Source of the DNA: Tenacibaculum sp.
GTDB taxonomy: Bacteria > Bacteroidota > Bacteroidia > Flavobacteriales > Flavobacteriaceae
Length of the DNA: 64,000 nucleotides
NCBI GenBank assembly: GCA_018456245.1
Contig: JAGYHQ010000001.1
Coordinates: forward strand, 1-64,000
Direction of reading: 5' to 3'
This document shows positions 1-64,000 of the stretch, piece by piece (the first letter of the stretch is position 1; the number at the start of each line of letters is the position of its first letter). The position numbers and the translations under genes are program-made. Below the pieces are notes generated by a model. It worked only from the letters and a program-made list of their open reading frames with translations. It searched no databases and was not told the DNA's origin.

Positions 1-3000
1 GCCTTGTTGATTTCGCCTGAAACAAGCACATTTCTTCTGTTAATCGTTAATGTTGACGTTAAATCTAAATCCTCGTAATTTACTCCCGACAAATGTGCCG
101 TTACGGTGTGACTTCCAATTTGTATTTGTTCATTATTCGTGTAAGTTACAGTTACATCATCAGGAATATTTCCTTTGATTTTCAATGATTTTGGGTTTCC
201 GTCAAATTCAAAAGTTTCATCATCAAAGGTAATTCCTGTGATAGTGGCTTTGGTAATCTCAAACACTTTTCCTGTAACAAAATTGATTTGATAATTATTC
301 CCTGCGGATAAATCACCTTGCGTAATTGTATAATTTCCAACATCTTCACCCACATTACGAGTTAATTTTCCTATGAAATTATCGCCTCTTAATAACTTAG
401 GACTAACCGTGTAAGTGAGCGTCGGGTCAGTGTCTCCATACTCCTTACTTTGATTATAAGGTGTTACTGTTACCAACTTTTTCGTAATTATTCCAACTGT
501 TCCATTTACCGAAGTCGTTGTCAATTTATATTTACTCGCATCAGCACCTTTTAAGGTCAATCCGTTTACGGTTACCGTTTTGTTTGTGCCGACATTTTTA
601 GTATCATAAGTCGCTGTAATATTTACCAAATCTAACGAAACGACATCACTACCTTGAACGCCTGACACTATAAAATCATTTGCTGTAAGTGTTGCTGTAT
701 TATTTCCGTCATAAACTTTACTAATATTTTTTAAGGTAGCGGTTAGTGTTGTTTTAGTTGGAATTGGAGTTGTTTTTGCCTTTGTAATTTCTCCAATCAT
801 TCCACTTATCGAATTGCTTTGTAATTCATAATTATTCGCATCTGTTCCTTTTAAGGTTAGACCATTTACCGTTATCGTTTTACTCGTTCCAACATTTGCA
901 TTGTCGTAAGTTGCTGTTGCGTTGGCAAAATTTACTTCAACGGTATCGTTTCCTACTTTGCCTGTTAAATTAAAATTACCCGCCGTAACGGTTGCCGTAG
1001 TATTTCCGTCGTGAACTTTGGTAACTTTTCCCGTAAGTGTTGCTGTTATCAACTTTTTCGTAATTGTTCCAACCGTTTCGTTTACCGAAGTTGTTGTCAA
1101 TTTATATTTACTCGCATCAGCACCTTTTAAGGTCAATCCGTTTACGGTTACCGTTTTGTTTGTACCGACATTTTTAGTATCATAAGTCGCTGTAATATTC
1201 ACCAAATCTAACGAAACGACATCACTACCTTGAACGCCTGATATTGTAAAATCAGTTGATTTTAGCGTTGCTGTGTTGTTTCCGTCATAAACTTTACTAA
1301 TATTTTTCAACGTAATGGTTAGCGGTGTTTTTGGCTTTGCCGTAATTTCCCCAATCGTTCCATTTACCGAAGTGCTTTGTAATTCGTAATTATTTGCATC
1401 TGTTCCTTTTAAGGTTAAATCACTTACAAATATGGTCTTATTTACCCCAACATTTGCGTTGTCATAATTCCCTTTTGTCGGATTATTTAAAATCAATTCA
1501 TCAGAACCAATAACTCCATTTAATTGATAATTATTTTCCGTAAGTGTTGCGGTATTATTTCCGTCATAAACTTTTGAAACTTTACCGACCAAAGTTACAG
1601 AAACTGGTTTTTTAGTAATTTCTCCAATTTCCTTACTAATTGTAGTGTTTTTTAAGTTATAATTTCCTGCATCTCCCCCTCTTAATGATAAACCTGTTAC
1701 GGTTATCATTTTATTCGCTCCCACATTTTTAGTATCGTAAGTTCCAATATATAAATTACTTAACTCCACCTCATCAGATTCTATAAATCCATTTATTTTA
1801 GATGTAGAATCAATTGTATTTGTAGTGTTAATTGTGATTTTTACATTACTTGAAGAGAAATTATTTTCCCTCCCTTTCGTTCTAAAAAAGTACTCCCCTT
1901 TTTCAAGTCCTCTTATCGTTTCGCCAGTAGTTTCAACCCAAGTATTATCTTCTGCATTGACTAATCTGTATTCGGTATCTCTTGCGTATTTAACAATATT
2001 TATTCCGTTTTCATTCACTACTTTAACCCATTCTGGAACATTAAACGGTCTGTTTATGTATATTTCTTGCATTGCAGAATGGTTGTTTAATTCCTTATTT
2101 CTTACAAATATTTTAGCCTTTGTTGTAGGGGAATGGTAATATATTTTCTCAACTGGATAAACTTTTTCAATTTCATTTTTTGCTGTTACCCAAACTCCTT
2201 TTCCTAAATTATATTGAGTTTTGTTAGGAATTAACCCCGTCAAAATACCATAATTTGCTCCCTTTCCGAAAAATTTTACATTAGGTTTCTCTACAAATGT
2301 TTCATCTGGAAGATTATAAGTTTTTGTTCCATTATTGAATGAATATCCCTCTTTTTTTATAGTAAATGTTATGTCTTTGTGATTACTTGCCTCAAAAACA
2401 AATTCATAGTTAGTGTTGTTTTCATTTTTGAAGGAAGACTCCACGATACTCGCCTCTTCCGAAAAGAAATTAGATGAAACAAGTTCTACTGGTTTGTTTA
2501 AAGTAACAGTTATCTTTAATTCTTTACCTCCTAAATCTGAATAATTTACGGTTACTTCTTCTGTATTAACATTAGAATTACCACTATATTCTACGGTATA
2601 TTCAAAAATGGTTGCTTGTAATTCGGCACTAGACTGTAAAGGTCTGTACTCTATAAACTTAACCCCTTCGTATTGGTTTAGTTTCTCGCCAATTTCATAT
2701 TGTAAATCAGTTTTATCCCAAGGTATATTGATGATAATTTTATTCTTACCTTTTTTTAAGTTTTTAACTTTTTTACTTATTTGTTCATCAACCGACTCGC
2801 CTTTGTAATCGTTATCAATAGAAATCGTATGACCGCTACCATAACCGAGTAATTTTTTACCTAAATTTTCCCCGTCATCTGTCATTTGTCGTGATTGGTT
2901 AAAAAATTCACGAGAGGCAAACAAATATCTATAATCCTTTGCTCGTCCCCTTGGGTCGCCCCAAGTAGCATCAACATAGTACCATTCGCCATCTATTAAT

Positions 3001-5957
3001 ACTCTATTCCAAGCGTGACGAGAGGCAGTTGTTTCTCCTTGAACGCCCTTTTTAACAAATCCCTCTTGATATTCCGAAACAATACCAGACCTTTCCATTA
3101 ATAACTGAAATCCCGTAGCATATCCCTCACAAACAGCCCCTTTTTTGATAAATGTATTATAATAAGTTGCATCTCCATAGTATAAATCATCATAAGTAAC
3201 ATTATCAACCAAGTAGTTAAACGCATAAACCACCTTGTCTTTATCACTTAAATTTTTCATCTTTTCCAAGATTTCCTGAATCTTTTCTTCTACTTGTCTT
3301 TCCCTTTTTTGATGCTCTTCGGACTTTATGTCCACCTCAATTAAATGAGCATATTTATTTTTGTAAATCGCTACTACCCACGCATATACAGTAACCTCTT
3401 TTTTCACTCTTTTTCTGGCAGTTATGGTACTTTGTTCTTCATTGATAATAAGATGACTTGCTACTTGATAAGGAACACCTCCAATGATTTTTGCAGGTGT
3501 ATTTTCCCTACTTTCTTCTGCTGAAAAGAATTTGTCAAATGGCATTGTAACTAAAACACACCATTGTACATCTTTTTCAACTTTATTACCATTATCATCA
3601 ATTAATTTAATTTCTACTGTTTCTCCATCTCCAATTGTTATTTTATCAGGCTCAACATAAAAATTACGATAAGGTTTTATTTTACTTCTATCATTTTCTC
3701 TGATGTATTTCATTAAATTTTTATGCCATTGCTCTTTGTTAAAAGAAATTTCTTCTTCCTCCTCTTCTTCTGAATTTGAAGAAGTGCCTTGCTCTGAACT
3801 AAAAGTATAATTTTCTTTTGTTAGTTTTGCTGTGGTAGTTCCGTCGTAAATTTTACTAACTTTCCCTATAAGATTTACGGTTACTGATTTTTTCGTAATC
3901 GTTCCAACTGTTCCATTTACAGAGTTGCTTTGTAATTGATATTTTGAAACATCTGCTCCTTTTAATGCTAAATTTGTTACGGTTACCGTTTTATTTGTTC
4001 CGACATTTTTATTGTCATAAGTCGCTGTGATATTTGCCAAATCCAACGAAACAACATCACTTCCTTGAACGCCTGATATAGTAAAATCATTTGCCGTAAG
4101 CGTTGCCGTAGTGTTTCCGTCATAAACTTTACTAATATTTTTTAGCATAACGGTTAAAGGTAATTTTGCGATAGGTTTCTTGTTTTTTACCTTTATTTTT
4201 TGAACAAACGACACTTTTTCAGCACATTTATTGGTCGCTGTCCAAATTCTGTTTACGATATATTTAATTTTATCATCGTTTATATCAATTCGTTCTTCGC
4301 TATATTTAATATTTGCAGAACCATCTGAACATTTTGTAATAGCCTTAATTCCCTTTGGAACATCAGGAATGACCTCACCCTCGTAAATTTCAATATTAGG
4401 ATTTGGAGTATTCTTAAAGGTTATACCAAATTCTCGTTCTACTACCTCAAATCCTCCTGTAAATTGATAACGGCTATTCGTAGGTTTTAATGCGGTTAAG
4501 GCGTAAGCAACATGGTCAATAACCTCAATTTTTATAACTCCTGCTCGTACTTTTTGTATGTTATTTTTATACGGAATTTTTCCAATTTCAATATCTGGTA
4601 AAATTACTTCGCATTCGCCGTCATTTTCGGTAGATTCTTTTAAAACATACTTAAAAGTTTCCCCAAAATCATCAGAAAGTAAAATACGAACTTTCGTATT
4701 TGCAAAGATGTTTTTATCAACATTCCACCTTAAATTTATATGTCCTCTTTTTGAATAATAAGGCTTTAAAGCATTTACTGTAAAAGGCGTTCCCTCTACG
4801 ACTTTCACTTGCGTTTTATAACTATCATAACGAACAGCATAATTTTCTTTATAAGCATTTTTTCCGTCATTTACGGCTAATAAAAAGTTGTAAATATCTC
4901 CCGATTTTGCATCAAAAGGAGTTTCTACATACCCCGAACTATCATAATTTTCTTGGAATGTAATAGTACTGTTTTCAGATAGAGGTCTTGCCTTAAACTT
5001 TGCTTTCCTTTTATCTATTTGATGACTTGCATATAATAAATCGCTACTTTCTTTATCCGTTGCCTCTAACTGAAACTGAAAAAATGTATTTTTAGGAATG
5101 GTATAAGATTTTTTCAATTTTTCCTTATTAAATCGTGGAGCAGAATTTTCGGTAACTATTCCCACAGGAAAATTATTTCGTTCGCCTAATGATGGAGAAG
5201 TATTTTCACCTAAATACTTTCGTTCTGCATCCGTATAATATGGATATAAAACCTTTTTACGCATATCCTGAATATTCATAAGAGAAAAAAACATTTTAGG
5301 AGAAGCACCATATCCCATTAAAGATTGCCCAAGTTTAGGTTCTATTTTAAGAGAGTTTAGGGCATCTTGGCTGGCTGTATGTGCAGATCCTAAGAGATGC
5401 CCTAGTTCGTGAGCAATGGTTTCTATGTTTTGTGTGACTGAGAAACTATCCCCTTTGTGTTTGTTGTAATATCCATAGCCAACACCCTTAGCAAGTCCTG
5501 CTGCAATCTTTGGAATTTTGTCCAATTCTTCTAAAAACAGACCAATATCATAGCTCTCAGAACCAATCATTTTATTTATCTCTTCCGTAGATTTTCCCAT
5601 TGAATAAGTAATACCCCAGCCACCGAATATTTCATCTCTAACTGCTTTGTCTTTTTGTATCAATCTTTCATCATCAATAATTTTGAATTTTACACCAACT
5701 TCTCGCATATAGAGTTCGTTCAGTTGCTTTTCAGTAGCCTTCCAAAATTCTTTTACCTTATTGACATCAGAATTCATATATTTAGTAAAATATTGATAGC
5801 CTACTGGTAATGCCAATCGCCAGACTCTTAACACATTATCATCATAAATTTCAGAATTGGTGTTTACCTCTCTTGAAATGGTAATATTAGATTGTTTCTG
5901 CGCATTTACAACTTGAAATGCTAAAACAAAAATCAAAATTATTTTAATAAGTTTCAT
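1..5957 (-). CDS. Large secreted multidomain protein: signal peptide, reprolysin-like zinc metalloprotease, transglutaminase-like domain, YDG/MBG-type repeats (C-terminus truncated by window edge)
   Basis: Reverse strand reads MKLIKIILIFVLAFQVVNAQ... from ATG at 5957; HELGHLLGSAH (HExxHxxGxxH) near 5381-5413; GAVCEGYATG...HAWNRVLIDGEWYYVDATWGDPRG near 2950-3160; repeated KVYDGNNTATLT...GSDVV...NVGTNKTVTVNGLTLKGADASKYKL units; KEYGDTDPTLTYTV near 420-465. Not in the ORF track because it runs off the window. Confidence 0.85.
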   Translation of the reverse strand, partial: MKLIKIILIFVLAFQVVNAQKQSNITISREVNTNSEIYDDNVLRVWRLALPVGYQYFTKYMNSDVNKVKEFWKATEKQLNELYMREVGVKFKIIDDERLIQKDKAVRDEIFGGWGITYSMGKSTEEINKMIGSESYDIGLFLEELDKIPKIAAGLAKGVGYGYYNKHKGDSFSVTQNIETIAHELGHLLGSAHTASQDALNSLKIEPKLGQSLMGYGASPKMFFSLMNIQDMRKKVLYPYYTDAERKYLGENTSPSLGERNNFPVGIVTENSAPRFNKEKLKKSYTIPKNTFFQFQLEATDKESSDLLYASHQIDKRKAKFKARPLSENSTITFQENYDSSGYVETPFDAKSGDIYNFLLAVNDGKNAYKENYAVRYDSYKTQVKVVEGTPFTVNALKPYYSKRGHINLRWNVDKNIFANTKVRILLSDDFGETFKYVLKESTENDGECEVILPDIEIGKIPYKNNIQKVRAGVIKIEVIDHVAYALTALKPTNSRYQFTGGFEVVEREFGITFKNTPNPNIEIYEGEVIPDVPKGIKAITKCSDGSANIKYSEERIDINDDKIKYIVNRIWTATNKCAEKVSFVQKIKVKNKKPIAKLPLTVMLKNISKVYDGNTTATLTANDFTISGVQGSDVVSLDLANITATYDNKNVGTNKTVTVTNLALKGADVSKYQLQSNSVNGTVGTITKKSVTVNLIGKVSKIYDGTTTAKLTKENYTFSSEQGTSSNSEEEEEEEISFNKEQWHKNLMKYIRENDRSKIKPYRNFYVEPDKITIGDGETVEIKLIDDNGNKVEKDVQWCVLVTMPFDKFFSAEESRENTPAKIIGGVPYQVASHLIINEEQSTITARKRVKKEVTVYAWVVAIYKNKYAHLIEVDIKSEEHQKRERQVEEKIQEILEKMKNLSDKDKVVYAFNYLVDNVTYDDLYYGDATYYNTFIKKGAVCEGYATGFQLLMERSGIVSEYQEGFVKKGVQGETTASRHAWNRVLIDGEWYYVDATWGDPRGRAKDYRYLFASREFFNQSRQMTDDGENLGKKLLGYGSGHTISIDNDYKGESVDEQISKKVKNLKKGKNKIIINIPWDKTDLQYEIGEKLNQYEGVKFIEYRPLQSSAELQATIFEYTVEYSGNSNVNTEEVTVNYSDLGGKELKITVTLNKPVELVSSNFFSEEASIVESSFKNENNTNYEFVFEASNHKDITFTIKKEGYSFNNGTKTYNLPDETFVEKPNVKFFGKGANYGILTGLIPNKTQYNLGKGVWVTAKNEIEKVYPVEKIYYHSPTTKAKIFVRNKELNNHSAMQEIYINRPFNVPEWVKVVNENGINIVKYARDTEYRLVNAEDNTWVETTGETIRGLEKGEYFFRTKGRENNFSSSNVKITINTTNTIDSTSKINGFIESDEVELSNLYIGTYDTKNVGANKMITVTGLSLRGGDAGNYNLKNTTISKEIGEITKKPVSVTLVGKVSKVYDGNNTATLTENNYQLNGVIGSDELILNNPTKGNYDNANVGVNKTIFVSDLTLKGTDANNYELQSTSVNGTIGEITAKPKTPLTITLKNISKVYDGNNTATLKSTDFTISGVQGSDVVSLDLVNITATYDTKNVGTNKTVTVNGLTLKGADASKYKLTTTSVNETVGTITKKLITATLTGKVTKVHDGNTTATVTAGNFNLTGKVGNDTVEVNFANATATYDNANVGTSKTITVNGLTLKGTDANNYELQSNSISGMIGEITKAKTTPIPTKTTLTATLKNISKVYDGNNTATLTANDFIVSGVQGSDVVSLDLVNITATYDTKNVGTNKTVTVNGLTLKGADASKYKLTTTSVNGTVGIITKKLVTVTPYNQSKEYGDTDPTLTYTVSPKLLRGDNFIGKLTRNVGEDVGNYTITQGDLSAGNNYQINFVTGKVFEITKATITGITFDDETFEFDGNPKSLKIKGNIPDDVTVTYTNNEQIQIGSHTVTAHLSGVNYEDLDLTSTLTINRRNVLVSGEINK

Positions 5958-6121
5958 ACATCTTAATTTTACAAATCCTAATTAAAAAATATTAGTACCT
6001 ATAAAGCTAGGATATACTTTTTTAGATACCTACCACATCGCAAAACTACATCTTTTTCTTTATTTTTACCCTCCCTTAATTTTTTCGCAAAAACATAATA
6101 ATCAATACATTAAAATCATTT

Positions 6122-7159
6122 TTAAATAAGAAAACTCCATTGTTTATTCATATTATATTGTAATTTTCCTCTATTCACTTCTAACGGACTATCAAAATTA
6201 TTTGTAAACAACATTCCTGTTCCTAAACCTTGTATTTTATCAGTTTTTAATGAACTAACCCATTGTGCAATAGCATTTAACCCAACATTACTTTCTAATG
6301 CTGATGTTACCCACCACCCTACTTTATTTTTTTCAGCTATTGAAATCCATTGTTCGCAACCTAAAAAACCACCAACTAAACTCGGTTTTAGAATGATGTA
6401 TTGCGGTTTTATATATTCAATTAATTTCGTTTTTTCTCCTAATGATAAAATTCCTATTAATTCCTCATCTAATGCTATTGGTAATGGAGTATTTTTACAC
6501 AAATAAGCCATTTCTTTTAATTGACCTTGCTTAATTGGTTGTTCAATAGAATGAATACTTAACTTTGATAATTCTTCCATTTTAATTAATGCCTCTGACG
6601 GACTAAAAGCTCCATTTGCATCAACCCTAAGTTCTATATCTTTTGATGAGAATTCTTTTCTGATTGATTTTAACAATTTTAATTCAGTATTAAAATCTAT
6701 TGCCCCAATTTTCATTTTTATACATGAAAATCCATTTTTTATTTTCTCTTTTATTTGGTTTTTCATAAAAGTTTTATCCCCCATCCAAACTAATCCATTT
6801 ATTGGAATTGATGATAAACCTTTACTAAAAGAAGTATTAAATAATGTAAATTTATTATTTGATTTTAATGATAAAAAAGCTTGTTCTAACCCAAATTGTA
6901 TTGACGGATATTCCTTACATTCACTTAACAAATTACTTAAACCTAAGTTTATATTATTGCATACCCATTTTAACTTTTCTTCATAGTTTTCATTATCATC
7001 ATAACTCAACCCCCTGAATACTGCACATTCTCCTATTCCTGTTTTTTTTTCGTCAGAAATTATTATAAACCAAGTTTCCTTTGTTTTTAAAACACCTCTG
7101 CTTGTTCCGCTTGGCTGTTTAAAATTTAGAATGTATTTTTTGTATGTTGCTTTTAGCAT
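6122..7159 (-). CDS. menC: o-succinylbenzoate synthase (enolase superfamily)
   Basis: ORF; KMKIGAIDF..., RVDANGAFS, IALDEEL, KPSLVGG enolase-superfamily motifs; adjacent to menA. Confidence 0.85.
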   Translation of the reverse strand: MLKATYKKYILNFKQPSGTSRGVLKTKETWFIIISDEKKTGIGECAVFRGLSYDDNENYEEKLKWVCNNINLGLSNLLSECKEYPSIQFGLEQAFLSLKSNNKFTLFNTSFSKGLSSIPINGLVWMGDKTFMKNQIKEKIKNGFSCIKMKIGAIDFNTELKLLKSIRKEFSSKDIELRVDANGAFSPSEALIKMEELSKLSIHSIEQPIKQGQLKEMAYLCKNTPLPIALDEELIGILSLGEKTKLIEYIKPQYIILKPSLVGGFLGCEQWISIAEKNKVGWWVTSALESNVGLNAIAQWVSSLKTDKIQGLGTGMLFTNNFDSPLEVNRGKLQYNMNKQWSFLI

Positions 7160-7166
7160 AATAAAG

Positions 7167-8054
7167 TTATAAAATTTGTCCTACCCCAAATAAAATAGAA
7201 AATAAAAAAGTGCTTAATCCTACTTTTTTTAATTCTCCGTCAAACAAAACTTCTTCTTTATTTTTTTTTACAAAAATAAGATGCTTTATTAAGGGAATAT
7301 AAGCAATAACAAATATAAATTGTTTTATATTTTCATAATGAAAAACAGAATATAACACCGCAAATAACAATGAAAAAATTATTAAAAAATAATGATATTT
7401 TTTTGCTGATTTCATTCCTATTTTAACAACTAATGTGTTTTTATTTGCTTTTTTATCATTAATTCTATCTCTCATATTATTTAAATTAAGAACAGAAGTT
7501 GATAATAATCCCACAGAAAAAGCAGGTAAAAAAACTGAAAAATCAACCTGTTTAGTGAATAAAAAATATGAACCTACAACGGCTACTAATCCAAAAAACA
7601 CAAAAACGAATATATCTCCAAATCCGCTATAACCATAAGCCGATTTCCCAACAGTATATTTAATTGCTGAAATTATTGATATAACACTCATTACAAAAAA
7701 CACTAACGAATATAAAAAATTATCTTTCCCAAAGGCAACATATATTAAAATCAATGAAATTAAAACTGAAATAATTGAAGTAATTATAATTACCTTTTTC
7801 ATTTGGTTTGGTGAAATATCACCTGATGCAACTAATCTTTTTTCTCCTTGCCTATTATTATCAGTCCCTTTTACTCCATCACCATAATCATTAGCATAGT
7901 TTGATAATATTTGGAAACTTATAGCCGTAAAAATTGCTAACCAAAAAATATAAGTTTCGTAAAATTGATGATTTGCTAAAGCACTTCCTACAATAATTCC
8001 TGAAACTGATAATGGTAAAGTTCTTAACCTTGCTGATTTTATATATTTCTCCAA
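7167..8054 (-). CDS. menA: 1,4-dihydroxy-2-naphthoate prenyltransferase
   Basis: UbiA-family motif NYANDYGDGVKGTD and NNMRDRINDKKANKNTLVVKIG; multi-TM. Confidence 0.9.
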   Translation of the reverse strand: MEKYIKSARLRTLPLSVSGIIVGSALANHQFYETYIFWLAIFTAISFQILSNYANDYGDGVKGTDNNRQGEKRLVASGDISPNQMKKVIIITSIISVLISLILIYVAFGKDNFLYSLVFFVMSVISIISAIKYTVGKSAYGYSGFGDIFVFVFFGLVAVVGSYFLFTKQVDFSVFLPAFSVGLLSTSVLNLNNMRDRINDKKANKNTLVVKIGMKSAKKYHYFLIIFSLLFAVLYSVFHYENIKQFIFVIAYIPLIKHLIFVKKNKEEVLFDGELKKVGLSTFLFSILFGVGQIL

Positions 8055-8815
8055 ATTGTTCTTCTATTTATTTCCAAACTTAAACCTTTTTTCTTCTTGT
8101 AAACTATTGTAAAATATACTACAATTATTATTGTTATGAATCTAAATAAATTTGCATAAGTTCCTCCTAATGCATTATCAGAAACAGCAAAAATTATCCA
8201 AAATAAATTCATAAAAAGATGAAGAAAAATACTAACCCATAAATTATAACTCCATTCACAGAAAACCCAAGCAAATAAAATACCACCAGCAAATGTTGTC
8301 ATAAATATTCCTATTAACTCAACTAATTCTTGGCTTTGATATAAATGCCCCATTGCAAAAATAACTGTACCTATTATAATGGAAGGAATAAATCCTATTT
8401 TTGTTTTTCTAAAAATTAAACCAAATAAGAAACCTCTAAAATATAATTCTTCAAAGAAACCTGCCGATATAGCCCCTATTAAAATATTATTAAAAGTTAT
8501 TTTTGAATTTAAATTAAAAAATATTGAAAAACCAACAAGCATAGGCATTGTAAAAATTAAGGATATTATTACCCCCTTTAAAATACTTTTATTAAGCCCT
8601 AAATTAAGTAATATATTTTTAGGTTTTCCTATTAAAATAGTTCCTAAAAATATAGGAATTCCAACAATCAAATATGTTAATATATGGCTTATACCTATAA
8701 ACTCAATTTTTTCATCTAAAAACTTTCTTATTTCTTTAAAGTAAAAATCATCAAACAAATAATGCATTATAAAAGATATAAAAACTATTAATAATATTTT
8801 TAAAGTTTTACTCAT
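8039..8815 (-). CDS. CPBP family intramembrane metalloprotease
   Basis: FFEELYFRGFLFG (EExxxR) and later HLYQS / FLHLFMN motifs; multi-TM. Confidence 0.85.
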   Translation of the reverse strand: MSKTLKILLIVFISFIMHYLFDDFYFKEIRKFLDEKIEFIGISHILTYLIVGIPIFLGTILIGKPKNILLNLGLNKSILKGVIISLIFTMPMLVGFSIFFNLNSKITFNNILIGAISAGFFEELYFRGFLFGLIFRKTKIGFIPSIIIGTVIFAMGHLYQSQELVELIGIFMTTFAGGILFAWVFCEWSYNLWVSIFLHLFMNLFWIIFAVSDNALGGTYANLFRFITIIIVVYFTIVYKKKKGLSLEINRRTIWRNI

Positions 8816-8854
8816 TTCATTTCTTTAAATTATTTCAAAAAACAATCTTTAAAA

Positions 8855-9634
8855 CTACAAATTATTAACCTCAACAATAAGTTCAACAATATCTTTTACC
8901 TGTACTTTATTTTCTTTTTCTTTAAATTTAATTCCGTCAGTAATCATTGTATTACAGTATGGGCAACCCGTTGCTATAATATCAGGATTTGTTTGTAAAG
9001 CATCTTCTGTTCGTAAAACATTAATTTCTTTGGTTCCTTTTTCCGATTCTTTAAACATTTGAGCACCTCCTGCACCACAACATAAAGCCCTTGATTTTGT
9101 TCGTTTCATCTCAGTTACTTTAACTCCTAACCTACGGATTAAATCTCTCGGACTTTCATAATCATCATTAGCACGACCTAAATAACAAGGGTCGTGAAAA
9201 GTCAATCGCTTTCCTTTTAAAACCTCATCATTAATTTTTAATCGCCCATCATCAATAAGTTTTTTTATATATTGGGTATGATGATAAACCATATAATTTC
9301 CTCCTAATTCAGGGTATTCATTTTTTAAAGTATTGAATGAATGTGGGTCGCAAGTTACAATGGTTTTTATTTCATAAGCATTTAAAACTTCAATATTCAT
9401 CATTGCTTGCATTTGAAATAAAAATTCATTTCCTGCTCTTTTAGCCACATCTCCTGTTGATGTTTCTTCTGTTCCTAAAACTGCAAAATTTACCTTTGCA
9501 AAATTTAAAACTTTAACAAAAGCACGAGTAATTTTTTTGGCTCTATCATCATAACTACCAGCCGAACCTACCCAGAATAATATTTCTGGTTGCTTCCCCT
9601 CTGCCATCATATCTGCCATTGTTTTTACTTCCAT
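8855..9634 (-). CDS. (Fe-S)-binding protein, heterodisulfide reductase-like (CCG domains)
   Basis: Cys-rich HDPCYLGRANDDYESPR...ALCCGAGGAQMF...GCPYCNTM. Confidence 0.85.
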   Translation of the reverse strand: MEVKTMADMMAEGKQPEILFWVGSAGSYDDRAKKITRAFVKVLNFAKVNFAVLGTEETSTGDVAKRAGNEFLFQMQAMMNIEVLNAYEIKTIVTCDPHSFNTLKNEYPELGGNYMVYHHTQYIKKLIDDGRLKINDEVLKGKRLTFHDPCYLGRANDDYESPRDLIRRLGVKVTEMKRTKSRALCCGAGGAQMFKESEKGTKEINVLRTEDALQTNPDIIATGCPYCNTMITDGIKFKEKENKVQVKDIVELIVEVNNL

Positions 9635-9640
9635 AACAAT

Positions 9641-10969
9641 TTATTCTTTTAGGGTTTCAGGTTCGTTTTCTTCTGTCCATTTTAGCCTATCCATTTGGCT
9701 ATATTGCCACATTGCTCCATTATTTTCAATATTTGTCATCATTGAATTTAATTCTTGCGGAGCAGAACTTTCTTCCATTACCAAATAACGACGCATATCC
9801 ATAATAATTGACAATGGGTCAATAGCAATAGGGCATTCCTCAACACAAGCATTACAACTTGTACAAGCCCATAATTCTTCAGGTGTTATATAATCACCTA
9901 ATAATTGCTTATTATCAGGCTTAAATTCTCCTTTATTTTTATCAATATTTTTACCAACTTCCTCTATTCTATCACGAGTTTTCATCATAATTGCACGAGG
10001 CGATAATTCTTTACCCGTTAAATTTGCAGGACAAACAGAAGTACATCGCCCACATTCGGTACAGGTATAAGCGTTCATCAACTGTACCCAATTAAGGTCA
10101 AAAACATCTGATGCTCCAAATTTTTCAGGTATTTCATCTTCTTCATCACTTGAAACAGAATAAGGATCGGTCATCATTTTTTTAACCTCTTTGGTAACCG
10201 ATTTTAAATTATCTAACTTTCCTTTTGGCTCTAATTTTGCATAAAAAGTATTAGGAAAAGCCAAAATTATATGTAAATGTTTTGAATAATATAAGTAATT
10301 TAAAAATATTAAAATCCCAATTATATGTAACCACCAAGCGGCTCTTTCAATAATATGGAGTGTTTTTAAAGAAAAACCATTAAATAAAGGAGCAATAAAT
10401 TGAGAAATTACATTTCCTGCTTCTGATTGCTGAAAATGAACATCAGTTGCATTCATTATTAAAAATAATGACATTAATACCATTTCAAAATATAGGATAA
10501 TATTTCCATCTTTTTTTGCCCACCCTTTCATTTCTTTACTTAAAAAGCGTTTCACTTTTTGCATATTTCTCCTAAACCAAAAAATAAAAACAGCCACAAG
10601 AACAAGACAGGCTAAAATTTCAAAAGTACCTATAAGAAATCCGTAAATTTTATCTCCAACAATTGGTTGAAATACTCGGTGTGTACCAAATAATCCGTCA
10701 ATAATAATTTCTAAAATCTCAATATTTATAAAGAAAAAACCAATATAAACAACTCCGTGTAAAACTGCTAACCAAGGGCGACGAGCCATTTTTGTTTGCC
10801 CAAAGGCTAGTTTAGCCATATTCTTCCATCTATCAGATTTCCTGTCATTTCTATCAATATCTTTTCCTAATTTAATATTACGGATAAGTTTACGAATATT
10901 CATTATAAAATATGCGATACCCGATATTAAAATAATTGCAAATACAATATTTGGTAGAAATTTTACCAT
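9641..10969 (-). CDS. (Fe-S)-binding membrane oxidoreductase, 4Fe-4S dicluster
   Basis: CTECGRCTSVCPANLTGK and CTSCNACVEECPIAIDP; N-terminal TM segments. Confidence 0.85.
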   Translation of the reverse strand: MVKFLPNIVFAIILISGIAYFIMNIRKLIRNIKLGKDIDRNDRKSDRWKNMAKLAFGQTKMARRPWLAVLHGVVYIGFFFINIEILEIIIDGLFGTHRVFQPIVGDKIYGFLIGTFEILACLVLVAVFIFWFRRNMQKVKRFLSKEMKGWAKKDGNIILYFEMVLMSLFLIMNATDVHFQQSEAGNVISQFIAPLFNGFSLKTLHIIERAAWWLHIIGILIFLNYLYYSKHLHIILAFPNTFYAKLEPKGKLDNLKSVTKEVKKMMTDPYSVSSDEEDEIPEKFGASDVFDLNWVQLMNAYTCTECGRCTSVCPANLTGKELSPRAIMMKTRDRIEEVGKNIDKNKGEFKPDNKQLLGDYITPEELWACTSCNACVEECPIAIDPLSIIMDMRRYLVMEESSAPQELNSMMTNIENNGAMWQYSQMDRLKWTEENEPETLKE

Positions 10970-10999
10970 TAAAGAAACTGATATGTTAAAAGATGATAT

Positions 11000-11974
11000 T
11001 TATTTTTTTTGACTATTACTTATGTTCTTATTATTATTTTCTTGGTTATAAGGTTTTGCTTTTTTTCCGAAAAGTGAAAAATGTACAAATCGTTTAGGAT
11101 TTAACTTCATTTCTCGTAATAATTCCTCTAATTCTTTTGATGCATTAGTTAAGTTTGTGTACATTTTTTCATCGGTAATTAACTTACCTAAAGTACCTTT
11201 TCCGTTTTTAGTTTCTGAAAGTAAACTGTTTACATTTTCTAAGGTATTTTCTAATTTTTTAACTGTTTCTCCTAAATTTGCTTTTGCTAAATCATCAGAA
11301 ATATTAGAAAAATCATCAGTTATTTTTTTGGCATTACTAAGTGTAACTTTTAGGTTTGCTTTAGAATCGTTAAGAAGTAAATTTACTGATTTTAATGTTT
11401 TTTGAACATCAAAAATCGTTTTTTCTAAATTAACAATACTACTATTTAAACTTCTACGAGATTTCTTATCTAACACTTTATTTAATCCTAAGAATAAAGA
11501 ATCTGCCCCCACTAATACATTTTCAATTTTAGATTGAATAGGGTTTAATTTCTCCCCAACTGAAGAAAACATGTCAGATTCTACATCTCCACGTAAATAA
11601 TCTCCTGAAACAGCAATTTCTCCTTCATAATTAGGTATAATTCCTATATTTTGCCCCCCCATTAACCCTGCAGGATAAATTTTTGCAACACTATTTTTTG
11701 AAAATTCTAAATCATCAGTTAACCTTAATCTAACCAATAACTTACCTTTTTTTCCTTCCTCTGCATTAAACGAAATTTTATCAACTTTACCTACTTGTAA
11801 CCCGTTAATGGTAACAATACTTGCTCCATTTAATCCGTTAATATTTTCATATTCTACATAAAAAAACCTTGGACTAGGACCAAATAAATCTTTTCCTTTT
11901 AAAAAATTATACCCCCAAATACCTATGGCTATAACAATAATAGCTACTATTCCTGTTTTAAATTCTTTTGACAT
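11000..11974 (-). CDS. MlaD family (MCE domain) protein
   Basis: N-terminal TM then VEYENINGLNGASIVTINGLQVGKVDKI MCE signature. Confidence 0.85.
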   Translation of the reverse strand: MSKEFKTGIVAIIVIAIGIWGYNFLKGKDLFGPSPRFFYVEYENINGLNGASIVTINGLQVGKVDKISFNAEEGKKGKLLVRLRLTDDLEFSKNSVAKIYPAGLMGGQNIGIIPNYEGEIAVSGDYLRGDVESDMFSSVGEKLNPIQSKIENVLVGADSLFLGLNKVLDKKSRRSLNSSIVNLEKTIFDVQKTLKSVNLLLNDSKANLKVTLSNAKKITDDFSNISDDLAKANLGETVKKLENTLENVNSLLSETKNGKGTLGKLITDEKMYTNLTNASKELEELLREMKLNPKRFVHFSLFGKKAKPYNQENNNKNISNSQKK

Positions 11975-12042
11975 ATCTTAATTTATACCTAATAATAACC
12001 CGCTAAGTTACTAATATTTTTTAGAGTAATATTTATTTTCCT

Positions 12043-13134
12043 TTAATTCATCAATTTTAAAGCCTCTTTAACTGTTATTCTTTCATCATCTTTAAACGCA
12101 ACTATAAAAGCATCTTTATAACCTACAGATCTTACCTTTTTTAATTTTTCTTTAATTGATTTATAATCGGACGTATTACCATAATAATACTTGTAATAAC
12201 CTTTATCTACCTTAACCCTTTCAACATCAGTTAATCCTTTAAAATTATACGGTTTTATTAAAAGTTTTTTTCTTGACGATGCTATTTGAACCTTAAAATT
12301 AACATTGTTGTTAGTGGTAGTATTTACAACATCATACACTGTATTCTTTTTTAATCTTTCAACATACCTAACAATTGCCCTTGTTAAGGCTTTTGCCATT
12401 TTTTGTTGCCCCGAATTAGAGTTTAAAAATCTACCCTCTCTACTATTACTTAAAAAACCTAATTCCACTAAAACACTTGGCATTACAGTTTCTCTTAAAA
12501 CTAAAAAATTAGCTTGTTTAACTCGCCTATCAAACCTATTTATACTGGCAAAATTTTTCTGCACTAAATCTGCAAATGCCAAACTAGCATCTAAATTTTC
12601 TTCTTGCAATACAGATAATCCTATTACTGATTCTGGAGAATTAGGATCATAATCATAATTTTGTTTATAGTTATCCTCTAATAATATTACAGCATTCTCC
12701 TTTTTAGAAATTTCTAAATTTTTATTATTTCCATTTAACCCTAATACATATGTTTCTGCCCCATGAGGTCTGCTAGAATTATTAGCATTACAGTGTATAG
12801 ATACAAATAAATCTGCATTATTTTTATTTGCAATAGCAGCTCTTTTATGTAGTTCTACAAAAACGTCTCTAGTTCTTGTATAAACTACTTTTATATCTTT
12901 ATTTTTCTTTAATTCCTTTCCCACTTTCAGCACTAAATTTAAAGCTATTTTTTTTTCAATATAATGTTTTTTACAAGCTCCACTATCTTTTCCTCCGTGC
13001 CCTGCATCTAAAACAACAACATATTTTTTGCTGCTTTGTCCCACTGATAAAAGTGGAGATAAGGTTAAAAAAACAATAAGTATTGTTAAACTTATTTCTT
13101 TAAGATTATATTTGTAGGATTTTAAGATTTTCAT
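12043..13134 (-). CDS. N-acetylmuramoyl-L-alanine amidase
   Basis: VVLDAGHGGKDSGA...SIHCNANNSSRPHGAETYVLG...VLVELGFLSN amidase_3 motifs; signal peptide. Confidence 0.92.
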   Translation of the reverse strand: MKILKSYKYNLKEISLTILIVFLTLSPLLSVGQSSKKYVVVLDAGHGGKDSGACKKHYIEKKIALNLVLKVGKELKKNKDIKVVYTRTRDVFVELHKRAAIANKNNADLFVSIHCNANNSSRPHGAETYVLGLNGNNKNLEISKKENAVILLEDNYKQNYDYDPNSPESVIGLSVLQEENLDASLAFADLVQKNFASINRFDRRVKQANFLVLRETVMPSVLVELGFLSNSREGRFLNSNSGQQKMAKALTRAIVRYVERLKKNTVYDVVNTTTNNNVNFKVQIASSRKKLLIKPYNFKGLTDVERVKVDKGYYKYYYGNTSDYKSIKEKLKKVRSVGYKDAFIVAFKDDERITVKEALKLMN

Positions 13135-13231
13135 CGATAAAAATTAATTACTTTTGGCATTTGAAGTTTATATACTTCAAATATTAAACCAAACTTTATT
13201 TAATTAAAACACAAAAATAACGTTTATAGTA

Positions 13232-15901
13232 TTGATAGCAAACAAATTGAACATACATTTATTTTTAATCCTTTTTTGTTTTCAATTAGGTACTGCTCAA
13301 GAACTTACTGAAAATAAGAAGTCTATCAATACGCAATTAAAGGATTCTTTAACCGAAAAAAAAGTAATACCTTTAATAAAAAAAGATACAATGACTTCTG
13401 ACACCACCAAAGTTTCTAAGGAAGTTATTAAAAATATCATTACACACAATGCCGAGGATTATACTCTACAAAATGCAAAAAACAAAACAATAACTCTTTA
13501 TAACAAAGCATATATAAAGTATGGTGATATTGATTTAAAAGCAGGTAAAATTACTATTGATTACAAAAAAAACACCGTTTACGCCACAGGAATTAAAGAC
13601 AACACCAAAACAAAATACATACAACGTCCTGTTTTTAAACAAGGTAATTATGAAACCCAACAAGATTCTATCTTATTTAATTTTAAAACAAAAAAGGCTT
13701 TAGTGTATGGTGTAAAAAATAAATATGGAGAAATGATTACCTACGGAAAAAAAATGAAACGAGTAAATGACTCCACCATATATATGAGTAATCTTAAATT
13801 TACAACATCAAAAAAAACAAATCCTGATTATTACATATCTACCAAAAAAGCAAAGCTAATTCCCAATAAAAAAATTATTGTAGGCGGAAGCCAATTATAT
13901 ATTGCTGATGTTCCTACACCCGTATATTTACCATTTGCTTATTTTCCTTTAACAAAAAAACGTTCTTCTGGTTTTTTAATTCCGTCTTGGGGAGAAAATA
14001 ACAATCAAGGTTTTTTCCTACAAAATGGAGGATATTATTTTGCTATAAATGATTATTTTGATTTAAAAGTTACAGGAGATATTTACAGTAACGGTAGCTG
14101 GGGACTAAATACAGAAAGTAATTATGTTGTTAGATATAAATACTCCGGTAGATTAAGTTTTAGGTATCAAAACTTAACAAACAGTTTAGTTGGTTTTGAT
14201 GATTATTCTAAAGCAACAAATTATAATATTAGTTGGAGCCATAGCCAAGACTCAAAATCAAACCCTAACTCTCGTTTATCGGCATCGGTAAATCTTGGTA
14301 GTAGTAAGTTTTACAGGCAATCAATTAATGAGATTGACCAATCTCAATACTTAACCAATACGCTTACCTCATCAATCAACTATTATAGAAAATTTGTAGG
14401 AACTCCTTTTAATATGAATGTTTCTATGACTCATAGCCAAAATTCAAACACAGGAGAAATTAATATGACGTTACCTTCTTTAACAGTAAATATGGATAGA
14501 ATTTATCCTTTTAAAGGTAAAGGAGGAGTAAAAAGAAATGCTTTTCAAAAAATAGGAGTAAATTATAATATGAGAGGAGAATATCGTATAAATACAAACG
14601 ATGATGAATTTTTCTCTTCAAAAATGTTTAATACTGCAAGAACAGGAATTCAACATAATATAAGTGCTAATACCAATGTAAAAGCCTTCAAATATTTTAC
14701 ATTGTCTCCTAATCTTAATTATAGAGATGTATGGTATTTTGATAAAATTGAAAAACATTACAGCCCTAATATAGTTAATAACAATGGCTCTTTGGGTACT
14801 GTGGTTAATGACACAATTAGTGGTTTTAAAAGGTTTAATGAATACAATGTAGGAGTAACTTTATCTACAACGGTTTATGGTACATTTAATTTTAAAAAAG
14901 GAAGAATTAAAGCTATAAGACACACATTAATTCCTAATATATCTTGGGGATATAGACCTGATTTTAGCAAAAAACACAATATAGAAATACAAAGAAGCTC
15001 AAATCCTAATGATATTTTAACTTATTCCCCTTTTGAGAACGGAATATACGGTACTCCTAGTAGCGGATTGTCAAATTCAATAGGTATTTCATTAAATAAT
15101 GTTGTGGAGGCGAAAGTAAAGGAAAAGGATATTAATAGCGAAAAAGAATACAAAAGAGTAACAATACTTAACAACTTTAACCTTAGCACAAGTTATAATT
15201 TTGCAGCAGATAGTTTACGCTGGAGTAATGTTAATTTTTCTGCAGGAATTCCTATTGTAAAAAATAAATTAAACCTTAACGTTAATGGTTATTTAGACCC
15301 TTATCAAGTAACACAAAAAGGAGTTAGAATAAATAAATTTAACAAAAATATTCTTAGTTTAAGACAAATTAGTTTAACTACAAATTACAGTATTTCTAGT
15401 GCTGATTTAAAGAAGAAAAGTAAAAATTCACAAACTGAAAACCAAGACAATAATAATCCTCCTGATATTTTAGGTACAAAAATTAACCCTACAAATGGTT
15501 TCGCCAGTAGAGCAACTAACAATAATAAGAGTAGTAAAAAAGACATAAAATTATACCATGCCAATATTCCTTGGAGTATTAACCTTGGGTATTCAATTTC
15601 ATATTATAACAATGGGTATAGCATAGATGAAATTCAAAATCACACATTAGATTTTTCAGGAAATATTGAGCTTTCTCCTAAATGGAAGATTGGTTTCCGT
15701 TCTGGTTACGATATAAAAGCAGGTGCTTTTTCTTACACTACTCTTAATTTTTCTAGAGATTTAGATAGTTGGCGTTTTAACTTTAACTGGATTCCTTTTG
15801 GAAACAGAACTTCTTATCATTTCTTTATAGGTGTAAAATCATCTCTGTTAAGTGATTTAAAGTGGGACAAAACCAAACCACCTGACAAAAGATTATTTTA
15901 A
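13232..15901 (+). CDS. LptD-like LPS-assembly outer membrane protein (TTG start; alternative TTG at 13247)
   Basis: Signal peptide; OstA-like N-terminal region (TLYNKAYIKYGDIDLKAGKITIDYKKNTVYA); PVYLPFAYFPLTKKRSSGFLIPSWG; large beta-barrel. Confidence 0.8.
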   Translation: MIANKLNIHLFLILFCFQLGTAQELTENKKSINTQLKDSLTEKKVIPLIKKDTMTSDTTKVSKEVIKNIITHNAEDYTLQNAKNKTITLYNKAYIKYGDIDLKAGKITIDYKKNTVYATGIKDNTKTKYIQRPVFKQGNYETQQDSILFNFKTKKALVYGVKNKYGEMITYGKKMKRVNDSTIYMSNLKFTTSKKTNPDYYISTKKAKLIPNKKIIVGGSQLYIADVPTPVYLPFAYFPLTKKRSSGFLIPSWGENNNQGFFLQNGGYYFAINDYFDLKVTGDIYSNGSWGLNTESNYVVRYKYSGRLSFRYQNLTNSLVGFDDYSKATNYNISWSHSQDSKSNPNSRLSASVNLGSSKFYRQSINEIDQSQYLTNTLTSSINYYRKFVGTPFNMNVSMTHSQNSNTGEINMTLPSLTVNMDRIYPFKGKGGVKRNAFQKIGVNYNMRGEYRINTNDDEFFSSKMFNTARTGIQHNISANTNVKAFKYFTLSPNLNYRDVWYFDKIEKHYSPNIVNNNGSLGTVVNDTISGFKRFNEYNVGVTLSTTVYGTFNFKKGRIKAIRHTLIPNISWGYRPDFSKKHNIEIQRSSNPNDILTYSPFENGIYGTPSSGLSNSIGISLNNVVEAKVKEKDINSEKEYKRVTILNNFNLSTSYNFAADSLRWSNVNFSAGIPIVKNKLNLNVNGYLDPYQVTQKGVRINKFNKNILSLRQISLTTNYSISSADLKKKSKNSQTENQDNNNPPDILGTKINPTNGFASRATNNNKSSKKDIKLYHANIPWSINLGYSISYYNNGYSIDEIQNHTLDFSGNIELSPKWKIGFRSGYDIKAGAFSYTTLNFSRDLDSWRFNFNWIPFGNRTSYHFFIGVKSSLLSDLKWDKTKPPDKRLF

Positions 15902-15911
15902 ATAAACAATA

Positions 15912-16292
15912 ATGAAAAAAATAATAAATACAAAAAATGCTCCTGCTCCTATTGGGGCTTATAACCAAGCTCTTTTAACAGGAAATACACTATATACTTC
16001 TGGGCAAATAGCTATAAACCCTAAAACAGGAGAACTGGTTTTAAATGATATTAAAATTGAAACCAAACAAGTAATGGAAAATATAAAAGCCATATTAACA
16101 GAAGCAAATATGACTTTTAATGATGTTATAAAAACTACAATTTTTATTTCAAATATGAATAATTTTTCAGAAATAAATGAAGTTTATAGCAACTATTTTA
16201 ATGATGAAACAGCTCCTGCCCGTGAAACTGTTGAAGTTGCTAATTTACCTAAATTTGTAAATGTAGAAATTAGCGTAATTGCTGTTAAGTAA
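15912..16292 (+). CDS. RidA family protein (reactive intermediate/imine deaminase)
   Basis: NAPAPIGAYNQALLTGNTLYTSGQIAINPKTGE... and PARETVEVANLPKFVNVEISVIA. Confidence 0.93.
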   Translation: MKKIINTKNAPAPIGAYNQALLTGNTLYTSGQIAINPKTGELVLNDIKIETKQVMENIKAILTEANMTFNDVIKTTIFISNMNNFSEINEVYSNYFNDETAPARETVEVANLPKFVNVEISVIAVK

Positions 16293-16297
16293 TTTTT

Positions 16298-16358
16298 ATT
16301 GCGTATTTTATGTTAATTAATTTGTTATAGACATAATAACCAACATAAAATACGCAAT
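16298..16358. repeat. 17-bp perfect inverted repeat downstream of ridA
   Basis: ATTGCGTATTTTATGTT (16298-16314) / AACATAAAATACGCAAT (16342-16358). Confidence 0.85.
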
Positions 16359-16459
16359 ACCATTTACTACAATAAACATCTGTTATTAAATATATTAAAA
16401 CTTATTAACATAAAATGCGCATTTATTTTTAATATACTTGTTATTGCGTATATTTGTGT

Positions 16460-16643
16460 GATGTAGTGAAATACTCCGCTACCGCTCCGTCTTTCACTAC
16501 ATCGGCTCACGGCTTCGCCGATGATATGCGAAATCCTTTCGCTTCGCTCAAGAACTTCACACATCTTCACCTTAATGCAATTTTGTTTTTTCCTAGATAC
16601 TCCGTATCTTTCCAAAAACAAAACTACATTAAGCCGTGAGCCG
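16460..16643 (+). repeat. Palindromic repeat copy 1 (184 bp)
   Basis: GATGTAGTGAAATACTCCGCTACC...ACATTAAGCCGTGAGCCG; same sequence at 17537-17720 and 20568-20748. Confidence 0.97.
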
Positions 16644-16700
16644 TTATGCGTCATAACACAGAACTTCTAAATAATTGAAAGGATTTAAAGAATAAATATT

Positions 16701-17375
16701 ATGTACATACCATATATACATAAAACATTTAATTGGTACGAATTATATAATGATGATGACCGATTGATTATTGGAAGTAATAATATACAAAAAAATTATG
16801 GGGAATATGGACAAAATATAGAGCATAAAGTGTTAGATATTTGTCGTTATTCATATAATTCAAAAGTGTTGTTAGATAATAATATTATTGAGTATTTAAT
16901 TCCGACAGATACAAAAGTTAAGATTATCAATGGAAAAAATATAAAACACTTACATACACATCACGACCCAAACGATTTAGATGATTTTTTAAGAACAAAC
17001 CCAAACTTAATTTCATTAAGTATTCATATAAAAAAAGGAAAAGAACAGATATTATCAATTCTTCCAGAAACATTGGAATATTTGCGAATTTTCAATCTAA
17101 AAACAGATGTGAGAATATTGCAGAAATATAAACAGATAACAAATCTTCAATTAGACAGGTGTGACATTGTTGATTTTGCAGAATTACAACTTATCCCAAA
17201 TTTACATTCATTGCAAATAAATCGTTGTAAAGAATTAAAAAATGAGGGAGTTTTATTAGAAATGAAAAATATAAAACGAGTTGAAATATCTAATAACAAA
17301 GAAGAAGGCGATATTTATAATGTTCTTGCAAAAATGAGAAAATGTGGTCAAATTCTAAATAATGATATACCGTAA
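16701..17375 (+). CDS. Leucine-rich-repeat-like orphan protein
   Basis: 224-aa ORF; repeating LxxLxIxxC/N pattern (ITNLQLDRCDIVDFAELQLIPNLHSLQINRCKEL...IKRVEISNN). Confidence 0.6.
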   Translation: MYIPYIHKTFNWYELYNDDDRLIIGSNNIQKNYGEYGQNIEHKVLDICRYSYNSKVLLDNNIIEYLIPTDTKVKIINGKNIKHLHTHHDPNDLDDFLRTNPNLISLSIHIKKGKEQILSILPETLEYLRIFNLKTDVRILQKYKQITNLQLDRCDIVDFAELQLIPNLHSLQINRCKELKNEGVLLEMKNIKRVEISNNKEEGDIYNVLAKMRKCGQILNNDIP

Positions 17376-17536
17376 TGAAATTAAAAGTAATATAAAATAA
17401 AAAACGAACGCATAACACAAGTTTTTACGCTATTGCGGGTCAGGTGCTTAAACCAAAATTTAGGTTGTTTTACAAAGTTTTGTGCATAACCGAAAAATGT
17501 CGTATATTTATCCGCAACAGCGTAAACACCCAACCC

Positions 17537-17720
17537 GATGTAGTGAAATACTCCGCTACCGCTCCGTCTTTCACTACATCGGCTCACGGCTTCGCCGATG
17601 ATATGCGAAATCCTTTCGCTTCGCTCAAGAACTTCACACATCTTCACCTTAATGCAATTTTGTTTTTTCCTAGATACTCCGTATCTTTCCAAAAACAAAA
17701 CTACATTAAGCCGTGAGCCG
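17537..17720 (+). repeat. Palindromic repeat copy 2 (184 bp)
   Basis: Identical by eye to copy 1. Confidence 0.97.
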
Positions 17721-17757
17721 ATGCTTTATTAATAAAAAAACTTATAAATCAAATACA

Positions 17758-20379
17758 ATGCCAATACTTAATGATATAATTGATTGGGTTGAATCCAAAC
17801 CAAATTTTTGGAAAGTAGCAATTGACCGATTGATTAGGAATAATGAACTTACTGATGCAGATATTGTAGAACTAAAAGAAATTTGTAAGGTAGATTATGG
17901 CTTATCGGAATTTAAGTTTGATGAAGTAGATTTTGACAATTTACGAGATTTTGTAAATAATTCAACTAGTAGTAATGATATTGTATTATCTAAAGTTTTC
18001 AATATTGATAATGTAAACGCACTTTCAAAGACTTGTGAATTAGAATTTGCACAAAAAGGACTTACTATAGTCTATGGTGATAATGGTTCTGGAAAGTCAA
18101 GTTATGTGAGTATTTTAAAACACACTTGCAATACAAGAGAACATAAACCCAAAATAAATGCTAATCTATATGATTCAACTTGCATTGGAAATGATAAAAA
18201 AGCAGATGTCGAATATACAATTGATGGAATAAATTTTAATACAGTAAACCTTACAAACGAAGAAATAAGTGACACTATTTTAAAAAGTGTAGATGTTTTT
18301 GATACGTTTAGTGCAAATCATTACATTGAAGGAGAAGATGAAATAGCTTTTATTCCACAAGGATTATCTATTGTGGAAAAATTGGCTATTGGTATAAAAA
18401 AAGTTGAAGTGGAATTAAATTCAGAATTGTCAAGCCTAATTTCAAAAAGATTTACATATTCCCTTTTAGATGTTCCAGAAGATTCAACTGCTAAAACCTT
18501 TCTTGACAATTTAAATTCAGAAACTACACTTGATAAATTAAGAGCCGAATCAATTTGGAATACCTCCAAAAGCAATAGACTTGATGAGCTAACTAAAAAA
18601 ATAGATAAATTAAAAGCAACAGACCCACAGAAAACTTTAAAAGATAACGAAGCTAAGATTAAGCGTTTTGAGATTTTATTAAGCAAATTTCAAAATTTAG
18701 AAGACAACTTAACAGGAGATAAATTAAAAGATTTACAGCAAATATTGAATAACTTTGTAATGACAAGGAAAGCTCTTAAAGAAGCTTCAGAAAATGCATT
18801 CTCTGAATTACCAATTGAAGGAGTTGGAAATAGTTCTTGGAAATTGCTTTGGGAAAGTGCTAGAAGGTTTTATAATGAAAGTACTGAAACAGAAACTTTT
18901 CCCAAAGTGGATGAAGGAAGTAATTGCCCTCTCTGTTTTCAAGATTTAGGAGAAGATGCTAAAAACAGATTTACATCTTTTGAAGATTTTGTAAAAAATG
19001 ATATTCAAAAAACTTATGATAAGGCTTCTGTAGAATTTAATTTAATATTCGAAAATTTAAACAGTCAAAATTTTTCTTTTGAAGAACAAAAACCAACAAT
19101 AATCGAGTTAGATGAACTGATTGAGGGGTTTTCACAAAATCAAATACAGTATTTGGAATTACTTTCTAAACAGAAGGATTATTTGATAGGGCTGTTTAAT
19201 TCCCCAAAAGAGGTTGATGCGATTCTCCCAATTAAAATTCAAAATTCTCCTAAAATACAAATTCAAAATTTCATTAAAACTTTAAAAGAAACAAATGAAA
19301 AATTAAAGGTTCAATCAATTGAAGAAGAGTTAAAGCCTCTAAGCAAGGAACTAAATCAATTGTATGGAGAGAAAAAGATTTCTGAAAATAAACAAAAATT
19401 AGAAGAAGAAATAAATAGACAAAAGAAAGTGAAATTATTTGAGCAATGTGTTAGGAAGTGTGGCACAAGAACAATCACTACACTTAGTAACGATCTAGCA
19501 AATAATTATATAAGTCAAAGTCTCAAACAAAGCTTTAAAGAAGAATTAACTAAATTGGGGTTTAGGAATATTAAAATAGAAGCTGAAACAAAGGGGCAAA
19601 GAGGTAAGCAATATCATTATTTGAGACTTAATGAGCAAAATGCAAGAGGAGCCTATTTAAAAGATATTTTAAGTGAAGGGGAGCATAGGTGTATTTCCTT
19701 TGCAACTTTTTTATCTGAATTATCCATTTCAGAACATAAAAGTGCAATAATTTTTGACGACCCAGTTTCATCACTCGACCATAAATGGAGAAATAAAATA
19801 GCCAAAAGGATTGCAGAAGAAGCTTTAGAGAGACAAGTTATAGTTTTTACCCACGACATTACTTTTCTGCTAATGATTCAAGAACATTCTAATAATTTAA
19901 ATTGCAATCTAGATATAAAAAGCCTCACAAGAAAGAAACAGGAAACAGGATTGATTGCAAGCAATCCACCTTGGGATGCTTTATCTGTTGGTAAACGTAT
20001 TGGTCTGTTAAAAAACGCATATCAAAAATTAGAGAAAATAGAAAGAACAGAGACAGAAGAAGTTTACAAGGAAAAGGTGAAAGTTTTGTATGGTAAACTA
20101 AGGGAAACTTGGGAACGTTTTGTTGAAGAGATCTTTTTAAATGGAGCAATTCAAAGGTTTGGTCGAGCCATACAAACTCAACGTTTATCAAAGGTTGTTG
20201 ACTTGACTGATAGTGATTATGATATTGTTGATACAAATATGAGTAAGTGTTCCACTTATTTTACGGGACACGATACAGCAGGAGCTTTAATAGAAGAAAT
20301 ACCAGACTCTGCTGAGTTTCTTGCTGACTTAACTGTATTAGATGATTATATTAAAACAATCAGAAAACGCAGAAAATAA
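17758..20379 (+). CDS. AAA family ATPase, RloC/AAA_13-like, with zinc-hook-like CxxC
   Basis: Walker A VYGDNGSGKSSYVSILK; CPLCFQDLG in predicted coiled coil; LSEGEHRCISFATFLSEL signature; AIIFDDPVSSLDH Walker B/D-loop; VIVFTHDI. ATG at 17758 preferred over the GTG at 17713, which lies inside the repeat. Confidence 0.8.
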   Translation: MPILNDIIDWVESKPNFWKVAIDRLIRNNELTDADIVELKEICKVDYGLSEFKFDEVDFDNLRDFVNNSTSSNDIVLSKVFNIDNVNALSKTCELEFAQKGLTIVYGDNGSGKSSYVSILKHTCNTREHKPKINANLYDSTCIGNDKKADVEYTIDGINFNTVNLTNEEISDTILKSVDVFDTFSANHYIEGEDEIAFIPQGLSIVEKLAIGIKKVEVELNSELSSLISKRFTYSLLDVPEDSTAKTFLDNLNSETTLDKLRAESIWNTSKSNRLDELTKKIDKLKATDPQKTLKDNEAKIKRFEILLSKFQNLEDNLTGDKLKDLQQILNNFVMTRKALKEASENAFSELPIEGVGNSSWKLLWESARRFYNESTETETFPKVDEGSNCPLCFQDLGEDAKNRFTSFEDFVKNDIQKTYDKASVEFNLIFENLNSQNFSFEEQKPTIIELDELIEGFSQNQIQYLELLSKQKDYLIGLFNSPKEVDAILPIKIQNSPKIQIQNFIKTLKETNEKLKVQSIEEELKPLSKELNQLYGEKKISENKQKLEEEINRQKKVKLFEQCVRKCGTRTITTLSNDLANNYISQSLKQSFKEELTKLGFRNIKIEAETKGQRGKQYHYLRLNEQNARGAYLKDILSEGEHRCISFATFLSELSISEHKSAIIFDDPVSSLDHKWRNKIAKRIAEEALERQVIVFTHDITFLLMIQEHSNNLNCNLDIKSLTRKKQETGLIASNPPWDALSVGKRIGLLKNAYQKLEKIERTETEEVYKEKVKVLYGKLRETWERFVEEIFLNGAIQRFGRAIQTQRLSKVVDLTDSDYDIVDTNMSKCSTYFTGHDTAGALIEEIPDSAEFLADLTVLDDYIKTIRKRRK

Positions 20380-20567
20380 CAAAGCATAACATTGTGTATA
20401 AGCAATAGCTATTCAGTTGTTTAACTCAAAGTTTGCGCATTTTAACCCGCCAAACCTTATTTCTAATTTTTTGCGTAAATTTGAAAAATTGAAATAAGGT
20501 TTGGCTAAGTGCAGTGCTGAAATTAAAGTTTTCGTTTTTTAATTCGCTACTGCTCATACACTAAACC

Positions 20568-20748
20568 GTAGTGAAATACTCCGCTACCGCTCCGTCTTTC
20601 ACTACATCGGCTCACGGCTTCGCCGATGATATGCGAAATCCTTTCGCTTCGCTCAAGAACTTCACACATCTTCACCTTAATGCAATTTTGTTTTTTCCTA
20701 GATACTCCGTATCTTTCCAAAAACAAAACTACATTAAGCCGTGAGCCG
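20568..20748 (+). repeat. Palindromic repeat copy 3 (181 bp, lacks the 5' GAT of copies 1-2)
   Basis: GTAGTGAAATACTCCG...AAGCCGTGAGCCG; ends directly at the gapA stop codon. Confidence 0.97.
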
Positions 20749-22730
<1,982 letters not shown>

Positions 22731-22868
22731 TCGTTTTACTAATTAATTTTTATGCTAAATTAGTTTTTTTCTTTTAATTAAAAATAATTTTCATCATGAT
22801 TTTGATCTTTTTTATCAAATATTTACTAATTTATGTATCTTTATCGGCTAATTAAATTATAAACCAAT

Positions 22869-24596
22869 ATGGCTTTACAAACAATTGACTATATAGTTAT
22901 CATTGTTTTTTTTCTAATTTCTTTAAGTATTGGAATTTGGTCAGCTCGTTCAGCAGGAAAAAACAGTTCTGAATTCTTTTTATCAGGTAGAAACATGCCT
23001 TGGTGGCTGTTAGGTGTTTCAATGGTTGCCACCACTTTTGCCGCTGATACCCCTGGACTGGTAACTGAACTTGTTCGTAAAAGTGGAGTTTCAGGAAACT
23101 GGGTTTGGTGGGCAATGTTACTAACAGGAATGCTTACGGTATTTTTCTATTCAAAATTATGGCGAAAATCAGGTATTTCAACCGATTTAGAATTTTACGA
23201 ATTACGATATTCAGGTAAAACAGCGGGTTTTTTAAGAGGATTTAGAGCTATTTATCTTGGGGTAATATTCAACATAATTACAATGTCTGGTGTGTGTTTA
23301 GCAGGAGCTAAAATCGCTAATATTTTACTTGGAATATCTCAAACAGAAATGCTAATTTATTCCTCAATAATTGTAGTAATATACTCTTCATTAGGCGGAT
23401 TAAAAGGAGTATTACTTACTGATTTTGTTCAGTTTATAGTAGCTATGGTAGGCTCGGTATGGGCAACTATATATATTATTGATTTACCTGAAATTAACGG
23501 ATTAACAAATTTACTTACTCATGAAAATGTAAGTTCTAAACTAAATTTACTACCTGATTTTTCAAACAAAGAGGCATTAATAACTTTATTTATCATTCCG
23601 TTTGCTGTTCAATGGTGGAGTACTTGGTACCCCGGTGCAGAACCTGGTGGTGGTGGTTATATTGCACAAAGAATGTTAGCTGCCAAAGATGAAAAAAATG
23701 CTACTTGGGCAACATTATTTTTTAACTTTGCACATTATGCCTTACGTCCTTGGCCTTGGATTATTGTAGGGTTAGCTTCTTTAATTTTATTCCCTACTTT
23801 AGAAAGCATTAATACCGCTTTTCCTAAATTATCAACAGAAATGCAAGGGCACGATGTTGCTTACGCAGCTATGATGACTTACTTACCTGCTGGGTTATTA
23901 GGTTTAGTTATAACATCATTAATTGCTGCATTTATGAGTACTATTTCAACACAATTAAATTGGGGAAGTTCTTATATAGTTAATGATTTTTATAGCCGAT
24001 TTATTAATAAAAATGCAACCGAAAAACAGAAAGTAATTGTTGGTAGGTTATCTACCGTTTTACTTATGTTATCATCAGCTGTATTTTCTTTTTACTTGCA
24101 ATCAGCAAAAGGAGTTTTTGATTTATTACTACAAATTGGTGCAGGAACAGGTTTGTTATTTATACTTCGTTGGTTTTGGCATCGTGTAAACCCATATAGT
24201 GAAATATCGGCAATGGTAATATCATTTGCAATTGCTTTACTATTTTTTATTAATGGTAAATTACAAACCCCTATAATAGAAATTGCTGGGTATTGGAAAC
24301 TAATTATTGGAGTAGTTGTTACGACAATCGGTTGGATTTTAGTAACACTTTTAACAAAACCTACCGATGAAAAAACATTAAATAAATTTAATAGTTTAAT
24401 ATTTGATAATGAAGATAAATTTAAAAATATCGGCTTAAAAATAGTAGCATTTTTAATAGGAACGTTAGGAGTTTATAGCTTTTTATTTGCAACAGGTAAT
24501 TTTATTTACGGAAAAACTACTTTAGCCATAGCTTTAACAATTTCAACAATTGCGTCTATATTAATATTAAAAAAACTTTGGAGTAAAATTAGTTAA
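22869..24596 (+). CDS. Sodium:solute symporter family protein
   Basis: Multi-TM; SAGKNSSEFFLSGRNMPWWLLGVSMVATTFAADTPG SSF motif. Confidence 0.9.
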   Translation: MALQTIDYIVIIVFFLISLSIGIWSARSAGKNSSEFFLSGRNMPWWLLGVSMVATTFAADTPGLVTELVRKSGVSGNWVWWAMLLTGMLTVFFYSKLWRKSGISTDLEFYELRYSGKTAGFLRGFRAIYLGVIFNIITMSGVCLAGAKIANILLGISQTEMLIYSSIIVVIYSSLGGLKGVLLTDFVQFIVAMVGSVWATIYIIDLPEINGLTNLLTHENVSSKLNLLPDFSNKEALITLFIIPFAVQWWSTWYPGAEPGGGGYIAQRMLAAKDEKNATWATLFFNFAHYALRPWPWIIVGLASLILFPTLESINTAFPKLSTEMQGHDVAYAAMMTYLPAGLLGLVITSLIAAFMSTISTQLNWGSSYIVNDFYSRFINKNATEKQKVIVGRLSTVLLMLSSAVFSFYLQSAKGVFDLLLQIGAGTGLLFILRWFWHRVNPYSEISAMVISFAIALLFFINGKLQTPIIEIAGYWKLIIGVVVTTIGWILVTLLTKPTDEKTLNKFNSLIFDNEDKFKNIGLKIVAFLIGTLGVYSFLFATGNFIYGKTTLAIALTISTIASILILKKLWSKIS

Positions 24597-24693
24597 TGTA
24601 AAGAAGTAAAGATACTTTTACTGAAATTACTAAACTTTCTAATCTTTATTTTATAATACCATAAATCTAACAATATAAATTACCTCATAAAAA

Positions 24694-24718
24694 AAAGCCT
24701 GAATTAAAATTCAGGCTT
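24694..24718. terminator. Bidirectional intrinsic terminator
   Basis: AAAGCCTGAAT-taa-AATTCAGGCTTT hairpin flanked by A and T tracts, between convergent genes. Confidence 0.75.
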
Positions 24719-24727
24719 TCGTTTAAT

Positions 24728-26371
24728 TTATTTTAAGGCTTCTGTAATTATTTTACCAGTATTCCCATTAGGGAATTCTATTTGTAATAAGTTTGAAATA
24801 GTTGGGGCTATATCAGTAATATTATACCTTGTTTTAGAGCTCCCTTTTTTAAATCCTTTTCCATAAAAAATTACAGGAACGTGAGTGTCATAAGAGTATC
24901 CAGAGCCATGTGATGTTCCTTTTGTGCTTTTATAAAAAGGAAGTGTAGCAGGGCTTGGTATAAGCATTACATCTCCCGAAATTTTTTGATTATATCCATT
25001 TTGTAATGAATTTAAAACTCCTTTGGTAAAATTAGTTGTTTGTAAAGTTCTTGCTGTAACAGCTTTTTGTATAGCTTTATAGTTTATAATTTTATCAGCA
25101 ATTTTTTGTGCAACAGTATTTACATCTAAATTTAAACTTTCAATTTTATCATGATTTAAAAATATTTGAAAGTTTGAAATATTTTCAACTAATTCCTCTG
25201 AATTGAAGTATTTTTTAGTTATCTCATTTACATAATTTTTTAGTTTTTTACTCTTAATATAATGTGCAGGAATTTTTAATGATTTTAGGTAAGAAGGAAC
25301 AGGAACGGCAGCATGGTCTGCAGTTAAGAATAAAGTATAATTTCCTTTTCCTACTTGTTTATCTAAAAAATTAAATAAACTTTCCAAATCTTTATCAATT
25401 CGTAAATAGGTATCTTCAATTTCTTTTGATGCAATACCAAATTGATGTCCTACATAATCAGTTGAAGAAAAACTAATAGCTAAAAAGTCAGTATATTTTC
25501 CTTTACCAAGATTTTCGCCAATAATGCATGCTTTGGCAAAATCGGCAGTAAATGAATTCCCTGTAGGAATTTTTCTAATAATACTATAATTTTTTTTCTT
25601 TCGTAAAGAAGGAATATCATGAGGAAAAACAGGTTTTTCTTCACCTTTAAAAGTCTGTTCAAAATCATTGTCATCTTCACGGCTTTCGGTATAAGTAGAA
25701 ATATCATATAAAGTATTCCAAGGTTTACTTAAATATTCGTCTGCTTTACCCGATTTGTTAAATTTTTTAACCCATTTTGGCAATTCTGTCATATCATAAT
25801 ATGTAGAGGAAATCCATTGTCCTTTATTTCCTCCGTTAAACCAATAAGCCGCATTAGCACTATGTCCTGCTGGTAGTATAGCAGAACGGTCTTTTAATGC
25901 AATACCAATAGTTTTACCATTCATATTTTGAGCTAAATGGAGTTGATCGGCAATCGTAGTTGTTAGCATTCTTTGAGGAGATTTTTTTCCACTATCGCCA
26001 TTATTTCCTACGGTTTTATAATTTTCATCATCAACACAATAAATTTCTTTTTTTAAGAATTTATCATACCAATTATTAGCAATAATTCCATGATTAAATG
26101 GTGTAGTTCCTGTATAAATAGAAGTATGCCCAACAGCAGTATAGGTAGGAATATAATTATAATGAGCATTTTCTAATGAAAATCCACCTTTTAACAAGCG
26201 CTTAAATCCGCCATCACCATATCTGTTTGCAAAACGAGTAAGATAGTCATAACGCATTTGGTCTATAACAATTCCCACCACTAATTTTGGTTTTTCTGAT
26301 GAATTTATTTTGTTTTGACCGTACCCAACAGTCAAAAATAAAGAAAAAGTAAAAACAATGATTTTTTTCAT
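24728..26371 (-). CDS. Alkaline phosphatase family protein (PafA-like)
   Basis: PKLVVGIVIDQMRYDYLTRF, NYIPTYTAVGHTSIYTGT, LTADHAAVPVPSYL, GTSHGSGYSYDTHVPVIFYG. Confidence 0.9.
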   Translation of the reverse strand: MKKIIVFTFSLFLTVGYGQNKINSSEKPKLVVGIVIDQMRYDYLTRFANRYGDGGFKRLLKGGFSLENAHYNYIPTYTAVGHTSIYTGTTPFNHGIIANNWYDKFLKKEIYCVDDENYKTVGNNGDSGKKSPQRMLTTTIADQLHLAQNMNGKTIGIALKDRSAILPAGHSANAAYWFNGGNKGQWISSTYYDMTELPKWVKKFNKSGKADEYLSKPWNTLYDISTYTESREDDNDFEQTFKGEEKPVFPHDIPSLRKKKNYSIIRKIPTGNSFTADFAKACIIGENLGKGKYTDFLAISFSSTDYVGHQFGIASKEIEDTYLRIDKDLESLFNFLDKQVGKGNYTLFLTADHAAVPVPSYLKSLKIPAHYIKSKKLKNYVNEITKKYFNSEELVENISNFQIFLNHDKIESLNLDVNTVAQKIADKIINYKAIQKAVTARTLQTTNFTKGVLNSLQNGYNQKISGDVMLIPSPATLPFYKSTKGTSHGSGYSYDTHVPVIFYGKGFKKGSSKTRYNITDIAPTISNLLQIEFPNGNTGKIITEALK

Positions 26372-26461
26372 TTTGTATAATGATTAATTAAATAAAACCC
26401 AAAAGTAAGTAAAAAGATGGTTACTTAATATTACTAATTATACATTTAACATAAACTTTAG

Positions 26462-26469
26462 TACCTTTG
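26462..26469 (+). promoter_or_regulatory. Bacteroidota-type -7 element (TACCTTTG) upstream of mlaE-like gene
   Basis: Exact TAnnTTTG about 25 bp before the start codon. Confidence 0.5.
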
Positions 26470-26493
26470 CTAAATTAAACGTAACTGAATGAT

Positions 26494-27234
26494 ATGAATT
26501 ATATCGAACATATCGGTAAATATTTTTTAATGTTGAAACAGGTTTTTAGAAAACCTCAAAGGGCTAGTTATTTTAAGGAAACTTTATTGGTTGAACTTGA
26601 AGAATTAGGGCATAAATCTATAGGAATTATAGCGTTTATCTCATTTTTTATTGGTGGAGTTATAGCCTTACAAACAGCTTTAAATGTTGAAAGCCCTTTT
26701 ATACCAAAATCATTAATTGGTTTTGCAACCAAACGTTCAATTATATTAGAGTTTGCTCCTACATTCTGTTCTATTATATTGGCAGGAAAAGTGGGGTCTT
26801 ATATTACCTCAAGTATTGGTATGATGCGCGTTCGTGAACAAATTGATGCTTTAGAAGTTATGGGTGTTAATTCATTAAATTTATTGGTTTTACCTAAAAT
26901 TATAGCTACCGTATTTTTTTATCCTTTTTTAGTAATACTCGGAATGTTTCTCGGAATTTTTGGAGGCTGGGTAGCGGGTGTTTTATCAGGACTTTTTTCA
27001 GGTGTTGATTATGTTGAAGGGTTACAAATGGATTTTAATCCTTTTTTAATAAAATACTCAATTATAAAAACCATTGTTTTTGCTTTTATTATTGCAACGG
27101 TTCCGTCTTATCACGGTTATTATGTTAAAGGAGGGTCTTTAGAAGTTGGTAAAGCAAGTACAAATTCAGTTGTTTGGACGATAGTAGTTATTGTTGTCGT
27201 AAATTATTTCTTAACTCAAATGCTTTTAACGTAA
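26494..27234 (+). CDS. MlaE-type ABC transporter permease
   Basis: SFFIGGVIALQTALNV, LEFAPTFCSIILAGKVGSYITSSIGMMRVREQIDALEVMG. Confidence 0.92.
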   Translation: MNYIEHIGKYFLMLKQVFRKPQRASYFKETLLVELEELGHKSIGIIAFISFFIGGVIALQTALNVESPFIPKSLIGFATKRSIILEFAPTFCSIILAGKVGSYITSSIGMMRVREQIDALEVMGVNSLNLLVLPKIIATVFFYPFLVILGMFLGIFGGWVAGVLSGLFSGVDYVEGLQMDFNPFLIKYSIIKTIVFAFIIATVPSYHGYYVKGGSLEVGKASTNSVVWTIVVIVVVNYFLTQMLLT

Positions 27235-27998
27235 TGATTGAAGTAAAAGATATACATAAATCTTTTGGAGATGCTGAAATTTTAAAAGGAATTTCAACAG
27301 TTTTTGAAGAAGGAAAAACAAGTTTAATAATAGGGCAAAGCGGTGCAGGAAAAACAGTTTTTTTAAAATCGTTATTGGGGTTATATATTCCAGAAAAAGG
27401 CTCTATTGTATATAATGGAAAGCCTAATACTGAAATGACCATTAAAGAACAACGAGAGTTAAGAAAAGAAATAGGAATGGTATTTCAAGGAAGTGCTTTA
27501 TTTGATTCTCAAACGGTTGAAGAGAATGTAATGTTTCCTTTAAAAATGTTTACTAAACAATCTAAAGATGAAATGTTAAACAGGGTAAACTTTGTTTTAG
27601 AAAGAGTAAATCTTAATAATTCTAACCATAAATATCCTGCTGAATTATCAGGAGGAATGCAAAAAAGGGTTGCCATTGCACGTGCAATAGTTATGGAACC
27701 TAAATATTTATTTTGTGATGAGCCAAATTCTGGATTAGATCCAAGTACCTCTATAGTTATAGACAATTTAATAAAAGAAATTACCGATGAATTTAAAATA
27801 ATTACAGTTATTAATACCCATGATATGAACTCTGTTATGGAAATAGGAGATAAAATAGTATTTCTGAAAGATGGTAAAAAAGCGTGGGAAGGTAATAGTG
27901 ATGAAATTTTTAAAACTGATAATAAAGCTGTAACCGATTTTGTGTATTCTTCAAATTTATTTAAAAAGGTTCGAAAAGCGTATTTATCTGAAAAATAA
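27234..27998 (+). CDS. MlaF-type ABC transporter ATP-binding protein
   Basis: IGQSGAGKTVFLKSL Walker A, LSGGMQKRVAIARA signature; ATG at 27234 overlaps the preceding TAA, so the track start at 27174 is an extension. Confidence 0.92.
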   Translation: MIEVKDIHKSFGDAEILKGISTVFEEGKTSLIIGQSGAGKTVFLKSLLGLYIPEKGSIVYNGKPNTEMTIKEQRELRKEIGMVFQGSALFDSQTVEENVMFPLKMFTKQSKDEMLNRVNFVLERVNLNNSNHKYPAELSGGMQKRVAIARAIVMEPKYLFCDEPNSGLDPSTSIVIDNLIKEITDEFKIITVINTHDMNSVMEIGDKIVFLKDGKKAWEGNSDEIFKTDNKAVTDFVYSSNLFKKVRKAYLSEK

Positions 27999-28176
27999 AA
28001 AGATTTATTATTAAAAATGAATTAAATAGGGGTATAATCTTATTTTACAAAAATAAATTCTTCAACACCAAATATTTACATGTGACAAAATTAAGTTTAT
28101 AAGTAAGAATTCTAACACTATATTGAAAAACACAGAAATAATATAATTAAAAATTTGTATATAATAAAAAAGATTA

Positions 28177-28184
28177 TATATTTG
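28177..28184 (+). promoter_or_regulatory. -7 element (TATATTTG) upstream of tRNA pair
   Basis: Exact TAnnTTTG ~28 bp upstream of tRNA-Lys. Confidence 0.5.
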
Positions 28185-28211
28185 CACTCGCAAAAACGAA
28201 ATAATTAAAAT

Positions 28212-28284
28212 GACCTGGTAGCTCAGTTGGTAGAGCATCTCCCTTTTAAGGAGAGGGTCCTGGGTTCGAGCCCCAGCCCGGTCA
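28212..28284 (+). tRNA. tRNA-Lys (TTT)
   Basis: Cloverleaf-compatible sequence; anticodon loop CTTTTAA; GGTTCGAGCCC T-arm. Confidence 0.93.
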
Positions 28285-28335
28285 CTAAAAATATAAAAGC
28301 TTCTCTCTTTTGGGAAGTTTTTGTATGTTTAGAAG

Positions 28336-28418
28336 GGGGAGATTCCAGAGCGGCCAAATGGGACGGACTGTAACTCCGTTGTCTTTCGACTTCGCAGGTT
28401 CGAATCCTGCTCTCCCCA
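28336..28418 (+). tRNA. tRNA-Tyr (GTA)
   Basis: GGGGAGA/TCTCCCC acceptor, ACTGTAACT anticodon loop, long variable arm, GGTTCGAATCC. Confidence 0.93.
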
Positions 28419-28461
28419 CAATCAATTTAATTTATGAATATTATTGAATTACTAAAGAAAT

Positions 28462-28495
28462 AAACACTCAGTATTTTTTATGCTGAGTGTTTTCT
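28462..28495 (+). terminator. Intrinsic terminator after tRNA pair
   Basis: AACACTCAG/CTGAGTGTT hairpin followed by TTTCTTTT. Confidence 0.65.
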
Positions 28496-28561
28496 TTTAT
28501 AAAAGTATTTTATATTTTTGATTAAGATGATAAATCACATTTTAGTTTTAAACAAAAAATC

Positions 28562-30031
28562 ATGGAAGAAAATAAAGAACCAGAGGTATCAGCAGTACAA
28601 GTAAAAGAAGAAGCTAAAGACTTTTTTCAAAGTTTAAAGATTTTTTTAAAAGAATTACTTGATTTTAGGCATGATACAGATCATCAAGCTACTATGGAAG
28701 CCATTAAAGGAGACATCCCCTTTAAAGGAGCAACTGCATGGATTTTAATATTTGCAGTTTTTGTAGCCTCAATAGGGCTAAATGCAAATTCAACAGCTGT
28801 AGTAATTGGAGCCATGTTAATATCTCCTTTAATGGGACCTATTTTAGGTATAGGTATGGCATTTGCTGTTAATGATATTGATACTTTTAAAAAATCAGCA
28901 ATTAGCTTAATTACTATGATTATTTTAAGCTTATTAACATCTTTTATATTCTTTTATTTCTTTCCCTTAAGTGAAGATACTTCAGAATTAATGGGAAGAA
29001 CAAAACCAGATATTAGAGACGTGTTAATAGCATTTTTTGGTGGTTTATCATTAATGGTTGCCAGAACAAAAAAAGGAACTGTTGCTTCTGTAATTTTTGG
29101 GGTTGCTATTGCAACTGCTTTAATGCCCCCTTTATGTACGGTAGGTTATGGTTTATCTAAATGGGCTTCAGGAAGCAGTGAAGGTTTTTGGAATGCTTTA
29201 GGGGCAATGTACTTATTCACAATTAATACAATATTTATTGCCTTAGCAACATTTATAGTGTTAAAATTATTACGTTTTCCTATGTATAAATATGCAAACT
29301 CAACACAAAGGAAACGTTATGCTTTTTTTGCAACTATATTGGGTATAGGAGCAATGATTCCTGCTATATACACTTTCTTTATTACGTTAGATGAAAACAG
29401 GGTAAATCAACAAATAAGTAGTTATATTTCTAATGAAATAAAAGTAAATAAATCCTTACAATTAATGAATTATGAGGTAAATTTATCAAATAAAACTTTA
29501 TCTCTTAACTTTTTTAATGAAATTAATGATGCTACGAAAAATGATTTATTAAATGAATTAACTAATAATCCAGAATACCCTAAATTAGAAGATTTTAAAT
29601 TAGAAATAAAAGGAAGTGATACAAAAAGTTATGAGCTAATTTCTAGTGCATATAAAGATGCTAGAGAAGAATTAAAAAGTAGTAAAAATATTATTGAAGG
29701 ATTAAATAAAGAGATAGAATATTTAAAAAATGAAATAGCTATTTTAAATGATAGAATAGAACAAGATGCTTTAAATAAAAATAAAACAACTATTGCTTTT
29801 AGTTCTATTGCTAAAGATGCCAAGATACGATATAATACCATTAAATCTATCAGTTTTGCAAATACTTTAAATACAAAAGATTTTATTAAATTTGATACTG
29901 TTCCTGAAGTAAATATTCAATGGGATGCTAAATTACCAGATTCTATACGTGTTAAAAAAGAAATTGAAATTAGACAATGGTTACAAAATAACATGAATTT
30001 AGACACTTTGTTTATTGTTAAAAAACATTAA
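28562..30031 (+). CDS. DUF389 domain-containing membrane protein
   Basis: IGLNANSTAVVIGAMLISPLMGPILGIGMA and GVAIATALMPPLCTVGYGL. Confidence 0.85.
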   Translation: MEENKEPEVSAVQVKEEAKDFFQSLKIFLKELLDFRHDTDHQATMEAIKGDIPFKGATAWILIFAVFVASIGLNANSTAVVIGAMLISPLMGPILGIGMAFAVNDIDTFKKSAISLITMIILSLLTSFIFFYFFPLSEDTSELMGRTKPDIRDVLIAFFGGLSLMVARTKKGTVASVIFGVAIATALMPPLCTVGYGLSKWASGSSEGFWNALGAMYLFTINTIFIALATFIVLKLLRFPMYKYANSTQRKRYAFFATILGIGAMIPAIYTFFITLDENRVNQQISSYISNEIKVNKSLQLMNYEVNLSNKTLSLNFFNEINDATKNDLLNELTNNPEYPKLEDFKLEIKGSDTKSYELISSAYKDAREELKSSKNIIEGLNKEIEYLKNEIAILNDRIEQDALNKNKTTIAFSSIAKDAKIRYNTIKSISFANTLNTKDFIKFDTVPEVNIQWDAKLPDSIRVKKEIEIRQWLQNNMNLDTLFIVKKH

Positions 30032-30055
30032 GTTTAACATTCATTATTAAAGATA

Positions 30056-30919
30056 TTGTTGATGATTGATATAAATAAATACAAGGTTAATAAAAAAATA
30101 AACCTTAATGATATAGAAACAAAAGAATCTTTTGAAAATGCAAAAAAACGGTTAAAAAAACTTCGTAAAGAAATAAGTAAATTGCAAGATACTATGTATG
30201 CCGAGGGTAAATATAGTATTTTAATATGCTTACAAGGTATGGATACCGCTGGTAAAGACAGCTTAATTAGAGAAGTTTTTAAAGATGTAAATGCACGTGG
30301 TGTAATTGTTCATAGTTTTAAAGTTCCTACGGAATTAGAGTTAAAGCACGATTTTATGTGGAGGCATTATTTAGCTCTACCTCCAAAAGGTAAAATAGCT
30401 GTTTTTAATCGTACACATTATGAAAATGTGCTTGTAACTCGTGTACATCCTGAATATATTTTTGCAGAAAATATTCCAACAGTAAAAATGTTAGATGATT
30501 TAAATGATGACTTCTATCATAATAGAATGGACAGAATTAATGAGTTTGAAGAGCATTTATCAAACAACGGAATGATTATATTAAAATTCTTTTTAAATAT
30601 TTCAAAAGAAGAACAAAAAAATCGTTTATTACGTAGGTTAGATATCCCTGAAAAAAGATGGAAATTTTCATCAGGAGATTTAAAAGAACGTAAGCTATGG
30701 GATAACTACCAAAATTGTTATCAGGATATGATTAATAAAACTTCAACAAACTATGCACCTTGGTTTGTTGTTCCTTCGGATGATAAATTAGCATCTAGGT
30801 TAATAGTAGCAGAGGCGTTATTACAAGAAATGAAGAAATATAATTTTAAAGAACCTAATTTAAATCAAAAAGATTTAGATAATATAGAAGAATTTAAAGC
30901 CCAATTAAATAATGAATAA
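30056..30919 (+). CDS. Polyphosphate kinase 2 family protein
   Basis: LQGMDTAGKDSLIREVFKDVNARGVIVHSFK, FNRTHYENVLVTRVHP, KRWKFSSGDLKER. Confidence 0.92.
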   Translation: MLMIDINKYKVNKKINLNDIETKESFENAKKRLKKLRKEISKLQDTMYAEGKYSILICLQGMDTAGKDSLIREVFKDVNARGVIVHSFKVPTELELKHDFMWRHYLALPPKGKIAVFNRTHYENVLVTRVHPEYIFAENIPTVKMLDDLNDDFYHNRMDRINEFEEHLSNNGMIILKFFLNISKEEQKNRLLRRLDIPEKRWKFSSGDLKERKLWDNYQNCYQDMINKTSTNYAPWFVVPSDDKLASRLIVAEALLQEMKKYNFKEPNLNQKDLDNIEEFKAQLNNE

Positions 30920-30960
30920 ATATAATTTACAATAATTATATTTTAAAATTTTTGGTATAA

Positions 30961-30992
30961 AAAACAGGATTGAAAAAATTTCAATCCTGTTT
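30961..30992. terminator. Bidirectional intrinsic terminator
   Basis: AAACAGGATTGAAA/TTTCAATCCTGTTT hairpin between convergent genes. Confidence 0.75.
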
Positions 30993-31001
30993 TTTATAAG
31001 A

Positions 31002-32273
31002 TTAGTGAGCATGTCCGTGCCCGTCCATTTCTCCAGTGCTTTTCAGTAATTCGCCTTTTAAAATATGACTTCCTTGCTTAACAATTTTAATGTTAAAATC
31101 ATTCCCTTCAATAGTTTTTAATTCAACAAAATCATTATCTTCACTACCAAGTGTTACAACTAAAGGAACAAATTCAATATTATTTTTTTGCTTAAATACT
31201 ACCTTCTTTCCTTCAAAATCAATCACAGCATTTTTAGGAACAGCGTATGCCATATGTTTTGCTCCTAATAAAATTTGAGCATTTATAAAAGTTCCTGCTT
31301 TAATATCTTTATCTTTATTGTTAAATATTCCGTGAGCAATAACACTTTTTGTTTGGTTGTTCATTGTTTGACCAATCAATTTTATTTTACCACGATATTC
31401 TTTGTCTATTCCATCTGGGCGAAATACAAATTCATCTTTTTTGTTTATTTTTCCTATATCGGTACTAAATATATTAAGTTCAGCATGTAAATTATCATCA
31501 TTAATAATTTGTATCATTTCTTCGTTTACGCTTAAAAATTTACCTTTACTTAAATTATTTTGAGAAACATAACCAGAAATAGGTGATTTTACATATATAA
31601 ATTGCTGAATACCTTTATGTGCTACCGTTTTAGGAGATATTCCTGCCATTTTTAGTTGAGAGGCATAGCTTTGGATTAAATTTTTTGCCGATCTATAGCT
31701 ACTCTCTGCTAATAAATATGATTTTTTAGATAAAATATCATTATCAAATAACATCTTTGCTCTCTCAAATGCTTGTTTTTCTACATTTAATTTATTTATA
31801 GCTTCTAAATAATTGTATTGCAATTCTGTAAAATTAGGGTGTCGTAAAGTTGCCACTACTTGCCCCTTATATACTTTATCACCCACTAATAATTTTGTAG
31901 ATTCTACAAATGCTTCTAATGGAGCATAAATTGTAGATATACTTTGTGGTGGTACTTGAATACTTCCCGTTACATCTATTCGTTTCCTAATATTAATTTT
32001 TTCAATAGGTGATATTTTAATTTTAGCAGCTTTTATTTGTGTTTCATTTAAATGAATATCTTTTTTACCTTTCCTGTGTCCATCATCTTTAGCTTCTTTT
32101 TTCTTCTCTCCTTCATGATTATCTTCACTGTGATTATGGTCATCTTTATCATGATCATGTTTTTCAGTTTCTGCGTGAGAATGCCCTTCTTTATGATTAT
32201 GTTCATCTTGTTTGCTTCCTTTACAGCCCACAGTGAACATTACTAATAATATTATTAAAATTATATTTTTCAT
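31002..32273 (-). CDS. RND efflux periplasmic adaptor (CzcB/CusB-like) with His-rich N-terminus
   Basis: Lipobox TVGCKG; HNHKEGHSHAETEKHDHDKDDHNHSEDNHEG; membrane-fusion core. Confidence 0.88.
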   Translation of the reverse strand: MKNIILIILLVMFTVGCKGSKQDEHNHKEGHSHAETEKHDHDKDDHNHSEDNHEGEKKKEAKDDGHRKGKKDIHLNETQIKAAKIKISPIEKINIRKRIDVTGSIQVPPQSISTIYAPLEAFVESTKLLVGDKVYKGQVVATLRHPNFTELQYNYLEAINKLNVEKQAFERAKMLFDNDILSKKSYLLAESSYRSAKNLIQSYASQLKMAGISPKTVAHKGIQQFIYVKSPISGYVSQNNLSKGKFLSVNEEMIQIINDDNLHAELNIFSTDIGKINKKDEFVFRPDGIDKEYRGKIKLIGQTMNNQTKSVIAHGIFNNKDKDIKAGTFINAQILLGAKHMAYAVPKNAVIDFEGKKVVFKQKNNIEFVPLVVTLGSEDNDFVELKTIEGNDFNIKIVKQGSHILKGELLKSTGEMDGHGHAH

Positions 32274-32300
32274 TATTTATTTTTTTAATTGTTAAAAAAT

Positions 32301-33488
32301 TTATTCTACATAGTACTGATATTCAATAGCAATTTGATTATAAGTATTAATAAGTGATAAATAATTTTGCATTACTTCAAAATATGATGCAAAACTTTGG
32401 TTATATTCATATGTACCAATTTCTCCTGTTTTGTATGCAATTTCTAATTTTTCTAAAAATTTTTCTGCTTGATTAAAAGTTGTACTAATTGCATTAATTT
32501 TGTTTTGCATTTCTTTTAACTGATATTCCAAACTTTCTTTTCTTAACTCAATTTCAGTTTTTGCTGATTGATTATAAAAAGCAACCTGCTCTCTATTAAT
32601 CTTTTGTTGTCTTATGTTAGCATTACTTGAACCTAATGGGAAAGGAATTTGTAAGCCAAAGCCAAAACCGGTATAATTTGGATTATTTCCATCTTTCATT
32701 CTAACTATACTTCCATAAACTTCAGGAAAATAAACCGATTTTGCTACTGAAACATTATTTTCTGCTATACGGTAACTTTTTTGAAACGCATCATCAAATA
32801 CTGTTGACGTTTTTTCTGAAAAATTAACAAATAATAATTTTGGAAATTTATCTTCCGGTTTAATTATTTTCTTTAATTGTAACAAGGCTTTCAATTTATT
32901 TTCTGTTTCAAAAAAATCTCTGGTTATAGAACTTTTTTGCGTTTTAATACTTAAAGATTGCATTGTTATCATATCTTTTTCTAACCCTCCAATTTCTCCT
33001 ACTTCATGTTGTTTTTTTGCAAAATTTTGTATTTCATTAATTTTAGTTTGTTGGTCGTCTAGTAACTTTTTTAAACTGTACAAATAATGCCATTGTTGGT
33101 ATAAATTACGTACATTTCTAATTACTTGCTTTTCTGTAATTTGAGTAGTTGCTTTAGCTAATGCTACCTGTGATTTAGCTAATTTAAGACGTTTAAAATG
33201 ACCTAAAATTGAACCAAAATTTTGTGTAAGAGTCATTTCTGTTTCTCCACTGGCTGTAAAAGGAACTTTTCTATAATCAAATTGTAAAGTACCTATATTA
33301 AAAGCCCCTTCAATATTAGCTTTTTGATTACGGATATTTAACTGAGCATTGTTAATGTCTACAGATTTGGTTTTAACCAATTCAATAGCCGATTGCTCAG
33401 TTAAAATTTCAGGTTTTTCTTGGGCATTTGCTATTATACACAACCCCAAGAAAAATACTATTAAACAATAAAATTTATTTATATTCAT
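32301..33488 (-). CDS. TolC family outer membrane protein (CzcC-like)
   Basis: Signal peptide, TolC-type coiled coils, operon position with CzcA/CzcB-like genes. Confidence 0.85.
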   Translation of the reverse strand: MNINKFYCLIVFFLGLCIIANAQEKPEILTEQSAIELVKTKSVDINNAQLNIRNQKANIEGAFNIGTLQFDYRKVPFTASGETEMTLTQNFGSILGHFKRLKLAKSQVALAKATTQITEKQVIRNVRNLYQQWHYLYSLKKLLDDQQTKINEIQNFAKKQHEVGEIGGLEKDMITMQSLSIKTQKSSITRDFFETENKLKALLQLKKIIKPEDKFPKLLFVNFSEKTSTVFDDAFQKSYRIAENNVSVAKSVYFPEVYGSIVRMKDGNNPNYTGFGFGLQIPFPLGSSNANIRQQKINREQVAFYNQSAKTEIELRKESLEYQLKEMQNKINAISTTFNQAEKFLEKLEIAYKTGEIGTYEYNQSFASYFEVMQNYLSLINTYNQIAIEYQYYVE

Positions 33489-33618
33489 TTGTTATTCTTT
33501 TATATTAATCAACATACTATATTATATTTTTAATAAATGCAATTGTAAATACAAAATGAAATTATTAGAAACACTGTACAATAAAATATTTATTTTATTC
33601 TTTATCAATTTTTAGGAT

Positions 33619-33647
33619 GTAAACTGGTCAAATTTTGACCAGTTTAC
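33619..33647. promoter_or_regulatory. Perfect palindrome (14+1+14), candidate operator
   Basis: GTAAACTGGTCAAA-T-TTTGACCAGTTTAC in the intergenic space upstream of the czcC-like start. Confidence 0.55.
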
Positions 33648-33707
33648 CCTAATTATTTTATTAAAAATACTATAAAAGTATGTCCAAATTATACTTTTTT
33701 GGATTGA

Positions 33708-33911
33708 TTACTTATGATCATGTCCTTTATGGTCATTTTTTTCATTTTCATGATTATGTCCTTCATGACCATGCTCTTCATGGTTATCATTTTTATGATC
33801 ATGTTGCTCTGTATGGTTATGATCATCATGGTTATGGTTGTCTTTTTTTGTTCCTTTACAACCAACTAAAAATGTACCTACTACTGCTATTGTTAAAATT
33901 AATTTTTTCAT
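33708..33911 (-). CDS. Small His-rich lipoprotein
   Basis: MKKLILTIAVVGTFLVGCKG lipobox followed by HNHDDHNHTEQHDHKNDNHEEHGHEGHNHENEKNDHKGHDHK. Confidence 0.8.
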   Translation of the reverse strand: MKKLILTIAVVGTFLVGCKGTKKDNHNHDDHNHTEQHDHKNDNHEEHGHEGHNHENEKNDHKGHDHK

Positions 33912-33949
33912 TTTGTTTTCTATTTTATTGATTAAACTTTTTTTATTGA

Positions 33950-36900
33950 TTAAGAATTTTGTGTTTCTTCTAATTTTTTAAACGATTTTCTTTCAAACAA
34001 CATATATAATGATGGTAAAATAAGCAATGTTAATATAGTTGCTGATACTAAACCACCAATTACAACAGTTGCTAATGGTTTTTGTACTTCTGCACCTGCC
34101 GAAGAAGATATTGCCATTGGTAAAAAACCAACTGATGCCACCATTGCTGTCATAATTACAGGACGCAACCTTGTATAAGTACCTTGTTTTACAACTTTCA
34201 TAATGTTGGTTATACCGTCTTTTTTAAGTCGATTAAACTCTGCAATTAGTACAATACCGTTAAGTACTGCTACCCCAAATAAGGCGATAAATCCTACTCC
34301 TGCCGAAATACTAAAAGGCATTCCTCTCAACCAAAGTGCAAATATTCCACCAATTGCCGACATTGGAATTGATGTAAAAATAAGTACACTTTGTTTAATT
34401 GAACCAAAAGTGATATAAAGTAATAAGAAAATTAATAATAATGCTATAGGAACAGCAATTATTAATCTTGCTCGTGCTTTTTCTAAATTTTCAAATGTTC
34501 CACCGTAAGTAATGTAATATCCAGGATCAAACTTCATTTTTTTTTCAATTTTACTTTTTACCTCTGCTACGATACTTGCCACATCTCGTCCTCTAACATT
34601 AAACCCAACAGTTAAACGACGTTTCGCATCATCTCTTTGAATTTGATTGAATGATTTTTTCAGTTGTACATTCGCCACATTAGCAATAGGAATTTGTGTT
34701 CCATCACTCGTAGTTACATACAAATTCTTAATATCATTAATACTATTTCGGTATTGCTTGTCTAAACGAACTACCAAATCATAACGCTTTTCTCCTTCAT
34801 AAACAATTCCTGCACTTTGCCCTGCAAAAGCGGTATTAATAGCATCATTAATATCTTGAATATTTAATCCATAACGAGCTAATTGACTACGATTGTAATC
34901 AATTACTATTTGCTCTAAACCACCTACTTTTTCTACATACAAATCTGTTGCACCTTCTACACTTGGAATAATTTGAGATAATTTATTACCATAAGTTGTT
35001 AATTTATCTAAATCTTCCCCGTAAATTTTTAGTACAACATCTTGTCTTGCACCAGTCATTAACTCATTAAATCGCATTTGAATAGGTTGTTGAAAACCAA
35101 AAGTTACCCCAACCATATTTTGCTCTAAAACACTTTGCATTTTCTCGGCAAGTTCTTCTTTTGAGTCTGATTTTGTCCACTTGTCAGGAGTAGAAAGCAA
35201 AATCATAATATCAGATGCTTCCATTGGCATAGGGTCTGTCGGTATTTCAGAAGAACCTATTTTTCCAACTACTTCAATAACTTCATCAGGAAATTCTTTA
35301 AGTAAAATATCTGCTACTTGCGTAGTTGCATCAACTGTGTAACTAACACTACTTCCTGTTGGCACCATCATTTGAGCTGCAAAATCTCCTTCATCTAAAG
35401 TAGGTATAAATTCTGATCCCATTCTACTGAAAGTGAATAAACTAAATGCAAAAATTGCTAATGTTATGGCAACTACTTTTTTAGCATTATTCAATACAAA
35501 ATTTAAAATAGGCTCATAGAATTTACGAATTGAATTAATAATTTTATCAGAAAAATTAGGTTTGTTGCTAATTTTTTTGCTTAAGAACAATGAACTTATC
35601 ATTGGTACATAAGTTAATGATAGAATAAATGCACCCAAAATAGCAAAACTTACCGTCATTGCCATTGGTTTAAACATTTTTCCTTCAATACCAATTAATC
35701 CTAAAATTGGTAGATACACAATTAAAATGATGATTTCCCCAAAAGCTGCACTTGTTCTAATTTTTGATGCAGATTCATACACCTCGTCATCCATTTCACT
35801 TTGTGTTAATTTTGTTGTGAGCTTACGTACACCTAAATGATGCAAGGTTGCTTCAACGATAATGACCGACCCATCAACGATAATTCCAAAGTCAATTGCT
35901 CCTAAACTCATTAAGTTACCTGATACCCCAAAAATATTCATAAGTGTAATGGCAAATAACATTGCTAATGGAATAACAGATGCTACAATTAAACTTGCAC
36001 GTAAATTACCAAGTAATAATGCCAAGATGAAAATTACGATTAAAGCTCCTTCAATTAAGTTTTTAGAAACGGTGCTAATTGCTCTATTTACTAGTTTTGT
36101 TCGGTCTAAAAATGGTTCAATTTTTACACCTTCTGGTAAACTTTTTTGAATTTGAGTCATTCGTTCTTTAACATTCTCAATTACCTTTGATGCATTTTCA
36201 TCTTTCAACATCATTACAATACCACCAACAGCATCTCCTTCGGCATCACGAGTCATCGCACCGTATCGTATAGCACTACCAAACTGAACTTTTGCAATAT
36301 CTCGTATTAAGATAGGAGCCCCATTAGCAGTATTTTTTACTACAATTTGCTCAATATCTTTAAGGTTTTTAATTAAACCTTCACTTCTAATGAAATATGC
36401 TTTTGGCTTTTTGTCAATATACGCACCTCCTGTATTTTGGTTGTTTTTTGCCAAAGCATCAAAAACATCACTAATACTAATATTTAGTGCTTGTAATCTT
36501 TGAGGTTGTAAAGCTACTTCATATTGCTTTAAAAAACCCCCAAAGCTACTTACATCAGCAACACCTTCTAAACCAAGTAATTGACGACGAACTACCCAAT
36601 CTTGTAACGAACGCAATTCCATTGCATCATATTGGTTTTTATGTGACTCATCAACAACTAAAGTATATTGATAAATTTCTCCAAGACCAGTAGTTACCGG
36701 CATCATTTCAGGTGTTCCAATACCTTCTGGAATTTGTTTTGCAGCCTCTATTAATCGTTCACTAATTTGTTGCCTTGCCCAATAGATATCGGTATATTCA
36801 CCAAAAACAATGGTAACTACGCTTAATCCAAAACGAGAAAAAGAACGAATTTCCTCCACTTCAGGGATATTAGACATCGTCATTTCTATTGGAAAAGTTA

Positions 36901-37093
36901 CTAATCGTTCAATATCTTGAGCCGATTGTGATGGTGCAGAAGTAATAATCTGCACTTGATTATTGGTAATATCAGGTAATGCATCAATAGGTAAATTTTT
37001 CATAGAGCGAATACCTACACCTATTAATACAAAGATTAATATTCCAATTATTAATTTATTTTTTATTGAAAATTTTATTATTCTATCTAACAT
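33950..37093 (-). CDS. Heavy-metal RND efflux pump, CusA/CzcA family
   Basis: RND motifs (GAIDFGIIVDGSVIIVEA; FIPTLDEGDFAAQMM); internal Met (MLDRIIKFSIKNK) at 37093 preferred over track start 37165. Confidence 0.92.
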   Translation of the reverse strand: MLDRIIKFSIKNKLIIGILIFVLIGVGIRSMKNLPIDALPDITNNQVQIITSAPSQSAQDIERLVTFPIEMTMSNIPEVEEIRSFSRFGLSVVTIVFGEYTDIYWARQQISERLIEAAKQIPEGIGTPEMMPVTTGLGEIYQYTLVVDESHKNQYDAMELRSLQDWVVRRQLLGLEGVADVSSFGGFLKQYEVALQPQRLQALNISISDVFDALAKNNQNTGGAYIDKKPKAYFIRSEGLIKNLKDIEQIVVKNTANGAPILIRDIAKVQFGSAIRYGAMTRDAEGDAVGGIVMMLKDENASKVIENVKERMTQIQKSLPEGVKIEPFLDRTKLVNRAISTVSKNLIEGALIVIFILALLLGNLRASLIVASVIPLAMLFAITLMNIFGVSGNLMSLGAIDFGIIVDGSVIIVEATLHHLGVRKLTTKLTQSEMDDEVYESASKIRTSAAFGEIIILIVYLPILGLIGIEGKMFKPMAMTVSFAILGAFILSLTYVPMISSLFLSKKISNKPNFSDKIINSIRKFYEPILNFVLNNAKKVVAITLAIFAFSLFTFSRMGSEFIPTLDEGDFAAQMMVPTGSSVSYTVDATTQVADILLKEFPDEVIEVVGKIGSSEIPTDPMPMEASDIMILLSTPDKWTKSDSKEELAEKMQSVLEQNMVGVTFGFQQPIQMRFNELMTGARQDVVLKIYGEDLDKLTTYGNKLSQIIPSVEGATDLYVEKVGGLEQIVIDYNRSQLARYGLNIQDINDAINTAFAGQSAGIVYEGEKRYDLVVRLDKQYRNSINDIKNLYVTTSDGTQIPIANVANVQLKKSFNQIQRDDAKRRLTVGFNVRGRDVASIVAEVKSKIEKKMKFDPGYYITYGGTFENLEKARARLIIAVPIALLLIFLLLYITFGSIKQSVLIFTSIPMSAIGGIFALWLRGMPFSISAGVGFIALFGVAVLNGIVLIAEFNRLKKDGITNIMKVVKQGTYTRLRPVIMTAMVASVGFLPMAISSSAGAEVQKPLATVVIGGLVSATILTLLILPSLYMLFERKSFKKLEETQNS

Positions 37094-37200
37094 TTTATCA
37101 TAATAAATTAGGTTAATATAGCTATATTGTTGTTGACTATAATTTGTACTTATAATCAATAACAATTATTAACTTTTTTAATTTTAAACTAAAAATGTTA

Positions 37201-37548
37201 TTATGAAATGGGAGGACGGAATAAACTTTTTATAAAATCAGTTGTATGAAGTGATTTATAATATTGAATTTTTGATATTTCCTTTGGAATAAAATAATCT
37301 AACGAATACTCTACTGCAGTATGAACAAATGCAGTAAGTGTTACTATTTGTATGTTACAGTGATGATGATGTTTTGTTTGTTTATCTTTATTTGAATCAT
37401 TTTTGTGATGATAATCTTCGTGAAGATGATCCATTTGAGAATGATGATTGTGTGTATTTACATCGTGGTATACCACAGTATCATTATGAATGATTTGTGG
37501 TGGCATTAAAAACATTATAGCTAATATGTAAGTAAATAATTTTATCAC
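37201..37548 (-). CDS. His-rich small exported/membrane protein
   Basis: 115-aa ORF; hydrophobic N-terminus; HDVNTHNHHSQMDHLHEDYHHKNDSNKDKQTKHHHHCN; directly upstream of the efflux pump. Confidence 0.65.
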   Translation of the reverse strand: MIKLFTYILAIMFLMPPQIIHNDTVVYHDVNTHNHHSQMDHLHEDYHHKNDSNKDKQTKHHHHCNIQIVTLTAFVHTAVEYSLDYFIPKEISKIQYYKSLHTTDFIKSLFRPPIS

Positions 37549-37707
37549 ACTGTAAAATATAAATCACCGCAAAATAATAAAATATTAATTAATAATTCTA
37601 AATTTTAGCTTAAATTATTTTTAGTATTCTATTTTTATATATTCTAAAATATAAAAACACTACCTTTATACGCTGAAAAATTTAAAAGATAATTGAAAGA
37701 GGAATAA

Positions 37708-38535
37708 ATGGAATTAAAATTAACAAAACCAATAGTATTTTTTGATTTAGAAACTACAGGAATTAATATAGCAACAGATAGAATTGTAGAAATATCAATT
37801 TTAAAAGTTTTTCCGAATGGAAATAAAGAAAGCAAAACGTGGTTAGTAAATCCTGAAATTGAAATACCACAAGAAGCATCAGCAATTCACGGAATTACCA
37901 ATGAAAAAGTAGTAAATGAGCCTACTTTTAAAGAATTAGCTCCAAAAATTAATGAAATGATTGCGGATAGTGATTTGGCAGGTTTTAATTCAAATAGATT
38001 TGATATTCCTTTATTAGCAGAAGAATTATTACGTGTTGGAATAGATTTTGATATGAATAATAAAAAGGCTATTGATGTTCAGGTAATATTTCATAAAAAA
38101 GAGCAACGTACATTAAGTGCAGGATATGAATTTTATTGTGGAAAAAAACTTGAAGATGCACATTCGGCAGAGGCAGATACATTAGCAACCTATGAAATTT
38201 TAAAAGCTCAGTTAGATAAATATGATGATATTGAAAATTCAGTTGAAGCATTAAGTAAATTTTCATCACATACAAAAAGAGCTGATTTTGCAGGTTTTAT
38301 ATTATTTAATGAAAATGATGATGAAATTTTTTCATTCGGGAAATATAAAGGAAGAACGGTTGAGGAAGTGTTAAAAGAAAACCCAGGGTATAATTCATGG
38401 ATACAAAATGCAGATTTTCCGTTATATACAAAAAAAGTTTTACGTTTAATTAAAGACCGAATGTCTGAGCCAAAAAATACAATGACCGACGAAGAAAAAT
38501 TACAGGCTTTGCAACAAAAATTTAATTTAAAATAA
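37708..38535 (+). CDS. 3'-5' exonuclease (DnaQ-like)
   Basis: VFFDLETTGINIATDRIVEISI (ExoI), GFNSNRFDIPLL, HSAEADTLAT. Confidence 0.9.
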   Translation: MELKLTKPIVFFDLETTGINIATDRIVEISILKVFPNGNKESKTWLVNPEIEIPQEASAIHGITNEKVVNEPTFKELAPKINEMIADSDLAGFNSNRFDIPLLAEELLRVGIDFDMNNKKAIDVQVIFHKKEQRTLSAGYEFYCGKKLEDAHSAEADTLATYEILKAQLDKYDDIENSVEALSKFSSHTKRADFAGFILFNENDDEIFSFGKYKGRTVEEVLKENPGYNSWIQNADFPLYTKKVLRLIKDRMSEPKNTMTDEEKLQALQQKFNLK

Positions 38536-38552
38536 ATTTAATAATAATAAAA

Positions 38553-41468
38553 ATGAATAAAAACATACTAATTTTCTTATTATTTATAACGAGTGTTTTA
38601 AATGCTCAATACATTAACCCATTAATATCAAAAGACGCTGAAGCCCAAGAAGAATGGGTTAATAACATCATGAATTCAATGACTATTGATGAAAAAATAG
38701 GTCAGTTATTTATGGTGCAGGCTTACTCAAATAAAGATGAAAAGCATGAAAAAATTATGACCGATATGATTAAAAAATATCATATAGGAAGTTTAATTTT
38801 TATGCAAGGAACACCAAGTAAGCAAGCTGAATTAACTAATAAATATCAATCTTTAACAACAAAAGTTCCGTTAATGATTGGTTTTGATGGAGAGTGGGGA
38901 TTAGATATGAGGTTAAAAAACACCTATCGTTTTCCTTGGAATATGACATTGGGGGCAATACAAGACAATAAATTAATAGAAAAATTAGGTAAACAAATAG
39001 GCGAACACTGTAAAAGAGTGGGAATTCACGTGAATTTTGCTCCTGTTGTAGATGTAAATACTAACCCAAATAACCCGATAATTGGTAATCGTTCTTTTGG
39101 AGAAAGTAAAGAAAATGTTGCTGAAAAAGCCATTGCTTTTACAAAAGGAATGCAAAGTGTAGGGGTGTTGGCAAATGCAAAACATTTCCCAGGACATGGA
39201 GATACAGCAACCGATTCACACCTTACATTACCAACAATAAATTTTACTGAACAACGAATTGATTCTATTGAATTATATCCTTTTAAAAAGTTATTTAACG
39301 CGGGGGTAGCAAGTGTTATGACAGCCCATTTAAGTATTCCTAGTTTAGAGGAAAATAAGGCTTTACCATCATCTTTATCAAAAAAGATAATTACAAATTT
39401 ATTAAAAGAAAAGTTAGGCTTTTTAGGGTTAATATTTACTGACGGATTAAATATGAAAGGAGCTGCAAATTATTCAACACCGTCAGAAATAAATTTAGCA
39501 GCGTTTTTAGCAGGAAATGATATTTTATTAATTCCTGATGATGTGCCAAATACAATAAAATTATTTAAAGAATATATTAAAAACGGAAAAATATCAGAAC
39601 AAAGGCTTAATTATTCAGTTAAAAAGATATTAAAAGCTAAATATTTAGTAGGACTAAATAATTATAAACCAATACAAGAGGAAAATATTAATGAGGAATT
39701 AAATACTCCCTACAATGAAATATTACATAGGGAATTGGTTACAAATTCAATAACATTATTAAAAAATGAACAAAATTTAATTCCTATTAAACATTTAGAA
39801 AATCATAAGATAGCATATGTTTCATTAGGAGATGATAAGGGAGATTATTTTGTTAATATGCTTAAAAATTATACTGATGTAACTGTTTTTTCTAATAAAA
39901 ACTTATCTGTTTTAAAGAAAAAATTATCTAAATATAATCTTGTAATTGTAGGTTTTCATAAATCAAATAAAAATCCTTGGAAATCTTATAAGTTTTCAAA
40001 GAAAGATTTATATTGGTTACAAGAAATATCTAAAAAAAATAGAGTTATTTTGGATGTGTTTGCAAGTCCGTACGCATTATTACAGATAGAAACATTTAAA
40101 AATATTGAAAATGTTATAGTTTCTTATCAAAATAGTAAAGAGGCTCAAGAATTATCAGCTCAAGCAATTTTTGGTGCTATAAGTATTAAAGGAAGACTTC
40201 CTGTTTCTATAAAAAATAATTTTGAAGTAGGTAGTGGTTTAACCACGTACCCATTAAATAGATTAGGGTATTCAATTCCTGAAGAAGTAGGTATGTCTTC
40301 TGATAGTTTAAGAATTATAAACAAGTATTTAGATACTATTTTACAAAAAAAAATGGCTCCAGGTGGGCAAGTTTTAGTAGCTCGTAATGGAAAAGTTATT
40401 TTTCAAAAAAACTTTGGATATCATACATCGTTAAAAAAAAGAAAAGTACAATCATCAGATATTTATGATGTAGCTTCAATGACAAAAATATTGGCATCAT
40501 TACCAATGATAATGAAAGCTGAAGAGGAAAAGAAATTTTCTATTTACTCAATGTTACAAGATATTTTACCAAGTTATAAAAATACTAATAAAGATACTTT
40601 AATGGTAAAAGAAATACTGTCTCACACAGCACGTTTACATTCTTGGATACCTTTTTACAAAACAACTCAGAATGAAAAAGGAAATAATTTACCATCATTT
40701 TACAGAAATAGAAAAACCAGAAAGTTTAATATAAAAGTAGCTGATAATTTATACTTAATTAAAAGTTATAAAGACTCAATAAAACATAAAATTAAAGAAG
40801 TAGAACAAAGACCAAAAGTAGGGTATAAATATAGCGATTTAGGCTACTATATTTTTAAAGATATTCTTGAAAAAAAATATAAAAAGAGATTAGATAAATT
40901 AGTTGATGAAAATTTTTATAGTAAATTAGGATTAAACAGAACGAGTTATTTACCATTAACCAAATATAAAAAATCAGAAATTGTTCCTACTGAAATTGAT
41001 ACTTATTTTAGAAATCAATTACTTCATGGGTATGTACACGATATGGGAGCTGCTATGCAAGGAGGAGTTGGAGGACACGCTGGGTTATTTTCTAACGCAA
41101 ATGATGTAGCTAAAATAATGCAGATGTATTTACAGAAAGGTTATTATGGAGGAAAACGCTATTTGAAAGAAGAAACTATTAATAAATTTAACAAACGTTA
41201 TTTTGCAGATCTTGAAATTCGTAGAGGTTTAGGGTTTGATAAACCACAAATAAATTTAGATGAAACTCCTACGTGTAATTGTGTTTCTCACGAAAGTTTT
41301 GGTCATAGTGGATTTACAGGTACTTATACGTGGGCAGACCCTGTAAGTGGAATAATTTATGTTTTCCTATCAAATAGAGTTTACCCAACAATGGAAAATA
41401 GAGGACTGGTAGAAAGTGATATGCGTACTAAAATACAGCAAGTAATTCAAGATGCTATCATCAACTAA
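38553..41468 (+). CDS. Glycoside hydrolase family 3 / serine beta-lactamase-like fusion
   Basis: GH3: ANAKHFPGHGDTATDSH and FTDGLNMKGA; C-terminal serine hydrolase: DVASMTKILASLP (SxxK), GYKYSDLGYYI, GGHAGLFS. Confidence 0.9.
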   Translation: MNKNILIFLLFITSVLNAQYINPLISKDAEAQEEWVNNIMNSMTIDEKIGQLFMVQAYSNKDEKHEKIMTDMIKKYHIGSLIFMQGTPSKQAELTNKYQSLTTKVPLMIGFDGEWGLDMRLKNTYRFPWNMTLGAIQDNKLIEKLGKQIGEHCKRVGIHVNFAPVVDVNTNPNNPIIGNRSFGESKENVAEKAIAFTKGMQSVGVLANAKHFPGHGDTATDSHLTLPTINFTEQRIDSIELYPFKKLFNAGVASVMTAHLSIPSLEENKALPSSLSKKIITNLLKEKLGFLGLIFTDGLNMKGAANYSTPSEINLAAFLAGNDILLIPDDVPNTIKLFKEYIKNGKISEQRLNYSVKKILKAKYLVGLNNYKPIQEENINEELNTPYNEILHRELVTNSITLLKNEQNLIPIKHLENHKIAYVSLGDDKGDYFVNMLKNYTDVTVFSNKNLSVLKKKLSKYNLVIVGFHKSNKNPWKSYKFSKKDLYWLQEISKKNRVILDVFASPYALLQIETFKNIENVIVSYQNSKEAQELSAQAIFGAISIKGRLPVSIKNNFEVGSGLTTYPLNRLGYSIPEEVGMSSDSLRIINKYLDTILQKKMAPGGQVLVARNGKVIFQKNFGYHTSLKKRKVQSSDIYDVASMTKILASLPMIMKAEEEKKFSIYSMLQDILPSYKNTNKDTLMVKEILSHTARLHSWIPFYKTTQNEKGNNLPSFYRNRKTRKFNIKVADNLYLIKSYKDSIKHKIKEVEQRPKVGYKYSDLGYYIFKDILEKKYKKRLDKLVDENFYSKLGLNRTSYLPLTKYKKSEIVPTEIDTYFRNQLLHGYVHDMGAAMQGGVGGHAGLFSNANDVAKIMQMYLQKGYYGGKRYLKEETINKFNKRYFADLEIRRGLGFDKPQINLDETPTCNCVSHESFGHSGFTGTYTWADPVSGIIYVFLSNRVYPTMENRGLVESDMRTKIQQVIQDAIIN

Positions 41469-41506
41469 TTAAAATTTACAACCAGTATTATTACAATTTT
41501 AAATTT

Positions 41507-42265
41507 ATGAAAATAATTATTTCACCAGCAAAATCATTAGATTTTGAAAATAATGCACCAACAACAATACATACGCAACCATTTTTTTTAAATAAATCAT
41601 TAAAAATTAATGAAAGTTTAAAAATATTGTCGGCAAAAGAATTATCTCAATTAATGAAAATATCAGATAATTTAGGATATTTGAATTATGAAAGAAATAA
41701 AAAGTGGAATATTCCTTTTTCATTAAAAAATGCTAAACAAGCTATTTATTCTTTTACTGGTGATGTTTATAAAGGGTTAGATGTTAATACATTATCAGAA
41801 GGAAAAATACCTGTATTACAAGAAAAATTAAGAATACTTTCAGGGTTATACGGAATATTAAAGCCGTTGGATTTAATACAACCATATCGTTTAGAAATGG
41901 GAACAAAATTAAAAGTAGGAAAGTTTGATAATTTGTATAAATTTTGGGCTGATGAACTTGCTAATCACTTAAATAATGAAATGAAAGAAGATGAGTTACT
42001 CGTAAATTTAGCAAGTTTAGAATATTTTAAGGCTGTACCTAAAAAGGCTTTAAAAATGCCTATAATTACTCCTGTTTTTAAAGAATTGAAAGGTGATACT
42101 TATAAAGTTGTAGCCATTTATGCTAAAAAAGCACGTGGACTTATGATACGTTATATTATTGATAATAATGTAGAAACCATAGAAGAATTAAAAGGTTTTA
42201 ATACTAATGGTTACGGTTTTTCGGAAACGTTATCTACTAATGATGAATTGGTTTTTGTTAGGTAA
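41507..42265 (+). CDS. yaaA: Peroxide stress protein YaaA (DUF328)
   Basis: MKIIISPAKSLDFE; YSFTGDVYKGLDV; LSGLYGILKPLDLIQPYRLEMGTKL. Confidence 0.95.
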   Translation: MKIIISPAKSLDFENNAPTTIHTQPFFLNKSLKINESLKILSAKELSQLMKISDNLGYLNYERNKKWNIPFSLKNAKQAIYSFTGDVYKGLDVNTLSEGKIPVLQEKLRILSGLYGILKPLDLIQPYRLEMGTKLKVGKFDNLYKFWADELANHLNNEMKEDELLVNLASLEYFKAVPKKALKMPIITPVFKELKGDTYKVVAIYAKKARGLMIRYIIDNNVETIEELKGFNTNGYGFSETLSTNDELVFVR

Positions 42266-43103
42266 TTTTTTCATTTAACCCTTCTTTAAACCAATTTATT
42301 TTATTTGAGCCGTTTATTTTATTCCAAAAAATAGTAACTATTAAGGCAAATAATAAACTAATTAGTATAGGAAAAGATAAATCGGTCTTAAATAAACAGA
42401 AAGGATAATTTAAAAATGAATGAACTCCTACTAAATAAACTAAATTTTGGGTTTTTATGAACATTAATGATAAAATAATTCCTGCAATAAATAGTTTAAT
42501 TAAATCAAGAAATAAATATTCTGTTTGTCCTAATATTATTCTATTTGGAAGATGACTTAAAGAAAATAATAATTGAGATAAAATTAGAGCTCCGAAGATA
42601 GACAACTTATTATTAAATTTAATTTTTAAAATAAGGTAAATTTGAGTTAAAATAATTCCTCTGTAAACTAATTCTTCCGCAAGAGCACTCCCTAAAAATT
42701 GAGCTGAAAAACTGCCAAATTTATAATTTAATTTATCACTGAAGGTAATACTTCCATTTTGAAAGAATGAAAAAATAGCGCTTGATAAATTTAATAATAC
42801 CCATAAAATTAATGCCCAAAATAATCCTGTTTTAATTTTATTTGTATTTAATAGAAAGTCTTTAAGTTTTATTCTTCCTAATTTCATACTGATAATTAAA
42901 AATAATAGAACAGAAGAAATACCCGCTATTAAAGTTGGAGTTATAAAACCATTTGATTTTTCAGTTATTGAAATAAATGATTTGTTGGTAAATAAGTAAT
43001 TCCACAAAAATGCATTTATTGGGATTAAACAGATAATTAATAGTAAAACTTTATTTGAAATTTTCTTAACCATAGTTTTCTGTTTAAGTTTGTCATTTAA
43101 CAA
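42258..43103 (-). CDS. CPBP family intramembrane metalloprotease
   Basis: ALAEELVYRGIILTQ and FSLSHLPNR motifs; multi-TM. Confidence 0.85.
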   Translation of the reverse strand: MLNDKLKQKTMVKKISNKVLLLIICLIPINAFLWNYLFTNKSFISITEKSNGFITPTLIAGISSVLLFLIISMKLGRIKLKDFLLNTNKIKTGLFWALILWVLLNLSSAIFSFFQNGSITFSDKLNYKFGSFSAQFLGSALAEELVYRGIILTQIYLILKIKFNNKLSIFGALILSQLLFSLSHLPNRIILGQTEYLFLDLIKLFIAGIILSLMFIKTQNLVYLVGVHSFLNYPFCLFKTDLSFPILISLLFALIVTIFWNKINGSNKINWFKEGLNEKIT

Positions 43104-44524
43104 TCAGCTAAACCGACCGTAATCGCCAAACCTCCTTCTGATGTTTCTTTATATTTACGGTTCATATCTTTGGCAGTTTCCCACATAGTATCAATTACTC
43201 TGTCTAACGGAACAATTGATTCTTTTGGGTTGGTTTCTAATGCTAATTCAGCAGCATTTATAGCTTTAATTGCTCCCATACTATTACGTTCTATACAAGG
43301 TATTTGAACTAATCCACCAATAGGGTCACAGGTTAATCCTAAATGATGCTCCATTGCAATTTCTGCAGCAACTAAACATTGTGCAGGTGTTCCTCCTAAT
43401 AATTCAGTTAAGGCACCTGCTGCCATTGCAGATGATACGCCTATTTCGGCTTGGCAACCTCCAGCTGCTGCTGATATTGTAGCATTTTTCTTAAAAATAC
43501 TACCTATTTTACCAGCTACTAATAAGAATTTTTTAATATGCTCAAAATCAGCTTTATGATTTTCAATAACTAAATAATACATTAAAACGGCAGGAATTAC
43601 CCCAGCACTTCCGTTGGTAGGGGCTGTAACTACACGTCCTAAAGAAGCGTTTACTTCATTTACTGATAAAGCAAAACAACTAACCCATTTTAGTATTTCT
43701 CTAAATTTAACTTCACTATTTCTAATGGCATTAATCCATTCTTCAGGGTTGTTATATTTTTCTTCTTTTATAAGTTTTTTATGAGTGCTAAAAGCTCTGC
43801 GTTTTACTTTTAGCCCTCCTGGGAGTATCCCCTCAGTATGGCAACCAGTGTACATACACTCTAACATAGTATCCCAAATTCTTTTCAATTCTCTATCAAT
43901 TTCTTCGTCAGACCTTAAAACTAATTCATTTTGAAGTACAATTTCAGAGATTTGTTTTTGTTCATCTTCACAATATTTTTCTAATTCAGTTGCTTTTTTT
44001 ACAGGAAAAGGAAAATTTTCAGAACTAATTTCAGAGCTTTTATCCTCATTCATTGTTTCTTGAATTATAAAACCTCCACCTATTGAATAATAGGTTTGTG
44101 TGCCAATTTCTTTTTTATCTAGTGAATACCCTCTAAATGTTAATCCGTTTGAATGGAAAGGCAAAAAATCACGATTAAAAACAATACTATCAAAAGAAAA
44201 ATTAATCTGTTTTTCGTTGTTAAAGTTAAGTTTAAATGTTGATTTTATAGTGTTTATCGTTGTTTCAATATCTTGTATAGGAATATATTCAGGGTCAGTT
44301 CCGCTTAAGCCTAATAAAACAGCCAAATCAGTAGCGTGTCCTTTTCCTGTTAATGATAAAGAGCCGTATAAATCAATCTTTATACTTGTAATTTTATCAA
44401 AAATATTATTGTTTTTTAAATATTGAATCCATTGTTGTGCGGCTCTCCAAGGTCCTAAAGTGTGTGAACTAGAAGGTCCTATACCTATTTTTAACATATC
44501 AAACACACTAATAAATTGAGCCAT
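43097..44524 (-). CDS. sdaA: L-serine ammonia-lyase (single-chain)
   Basis: SVFDMLKIGIGPSSSHTLGPWRAA; GCHTEGILPGGLKVKRRA; APTNGSAGVIPAVLMYY; EIGVSSAMAAGAL. Confidence 0.94.
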   Translation of the reverse strand: MAQFISVFDMLKIGIGPSSSHTLGPWRAAQQWIQYLKNNNIFDKITSIKIDLYGSLSLTGKGHATDLAVLLGLSGTDPEYIPIQDIETTINTIKSTFKLNFNNEKQINFSFDSIVFNRDFLPFHSNGLTFRGYSLDKKEIGTQTYYSIGGGFIIQETMNEDKSSEISSENFPFPVKKATELEKYCEDEQKQISEIVLQNELVLRSDEEIDRELKRIWDTMLECMYTGCHTEGILPGGLKVKRRAFSTHKKLIKEEKYNNPEEWINAIRNSEVKFREILKWVSCFALSVNEVNASLGRVVTAPTNGSAGVIPAVLMYYLVIENHKADFEHIKKFLLVAGKIGSIFKKNATISAAAGGCQAEIGVSSAMAAGALTELLGGTPAQCLVAAEIAMEHHLGLTCDPIGGLVQIPCIERNSMGAIKAINAAELALETNPKESIVPLDRVIDTMWETAKDMNRKYKETSEGGLAITVGLADC

Positions 44525-44558
44525 TGTAAAGTTTCTTTTAAAGCTGTAAATATAAAAA

Positions 44559-44588
44559 AATCCTGTTCTGTATAAACAAAACAGGATT
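44559..44588. terminator. Intrinsic terminator
   Basis: AATCCTGTT/AACAGGATT hairpin with flanking A/T tracts. Confidence 0.6.
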
Positions 44589-44609
44589 AAAATTTAATCA
44601 TAAATAAAA

Positions 44610-44951
44610 TTATAGTCCGTAAACTGATTCTTTACCAAATTTTTTAGCCAATAAATAGTAAACAACAGCACGGTATTTATTTCTTTCAGATTTTCCTACT
44701 TTTTCAATTACTTCAGAAATAGCATCATCTAACTGAGGACCGTCTTTTAAACCTAATTTCTTTATTAGGAAGTTTTTCTTAACAGTTTCTAATTCTTTAG
44801 AATCAGATCCTGCAATAGTTTCAGCATCCTTTTTATAGATAGAAGGTCCTAAACCCTTTGTTACTGCTTTTAATAATTCAGCATTGTAACTTAAACCTTT
44901 ACCGTCCATAAATTTTCCGTATACTTCTAATTTTTCATCAAATTTGCTCAT
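44610..44951 (-). CDS. DUF2853 family protein
   Basis: 113-aa ORF; SKFDEKLEVYGKFMDGKGLSYNAELLKAVTKGLGPSIYKKDAETIA. Confidence 0.8.
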   Translation of the reverse strand: MSKFDEKLEVYGKFMDGKGLSYNAELLKAVTKGLGPSIYKKDAETIAGSDSKELETVKKNFLIKKLGLKDGPQLDDAISEVIEKVGKSERNKYRAVVYYLLAKKFGKESVYGL

Positions 44952-45100
44952 AATTTTCTTTTTTAAGGTTTTAAAATTTTTTAACTCCTCAAATATAAAT
45001 AAATTAAATATTAAATCAAACTAATAATAAGCATGATTAGTGTTAATTAAATTGTTAAAAAACAGAAAGTTTGTTTTGTAAAGAGTTATAATAGTTTTAT

Positions 45101-45108
45101 TAAATTTG
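45101..45108 (+). promoter_or_regulatory. -7 element (TAAATTTG) upstream of TPR gene
   Basis: Exact TAnnTTTG ~33 bp upstream of start. Confidence 0.45.
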
Positions 45109-45140
45109 CAGTGTAATTCAAAACTACAAAATAGCCTTTT

Positions 45141-46502
45141 ATGTCTTTAGTGAAATTTGAATCAATGTTGAAAACTAATAATGTTTATTTTTTCGATTCT
45201 AATGAATTTGAAGATATTATTCAGCATTATTTAGATAAAGGTAAGCATTCATTGGCTTATAAAGCTATTCAATTAGGCTTGGATCAGCATCCTACCTCTG
45301 TGCCATTAAAATTACTATATGTAGAATTGTTGATTTTTGAAAATAAAATAGAAAAGGCTGAAAATATACTTACTGATATTGAAGCAATTGAACCTAATAA
45401 TGAAGAAATTTTTATTCAAAAAGCAACAATATTATCAAAAAACGATAAGCATATTGAGGCTATAAAAATGCTGAAATTATCATTAAATTTTTCTGAAGAT
45501 CCAATAGATATTTTAGCAATGATAGGCATGGAATATCTATACTTAGAAGATTTTGAAAATGCTAAAGCATATTTTATAAAATGTGTTGATATAGATTGTG
45601 AAGATTATTCATCTTTATACAATATTATCTATTGTTTTGAGGTAGAAGAAAAATATGAAGACGCTATCAAATATTTAACTTCTTACATTGATATAAATCC
45701 GTTTAGTGAAGTTGCTTGGCATCAATTAGGGAAGCAGTATTTTGTATTAAATAAATTTAAGGAAGCTCTTGTTGCTTTTGATTATTCAGTTGTTATAGAC
45801 GAAAGCTTTATAGGTGGATATTTAGAAAAAGCAAAAACCTTAGAGAAATTAGAACGTTACGAAGATGCTATAGATAATTATTTAGTAACGTTAGAGTTAG
45901 ATGATCCTACGGCATTTGCATATTTAAGAATAGGAGAATGTTTTGAAAAGTTAGGAATTTTAAATTCTGCCATTAATTACTATGAAAAATCAGTAAATGA
46001 AGATCCTTTATTAGAAAGAGGTTGGCTTTTGCTTACCGATGTTTATTATAAAAAAGGAAATATGCCCGAAGCCTTAATTTGCATTAATAAGGCAATTAAC
46101 AATGATCAAACAAACTCATTATATTGGCGTAAATATGCCGATATTAATATTAAACTTAAGTTTTATGAAGAATCTGTAGAGGCTTTTTATAAATGTATTG
46201 AATTGGGTGATACAGAAATTGAAATTTACATTGCTTTGGCTGATGTTTTAACTTTTTTAGGTAGTTATTCAGAGGCTTTAAATATTTTAGTTAAAGCAAA
46301 GAAAAACTATCAAAAATCTGCTGAAATAGAATACAGATTATTCGGATTATTTATGATTTTAGGCAAGATAAATTATGGTTTATCTCACTTAAAAAATGGG
46401 TTAGCTATTAATTATGGTTATCATAATGTTGTAAGGAACTTATATCCATCAATATTTAAAAATGTTAAGGTTAATAAAATAATTGCAGATTATAAATATT
46501 AA
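45141..46502 (+). CDS. Tetratricopeptide repeat protein
   Basis: Multiple TPR-like helical repeats (AWHQLGKQYFVLNKFKEALVAFDYSV...). Confidence 0.9.
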   Translation: MSLVKFESMLKTNNVYFFDSNEFEDIIQHYLDKGKHSLAYKAIQLGLDQHPTSVPLKLLYVELLIFENKIEKAENILTDIEAIEPNNEEIFIQKATILSKNDKHIEAIKMLKLSLNFSEDPIDILAMIGMEYLYLEDFENAKAYFIKCVDIDCEDYSSLYNIIYCFEVEEKYEDAIKYLTSYIDINPFSEVAWHQLGKQYFVLNKFKEALVAFDYSVVIDESFIGGYLEKAKTLEKLERYEDAIDNYLVTLELDDPTAFAYLRIGECFEKLGILNSAINYYEKSVNEDPLLERGWLLLTDVYYKKGNMPEALICINKAINNDQTNSLYWRKYADINIKLKFYEESVEAFYKCIELGDTEIEIYIALADVLTFLGSYSEALNILVKAKKNYQKSAEIEYRLFGLFMILGKINYGLSHLKNGLAINYGYHNVVRNLYPSIFKNVKVNKIIADYKY

Positions 46503-46529
46503 TATCTCACTTATATTCTATTAATTTTT

Positions 46530-47306
46530 TTATAATACTAATCCATCATATGCTAAAAATACATTTTTAGGCAATTCTTTTTCAACTTCACAATGAAAAC
46601 CAAGTAACTCACTAATATGTGTTAAATAAGCTCTTTTAGGTTTTATTTTCTCAATAAAAACTAATGCTTCATCTAAATTAAAATGTGTAGGGTGTATTTC
46701 TTTTCTTAACCCTGTAACAATTAGGGTTTCTAAATTCTTTAATTTTTTCTTTTCCTCTTCTGAAATTGATTTAATATCTGTTAAATAAGCAATATCATTA
46801 AACCTATAACCTAAAATTGGTAAATTACCATGCATCACTTCAATAGGAATTACCTCTACTCCCTCTAAATTTAAAGTTTGATTATGTGAAATAACAATAG
46901 GTTTAACTTTTGGAGCACTTGGATATCTATTTTCTGTTTTAAAAACGTAGTTATATCTTTTTTTTAAATCTTCTAACACTTTATTAGTTAAATAAATGGG
47001 CACCTCTCCCATTTTAAAACTAAAAGCCCTAATATCTTCAAATCCTGCAACATGGTCGGCATGTTCATGAGTAAATAAAATTCCGTTTATTGCTTGCACA
47101 TTTTCTCGCAACATTTGATAACGAAAATCAGGACCACAATCAATTATATAATTTACATCATCCCAAGAAATCATTATTGAAGAGCGCAAACGCTTATCTC
47201 TTGGATCTTTTGATTTTGCCACAGGATGAGTACTACCAATAACAGGCACACCTGTTGATGTTCCTGTACCTAAGAAAGTTATTTTCAGTTGTTTTTTCAT
47301 TAACAC
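46530..47306 (-). CDS. MBL fold metallo-hydrolase (PhnP-like)
   Basis: LGTGTSTGVPVIG; LFTHEHADHVAGFEDIRAF; THISELLGFH. Confidence 0.9.
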   Translation of the reverse strand: MLMKKQLKITFLGTGTSTGVPVIGSTHPVAKSKDPRDKRLRSSIMISWDDVNYIIDCGPDFRYQMLRENVQAINGILFTHEHADHVAGFEDIRAFSFKMGEVPIYLTNKVLEDLKKRYNYVFKTENRYPSAPKVKPIVISHNQTLNLEGVEVIPIEVMHGNLPILGYRFNDIAYLTDIKSISEEEKKKLKNLETLIVTGLRKEIHPTHFNLDEALVFIEKIKPKRAYLTHISELLGFHCEVEKELPKNVFLAYDGLVL

Positions 47307-47326
47307 AAAAATAACTTAAAAAATTA

Positions 47327-47354
47327 AAAAAGGGAGTTTTAAAACTCCCTTTTT
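47327..47354. terminator. Perfect hairpin terminator
   Basis: AAAAAGGGAGTTTTAAAACTCCCTTTTT. Confidence 0.75.
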
Positions 47355-47356
47355 AT

Positions 47357-47554
47357 TTACCTATTTATCTTTAATATACAGACTCTAAGTTCTGGTTTAT
47401 TAGATGTAAATTTATTTACCCAAATTAATAATTCTTCTATTTCATATGGTAATAAACTCTTTAAAGCCTTGTCTAATTCCTTACAAAATAAATCAGCATT
47501 AAAACTCACTTTTTTTAATACTGTTTTTGTAAATTCAAATACAGCTCTTGCCAT
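47357..47554 (-). CDS. Small conserved-looking hypothetical protein
   Basis: 65-aa ORF between two terminator hairpins. Confidence 0.6.
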   Translation of the reverse strand: MARAVFEFTKTVLKKVSFNADLFCKELDKALKSLLPYEIEELLIWVNKFTSNKPELRVCILKINR

Positions 47555-47647
47555 AATACTTAATTAAAAAAATTAACACTTTTTGATTATTAAAGCGTAA
47601 ATAACCTGAATTTATTGTATATAATATGTTAATTTTAACCAAAAAAT

Positions 47648-47676
47648 AAATCCGATTCTGTTAAAGAATCGGATTT
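47648..47676. terminator. Intrinsic terminator
   Basis: AAATCCGATTCT-gttaa-AGAATCGGATTT then TTATT. Confidence 0.7.
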
Positions 47677-47700
47677 TATTATTTTTTTATAAAGCAATTT

Positions 47701-47967
47701 TTATAGTGCATTTATTTTATCTATTAATGCTTTTGCTTTAGTTTCTAACTCTACTCCTATTGATTTAAAGTGTGCTTTTTTGTTCTCAACATTTTTAGTA
47801 TGAATTTTTGCTATTAATTCATCAAAAACAGAAATAGCTTCATCAATAATTGCTTCAGGTTTAGAAGTATCTTCTTTTGGTTTTAATATCCCCCAAACAT
47901 AACATTCTTCTATAATATCTCCTAAAATGTAGTTAATGTCTTTTTTTAAGTTTTTTACGCTTGCCAT
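47701..47967 (-). CDS. Small hypothetical helical protein
   Basis: 88-aa ORF in a conventional intergenic layout. Confidence 0.65.
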   Translation of the reverse strand: MASVKNLKKDINYILGDIIEECYVWGILKPKEDTSKPEAIIDEAISVFDELIAKIHTKNVENKKAHFKSIGVELETKAKALIDKINAL

Positions 47968-48048
47968 AATTTAAAATAATTTTTTGCAAAGCTAATTCAT
48001 TTTATTCAATTTATTAGTAATAATTTACAAAATATTACAATTATTAAA

Positions 48049-48744
48049 TTACTTTAAAATATTTACAATTTCTTTTATGTTTAATATTGTATTATAATCT
48101 ACTTCATTTTTTTGTTCCTCACTAACTTCCTCGTGAGACCAAGTGGTATGAAAAGGCACGTGTATTGCTGAAGCCCCTAATTTTACAAGTGGTAAAACGT
48201 CCGATTTTAACGAATTACCAATCATTAAAAATTCTGACGGATTAATATCTAAACGTTTAATCATTTTTTCATAATCAGATACATTTTTTTCTGACATTAC
48301 CTCAATATGATGAAAATACTTTAATAATCCTGATTTTTCCAATTTTCGTTCTTGGTCTAATAAATCTCCTTTTGTTGCTACAATTAACCTATATTTCCCG
48401 TGTAATTCTTTTAAAACCTCTTCTACACCGTCTAATAAATCAATAGGTTTTTCAAGCATATCTTTACCTATATCTAAAATTTTTTCTATTACTTTTTGGC
48501 TTATTTTATAATTTGATAATTCCAAAGCACTTTCAATCATTGATAGCATAAAACCTTTTACTCCATAACCATATATATCAATATTTATAATCTCTTTTTT
48601 AAACAATTCTTGCTCAATTTTATTCTCAGTTTCATAACCTGATAACAATTTTGCGAATTGTTTTTCAGCATCTCTAAAATAAGTTTCGTTTACCCAAAGT
48701 GTATCATCGGCATCAAAAGCAATTACTTTTATATTTTTATACAT
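48049..48744 (-). CDS. HAD family hydrolase
   Basis: VIAFDADDTLWVNE (DxD), IVATKGD, MIGNSLKSDVLPLVKLGA. Confidence 0.92.
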   Translation of the reverse strand: MYKNIKVIAFDADDTLWVNETYFRDAEKQFAKLLSGYETENKIEQELFKKEIINIDIYGYGVKGFMLSMIESALELSNYKISQKVIEKILDIGKDMLEKPIDLLDGVEEVLKELHGKYRLIVATKGDLLDQERKLEKSGLLKYFHHIEVMSEKNVSDYEKMIKRLDINPSEFLMIGNSLKSDVLPLVKLGASAIHVPFHTTWSHEEVSEEQKNEVDYNTILNIKEIVNILK

Positions 48745-48760
48745 TCTTTAGTTATTTTAA

Positions 48761-49741
48761 TTATTCAATATAAACCTCTAACAATTCTACCTCTTTATTT
48801 GGTTGAATTTCAAATTCTTTTAAACTTGCTGGCACTAATAGTGTTTGTCCTATTTTTAAAGATTCTTTATTATCTTCAATACAAAAATCTGCCTGACCTC
48901 CAACACACATATAAATTATAAAACTATCTTTTTTTGTATGATTTGCTTTATAATTATGTATTAAATGTAAAGAATTAGTTGTAAAATATTTACAATTAAC
49001 AATATTTGTAGGAACATCTTTTTTCCTCGCATAATCCTCTTTATAAGTAGGTTTTACAGAATAATCAATTGAGTTTAAAGCCAAATCAACGTGTAATTCT
49101 CGTGATTTTCCATTCTTATCTTTTCTATTCCAATCAAAAAGCCTGTAAGTAATGTCTGATGTTTCTTGAACCTCCGCTAATAAAACCCCTGCTCCTATTG
49201 CGTGTATTCTACCTGCAGGAACCATATACACATCTCCTTTACTTACATTATCTATATTTAATTGTTTTAAAACTTCTCCTTTTTTAAAATATTCAGAAAA
49301 TGTTTGTTTGTTCGTCTGTTCAGAAAAACCAATGATTATATTACCTTTTTCATCAGAGTTTAATACATACCACATCTCAGTTTTACCCAAAGAATTATGG
49401 CGCTTTTTAGCAAGAATATCATCAGGGTGTACTTGTAAACTTAAATTTTCCTTTGCATCAATAAATTTAATTAACAGCGGAAATTTATCACCAAAACGAT
49501 CATACACCTTATTCCCGACTAAATTATGTTTATATTCTGAAACTAAACTACGTAAAGTTTTACCTTTTAAATCACCCTTCTCTACTATTGAAATGTCTTC
49601 CCCCACATCAGATATTTCCCAACTTTCTCCAATATCATCTCTATCTGACTTTTTACCTAACTGCTGTATAAGTTTTTTTCCACCCCAAATTTTCTCTTTT
49701 AAAATGGGGTTAAACTTTAAAAATTGATTTATCTTTTTCAT
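48761..49741 (-). CDS. Type I phosphomannose isomerase
   Basis: KEKIWGGKKL; LSLQVHPDD; GKTEMWYVL; PAGRIHAIGAGVLLAEVQETSDITYRLFDW. Confidence 0.93.
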   Translation of the reverse strand: MKKINQFLKFNPILKEKIWGGKKLIQQLGKKSDRDDIGESWEISDVGEDISIVEKGDLKGKTLRSLVSEYKHNLVGNKVYDRFGDKFPLLIKFIDAKENLSLQVHPDDILAKKRHNSLGKTEMWYVLNSDEKGNIIIGFSEQTNKQTFSEYFKKGEVLKQLNIDNVSKGDVYMVPAGRIHAIGAGVLLAEVQETSDITYRLFDWNRKDKNGKSRELHVDLALNSIDYSVKPTYKEDYARKKDVPTNIVNCKYFTTNSLHLIHNYKANHTKKDSFIIYMCVGGQADFCIEDNKESLKIGQTLLVPASLKEFEIQPNKEVELLEVYIE

Positions 49742-49787
49742 TAAATTATAATATCCTGAATAGGTTTATTTCTTTGTTACAATTGCT

Positions 49788-50309
49788 CTAAACGTATTCA
49801 GAGATTTTATCATACGATTTTTCAAAAATTATTTTAAACCAAATAGTGTATTTATCAGGGTTTTGTTCAATATCTTTTTTAACATCCTCTAATGGCATCC
49901 ATTTAAAAGCCTCCACCTCTTCTCTATTTATTTTAGGATTATCGTTAAATTTACCTATCATTACGTGGTCAAACTCGTGTTCTGTTAAACCATTATTAAA
50001 CGGAGCTTTATAAATGAATGAAAACACCTCTTTTAACTCACAAACAAATCCCATTTCCTCTTGCAATCTACGTTTTCCTGCTTCAATATTGGTTTCTCCC
50101 TCCCTTTGATGTGAGCAACAAGTATTAGTCCATAACAATGGCGAATGATACTTTTCTTTTGCTCTTTGTTGTAACATTAACTCTCCCTTATCATTAAAAA
50201 CAAAAACCGAAAAAGCCCTATGTAACAATGCCTTTTCGTGTGCTTCTATTTTTTCCATTAATCCCACAGGATTATCTTGTTTATCAACTAATATAACTTT
50301 TTCAATCAT
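49788..50309 (-). CDS. idi: Isopentenyl-diphosphate delta-isomerase
   Basis: LLHRAFSVFVFN; PLLWTNTCCSHQREGE; RRLQEEMGF NUDIX; EHEFDHV. Confidence 0.94.
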   Translation of the reverse strand: MIEKVILVDKQDNPVGLMEKIEAHEKALLHRAFSVFVFNDKGELMLQQRAKEKYHSPLLWTNTCCSHQREGETNIEAGKRRLQEEMGFVCELKEVFSFIYKAPFNNGLTEHEFDHVMIGKFNDNPKINREEVEAFKWMPLEDVKKDIEQNPDKYTIWFKIIFEKSYDKISEYV

Positions 50310-50382
50310 ATGGCAAATTTACTAAGATTGTTTTTAATGATATTTAAATTATTCTTAAACATTTAATTTATTTCTAAAAAAC

Positions 50383-50390
50383 TATCTTTG
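50383..50390 (+). promoter_or_regulatory. -7 element (TATCTTTG) upstream of prfC
   Basis: Exact TAnnTTTG ~19 bp upstream of the start codon. Confidence 0.5.
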
Positions 50391-50408
50391 CAACCTTAAT
50401 TTTTACAG

Positions 50409-51998
50409 ATGAGTTTTTTAAAAGAAATAGAAAGAAGACGTACATTCGGTATTATATCTCACCCTGATGCTGGTAAAACAACATTAACCGAAAAACTACT
50501 ATTATTTGGTGGAGCAATTAAAGAAGCTGGAGCCGTTAAAAATAACAAAATAAAAAAAGGAGCTACTTCCGATTTTATGGAAATTGAACGCCAACGTGGA
50601 ATTTCTGTAGCTACATCAGTTTTAGCATTTATTTATAAGGATAAAAAAATAAATATTCTTGATACCCCCGGGCACAAAGATTTTGCAGAAGATACATTTA
50701 GGACTTTAACCGCCGTAGATAGTGTTATAGTTGTTGTTGACGTTGCAAAAGGTGTAGAAGAACAAACTGAAAAATTGGTAGAGGTTTGTAGAATGCGAAA
50801 AATTCCTATAATCGTATTTATTAATAAGTTAGACCGTGAGGGTAAAGATGCTTTTGATTTATTAGATGAAGTAGAGCAAAAATTAGGATTAAAAGTTACT
50901 CCTTTAAGTTTCCCTATTGGTATGGGGTATGATTTTAAAGGAATTTATAATATTTGGGAACAAAAACTAAATCTTTTTTCTCCTGATAATAAACAAAAAA
51001 TTTCAGAAGGTGTAGAATTTAACGATATAAACAACCCTGAATTAGATAAACTTGTAGGAGAAAAATCTGCCAATACACTTAGAGATGAATTGGAAATGGT
51101 GTATGAGATATACCCTAAATTTAATCAAGAAGAATATTTAGAAGGTAATTTACAACCTGTTTTCTTTGGTTCTGCTTTAAATAATTTTGGTGTAAAAGAA
51201 TTATTAGATTGCTTTATTAATATTGCTCCAAAGCCACAGCCAAAAATGTCTGATGTGCGTTTAGTAGATTCAAAAGAAGATAAATTAACCGGTTTTGTAT
51301 TTAAAATACATGCTAATATGGATCCCAAACATCGTGACCGTTTGGCATTCATTAAAATCGTATCGGGTACTTTTAAACGAAATGCCCCTTACTTGCACAC
51401 TCGTTTAGGTAAAAAAATGAAATTTTCAAGTCCTAACACCTTTTTTGCCGAAAAGAAAGAAATTGTTGATGAATCATTCGCTGGAGATATTGTAGGTTTA
51501 CACGACACAGGAAATTTTAAAATAGGAGATACATTAACCGAAGGAGAACAACTAAACTTTAAAGGAATACCAAGTTTTTCACCCGAACATTTTAGATATG
51601 TTAATAATGCCGACCCTTTAAAATCAAAACAATTATACAAAGGTTTAGACCAGTTAATGGACGAAGGTGTGGCTCAATTATTTACAATGGAAATGAACGG
51701 TAGAAAAATTGTAGGTACTGTTGGTGCTTTACAATATGAAGTAATTCAATACCGATTAGAACACGAATACGGGGCAAAATGTACATATGAAAATATTTCA
51801 GTACATAAAGCTTGTTGGGTACAACCTGAAGACCCTAAAAATGACGAGTTTAAAGAATTTAAACAATTAAAACAACGTTATTTAGCAAGAGATAAACAAG
51901 GACAATTAGTATTTTTGGCTGATTCTGCTTTTACAATACAGATGACACAACAGAAATTCCCTACAGTGAAACTACATTTTACCAGTGAATTTGATTAA
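50409..51998 (+). CDS. prfC: Peptide chain release factor 3
   Basis: RRRTFGIISHPDAGKTTLTEKLLLFGGAI; DFMEIERQRGISVATSV; DTPGHKDFAEDTFRTL. Confidence 0.96.
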   Translation: MSFLKEIERRRTFGIISHPDAGKTTLTEKLLLFGGAIKEAGAVKNNKIKKGATSDFMEIERQRGISVATSVLAFIYKDKKINILDTPGHKDFAEDTFRTLTAVDSVIVVVDVAKGVEEQTEKLVEVCRMRKIPIIVFINKLDREGKDAFDLLDEVEQKLGLKVTPLSFPIGMGYDFKGIYNIWEQKLNLFSPDNKQKISEGVEFNDINNPELDKLVGEKSANTLRDELEMVYEIYPKFNQEEYLEGNLQPVFFGSALNNFGVKELLDCFINIAPKPQPKMSDVRLVDSKEDKLTGFVFKIHANMDPKHRDRLAFIKIVSGTFKRNAPYLHTRLGKKMKFSSPNTFFAEKKEIVDESFAGDIVGLHDTGNFKIGDTLTEGEQLNFKGIPSFSPEHFRYVNNADPLKSKQLYKGLDQLMDEGVAQLFTMEMNGRKIVGTVGALQYEVIQYRLEHEYGAKCTYENISVHKACWVQPEDPKNDEFKEFKQLKQRYLARDKQGQLVFLADSAFTIQMTQQKFPTVKLHFTSEFD

Positions 51999-52005
51999 AA
52001 AATAT

Positions 52006-52013
52006 TAACTTTG
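52006..52013 (+). promoter_or_regulatory. -7 element (TAACTTTG) upstream of PPIase
   Basis: Exact TAnnTTTG. Confidence 0.45.
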
Positions 52014-52029
52014 CCGTCATAAAAAACAA

Positions 52030-52968
52030 ATGATTAAAATGGAAAACGGAATTTACGCAAAATTCACTACTCAAAGAGGTAGTATATTAGTAAAATTAGA
52101 ACACGAAAAAACACCAGGTACAGTAGGTAACTTTGTTGCTTTAGCTGAAGGTGATATGTTTAACAAAGCTAAACCACAAGGAAAACCTTTTTATAACGGA
52201 TTAAGATTTCATAGAGTAATTGCTGATTTTATGATACAAGGAGGGTGCCCTGAAGGTACAGGTATGGGTAACCCTGGATATGAGTTTGATGATGAAATTC
52301 ATCCTGATTTAAAACATGATGCACCAGGTAAATTATCAATGGCAAATTCAGGACCAAATACAAATGGTTCTCAATTTTTTATTACACACGTTGAAACTCC
52401 TTGGTTAGACGGTAAACACACTGTTTTCGGTAATGTTATTGAAGGGCAAGAAGTTGTTGATACTGTTCAACAAGATGATGAAATGAGAGTTGAAATTTTA
52501 AGAGTTGGTGAAGAGGCTGAAAAATGGAATGCAATTGAAGCATTTAGAGTTTTTGACGGAGAAAGAGAAAAACGCAAAGAGGAAGAAAAACTTAAACAAC
52601 AAAAATTATTAGACGAAGTTGCTGCAGGATATGATGAAACTGAATCTGGTTTACGTTATAAAGTTCTACAAAAAGGAGAAGGTAAAAAAGTAAAGAAAGG
52701 CGATAATATTTCTGTTCATTATAAAGGGCAGTTATTAGACGGTACTGTATTTGATTCTTCATACAAAAGAAAACAACCTATTGACCTTACTATTGGTGTT
52801 GGGCAAGTAATTAAAGGTTGGGACGAAGGTATTACATTATTAAACCAAGGAGATAAAGCTCGTTTAGTAATTCCTTCTGATTTAGCCTACGGAAAAGCAG
52901 GTGCTGGAGGAGTTATTCCACCTAATGCAACCTTAATTTTTGATATTGAAGTTATGGACATTAAATAA
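52030..52968 (+). CDS. Cyclophilin/FKBP two-domain peptidylprolyl isomerase
   Basis: Cyclophilin: [77 protein letters not shown]; start may be ATG 52039. Confidence 0.94.
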
Positions 52969-52986
52969 ATTAAAGTAAATAAGCTA

Positions 52987-53024
52987 AAAAAAGCTGTTTA
53001 AACCTTAGTTTAAACAGCTTTTTT
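52987..53024. terminator. Intrinsic terminator
   Basis: AAAAGCTGTTTAAAC-ctta-GTTTAAACAGCTTTTTT. Confidence 0.75.
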
Positions 53025-53031
53025 ATTTTTT

Positions 53032-53196
53032 TTAAATTTGATATCTTGGGTTATTTAAAATTACTAACGCTCCTATAACACCAGGTACCCAACCACATAA
53101 CGTAAGTAAAAAAACAATAATAAATGAACCACATCCTTTATCTATAACAGATAATGGAGGAAAGAAAATTGCTAATAATACTCTGAGTATACTCAT
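53032..53196 (-). CDS. YqaE/Pmp3 family membrane protein (54 aa, not in ORF track)
   Basis: MSILRVLLAIFFPPLSVIDKGCGSFIIVFLLTLCGWVPGVIGALVILNNPRYQI; FPPL and LTLxGWxPGxIxA motifs. Confidence 0.9.
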   Translation of the reverse strand: MSILRVLLAIFFPPLSVIDKGCGSFIIVFLLTLCGWVPGVIGALVILNNPRYQI

Positions 53197-53259
53197 ATAA
53201 TAATTTTGGTTTACTAAAATAAGACTGTTATTTTAATATTTTGTTACAAAAAACGTGCC

Positions 53260-54459
53260 CTAAATTTTATTAAGTATTCTTTTAGGAAGTCCTTTTTTAT
53301 TTAGTAAAATAGCAGTTGTTTTATATTGAACAAATGCCTTTGTTACATATAAATACCCTTTATGGTCATTTTTTGTACCCCAAGAATTTTTTACAATATA
53401 ATATTCTTTTCCGTTTTGGTCTTTTGCTAAACCTACTATTTGCATTCCGTGGTCATCAGTAGTTGTGTAATTATCAAAAGCCTCTTGCCTCATTTCATCA
53501 GTAATTACACGTTCTTTTTGTGGTTTATTAAATAATTCTTCTCTTTCTTCCTTACTCATATCAGTATATTCTTTTTTAGGAACAAATGCCACACCGTTTT
53601 TCCAACTGAAATATTTTTCACTAACATCTGTTGCCCAACCTACTGTGTACCCTTCTTTTAAGGCATTATCAATAACATCGGTTAAATCTTTTGTTGTTAC
53701 GTTAAATGTATAATCAAAACTCCAATTATCAGGTACTGGGAAAAATACAAATTCATATAAAGGCTCTGCAGGAATTGCACTTAATTCTATATAATCTTTG
53801 GCATTTAATCCAATAACCTCTTTTGCGAATGATTTAGGTGTGTAAACTTTTCCGTTATAAAAAAATGATTCAGGTACTTTTCCTAAATAAGTATCTAAAA
53901 CTGCGGTAAAAGCAGGTAACCAATTTTTAGTAAGTTTTCCGTTTTTATTTTTAATAATTCCGTCAAGCATTCCTTTTAAAATTGATTGCATTTCAGCAAA
54001 ACGGTTAATTTTTGTACCGTAATTTAACCCCGTATATTCTAAGTAAGGAACAGCCCCATATTTATCAAGAATATTAACAACATCATGTAGCTGACCACCG
54101 TCTCCCCAAGATAAATGTCCGTGCATTTTTACATAATTTCTCGCTTTTTCAATATAAGTACATCTAGCTGTATAAATTTCAGAAATATCAACAGGTTGTT
54201 TACCTTTTTTAATCATTTCTGATTCTAAAAAAGAGTTACCTGAATAACTCCAACAAGTTCCGCTACTCCCTTGGTTTTTTACAGGATTATGGGTTAAGTT
54301 AATAATTGTTGTAAACTTAAATCCTTCTTTAGATTTTTCTGATTTGTTTTTAGATAAAGAGTTTACTAAATCATCTTGTGCAAAAAGTGATGCCCCTAAT
54401 AAAAGTGAAATTGATAAAAATATTCGTTTCATAATTAAAATTTTAAATAATGTTTTCAA
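53260..54459 (-). CDS. C1 family (papain-like/bleomycin hydrolase-like) peptidase
   Basis: NQGSSGTCWSYSGNSFLESE; DDHGMQIVG; IVKNSWGTKND. Confidence 0.92.
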   Translation of the reverse strand: MKTLFKILIMKRIFLSISLLLGASLFAQDDLVNSLSKNKSEKSKEGFKFTTIINLTHNPVKNQGSSGTCWSYSGNSFLESEMIKKGKQPVDISEIYTARCTYIEKARNYVKMHGHLSWGDGGQLHDVVNILDKYGAVPYLEYTGLNYGTKINRFAEMQSILKGMLDGIIKNKNGKLTKNWLPAFTAVLDTYLGKVPESFFYNGKVYTPKSFAKEVIGLNAKDYIELSAIPAEPLYEFVFFPVPDNWSFDYTFNVTTKDLTDVIDNALKEGYTVGWATDVSEKYFSWKNGVAFVPKKEYTDMSKEEREELFNKPQKERVITDEMRQEAFDNYTTTDDHGMQIVGLAKDQNGKEYYIVKNSWGTKNDHKGYLYVTKAFVQYKTTAILLNKKGLPKRILNKI

Positions 54460-54481
54460 ATATACTGTTTTATAAATATGT

Positions 54482-55483
54482 TTAATGCATAATCTTAAAC
54501 AACAATTCTTTTAAAATATCAGAATGTGTTTGATTTGCTCCTACCCCTTTACTTTTAACGTCTGCCTCACGCAGTAAAGTAATAATTTGAGACACTTTTC
54601 TCATCGGGTAGTTTTTTGATGCCTCAACGTAATCTCCAACAAAATAAGGATTTACCCCCAACGCTTTTGCTACCGATATTTTAGATTTATCTTTTAAACC
54701 ATGATACTGCAAAAGCTGAGTGAAAAAACTATTTAACAATGAAATAGTAACCACCAAAGGATTATCTTTTGGATTTTGAGCAAAATAATTAATAATTCTG
54801 TTAGCCTTTACAACATTTAATTGCCCAATTGCTTTACGTAATTCAAAATTATTAAAGTCTTTTGAAATTCCTATATTTTCCTCTATATGCCCAGCATTAA
54901 TAATAGTATTTTCTTGTAAAACTGATGTTAACTTGTTAAGTTCATTTGCTATTTTCGTTAAATCCGTCCCCAAAAACTCAACTAACATTTGTGATGCTTT
55001 TGGCTCTATTTTATATTTTTTACCTGATAAAACCCTTACTATCCAATCAGCTACTTGGTTTTCATATAGTTTTTTACTTTCATAAATAAGTCCGTTTTTC
55101 GCTATTACTTTATATAATTTCTTACGTTTATCAAGTTTTTTATATTTATAATTAAGCACCAAAACCGTTGTTTGATGCGGATTTTCAGCATAACTTTCTA
55201 ATTTATCAATAGTCTTGCTTAAATCTTGTGCTTCCTTTACAATTATTACTTGGCGTTCTGCCATCATTGGGTATCTTTTTGCCGACCCCACAATATCTTC
55301 AACCGATACATCTCTACCATACAGCACAAGCTGGTCAAACCCTTTATCTGCCTCATTTAAAACATTTTCTTCAATAAAACCGGAAATTTTATCAATATAA
55401 TATGGCTCCTCGCCCATTAATAAATAAATAGGTTTTAAATTTCCATTTTTAATATCTTCTACAATATTTTTTATTTCGTTCAT
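54482..55483 (-). CDS. holA: DNA polymerase III subunit delta
   Basis: LKPIYLLMGEEPYYIDKI; overall HolA layout. Confidence 0.9.
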   Translation of the reverse strand: MNEIKNIVEDIKNGNLKPIYLLMGEEPYYIDKISGFIEENVLNEADKGFDQLVLYGRDVSVEDIVGSAKRYPMMAERQVIIVKEAQDLSKTIDKLESYAENPHQTTVLVLNYKYKKLDKRKKLYKVIAKNGLIYESKKLYENQVADWIVRVLSGKKYKIEPKASQMLVEFLGTDLTKIANELNKLTSVLQENTIINAGHIEENIGISKDFNNFELRKAIGQLNVVKANRIINYFAQNPKDNPLVVTISLLNSFFTQLLQYHGLKDKSKISVAKALGVNPYFVGDYVEASKNYPMRKVSQIITLLREADVKSKGVGANQTHSDILKELLFKIMH

Positions 55484-55519
55484 AAAACATTTTTAACTAA
55501 TTCCTTAAACGGACTTTAT

Positions 55520-55527
55520 TATATTTG
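55520..55527 (+). promoter_or_regulatory. -7 element (TATATTTG) upstream of the HsdR_N-like gene
   Basis: Exact TAnnTTTG; implies translation from ATG 55546, not the track start 55525. Confidence 0.5.
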
Positions 55528-55545
55528 TTGCATTATTTTTACAGA

Positions 55546-55995
55546 ATGCAAAAACTTAATCTTCCAACATACAAATTCAACCTCAAAAATAGTGAAAAAC
55601 ATACGCTTATTTTTGATGAATTACGAAAAAAATATATAGTTTTAACTCCTGAAGAATGGGTTAGGCAACATTTTGTTAAGTTTTTAATTAATGAAAAAAA
55701 ATACCCAGTATCATTAATTGCTATTGAAAAACAGATTAAAATTAATAATTTAAACAAAAGGACTGATATTCTTATTTTTTCAAAAGAGGGGTTGCCAAAT
55801 ATTATTGTTGAATGCAAAGCACCACATATTAAAATAACACAAGATACTTTTGACCAAATTGCCCGTTACAACCTAAAATTAAAGGCTAATTATTTAATTG
55901 TAACCAACGGATTACAACATTATTATTGCCAATTAAACGCAAATGAACAGAGTTATATTTTTTTAAAAGATATTCCTTCATATAATAAATTGTAA
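55546..55995 (+). CDS. Type I restriction HsdR N-terminal-like (DUF4145/HSDR_N-type) nuclease-fold protein
   Basis: LTPEEWVRQHFVKFLINEKKYPVSLIAIEKQIKINNLNKRTDILIFSKEGLPNIIVECKAPHIKI: PD-(D/E)xK-like D...ECK. Confidence 0.85.
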   Translation: MQKLNLPTYKFNLKNSEKHTLIFDELRKKYIVLTPEEWVRQHFVKFLINEKKYPVSLIAIEKQIKINNLNKRTDILIFSKEGLPNIIVECKAPHIKITQDTFDQIARYNLKLKANYLIVTNGLQHYYCQLNANEQSYIFLKDIPSYNKL

Positions 55996-56005
55996 TTTTG
56001 TAATA

Positions 56006-57001
56006 TTGAAAACAGCAATAGTCATATTAAATTGGAACGGAAGAAAACTACTTGAACAGTTTTTGCCATCTATCATTGAAAATAATTCAAATGATGCTGA
56101 AATTTATGTGGCTGACAATAATTCAACCGATACTTCAATTGATTTTGTTAGGAAAAATTTTCCTACTGTAAAAATTGTAAAAAACGAATCTAATGGCGGA
56201 TATGCAAAAGGTTATAATGACGCTTTAAAACATATAAAAGCCGATATTTATTGCTTAATTAATTCAGATATTGAAGTTACAAAAAATTGGTTACCTCCTA
56301 TTTTAGAAGTTTTTAAAAACGAAGAGAATACAACAATAATTCAACCTAAATTATTAGATTTTAAAGATAAAACTAAATTTGAATATGCAGGTGCAGGTGG
56401 TGGTTTTATAGATAAATTTGGCTACCCATATTGCCGTGGACGCATTTTTAATACTATTGAAACCGACAACAAACAATTTAATGATATTACAGAAATTTTT
56501 TGGGCATCAGGCGCTTGTTTATTTATTAGAAGTGAAGTTTTTCATAAACTAAACGGATTTGATGAAGACTATTTTGCTCATCAAGAAGAAATTGATTTAT
56601 GTTGGAGGGCAAAAAACAATGGTTATAATATTAAATATGTTGGAAACTCTACTGTTTATCACGTAGGTGGAGCTACTTTACAAGAAAGCAACCCTCATAA
56701 AACATATTTAAACTTTAGAAATAGTCTATTCAATATTTTAAAAAATACACCAAGTAAAACATTAATATTTGTTATTTTAACTCGGTTAATTTTAGACGGA
56801 ATTGCAGGAATAAAATTTATAATAGAACTTAAACCTATTCATTTTTGGTCTATTTTAAAAGCCCATTTTAGTTTTTATAAAAACTTACCTAAATTTGTAA
56901 AAAAGAGAAAAAAACTACAACAAAAATCGGGCTATTACAAACATAAATCTATAGTTTGGCAGTATTTTATTTTAGGTAAAAAAATGTTTAAAGATTTGTA
57001 A
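56006..57001 (+). CDS. Glycosyltransferase family 2 (TTG start)
   Basis: VILNWNGRKLLEQFLPS; VADNNSTDTS; LINSDIEVTKNWL; GFDEDYFAHQEEIDLCWRA. Confidence 0.93.
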   Translation: MKTAIVILNWNGRKLLEQFLPSIIENNSNDAEIYVADNNSTDTSIDFVRKNFPTVKIVKNESNGGYAKGYNDALKHIKADIYCLINSDIEVTKNWLPPILEVFKNEENTTIIQPKLLDFKDKTKFEYAGAGGGFIDKFGYPYCRGRIFNTIETDNKQFNDITEIFWASGACLFIRSEVFHKLNGFDEDYFAHQEEIDLCWRAKNNGYNIKYVGNSTVYHVGGATLQESNPHKTYLNFRNSLFNILKNTPSKTLIFVILTRLILDGIAGIKFIIELKPIHFWSILKAHFSFYKNLPKFVKKRKKLQQKSGYYKHKSIVWQYFILGKKMFKDL

Positions 57002-57037
57002 TTTACATAAAACCCTACCTATAAAACTATAAGTAGT

Positions 57038-58345
57038 TTAAAAGGCATTAGTGTAAAAATCTAATAATTTTAAACTAAAAATATAATTATACTTTGCTTG
57101 AATTAAAGAGCTTTGAGCATTTACGTAATTATTTCTAACCCTGTTTAAATCATAAATTGTTGTTCTTCCTGCTGAAAAACTTTTTTGAGCAAAATCATAA
57201 GATAATTTTGCCAATTTTTCACTTTCTAAAAAGGCTAAATATTTTTCATAATTAGAATTAATATTAAAATAAATGGTTTGTATTTGTTGTTTTAACTTCT
57301 GTTTTTTTAATGTTAAATTGTTAGATGCTAATTGTTCTTTTTTTCTAAACTGTTTAATTTGTAAATTAGTTATCCCTTTATTAAAAATAGGTATTTGAAT
57401 ATTAATCCCTACTTTTTGTATAAAATTATTATCATATTGTTTATGAAAATCAATTTGTTTTTTGTGGAAATTATCTAAATAATTAGTAGAAACACCAGTA
57501 GTTAAATGAACTGATGGATAAAGATTTGTTTTAATAATTTCAGTTTGTTTTTTAGCTGAAAGAACACTAAGTTCGGCAGACTTTATATCAGGTTGATTTT
57601 TGTATGCTAAATTTAGCTTTTCATCTATTGGTTTTAGCTGGTGATGTAAAGAATTAGGTATTATAATATCTTCTATATCAAATGTTTTATAATTATCTAA
57701 TTGTAAAGTAATTGCTAAATTAAAAAGAGAACGATTAATGTCTATTTCAGCATTTTTTTGCTTCTGTTTTTCTCGTGCTAAATTAGCAAATGCTTCTACT
57801 TCTACAATTTTTGCTGTAGTTCCTATTTTGGTTGTTTTTTTAGCTCTTTCTAAAATTTTTTCTGAATTTAAAACGGACTCGTCAGCTATTTTTTTAACTT
57901 CTTTTTTTAATAAAATTTGTAAATATTGCTGAATAATTTGCAACCTTATTTTATTTTTAATTTGTTTCAAATCATAATCTGTAGCAGATAAATCATACTC
58001 ATTTTTTTCAATATTTTTATTAACTTTACCTGCATTAAAAACTAATAGTTGAGTGTTTAATGATAAATTATTAGAAAATAAATCATTCCTCATATGTTCT
58101 TCCTGAGGTGTTTTAAGCGTTCCAAATTGAAAATTATTGGTAATATTTCCTGTAATATTAGGTAAATATTCTCTTTTAGCAATCTTTACATTTTGTAATT
58201 GAATTTCTTTATTATACTTTCCTCCAATTACTTCTAAATTATTTTCAAATGCATAATTAAAACATTCTTCTAAACTCCATTTCTTTTGTGCATTAAGAAA
58301 TGAACAACAACTTAAAAATATTATACAACAAACCTTTTTCATCAA
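57038..58345 (-). CDS. TolC family outer membrane protein of peptide-export cluster
   Basis: Signal peptide; WSLEECFNYAFENNLEV; TolC repeats; downstream of ABC exporter. Confidence 0.88.
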   Translation of the reverse strand: MMKKVCCIIFLSCCSFLNAQKKWSLEECFNYAFENNLEVIGGKYNKEIQLQNVKIAKREYLPNITGNITNNFQFGTLKTPQEEHMRNDLFSNNLSLNTQLLVFNAGKVNKNIEKNEYDLSATDYDLKQIKNKIRLQIIQQYLQILLKKEVKKIADESVLNSEKILERAKKTTKIGTTAKIVEVEAFANLAREKQKQKNAEIDINRSLFNLAITLQLDNYKTFDIEDIIIPNSLHHQLKPIDEKLNLAYKNQPDIKSAELSVLSAKKQTEIIKTNLYPSVHLTTGVSTNYLDNFHKKQIDFHKQYDNNFIQKVGINIQIPIFNKGITNLQIKQFRKKEQLASNNLTLKKQKLKQQIQTIYFNINSNYEKYLAFLESEKLAKLSYDFAQKSFSAGRTTIYDLNRVRNNYVNAQSSLIQAKYNYIFSLKLLDFYTNAF

Positions 58346-58353
58346 ACTTTTTT

Positions 58354-60510
58354 CTAATTAATTGAAACACTTTGCTTGTCCCACATTGTTTTATAAACCG
58401 AATTTTTAGATAATAATTTGTGATGAGTTCCTTCCTCAATAACTTTTCCTTCTTTAAGAACTAAAATTTTATCCGACTGAGCAATTGTACTTAACCTATG
58501 AGCAATTACAATCATTGTTTTACCTTGGCTTTTAAATTCGTTTAAAGTTTTTTGAATTACTTGTTCAGATGCTGTGTCTAACGAGGAGGTTGCTTCATCT
58601 AAAATTAAAATTTCAGGATTTTTATATAAAGCCCTGGCAATAGCAATACGCTGTTTTTGCCCCCCAGAGAGCAGAGCTCCATTTTCTCCAAGATAAGTTT
58701 GAAATCCGTCAGGAAGTTTTTCAATAAAATCCAAAATATCTAACTTTTTGGTAAGTTCAATAATACGTTGATGATTTGGAAAATCTTCTCCTAAAGCAAT
58801 ATTTTCTATTACATTACCCGAAAATAAATCAATTTGTTGAGGAACTACAGAAATCAAATTTCGTAAAGAATAATTTGAAATATAATTAACATCATAATCG
58901 CCAATCATTATTTTCCCTGATTTTAGGGTGTATAAATTTTGTAATAAGGCGGCTAAAGTTGTTTTTCCACTACCACTTTCTCCAACAATAGCAGTAGTTT
59001 TTCCTTTTTCTATTAGGCAATTAAAATCATCAAAAACATCAACCCTACTTCCATAACTAAAACTTACTTCCTTAAACTGAATATCACCAATTGCATCAGG
59101 TGTTAAGTCCATTTTATCCGTATTTTCTTCTCGTTCCAAATCCATAATTTCAAATAAACGGTCAGCGGCAATTAAAGCATTTTGTATGGTTTTATTCATT
59201 CCTATTAATTGAGAAATTGGGCTAGTAAAATAACCTATTAAAGCATAAAAAGACATTAGCTCCCCAGGGGTAATTTCTCTATCAATTACATATCCTGCAC
59301 CTACCCAAAGCAGTACAATTGTAAAAATTCTTGATAAAAATTCTGATGAATTTTGAGAGAATAAAGAATTTAAAATAGATTTATAAAAAGTTTTTAATAA
59401 AATAGAAAAACGATTATCCGTTTTATTATTAGCGAAAACCTCTACACCAAATTGTTTAATAGTTCTCACTGCTGTAATAGATTCTACCAAATGAGACTCT
59501 AATTCAGCACTTTCTTCCATTAATCTTCGTTCTACTTTTTTATTTAATTTGTTAGTTACCCAATATACTAAAAAATACAATGGTACAACTAAAACCATTA
59601 TTATTGCCAACTTCCAATAATACGAAAACATTAAAGCGAATGAGAAAATAACAATAAAAATATTAACAAATATTTGTATAGATACATCATTAATAAAAGC
59701 TCTAATTTTTACAGCATCATTTACACGAGAAATAATTTCCCCTACTTTCATTGTATCAAAAAAGCGTTGGGGTAATGAGAGTAGATGTTTATAGTAACCT
59801 AAAATTAAATATTTATCCATTTTTTGCCCCGTTTGTAAAACAAAAATACTTTTCATTACTCCTATAAATATTTGAAATAAAAGAATAACAATCATTCCTA
59901 AAGAAAGTAAATTTAATAATCTTCTATTACCGTCAATTAAAACATAATCGGTTATTTTTTCAATATAAATAGAAGTGGAAAGCCCTAAAATAGTATAAAT
60001 TAAAGCACCTACTAACGCTTGTAATAAAACACTTTTATGTGGCTGTACCAAGTTCCAAAATCTACTATAAATACTAGTGCTTTCATCTTTTTGCTGAAAA
60101 TATTCATTAGGCTGTAAAAGTACTAAAACACCAGTCCAAATTTTTGAAAAATCCTCAATGGTATATTCTTCTATTTTTCCGTATGCAGGATTCATTACAA
60201 AAACTTTTCCTTTTGCTACTTTATAAATAACTACAAAATGATGATATTGCTGATTAACTACAGTATGAGCAATTGCAGGAAGTGGAATGTTAGGTAAAGC
60301 ATCAACTCCACCCTTTACACCTTTGGCATTAAAGCCTAATTTTTCCAAACCTTGTACCAAGCCTAAAACATTTGTTCCTCTTGTATCAGTATGACAAAGT
60401 TGACGAATTTTGGCAATAGGCATTTTTACCCCATAATGTGCTGAAACAGATGCTAAGCAAGCCGCCCCACAATCTTTAATATCGTGTTGTTTTATTAAAA
60501 TATCTTTCAT
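58354..60510 (-). CDS. Peptidase C39-domain-containing ABC transporter
   Basis: IKQHDIKDCGAACLASVSAHYG C39 motif and HHFVVIY; ABC: IVGESGSGKTTLAAL, LSGGQKQRIAIARALYKNPEILILDEATSSLD. Confidence 0.95.
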   Translation of the reverse strand: MKDILIKQHDIKDCGAACLASVSAHYGVKMPIAKIRQLCHTDTRGTNVLGLVQGLEKLGFNAKGVKGGVDALPNIPLPAIAHTVVNQQYHHFVVIYKVAKGKVFVMNPAYGKIEEYTIEDFSKIWTGVLVLLQPNEYFQQKDESTSIYSRFWNLVQPHKSVLLQALVGALIYTILGLSTSIYIEKITDYVLIDGNRRLLNLLSLGMIVILLFQIFIGVMKSIFVLQTGQKMDKYLILGYYKHLLSLPQRFFDTMKVGEIISRVNDAVKIRAFINDVSIQIFVNIFIVIFSFALMFSYYWKLAIIMVLVVPLYFLVYWVTNKLNKKVERRLMEESAELESHLVESITAVRTIKQFGVEVFANNKTDNRFSILLKTFYKSILNSLFSQNSSEFLSRIFTIVLLWVGAGYVIDREITPGELMSFYALIGYFTSPISQLIGMNKTIQNALIAADRLFEIMDLEREENTDKMDLTPDAIGDIQFKEVSFSYGSRVDVFDDFNCLIEKGKTTAIVGESGSGKTTLAALLQNLYTLKSGKIMIGDYDVNYISNYSLRNLISVVPQQIDLFSGNVIENIALGEDFPNHQRIIELTKKLDILDFIEKLPDGFQTYLGENGALLSGGQKQRIAIARALYKNPEILILDEATSSLDTASEQVIQKTLNEFKSQGKTMIVIAHRLSTIAQSDKILVLKEGKVIEEGTHHKLLSKNSVYKTMWDKQSVSIN

Positions 60511-60559
60511 TTTCTTTAATTAGGAATTAGAAATTAGTAGTTAGCAATTTCTAATTACT

Positions 60560-60590
60560 GACTACTAATTGCTAATTAATTCATATTTTT
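60560..60590. repeat. Short direct repeat left of four-helix-bundle pseudogene
   Basis: ACTACTAATTGCTAATTAATT here and again near 61039-61062; surrounding AATTAG-type inverted motifs. Confidence 0.7.
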
Positions 60591-60639
60591 ACACCATAAA
60601 TTACTCATTTCTAATTGCTCATTTCTAACTACTGATTGT

Positions 60640-61002
60640 ATGAATAAAGTTTTACACGTAAAATCTAAAAAAATTGCCATTCGTATTATTAATTTATATA
60701 AATTTTTGATTGAGAATAAGAAAGAATTTATTTTATAAAAACAACTTTTAAGGAGTGGTACCGCCATAGGGGCTTTAATAAAAGAAAGTGAATTTGCCCA
60801 AAGCAAAAAAGACTTTCTTAATAAATTGTACATCGCATTAAAAGAAGCAAATGAAAGTTTATATTGGTTAGAATTACTATCTGAAACAACATACATTAAT
60901 CCAGCAGAATTCAAATCACTTTCAAAAGATAATACCGAACTTATAAAACTTCTTGTATCCATAACAAAAACTTTAAAAACACAATTGGGAATTAAGAATT
61001 AG
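60640..61002 (+). pseudogene. Four-helix-bundle protein (S23/Avd-like) pseudogene with one in-frame TAA
   Basis: MNKVLHVKSKKIAIRIINLYKFLIENKKEFIL*KQLLRSGTAIGALIKESEFAQSKKDFLNKLYIALKEANESLYWLELLSETTYINPAEFKSLSKDNTELIKLLVSITKTLKTQLGIKN; stop at 60736-60738, frame intact otherwise. Confidence 0.85.
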
Positions 61003-61065
61003 CAATTAGTAGTTAGGAATTAGAAATTACTAATTGTTAACTACTAATTGCTAATTAATTTAGGG
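61003..61065. repeat. Short direct/inverted repeats right of four-helix-bundle pseudogene
   Basis: CAATTAGTAGTTAGGAATTAGAAATTACTAATTGTTAACTACTAATTGCTAATTAATT. Confidence 0.75.
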
Positions 61066-62132
61066 TTTAACCAATCATCTACTCGGTCAAACAATAATTG
61101 CCATAATGTTCTATCAATAAGATGAAAACGAGTAGTTAATGTCATTCCTTTACCTATTTGCCCTTTATAACCATTTTTAAGTTGCAAATAATCTTTATCC
61201 ATTGTGCAAAGCACACGGAAAAAAGCCTCCCCTGTTTGTTTATTAACCGTAATATTTTGGTTTATTTCTTTTACACTCCCCTCTAATAGCCCCCATTGAT
61301 TATAATTATAAGTATCTACTTGAAATTTTACTTTTTGTTTTAGGTTAATAAACCCAATATCTTTTGGAGATACAAAACACTCTACCACCAAAGATTCTTC
61401 TGGTGAAATTTCACCTACACTTTGCCCTTGTATTATAAAATTATTTTTTTGAAGACCTGAAAAATTAACCAATCTACCCGAAATAGGAGCAGTAATAACG
61501 TAATTTTTTTGTTGTTGGGTTATTTTAGTAATCTCAGAATTTAACGAACGAAGTTGCCGTTCTACTTGCCTCTTTTGGGTTTGCCATTGTGCCATTTGTT
61601 GTTCTTTAATACTTGTAACTTGGCGGGTAAGCCCCTTGTAATTATAATAAAACTTGTCATACTCTGCTTTGGGTATAACGCCTTGTTCGTACAAAAGTTT
61701 GGCTCTGTCATAATCTTTTTTTGATAAAGACAATTGAGTTTTTACTTGTGCTATTTTTTCTTGCATTGCAGAAAGTTCTTTTTGGTATTGCCCTGTTTGT
61801 AAGCCTTTATAATTATTTTTAGTTAATTTGTTAAGGTCATTAAGTTGGGCTTTAAAATCACTTAATTGGTTTTGTTGTAACGTTTTTTGTGTAACCAATT
61901 GCTCAGAAATAACAACAAAAAGTGTGTCTCCTTTAGTTATTTTTTGGTTATTTTTTAACAAGTTACAAAATACAACTCTTCCGCTAACCACTGCATTAAT
62001 TTTAGTATTTTCAGTAATAGAACGCACCGTACCACGAGAAGAAGAAGTAACAGGAATATTTATAAAAGGCAACAAAATAAAAATTGCTATGATGAATAGC
62101 AATGATGATATATAAATAATCTTTTGAGACAT
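61044..62132 (-). CDS. HlyD family secretion periplasmic adaptor
   Basis: N-terminal TM, lipoyl-like halves flanking coiled coil (SGRVVF...; TAPISGRLVNF), position beside ABC exporter. Confidence 0.9.
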   Translation of the reverse strand: MSQKIIYISSLLFIIAIFILLPFINIPVTSSSRGTVRSITENTKINAVVSGRVVFCNLLKNNQKITKGDTLFVVISEQLVTQKTLQQNQLSDFKAQLNDLNKLTKNNYKGLQTGQYQKELSAMQEKIAQVKTQLSLSKKDYDRAKLLYEQGVIPKAEYDKFYYNYKGLTRQVTSIKEQQMAQWQTQKRQVERQLRSLNSEITKITQQQKNYVITAPISGRLVNFSGLQKNNFIIQGQSVGEISPEESLVVECFVSPKDIGFINLKQKVKFQVDTYNYNQWGLLEGSVKEINQNITVNKQTGEAFFRVLCTMDKDYLQLKNGYKGQIGKGMTLTTRFHLIDRTLWQLLFDRVDDWLNPKLISN

Positions 62133-62171
62133 AATTAACTTTATTTACTCATCTTTTCCTATAAAAATAGG

Positions 62172-62816
62172 TTAATGGTATAAAATATGATTTAAAATTA
62201 ATGTAAATAAATTATCCAATGAATGTAATAAAATAGCATGAAGAATACCAAAATTAACCCTTAAATATATTAAACAAATAGATACAGGAACATAAGTAAT
62301 AAATAAAATAAGAATTTTTTGATATGAATTGATAGATTCATCATCAAGATAAAATGTATGACAAAGACTAAAAATTAAACAATTTATAATCCACCAAAAG
62401 ATTTTATTATTCTCATAAACTAATTCTAAATTTTTAATATTTCTTATAAACAAAAAAACAGCGTAAGAAAAAATTATAAAGGGAATTAAAATCAAATTTT
62501 TAAAATAGTAATAAAATACAATAAAATTAATTATAATAGGCATAAATTGAAATATAATAGCACTATTATTTTTTCTTAACCCAAATCTAAAAAGTATTTC
62601 CTCAACAATAGGTGCTATAACAACAGCAGATATAATAACACCAAAACCTACCTTAGCCCCATTGTAAGGAGAAATTCCCAACCAAATTTTAAAGTTATCT
62701 ACAATTAAATAACCATAGAGTAATGAAAAAATTAAACAAAAAATAAGAATTATAAAGGGGCTTTTAATAATATTTTGTTTCATACTAAAATTATTTTTTA
62801 ACAAAATTAGGCACAA
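62172..62816 (-). CDS. CPBP family intramembrane protease, candidate bacteriocin immunity/processing protein
   Basis: APIVEEILFRFGLR (EExxxR), IFSLCHTFYLDD, LHAILLHSLDN; likely start Met 62783. Confidence 0.8.
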   Translation of the reverse strand: MCLILLKNNFSMKQNIIKSPFIILIFCLIFSLLYGYLIVDNFKIWLGISPYNGAKVGFGVIISAVVIAPIVEEILFRFGLRKNNSAIIFQFMPIIINFIVFYYYFKNLILIPFIIFSYAVFLFIRNIKNLELVYENNKIFWWIINCLIFSLCHTFYLDDESINSYQKILILFITYVPVSICLIYLRVNFGILHAILLHSLDNLFTLILNHILYH

Positions 62817-62863
62817 CTTATATACTATTAAATTGTGCCTAATATCTTTTTGAAAGATTAATA

Positions 62864-63001
62864 TTAACCTAACACTACAGATGACTTATCATATCTAAAA
62901 CATTTAGCTATAACCCCAATCCCAACAGCCATGTAATCTAAAAAGTCTTTTCCTCCTTCAATATTAGTTAATTCATCTTTTGATAATTCTCTTAATTCCA
63001 T
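62864..63001 (-). CDS. Double-glycine leader peptide B (45 aa, not in ORF track)
   Basis: MELRELSKDELTNIEGG|KDFLDYMAVGIGVIAKCFRYDKSSVVLG; ELSxxELxxIxGG leader. Confidence 0.85.
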   Translation of the reverse strand: MELRELSKDELTNIEGGKDFLDYMAVGIGVIAKCFRYDKSSVVLG

Positions 63002-63005
63002 TATA

Positions 63006-63164
63006 TCAATTTAAAAAGTTATTTAATATATTTTTTATATTTAACAAAAATTTATCAATATCCATATGTAATATATTACTAAGTACTGCTACAATAATAA
63101 TCTTAATTATACCTTTAATAATTTTTTTGTATTTTGTATTGTATTCAATGTTAAATATATTCAC
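63006..63164 (-). CDS. Possible small membrane/cationic protein (52 codons, GTG start)
   Basis: (V/M)NIFNIEYNTKYKKIIKGIIKIIIVAVLSNILHMDIDKFLLNIKNILNNFLN between the two GG peptides; no other support. Confidence 0.3.
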   Translation of the reverse strand: MNIFNIEYNTKYKKIIKGIIKIIIVAVLSNILHMDIDKFLLNIKNILNNFLN

Positions 63165-63184
63165 AATAATTAATTATGTTATTA

Positions 63185-63352
63185 CTAAAATGAATTATAT
63201 CCTTCCATAAATGAAGCTCCTAATTCATCAAAATCTTTAGCCATTAATGATCCTACAAAAGCTCCTAATAAAACATACCAAATTCCCCCATCAGTTTTTC
63301 TCATTTCTGTAGCATTCAATTCTTGAACGCCTAAATTACTTAAATTTTTCAT
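63185..63352 (-). CDS. Double-glycine leader peptide A (55 aa, not in ORF track)
   Basis: MKNLSNLGVQELNATEMRKTDGG|IWYVLLGAFVGSLMAKDFDELGASFMEGYNSF; GG leader and GxxxG in core. Confidence 0.8.
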   Translation of the reverse strand: MKNLSNLGVQELNATEMRKTDGGIWYVLLGAFVGSLMAKDFDELGASFMEGYNSF

Positions 63353-63534
63353 AATATATAAAGTTTAATTAGTTAAAAAATATTTTTTGTTAGAAAACAT
63401 AAAATTGTGCACATAATTATGTTTTTGTAACACCTCAAAGATGAGTATATAAAAACAAACTACCTATTCCAAAAATTATAAAAACTATTCTAAAAAGAAT
63501 ATTTTTTAAATTTTTTATATTTAACTAAAAAAAT

Positions 63535-63542
63535 TACCTTTG
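63535..63542 (+). promoter_or_regulatory. -7 element (TACCTTTG) upstream of HTH regulator
   Basis: Exact TAnnTTTG ~33 bp upstream of ATG 63575. Confidence 0.5.
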
Positions 63543-63574
63543 TGGGTACTATATATATTATTAGGTAATAAATT

Positions 63575-63931
63575 ATGAATATTGGTACTAAAATAAGACA
63601 ATTAAGAGAGGAAAAACAAATGAGCCAAACAGATTTAGCTTATATGTTAAATATTGAGCAAGCCACCTTATCTAAAATAGAAAGTAACAAAACTGAAAAA
63701 TTAAACTTTTTTACAATTGATAAATTATGCCAAATATTTAATAAAAACTTTGATTATTTTTTACCAACACAAGGAAATACCTATAATGTAGAAACTAATA
63801 ATGGAGTTGTTGTAGGAACTTATAATAATTTTCCCCCAGAATTATTAAATTTAGTAAAAGATATTATACACAACCACGAACAACAAACTCTTAAAATAAA
63901 AGAATTAGAAGAGCAATTAAAGAATAGATAA
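63575..63931 (+). CDS. XRE-family helix-turn-helix transcriptional regulator
   Basis: IGTKIRQLREEKQMSQTDLAYMLNIEQATLSKIESNKTEKLNFFTIDKLCQIF. Confidence 0.92.
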   Translation: MNIGTKIRQLREEKQMSQTDLAYMLNIEQATLSKIESNKTEKLNFFTIDKLCQIFNKNFDYFLPTQGNTYNVETNNGVVVGTYNNFPPELLNLVKDIIHNHEQQTLKIKELEEQLKNR

Positions 63932-64000
63932 TTTTTAATTTAATCAATAACAAAACTTCTACAAAACATCCAAACTTCCTTTCCCCTCTCTTAAAATTTG

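Follow-up and report, generated by a model that had tools for sequence, protein, structure and literature searches.

Gene-less (ORF-less) integron cassettes are already known and are poorly understood. Those of Vibrio superintegrons and of Treponema lie between gene cassettes, are bounded by crossover points, carry no gene and end in an attC-like hairpin (PMC11014356, PMC6557892). Two other described systems are close: CALINs, which are attC clusters without an integrase (PMC8618304), and IS110/IS1111 elements, which target attC sites (PMC11187229). Within the Bacteroidetes/Chlorobi group, integrase genes are on record (PMC2426708), and a CALIN has been recorded in a Polaribacter phage (PMC9892861).

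We analyzed a stretch of 64,000 nucleotides from Tenacibaculum sp. (the window), in which a 184-bp repeat shares all of these features with the gene-less cassettes of Vibrio and Treponema. It differs from them in that it is only ~165-187 bp long and nearly all hairpin, is present in many near-identical copies per genome, has a GAT instead of a GTT left end, and has a predicted circle without an unpaired central spacer. As in a CALIN, the window carries attC-type gene cassettes and no integrase was found in the genome; unlike a CALIN, its array opens with an attI-like core and its gene cassettes alternate with the repeat. Like IS110/IS1111 elements, the repeat appears to be mobile DNA that inserts near one attC end, but it encodes no protein and is placed exactly at the crossover, while in the congener G205 the IS110 copies lie several bases before that point. 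In the open-access literature we found no description of a repeated family of hairpin-only cassettes. We propose that the repeat probably behaves as a minimal integron cassette would, one that contains no gene and that an integron integrase moves.

A cassette array between ridA and gapA

In many congeners, ridA and gapA are neighbours inside lptD-ridA-gapA-pfkA with a spacer of ~76-156 bp, while in other congeners mgsA or another gene sits between them. Because the two genes are adjacent in many congeners, the array that separates them in the window is an insertion. An earlier reading of the sequence alone had noted that the repeats separate ridA from gapA, which held, and its proposed comparison with related genomes did uncover empty sites. 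In that reading, relatives with the ridA-gapA block intact would have spoken against acquisition; that block is instead the empty site that marks the insertion. By eye, a methylglyoxal-synthase-like gene lies between ridA and gapA in L035, L036, L038, L039, L048 and L059 and is absent at the window spot, and an isochorismatase-like gene takes this place in the congener L037.

The order in the window is attI-like core, repeat, gene cassette 1, attC, repeat, gene cassette 2, attC, repeat, gapA. The repeat copies, all on the plus strand, lie at 16460-16643 (184 bp, with a proposed mobile unit of 16461-16643), 17537-17720 (184 bp) and 20568-20748 (181 bp, abutting the gapA stop codon at 20749-20751). 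Copies 1 and 2 are 100% identical over 184 bp, and copy 3 lacks the first three bases and is identical to them over its 181 bp. The sequence-only reading had described three such repeats in the orientation of the genes, the third without its first bases, and was correct on each point. The search of the genome that it had suggested revealed three further copies in the 1.59-Mb source genome (G000), at C15 (96% identity), C20 (91%) and C38 (89%). Its statement that the DNA around the copies is unrelated stood inside the window and failed beyond it: the DNA left of copy 2 is 84% homologous to that left of the C20 copy and to a repeat-free site, C17, and a shorter stretch of it is matched at C48 and C54. 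Against Rfam, the repeat reached no family threshold and gave only microRNA matches far below threshold. The search for a plasmid or phage source returned no match, and the repeat was absent from the viral contigs searched. Scanning the genome collection with a DNA pattern produced seven matches in unrelated phyla, which we put down to chance.

The attI-like core CGTATATTTGTGTG occupies 16447-16460 (plus strand), with the crossover after G16460. The sequence directly left of both copy 1 and the C15 copy is CGTATATTTRYGTG, the same 14-base core that stands next to the first cassette of an integron in G205. Among 162 loci examined it was found only at copy 1, C15 and the G205 attI, and nowhere else in the window, where its chance expectation is 0.00. 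A related integron in G027, with an integrase 68% identical to that of G205, reads TATATTTGGGTG|TTGGC at this position; a relaxed 12-base attI pattern is expected 0.19 times per window, and the G027 match therefore counts by its position, not its rarity. The attI-like half-sites at ridA-gapA and C15 may be left by a lost integrase, or may be secondary sites that resemble attI.

The unit after each repeat begins with TT, or with ATGC in the case of copy 2. The opening bases of the unit return as the reverse complement just past the gene, followed by C. This match across the gene is the end pattern of an integron cassette. Cassette 1 starts with TTATGCGT (16644-16651, plus strand), whose reverse complement ACGCATAA recurs after the gene, giving 8-bp matching ends (TTATGCGT..ACGCATAAC). 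Its gene (16701-17375, plus strand) encodes a protein of 224 aa with no Pfam match and is followed by an attC-type palindrome at 17408-17537 (plus strand; R'' GCATAAC at 17410, arms GTTTTTACGCTATTGCGG / CCGCAACAGCGTAAACAC). Sites resembling this palindrome without a repeat were found at C17 and, in part, at C48 and C54. Cassette 2 starts with ATGCTTT (17721-17727, plus strand), in which the TT of TTATGCTTT is missing, and pairs over 7 bp with AAAGCATAAC after the gene. This gene (17761-20379, plus strand) encodes an 872-aa AAA ATPase that matches the PADLOC phage-defence candidate PDC-S06 at 1e-301, and so one of the two supposed orphan genes is no orphan. It is followed by an attC-type palindrome at 20381-20567 (plus strand; R'' GCATAAC, arms TGTATAAGCAATAGC / GCTACTGCTCATACA). 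The attC sites of the window were called by eye and fold; the two palindromes follow the genes in one orientation, and their L arms pair over ~15 bp. Elsewhere in the genome, matching ends of 9 bp were found in the C20 cassette (TTGGCAACA..TGTTGCCAAC) and the C38 cassette (TTGTAGCCA..TGGCTACAAC), and the C15 cassette shows weak end pairing on the left side and terminates in the palindrome GTTAAC...CGTTAAC.

The C38 cassette (L006:392-1474) directly follows a repeat, has matching ends of 9-10 bp and contains two genes, by eye a Crp-like regulator and a small membrane protein. Kinship of the cassette 1 gene with other LRR-like cassette proteins was considered and dropped, as the comparison was not significant. 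The defence gene is not an obligate cassette: a 77% homologue (G029 L030) is without visible attC flanks, by eye.

The window is a small integron-like cassette array of the CALIN type between two metabolic genes. It has an attI-like core and attC sites and no intI was found in it, so it lacks one of the three parts (intI, attI and an attC array) of a complete integron. The integrase search of G000 returned only Xer-like or long recombinases below the cut-off, and G000 contained no match to the G205 integrase at 1e-40. The genome is 96.5% complete, and absence of an integrase is therefore likely, not certain. The array shows how attI-like sites within housekeeping loci can take up cassettes, in this case with a phage-defence candidate, in a genome where no integrase is detected.

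Homologues in a congener and in a second genus

A genus-wide search identified a repeat homologue with 69% identity in G205, whose integron contains all three parts: an IntI-like recombinase, attI and ~20 attC sites, with the array running away from the recombinase. The recombinase (355 aa, L107:1216-2283, minus strand) scored 195.7 bits in two pieces against integrase_gron (cut-off 265) and 210.9 bits against the XerA-like/integron integrase model (cut-off 220). Its alignment to PDB 2a3v (IntI4) was likewise in two pieces, separated by ~40 chain residues that have no match; a middle stretch is absent from the match to integron integrases. Of 168 genomes of the genus, 115 had homologues at E<1e-40, and most of these homologues had no recognisable array next to them. 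In the 20-kb flanks of these homologues, the cassette-end detector picked up no comparable array in most cases, and the recombinase alone therefore does not imply an integron. The find suggests that the genus has integrons whose integrase is atypical.

In G205, the detector reported 20 cassettes whose ends match exactly over 9 bp; as these were picked by exact match, the fair comparison is with the 10 of 380 mismatched pairings that also match. At five G205 attCs, an identical repeat homologue lies exactly at the crossover (CACG|ATGGGATG ... CGGCG|TT), and a sixth site carries a shortened form.

Using the covariance model R1, we found G242, from a second genus, among 400 family genomes, a draw that did not include G205; the genus was sampled through G242 alone. 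G242 carries six full copies and an additional degraded copy. Five of the six full copies follow attC-like palindromes and one (L172) lies elsewhere. At the attC-like ends the boundaries read ...ACG|ATGCGATG ... GGGACG|TT, with GGGATG|TT in one case.

Boundaries and fold of the repeat

We found TT directly right of the repeat in 17 of 18 copies, as read by eye from the copy flanks (5/6 in G000, 6/6 in G205 and 6/6 in G242). The left boundary is G|AT in all three genomes, so the GTT crossover triplet is not found at both ends. Cleavage of GAT between G and A has been reported for integron secondary sites (PMC10127599). All attC-adjacent copies have the same orientation. The repeat is thus bounded by integron crossover points in a fixed orientation. 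This agrees with one proposal of the sequence-only reading, a modular acquisition element forming part of a cassette recombination site: the repeats occupy crossover points that follow an attC-type or attI-like site, and the integron-cassette ends of the genes between them bear out the cassette reading further. The attI and attC sites themselves had gone unrecognised in the sequence-only reading.

The other proposal, a MITE-like element, fared less well. An element moved by an unknown transposase with a preference for attC ends and promoter-like DNA would be short, palindromic, non-coding and multi-copy, with near-identical copies within a genome, as the repeat is, and could account for the G242 copy that lies away from any recognised attC. 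We consider it unlikely, since the ends GATG... and ...GCCG are not mutual inverted repeats, we saw no sign of target duplication, and the copies at attC sites keep a single orientation relative to attC and sit at the integron crossover, whereas a MITE is expected to have terminal inverted repeats and target-site duplications and to insert in either orientation.

The positions of the copies also bear on a further reading, in which some attC sites have the repeat as a fixed 3' extension that is inherited with the upstream cassette. An attC-type palindrome does precede the repeat at five of the six sites in G205, at three in G000 and at five in G242. However, it also occurs without an upstream attC (copy 1, C15, C38 and G242 L172), and in G205 the arms of the attCs beside identical copies differ, being ~75-95% alike, which makes such an extension improbable.

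The repeat folds far better than shuffled sequences (z = -8.3). In the bottom-strand prediction, 50 pairs are shared across G000, G205 and G242, 11 of them with compensatory changes, and the two strands have consensus energies of -58.7 kcal/mol (bottom) and -26.7 (top). The cells of the bottom strand contain 59 G.T and 5 A.C, a count from a 50-pair set that was derived from the bottom strand and is biased towards it; at the pairs shared with the top-strand prediction, the strand difference was not significant (6 vs 4 sites). For single sequences, bottom-minus-top energies lie ~2.8 to 5.8 SD beyond dinucleotide shuffles in every copy so compared with the exception of G242e; the G205 copy, for which the energies alone were used, has -55.2 for the bottom and -46.8 for the top strand. 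Preferential bottom-strand folding, as expected of a gene-less cassette, was therefore seen in all copies compared but G242e. Compensatory changes preserve the fold, and folding is biased to the bottom strand, like that of attC sites. The bottom strand is the one used by integron integrases.

A TAnnTTTG-like motif, which we take to be a Bacteroidota promoter-like motif, lies upstream of copy 1 and C15. It is nevertheless very improbable that the repeat is retained for expression as a promoter-linked leader RNA, a terminator or an insulator between cassettes, even though all five G000 gene cassettes traced in detail lie directly downstream of a copy and gene-less Vibrio cassettes can contain promoters (PMC11014356), since the fold favours the bottom and not the transcribed strand, no Rfam family was matched and the repeat is absent from most G205 cassettes; a role in expression would be compatible with the cassette mechanism.

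Proposed movement of the repeat

At its left end the repeat reads G|ATGTAGTGAAA, and this end pairs with TTTCACTACAT|C ~20 nt further on, which would be the repeat's own R''-like arm. The ends of gene cassettes pair in this way across the gene, and the repeat thus resembles a cassette whose gene has shrunk to a short loop. In the predicted circular form, the left end and the attC-like hairpin join into one long stem. Described attC substrates have an unpaired central spacer (PMC2727003). Between the R and L boxes of the repeat, the predicted circular form instead pairs throughout save for the junction base. The predicted folds have some unpaired bases on the R''-L'' arm. The missing spacer is a true departure from attC substrates, and we therefore say only that the repeat works like a gene-less cassette.

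Under this gene-less cassette model, the remainder of the repeat would be a branched hairpin in the role of attC, with the crossover ...GCCG|TT at its end. The folded bottom strand, possibly of a circular intermediate, would be the substrate of an integron integrase, so that the repeat enters in one orientation, either at attI-like sites or just after the attC of a gene cassette. Every inserted copy would then supply a new G|TT for the next cassette, and the window could have arisen in this way as attI-like | repeat | cassette 1 | repeat | cassette 2 (PDC-S06) | repeat | gapA. The G242 L172 copy and the copies at attI-like sites count against the model in that they lie outside attC arrays.

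It is about as likely as not that the repeat represents a selfish 'attC-only' cassette family, in which the mobile unit would be the recombination hairpin alone. Such a family would borrow an integron integrase, use a GAT crossover, spread within and between genera of the same bacterial family, and create new landing sites for gene cassettes, defence genes included, away from the integron. Since the repeat is short, structured and multi-copy, is found in two genera, and shows fold-keeping changes and a bottom-strand bias, the question of a purely selfish hairpin is directly testable.

The shortened repeat of G205 (array coordinate 52739-52910) consists of the first stem and a 12-base mini-hairpin and likewise ends at G|TT; it may have arisen by deletion or may represent a simpler, ancestral state. 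G205 also carries three identical genes for a 330-aa IS110-type transposase (L074:15693-16685, L075:11968-12960 and 16316-17308, minus strand), beside which the attC sites are cut at CATACAC|GTATTCC. In G000, an IS110-type gene adjoins an attC-like palindrome at C20 (L005:202-1158). With the family assigned by eye, these IS110-type genes at attCs look like the attC targeting known for IS1111-type elements.
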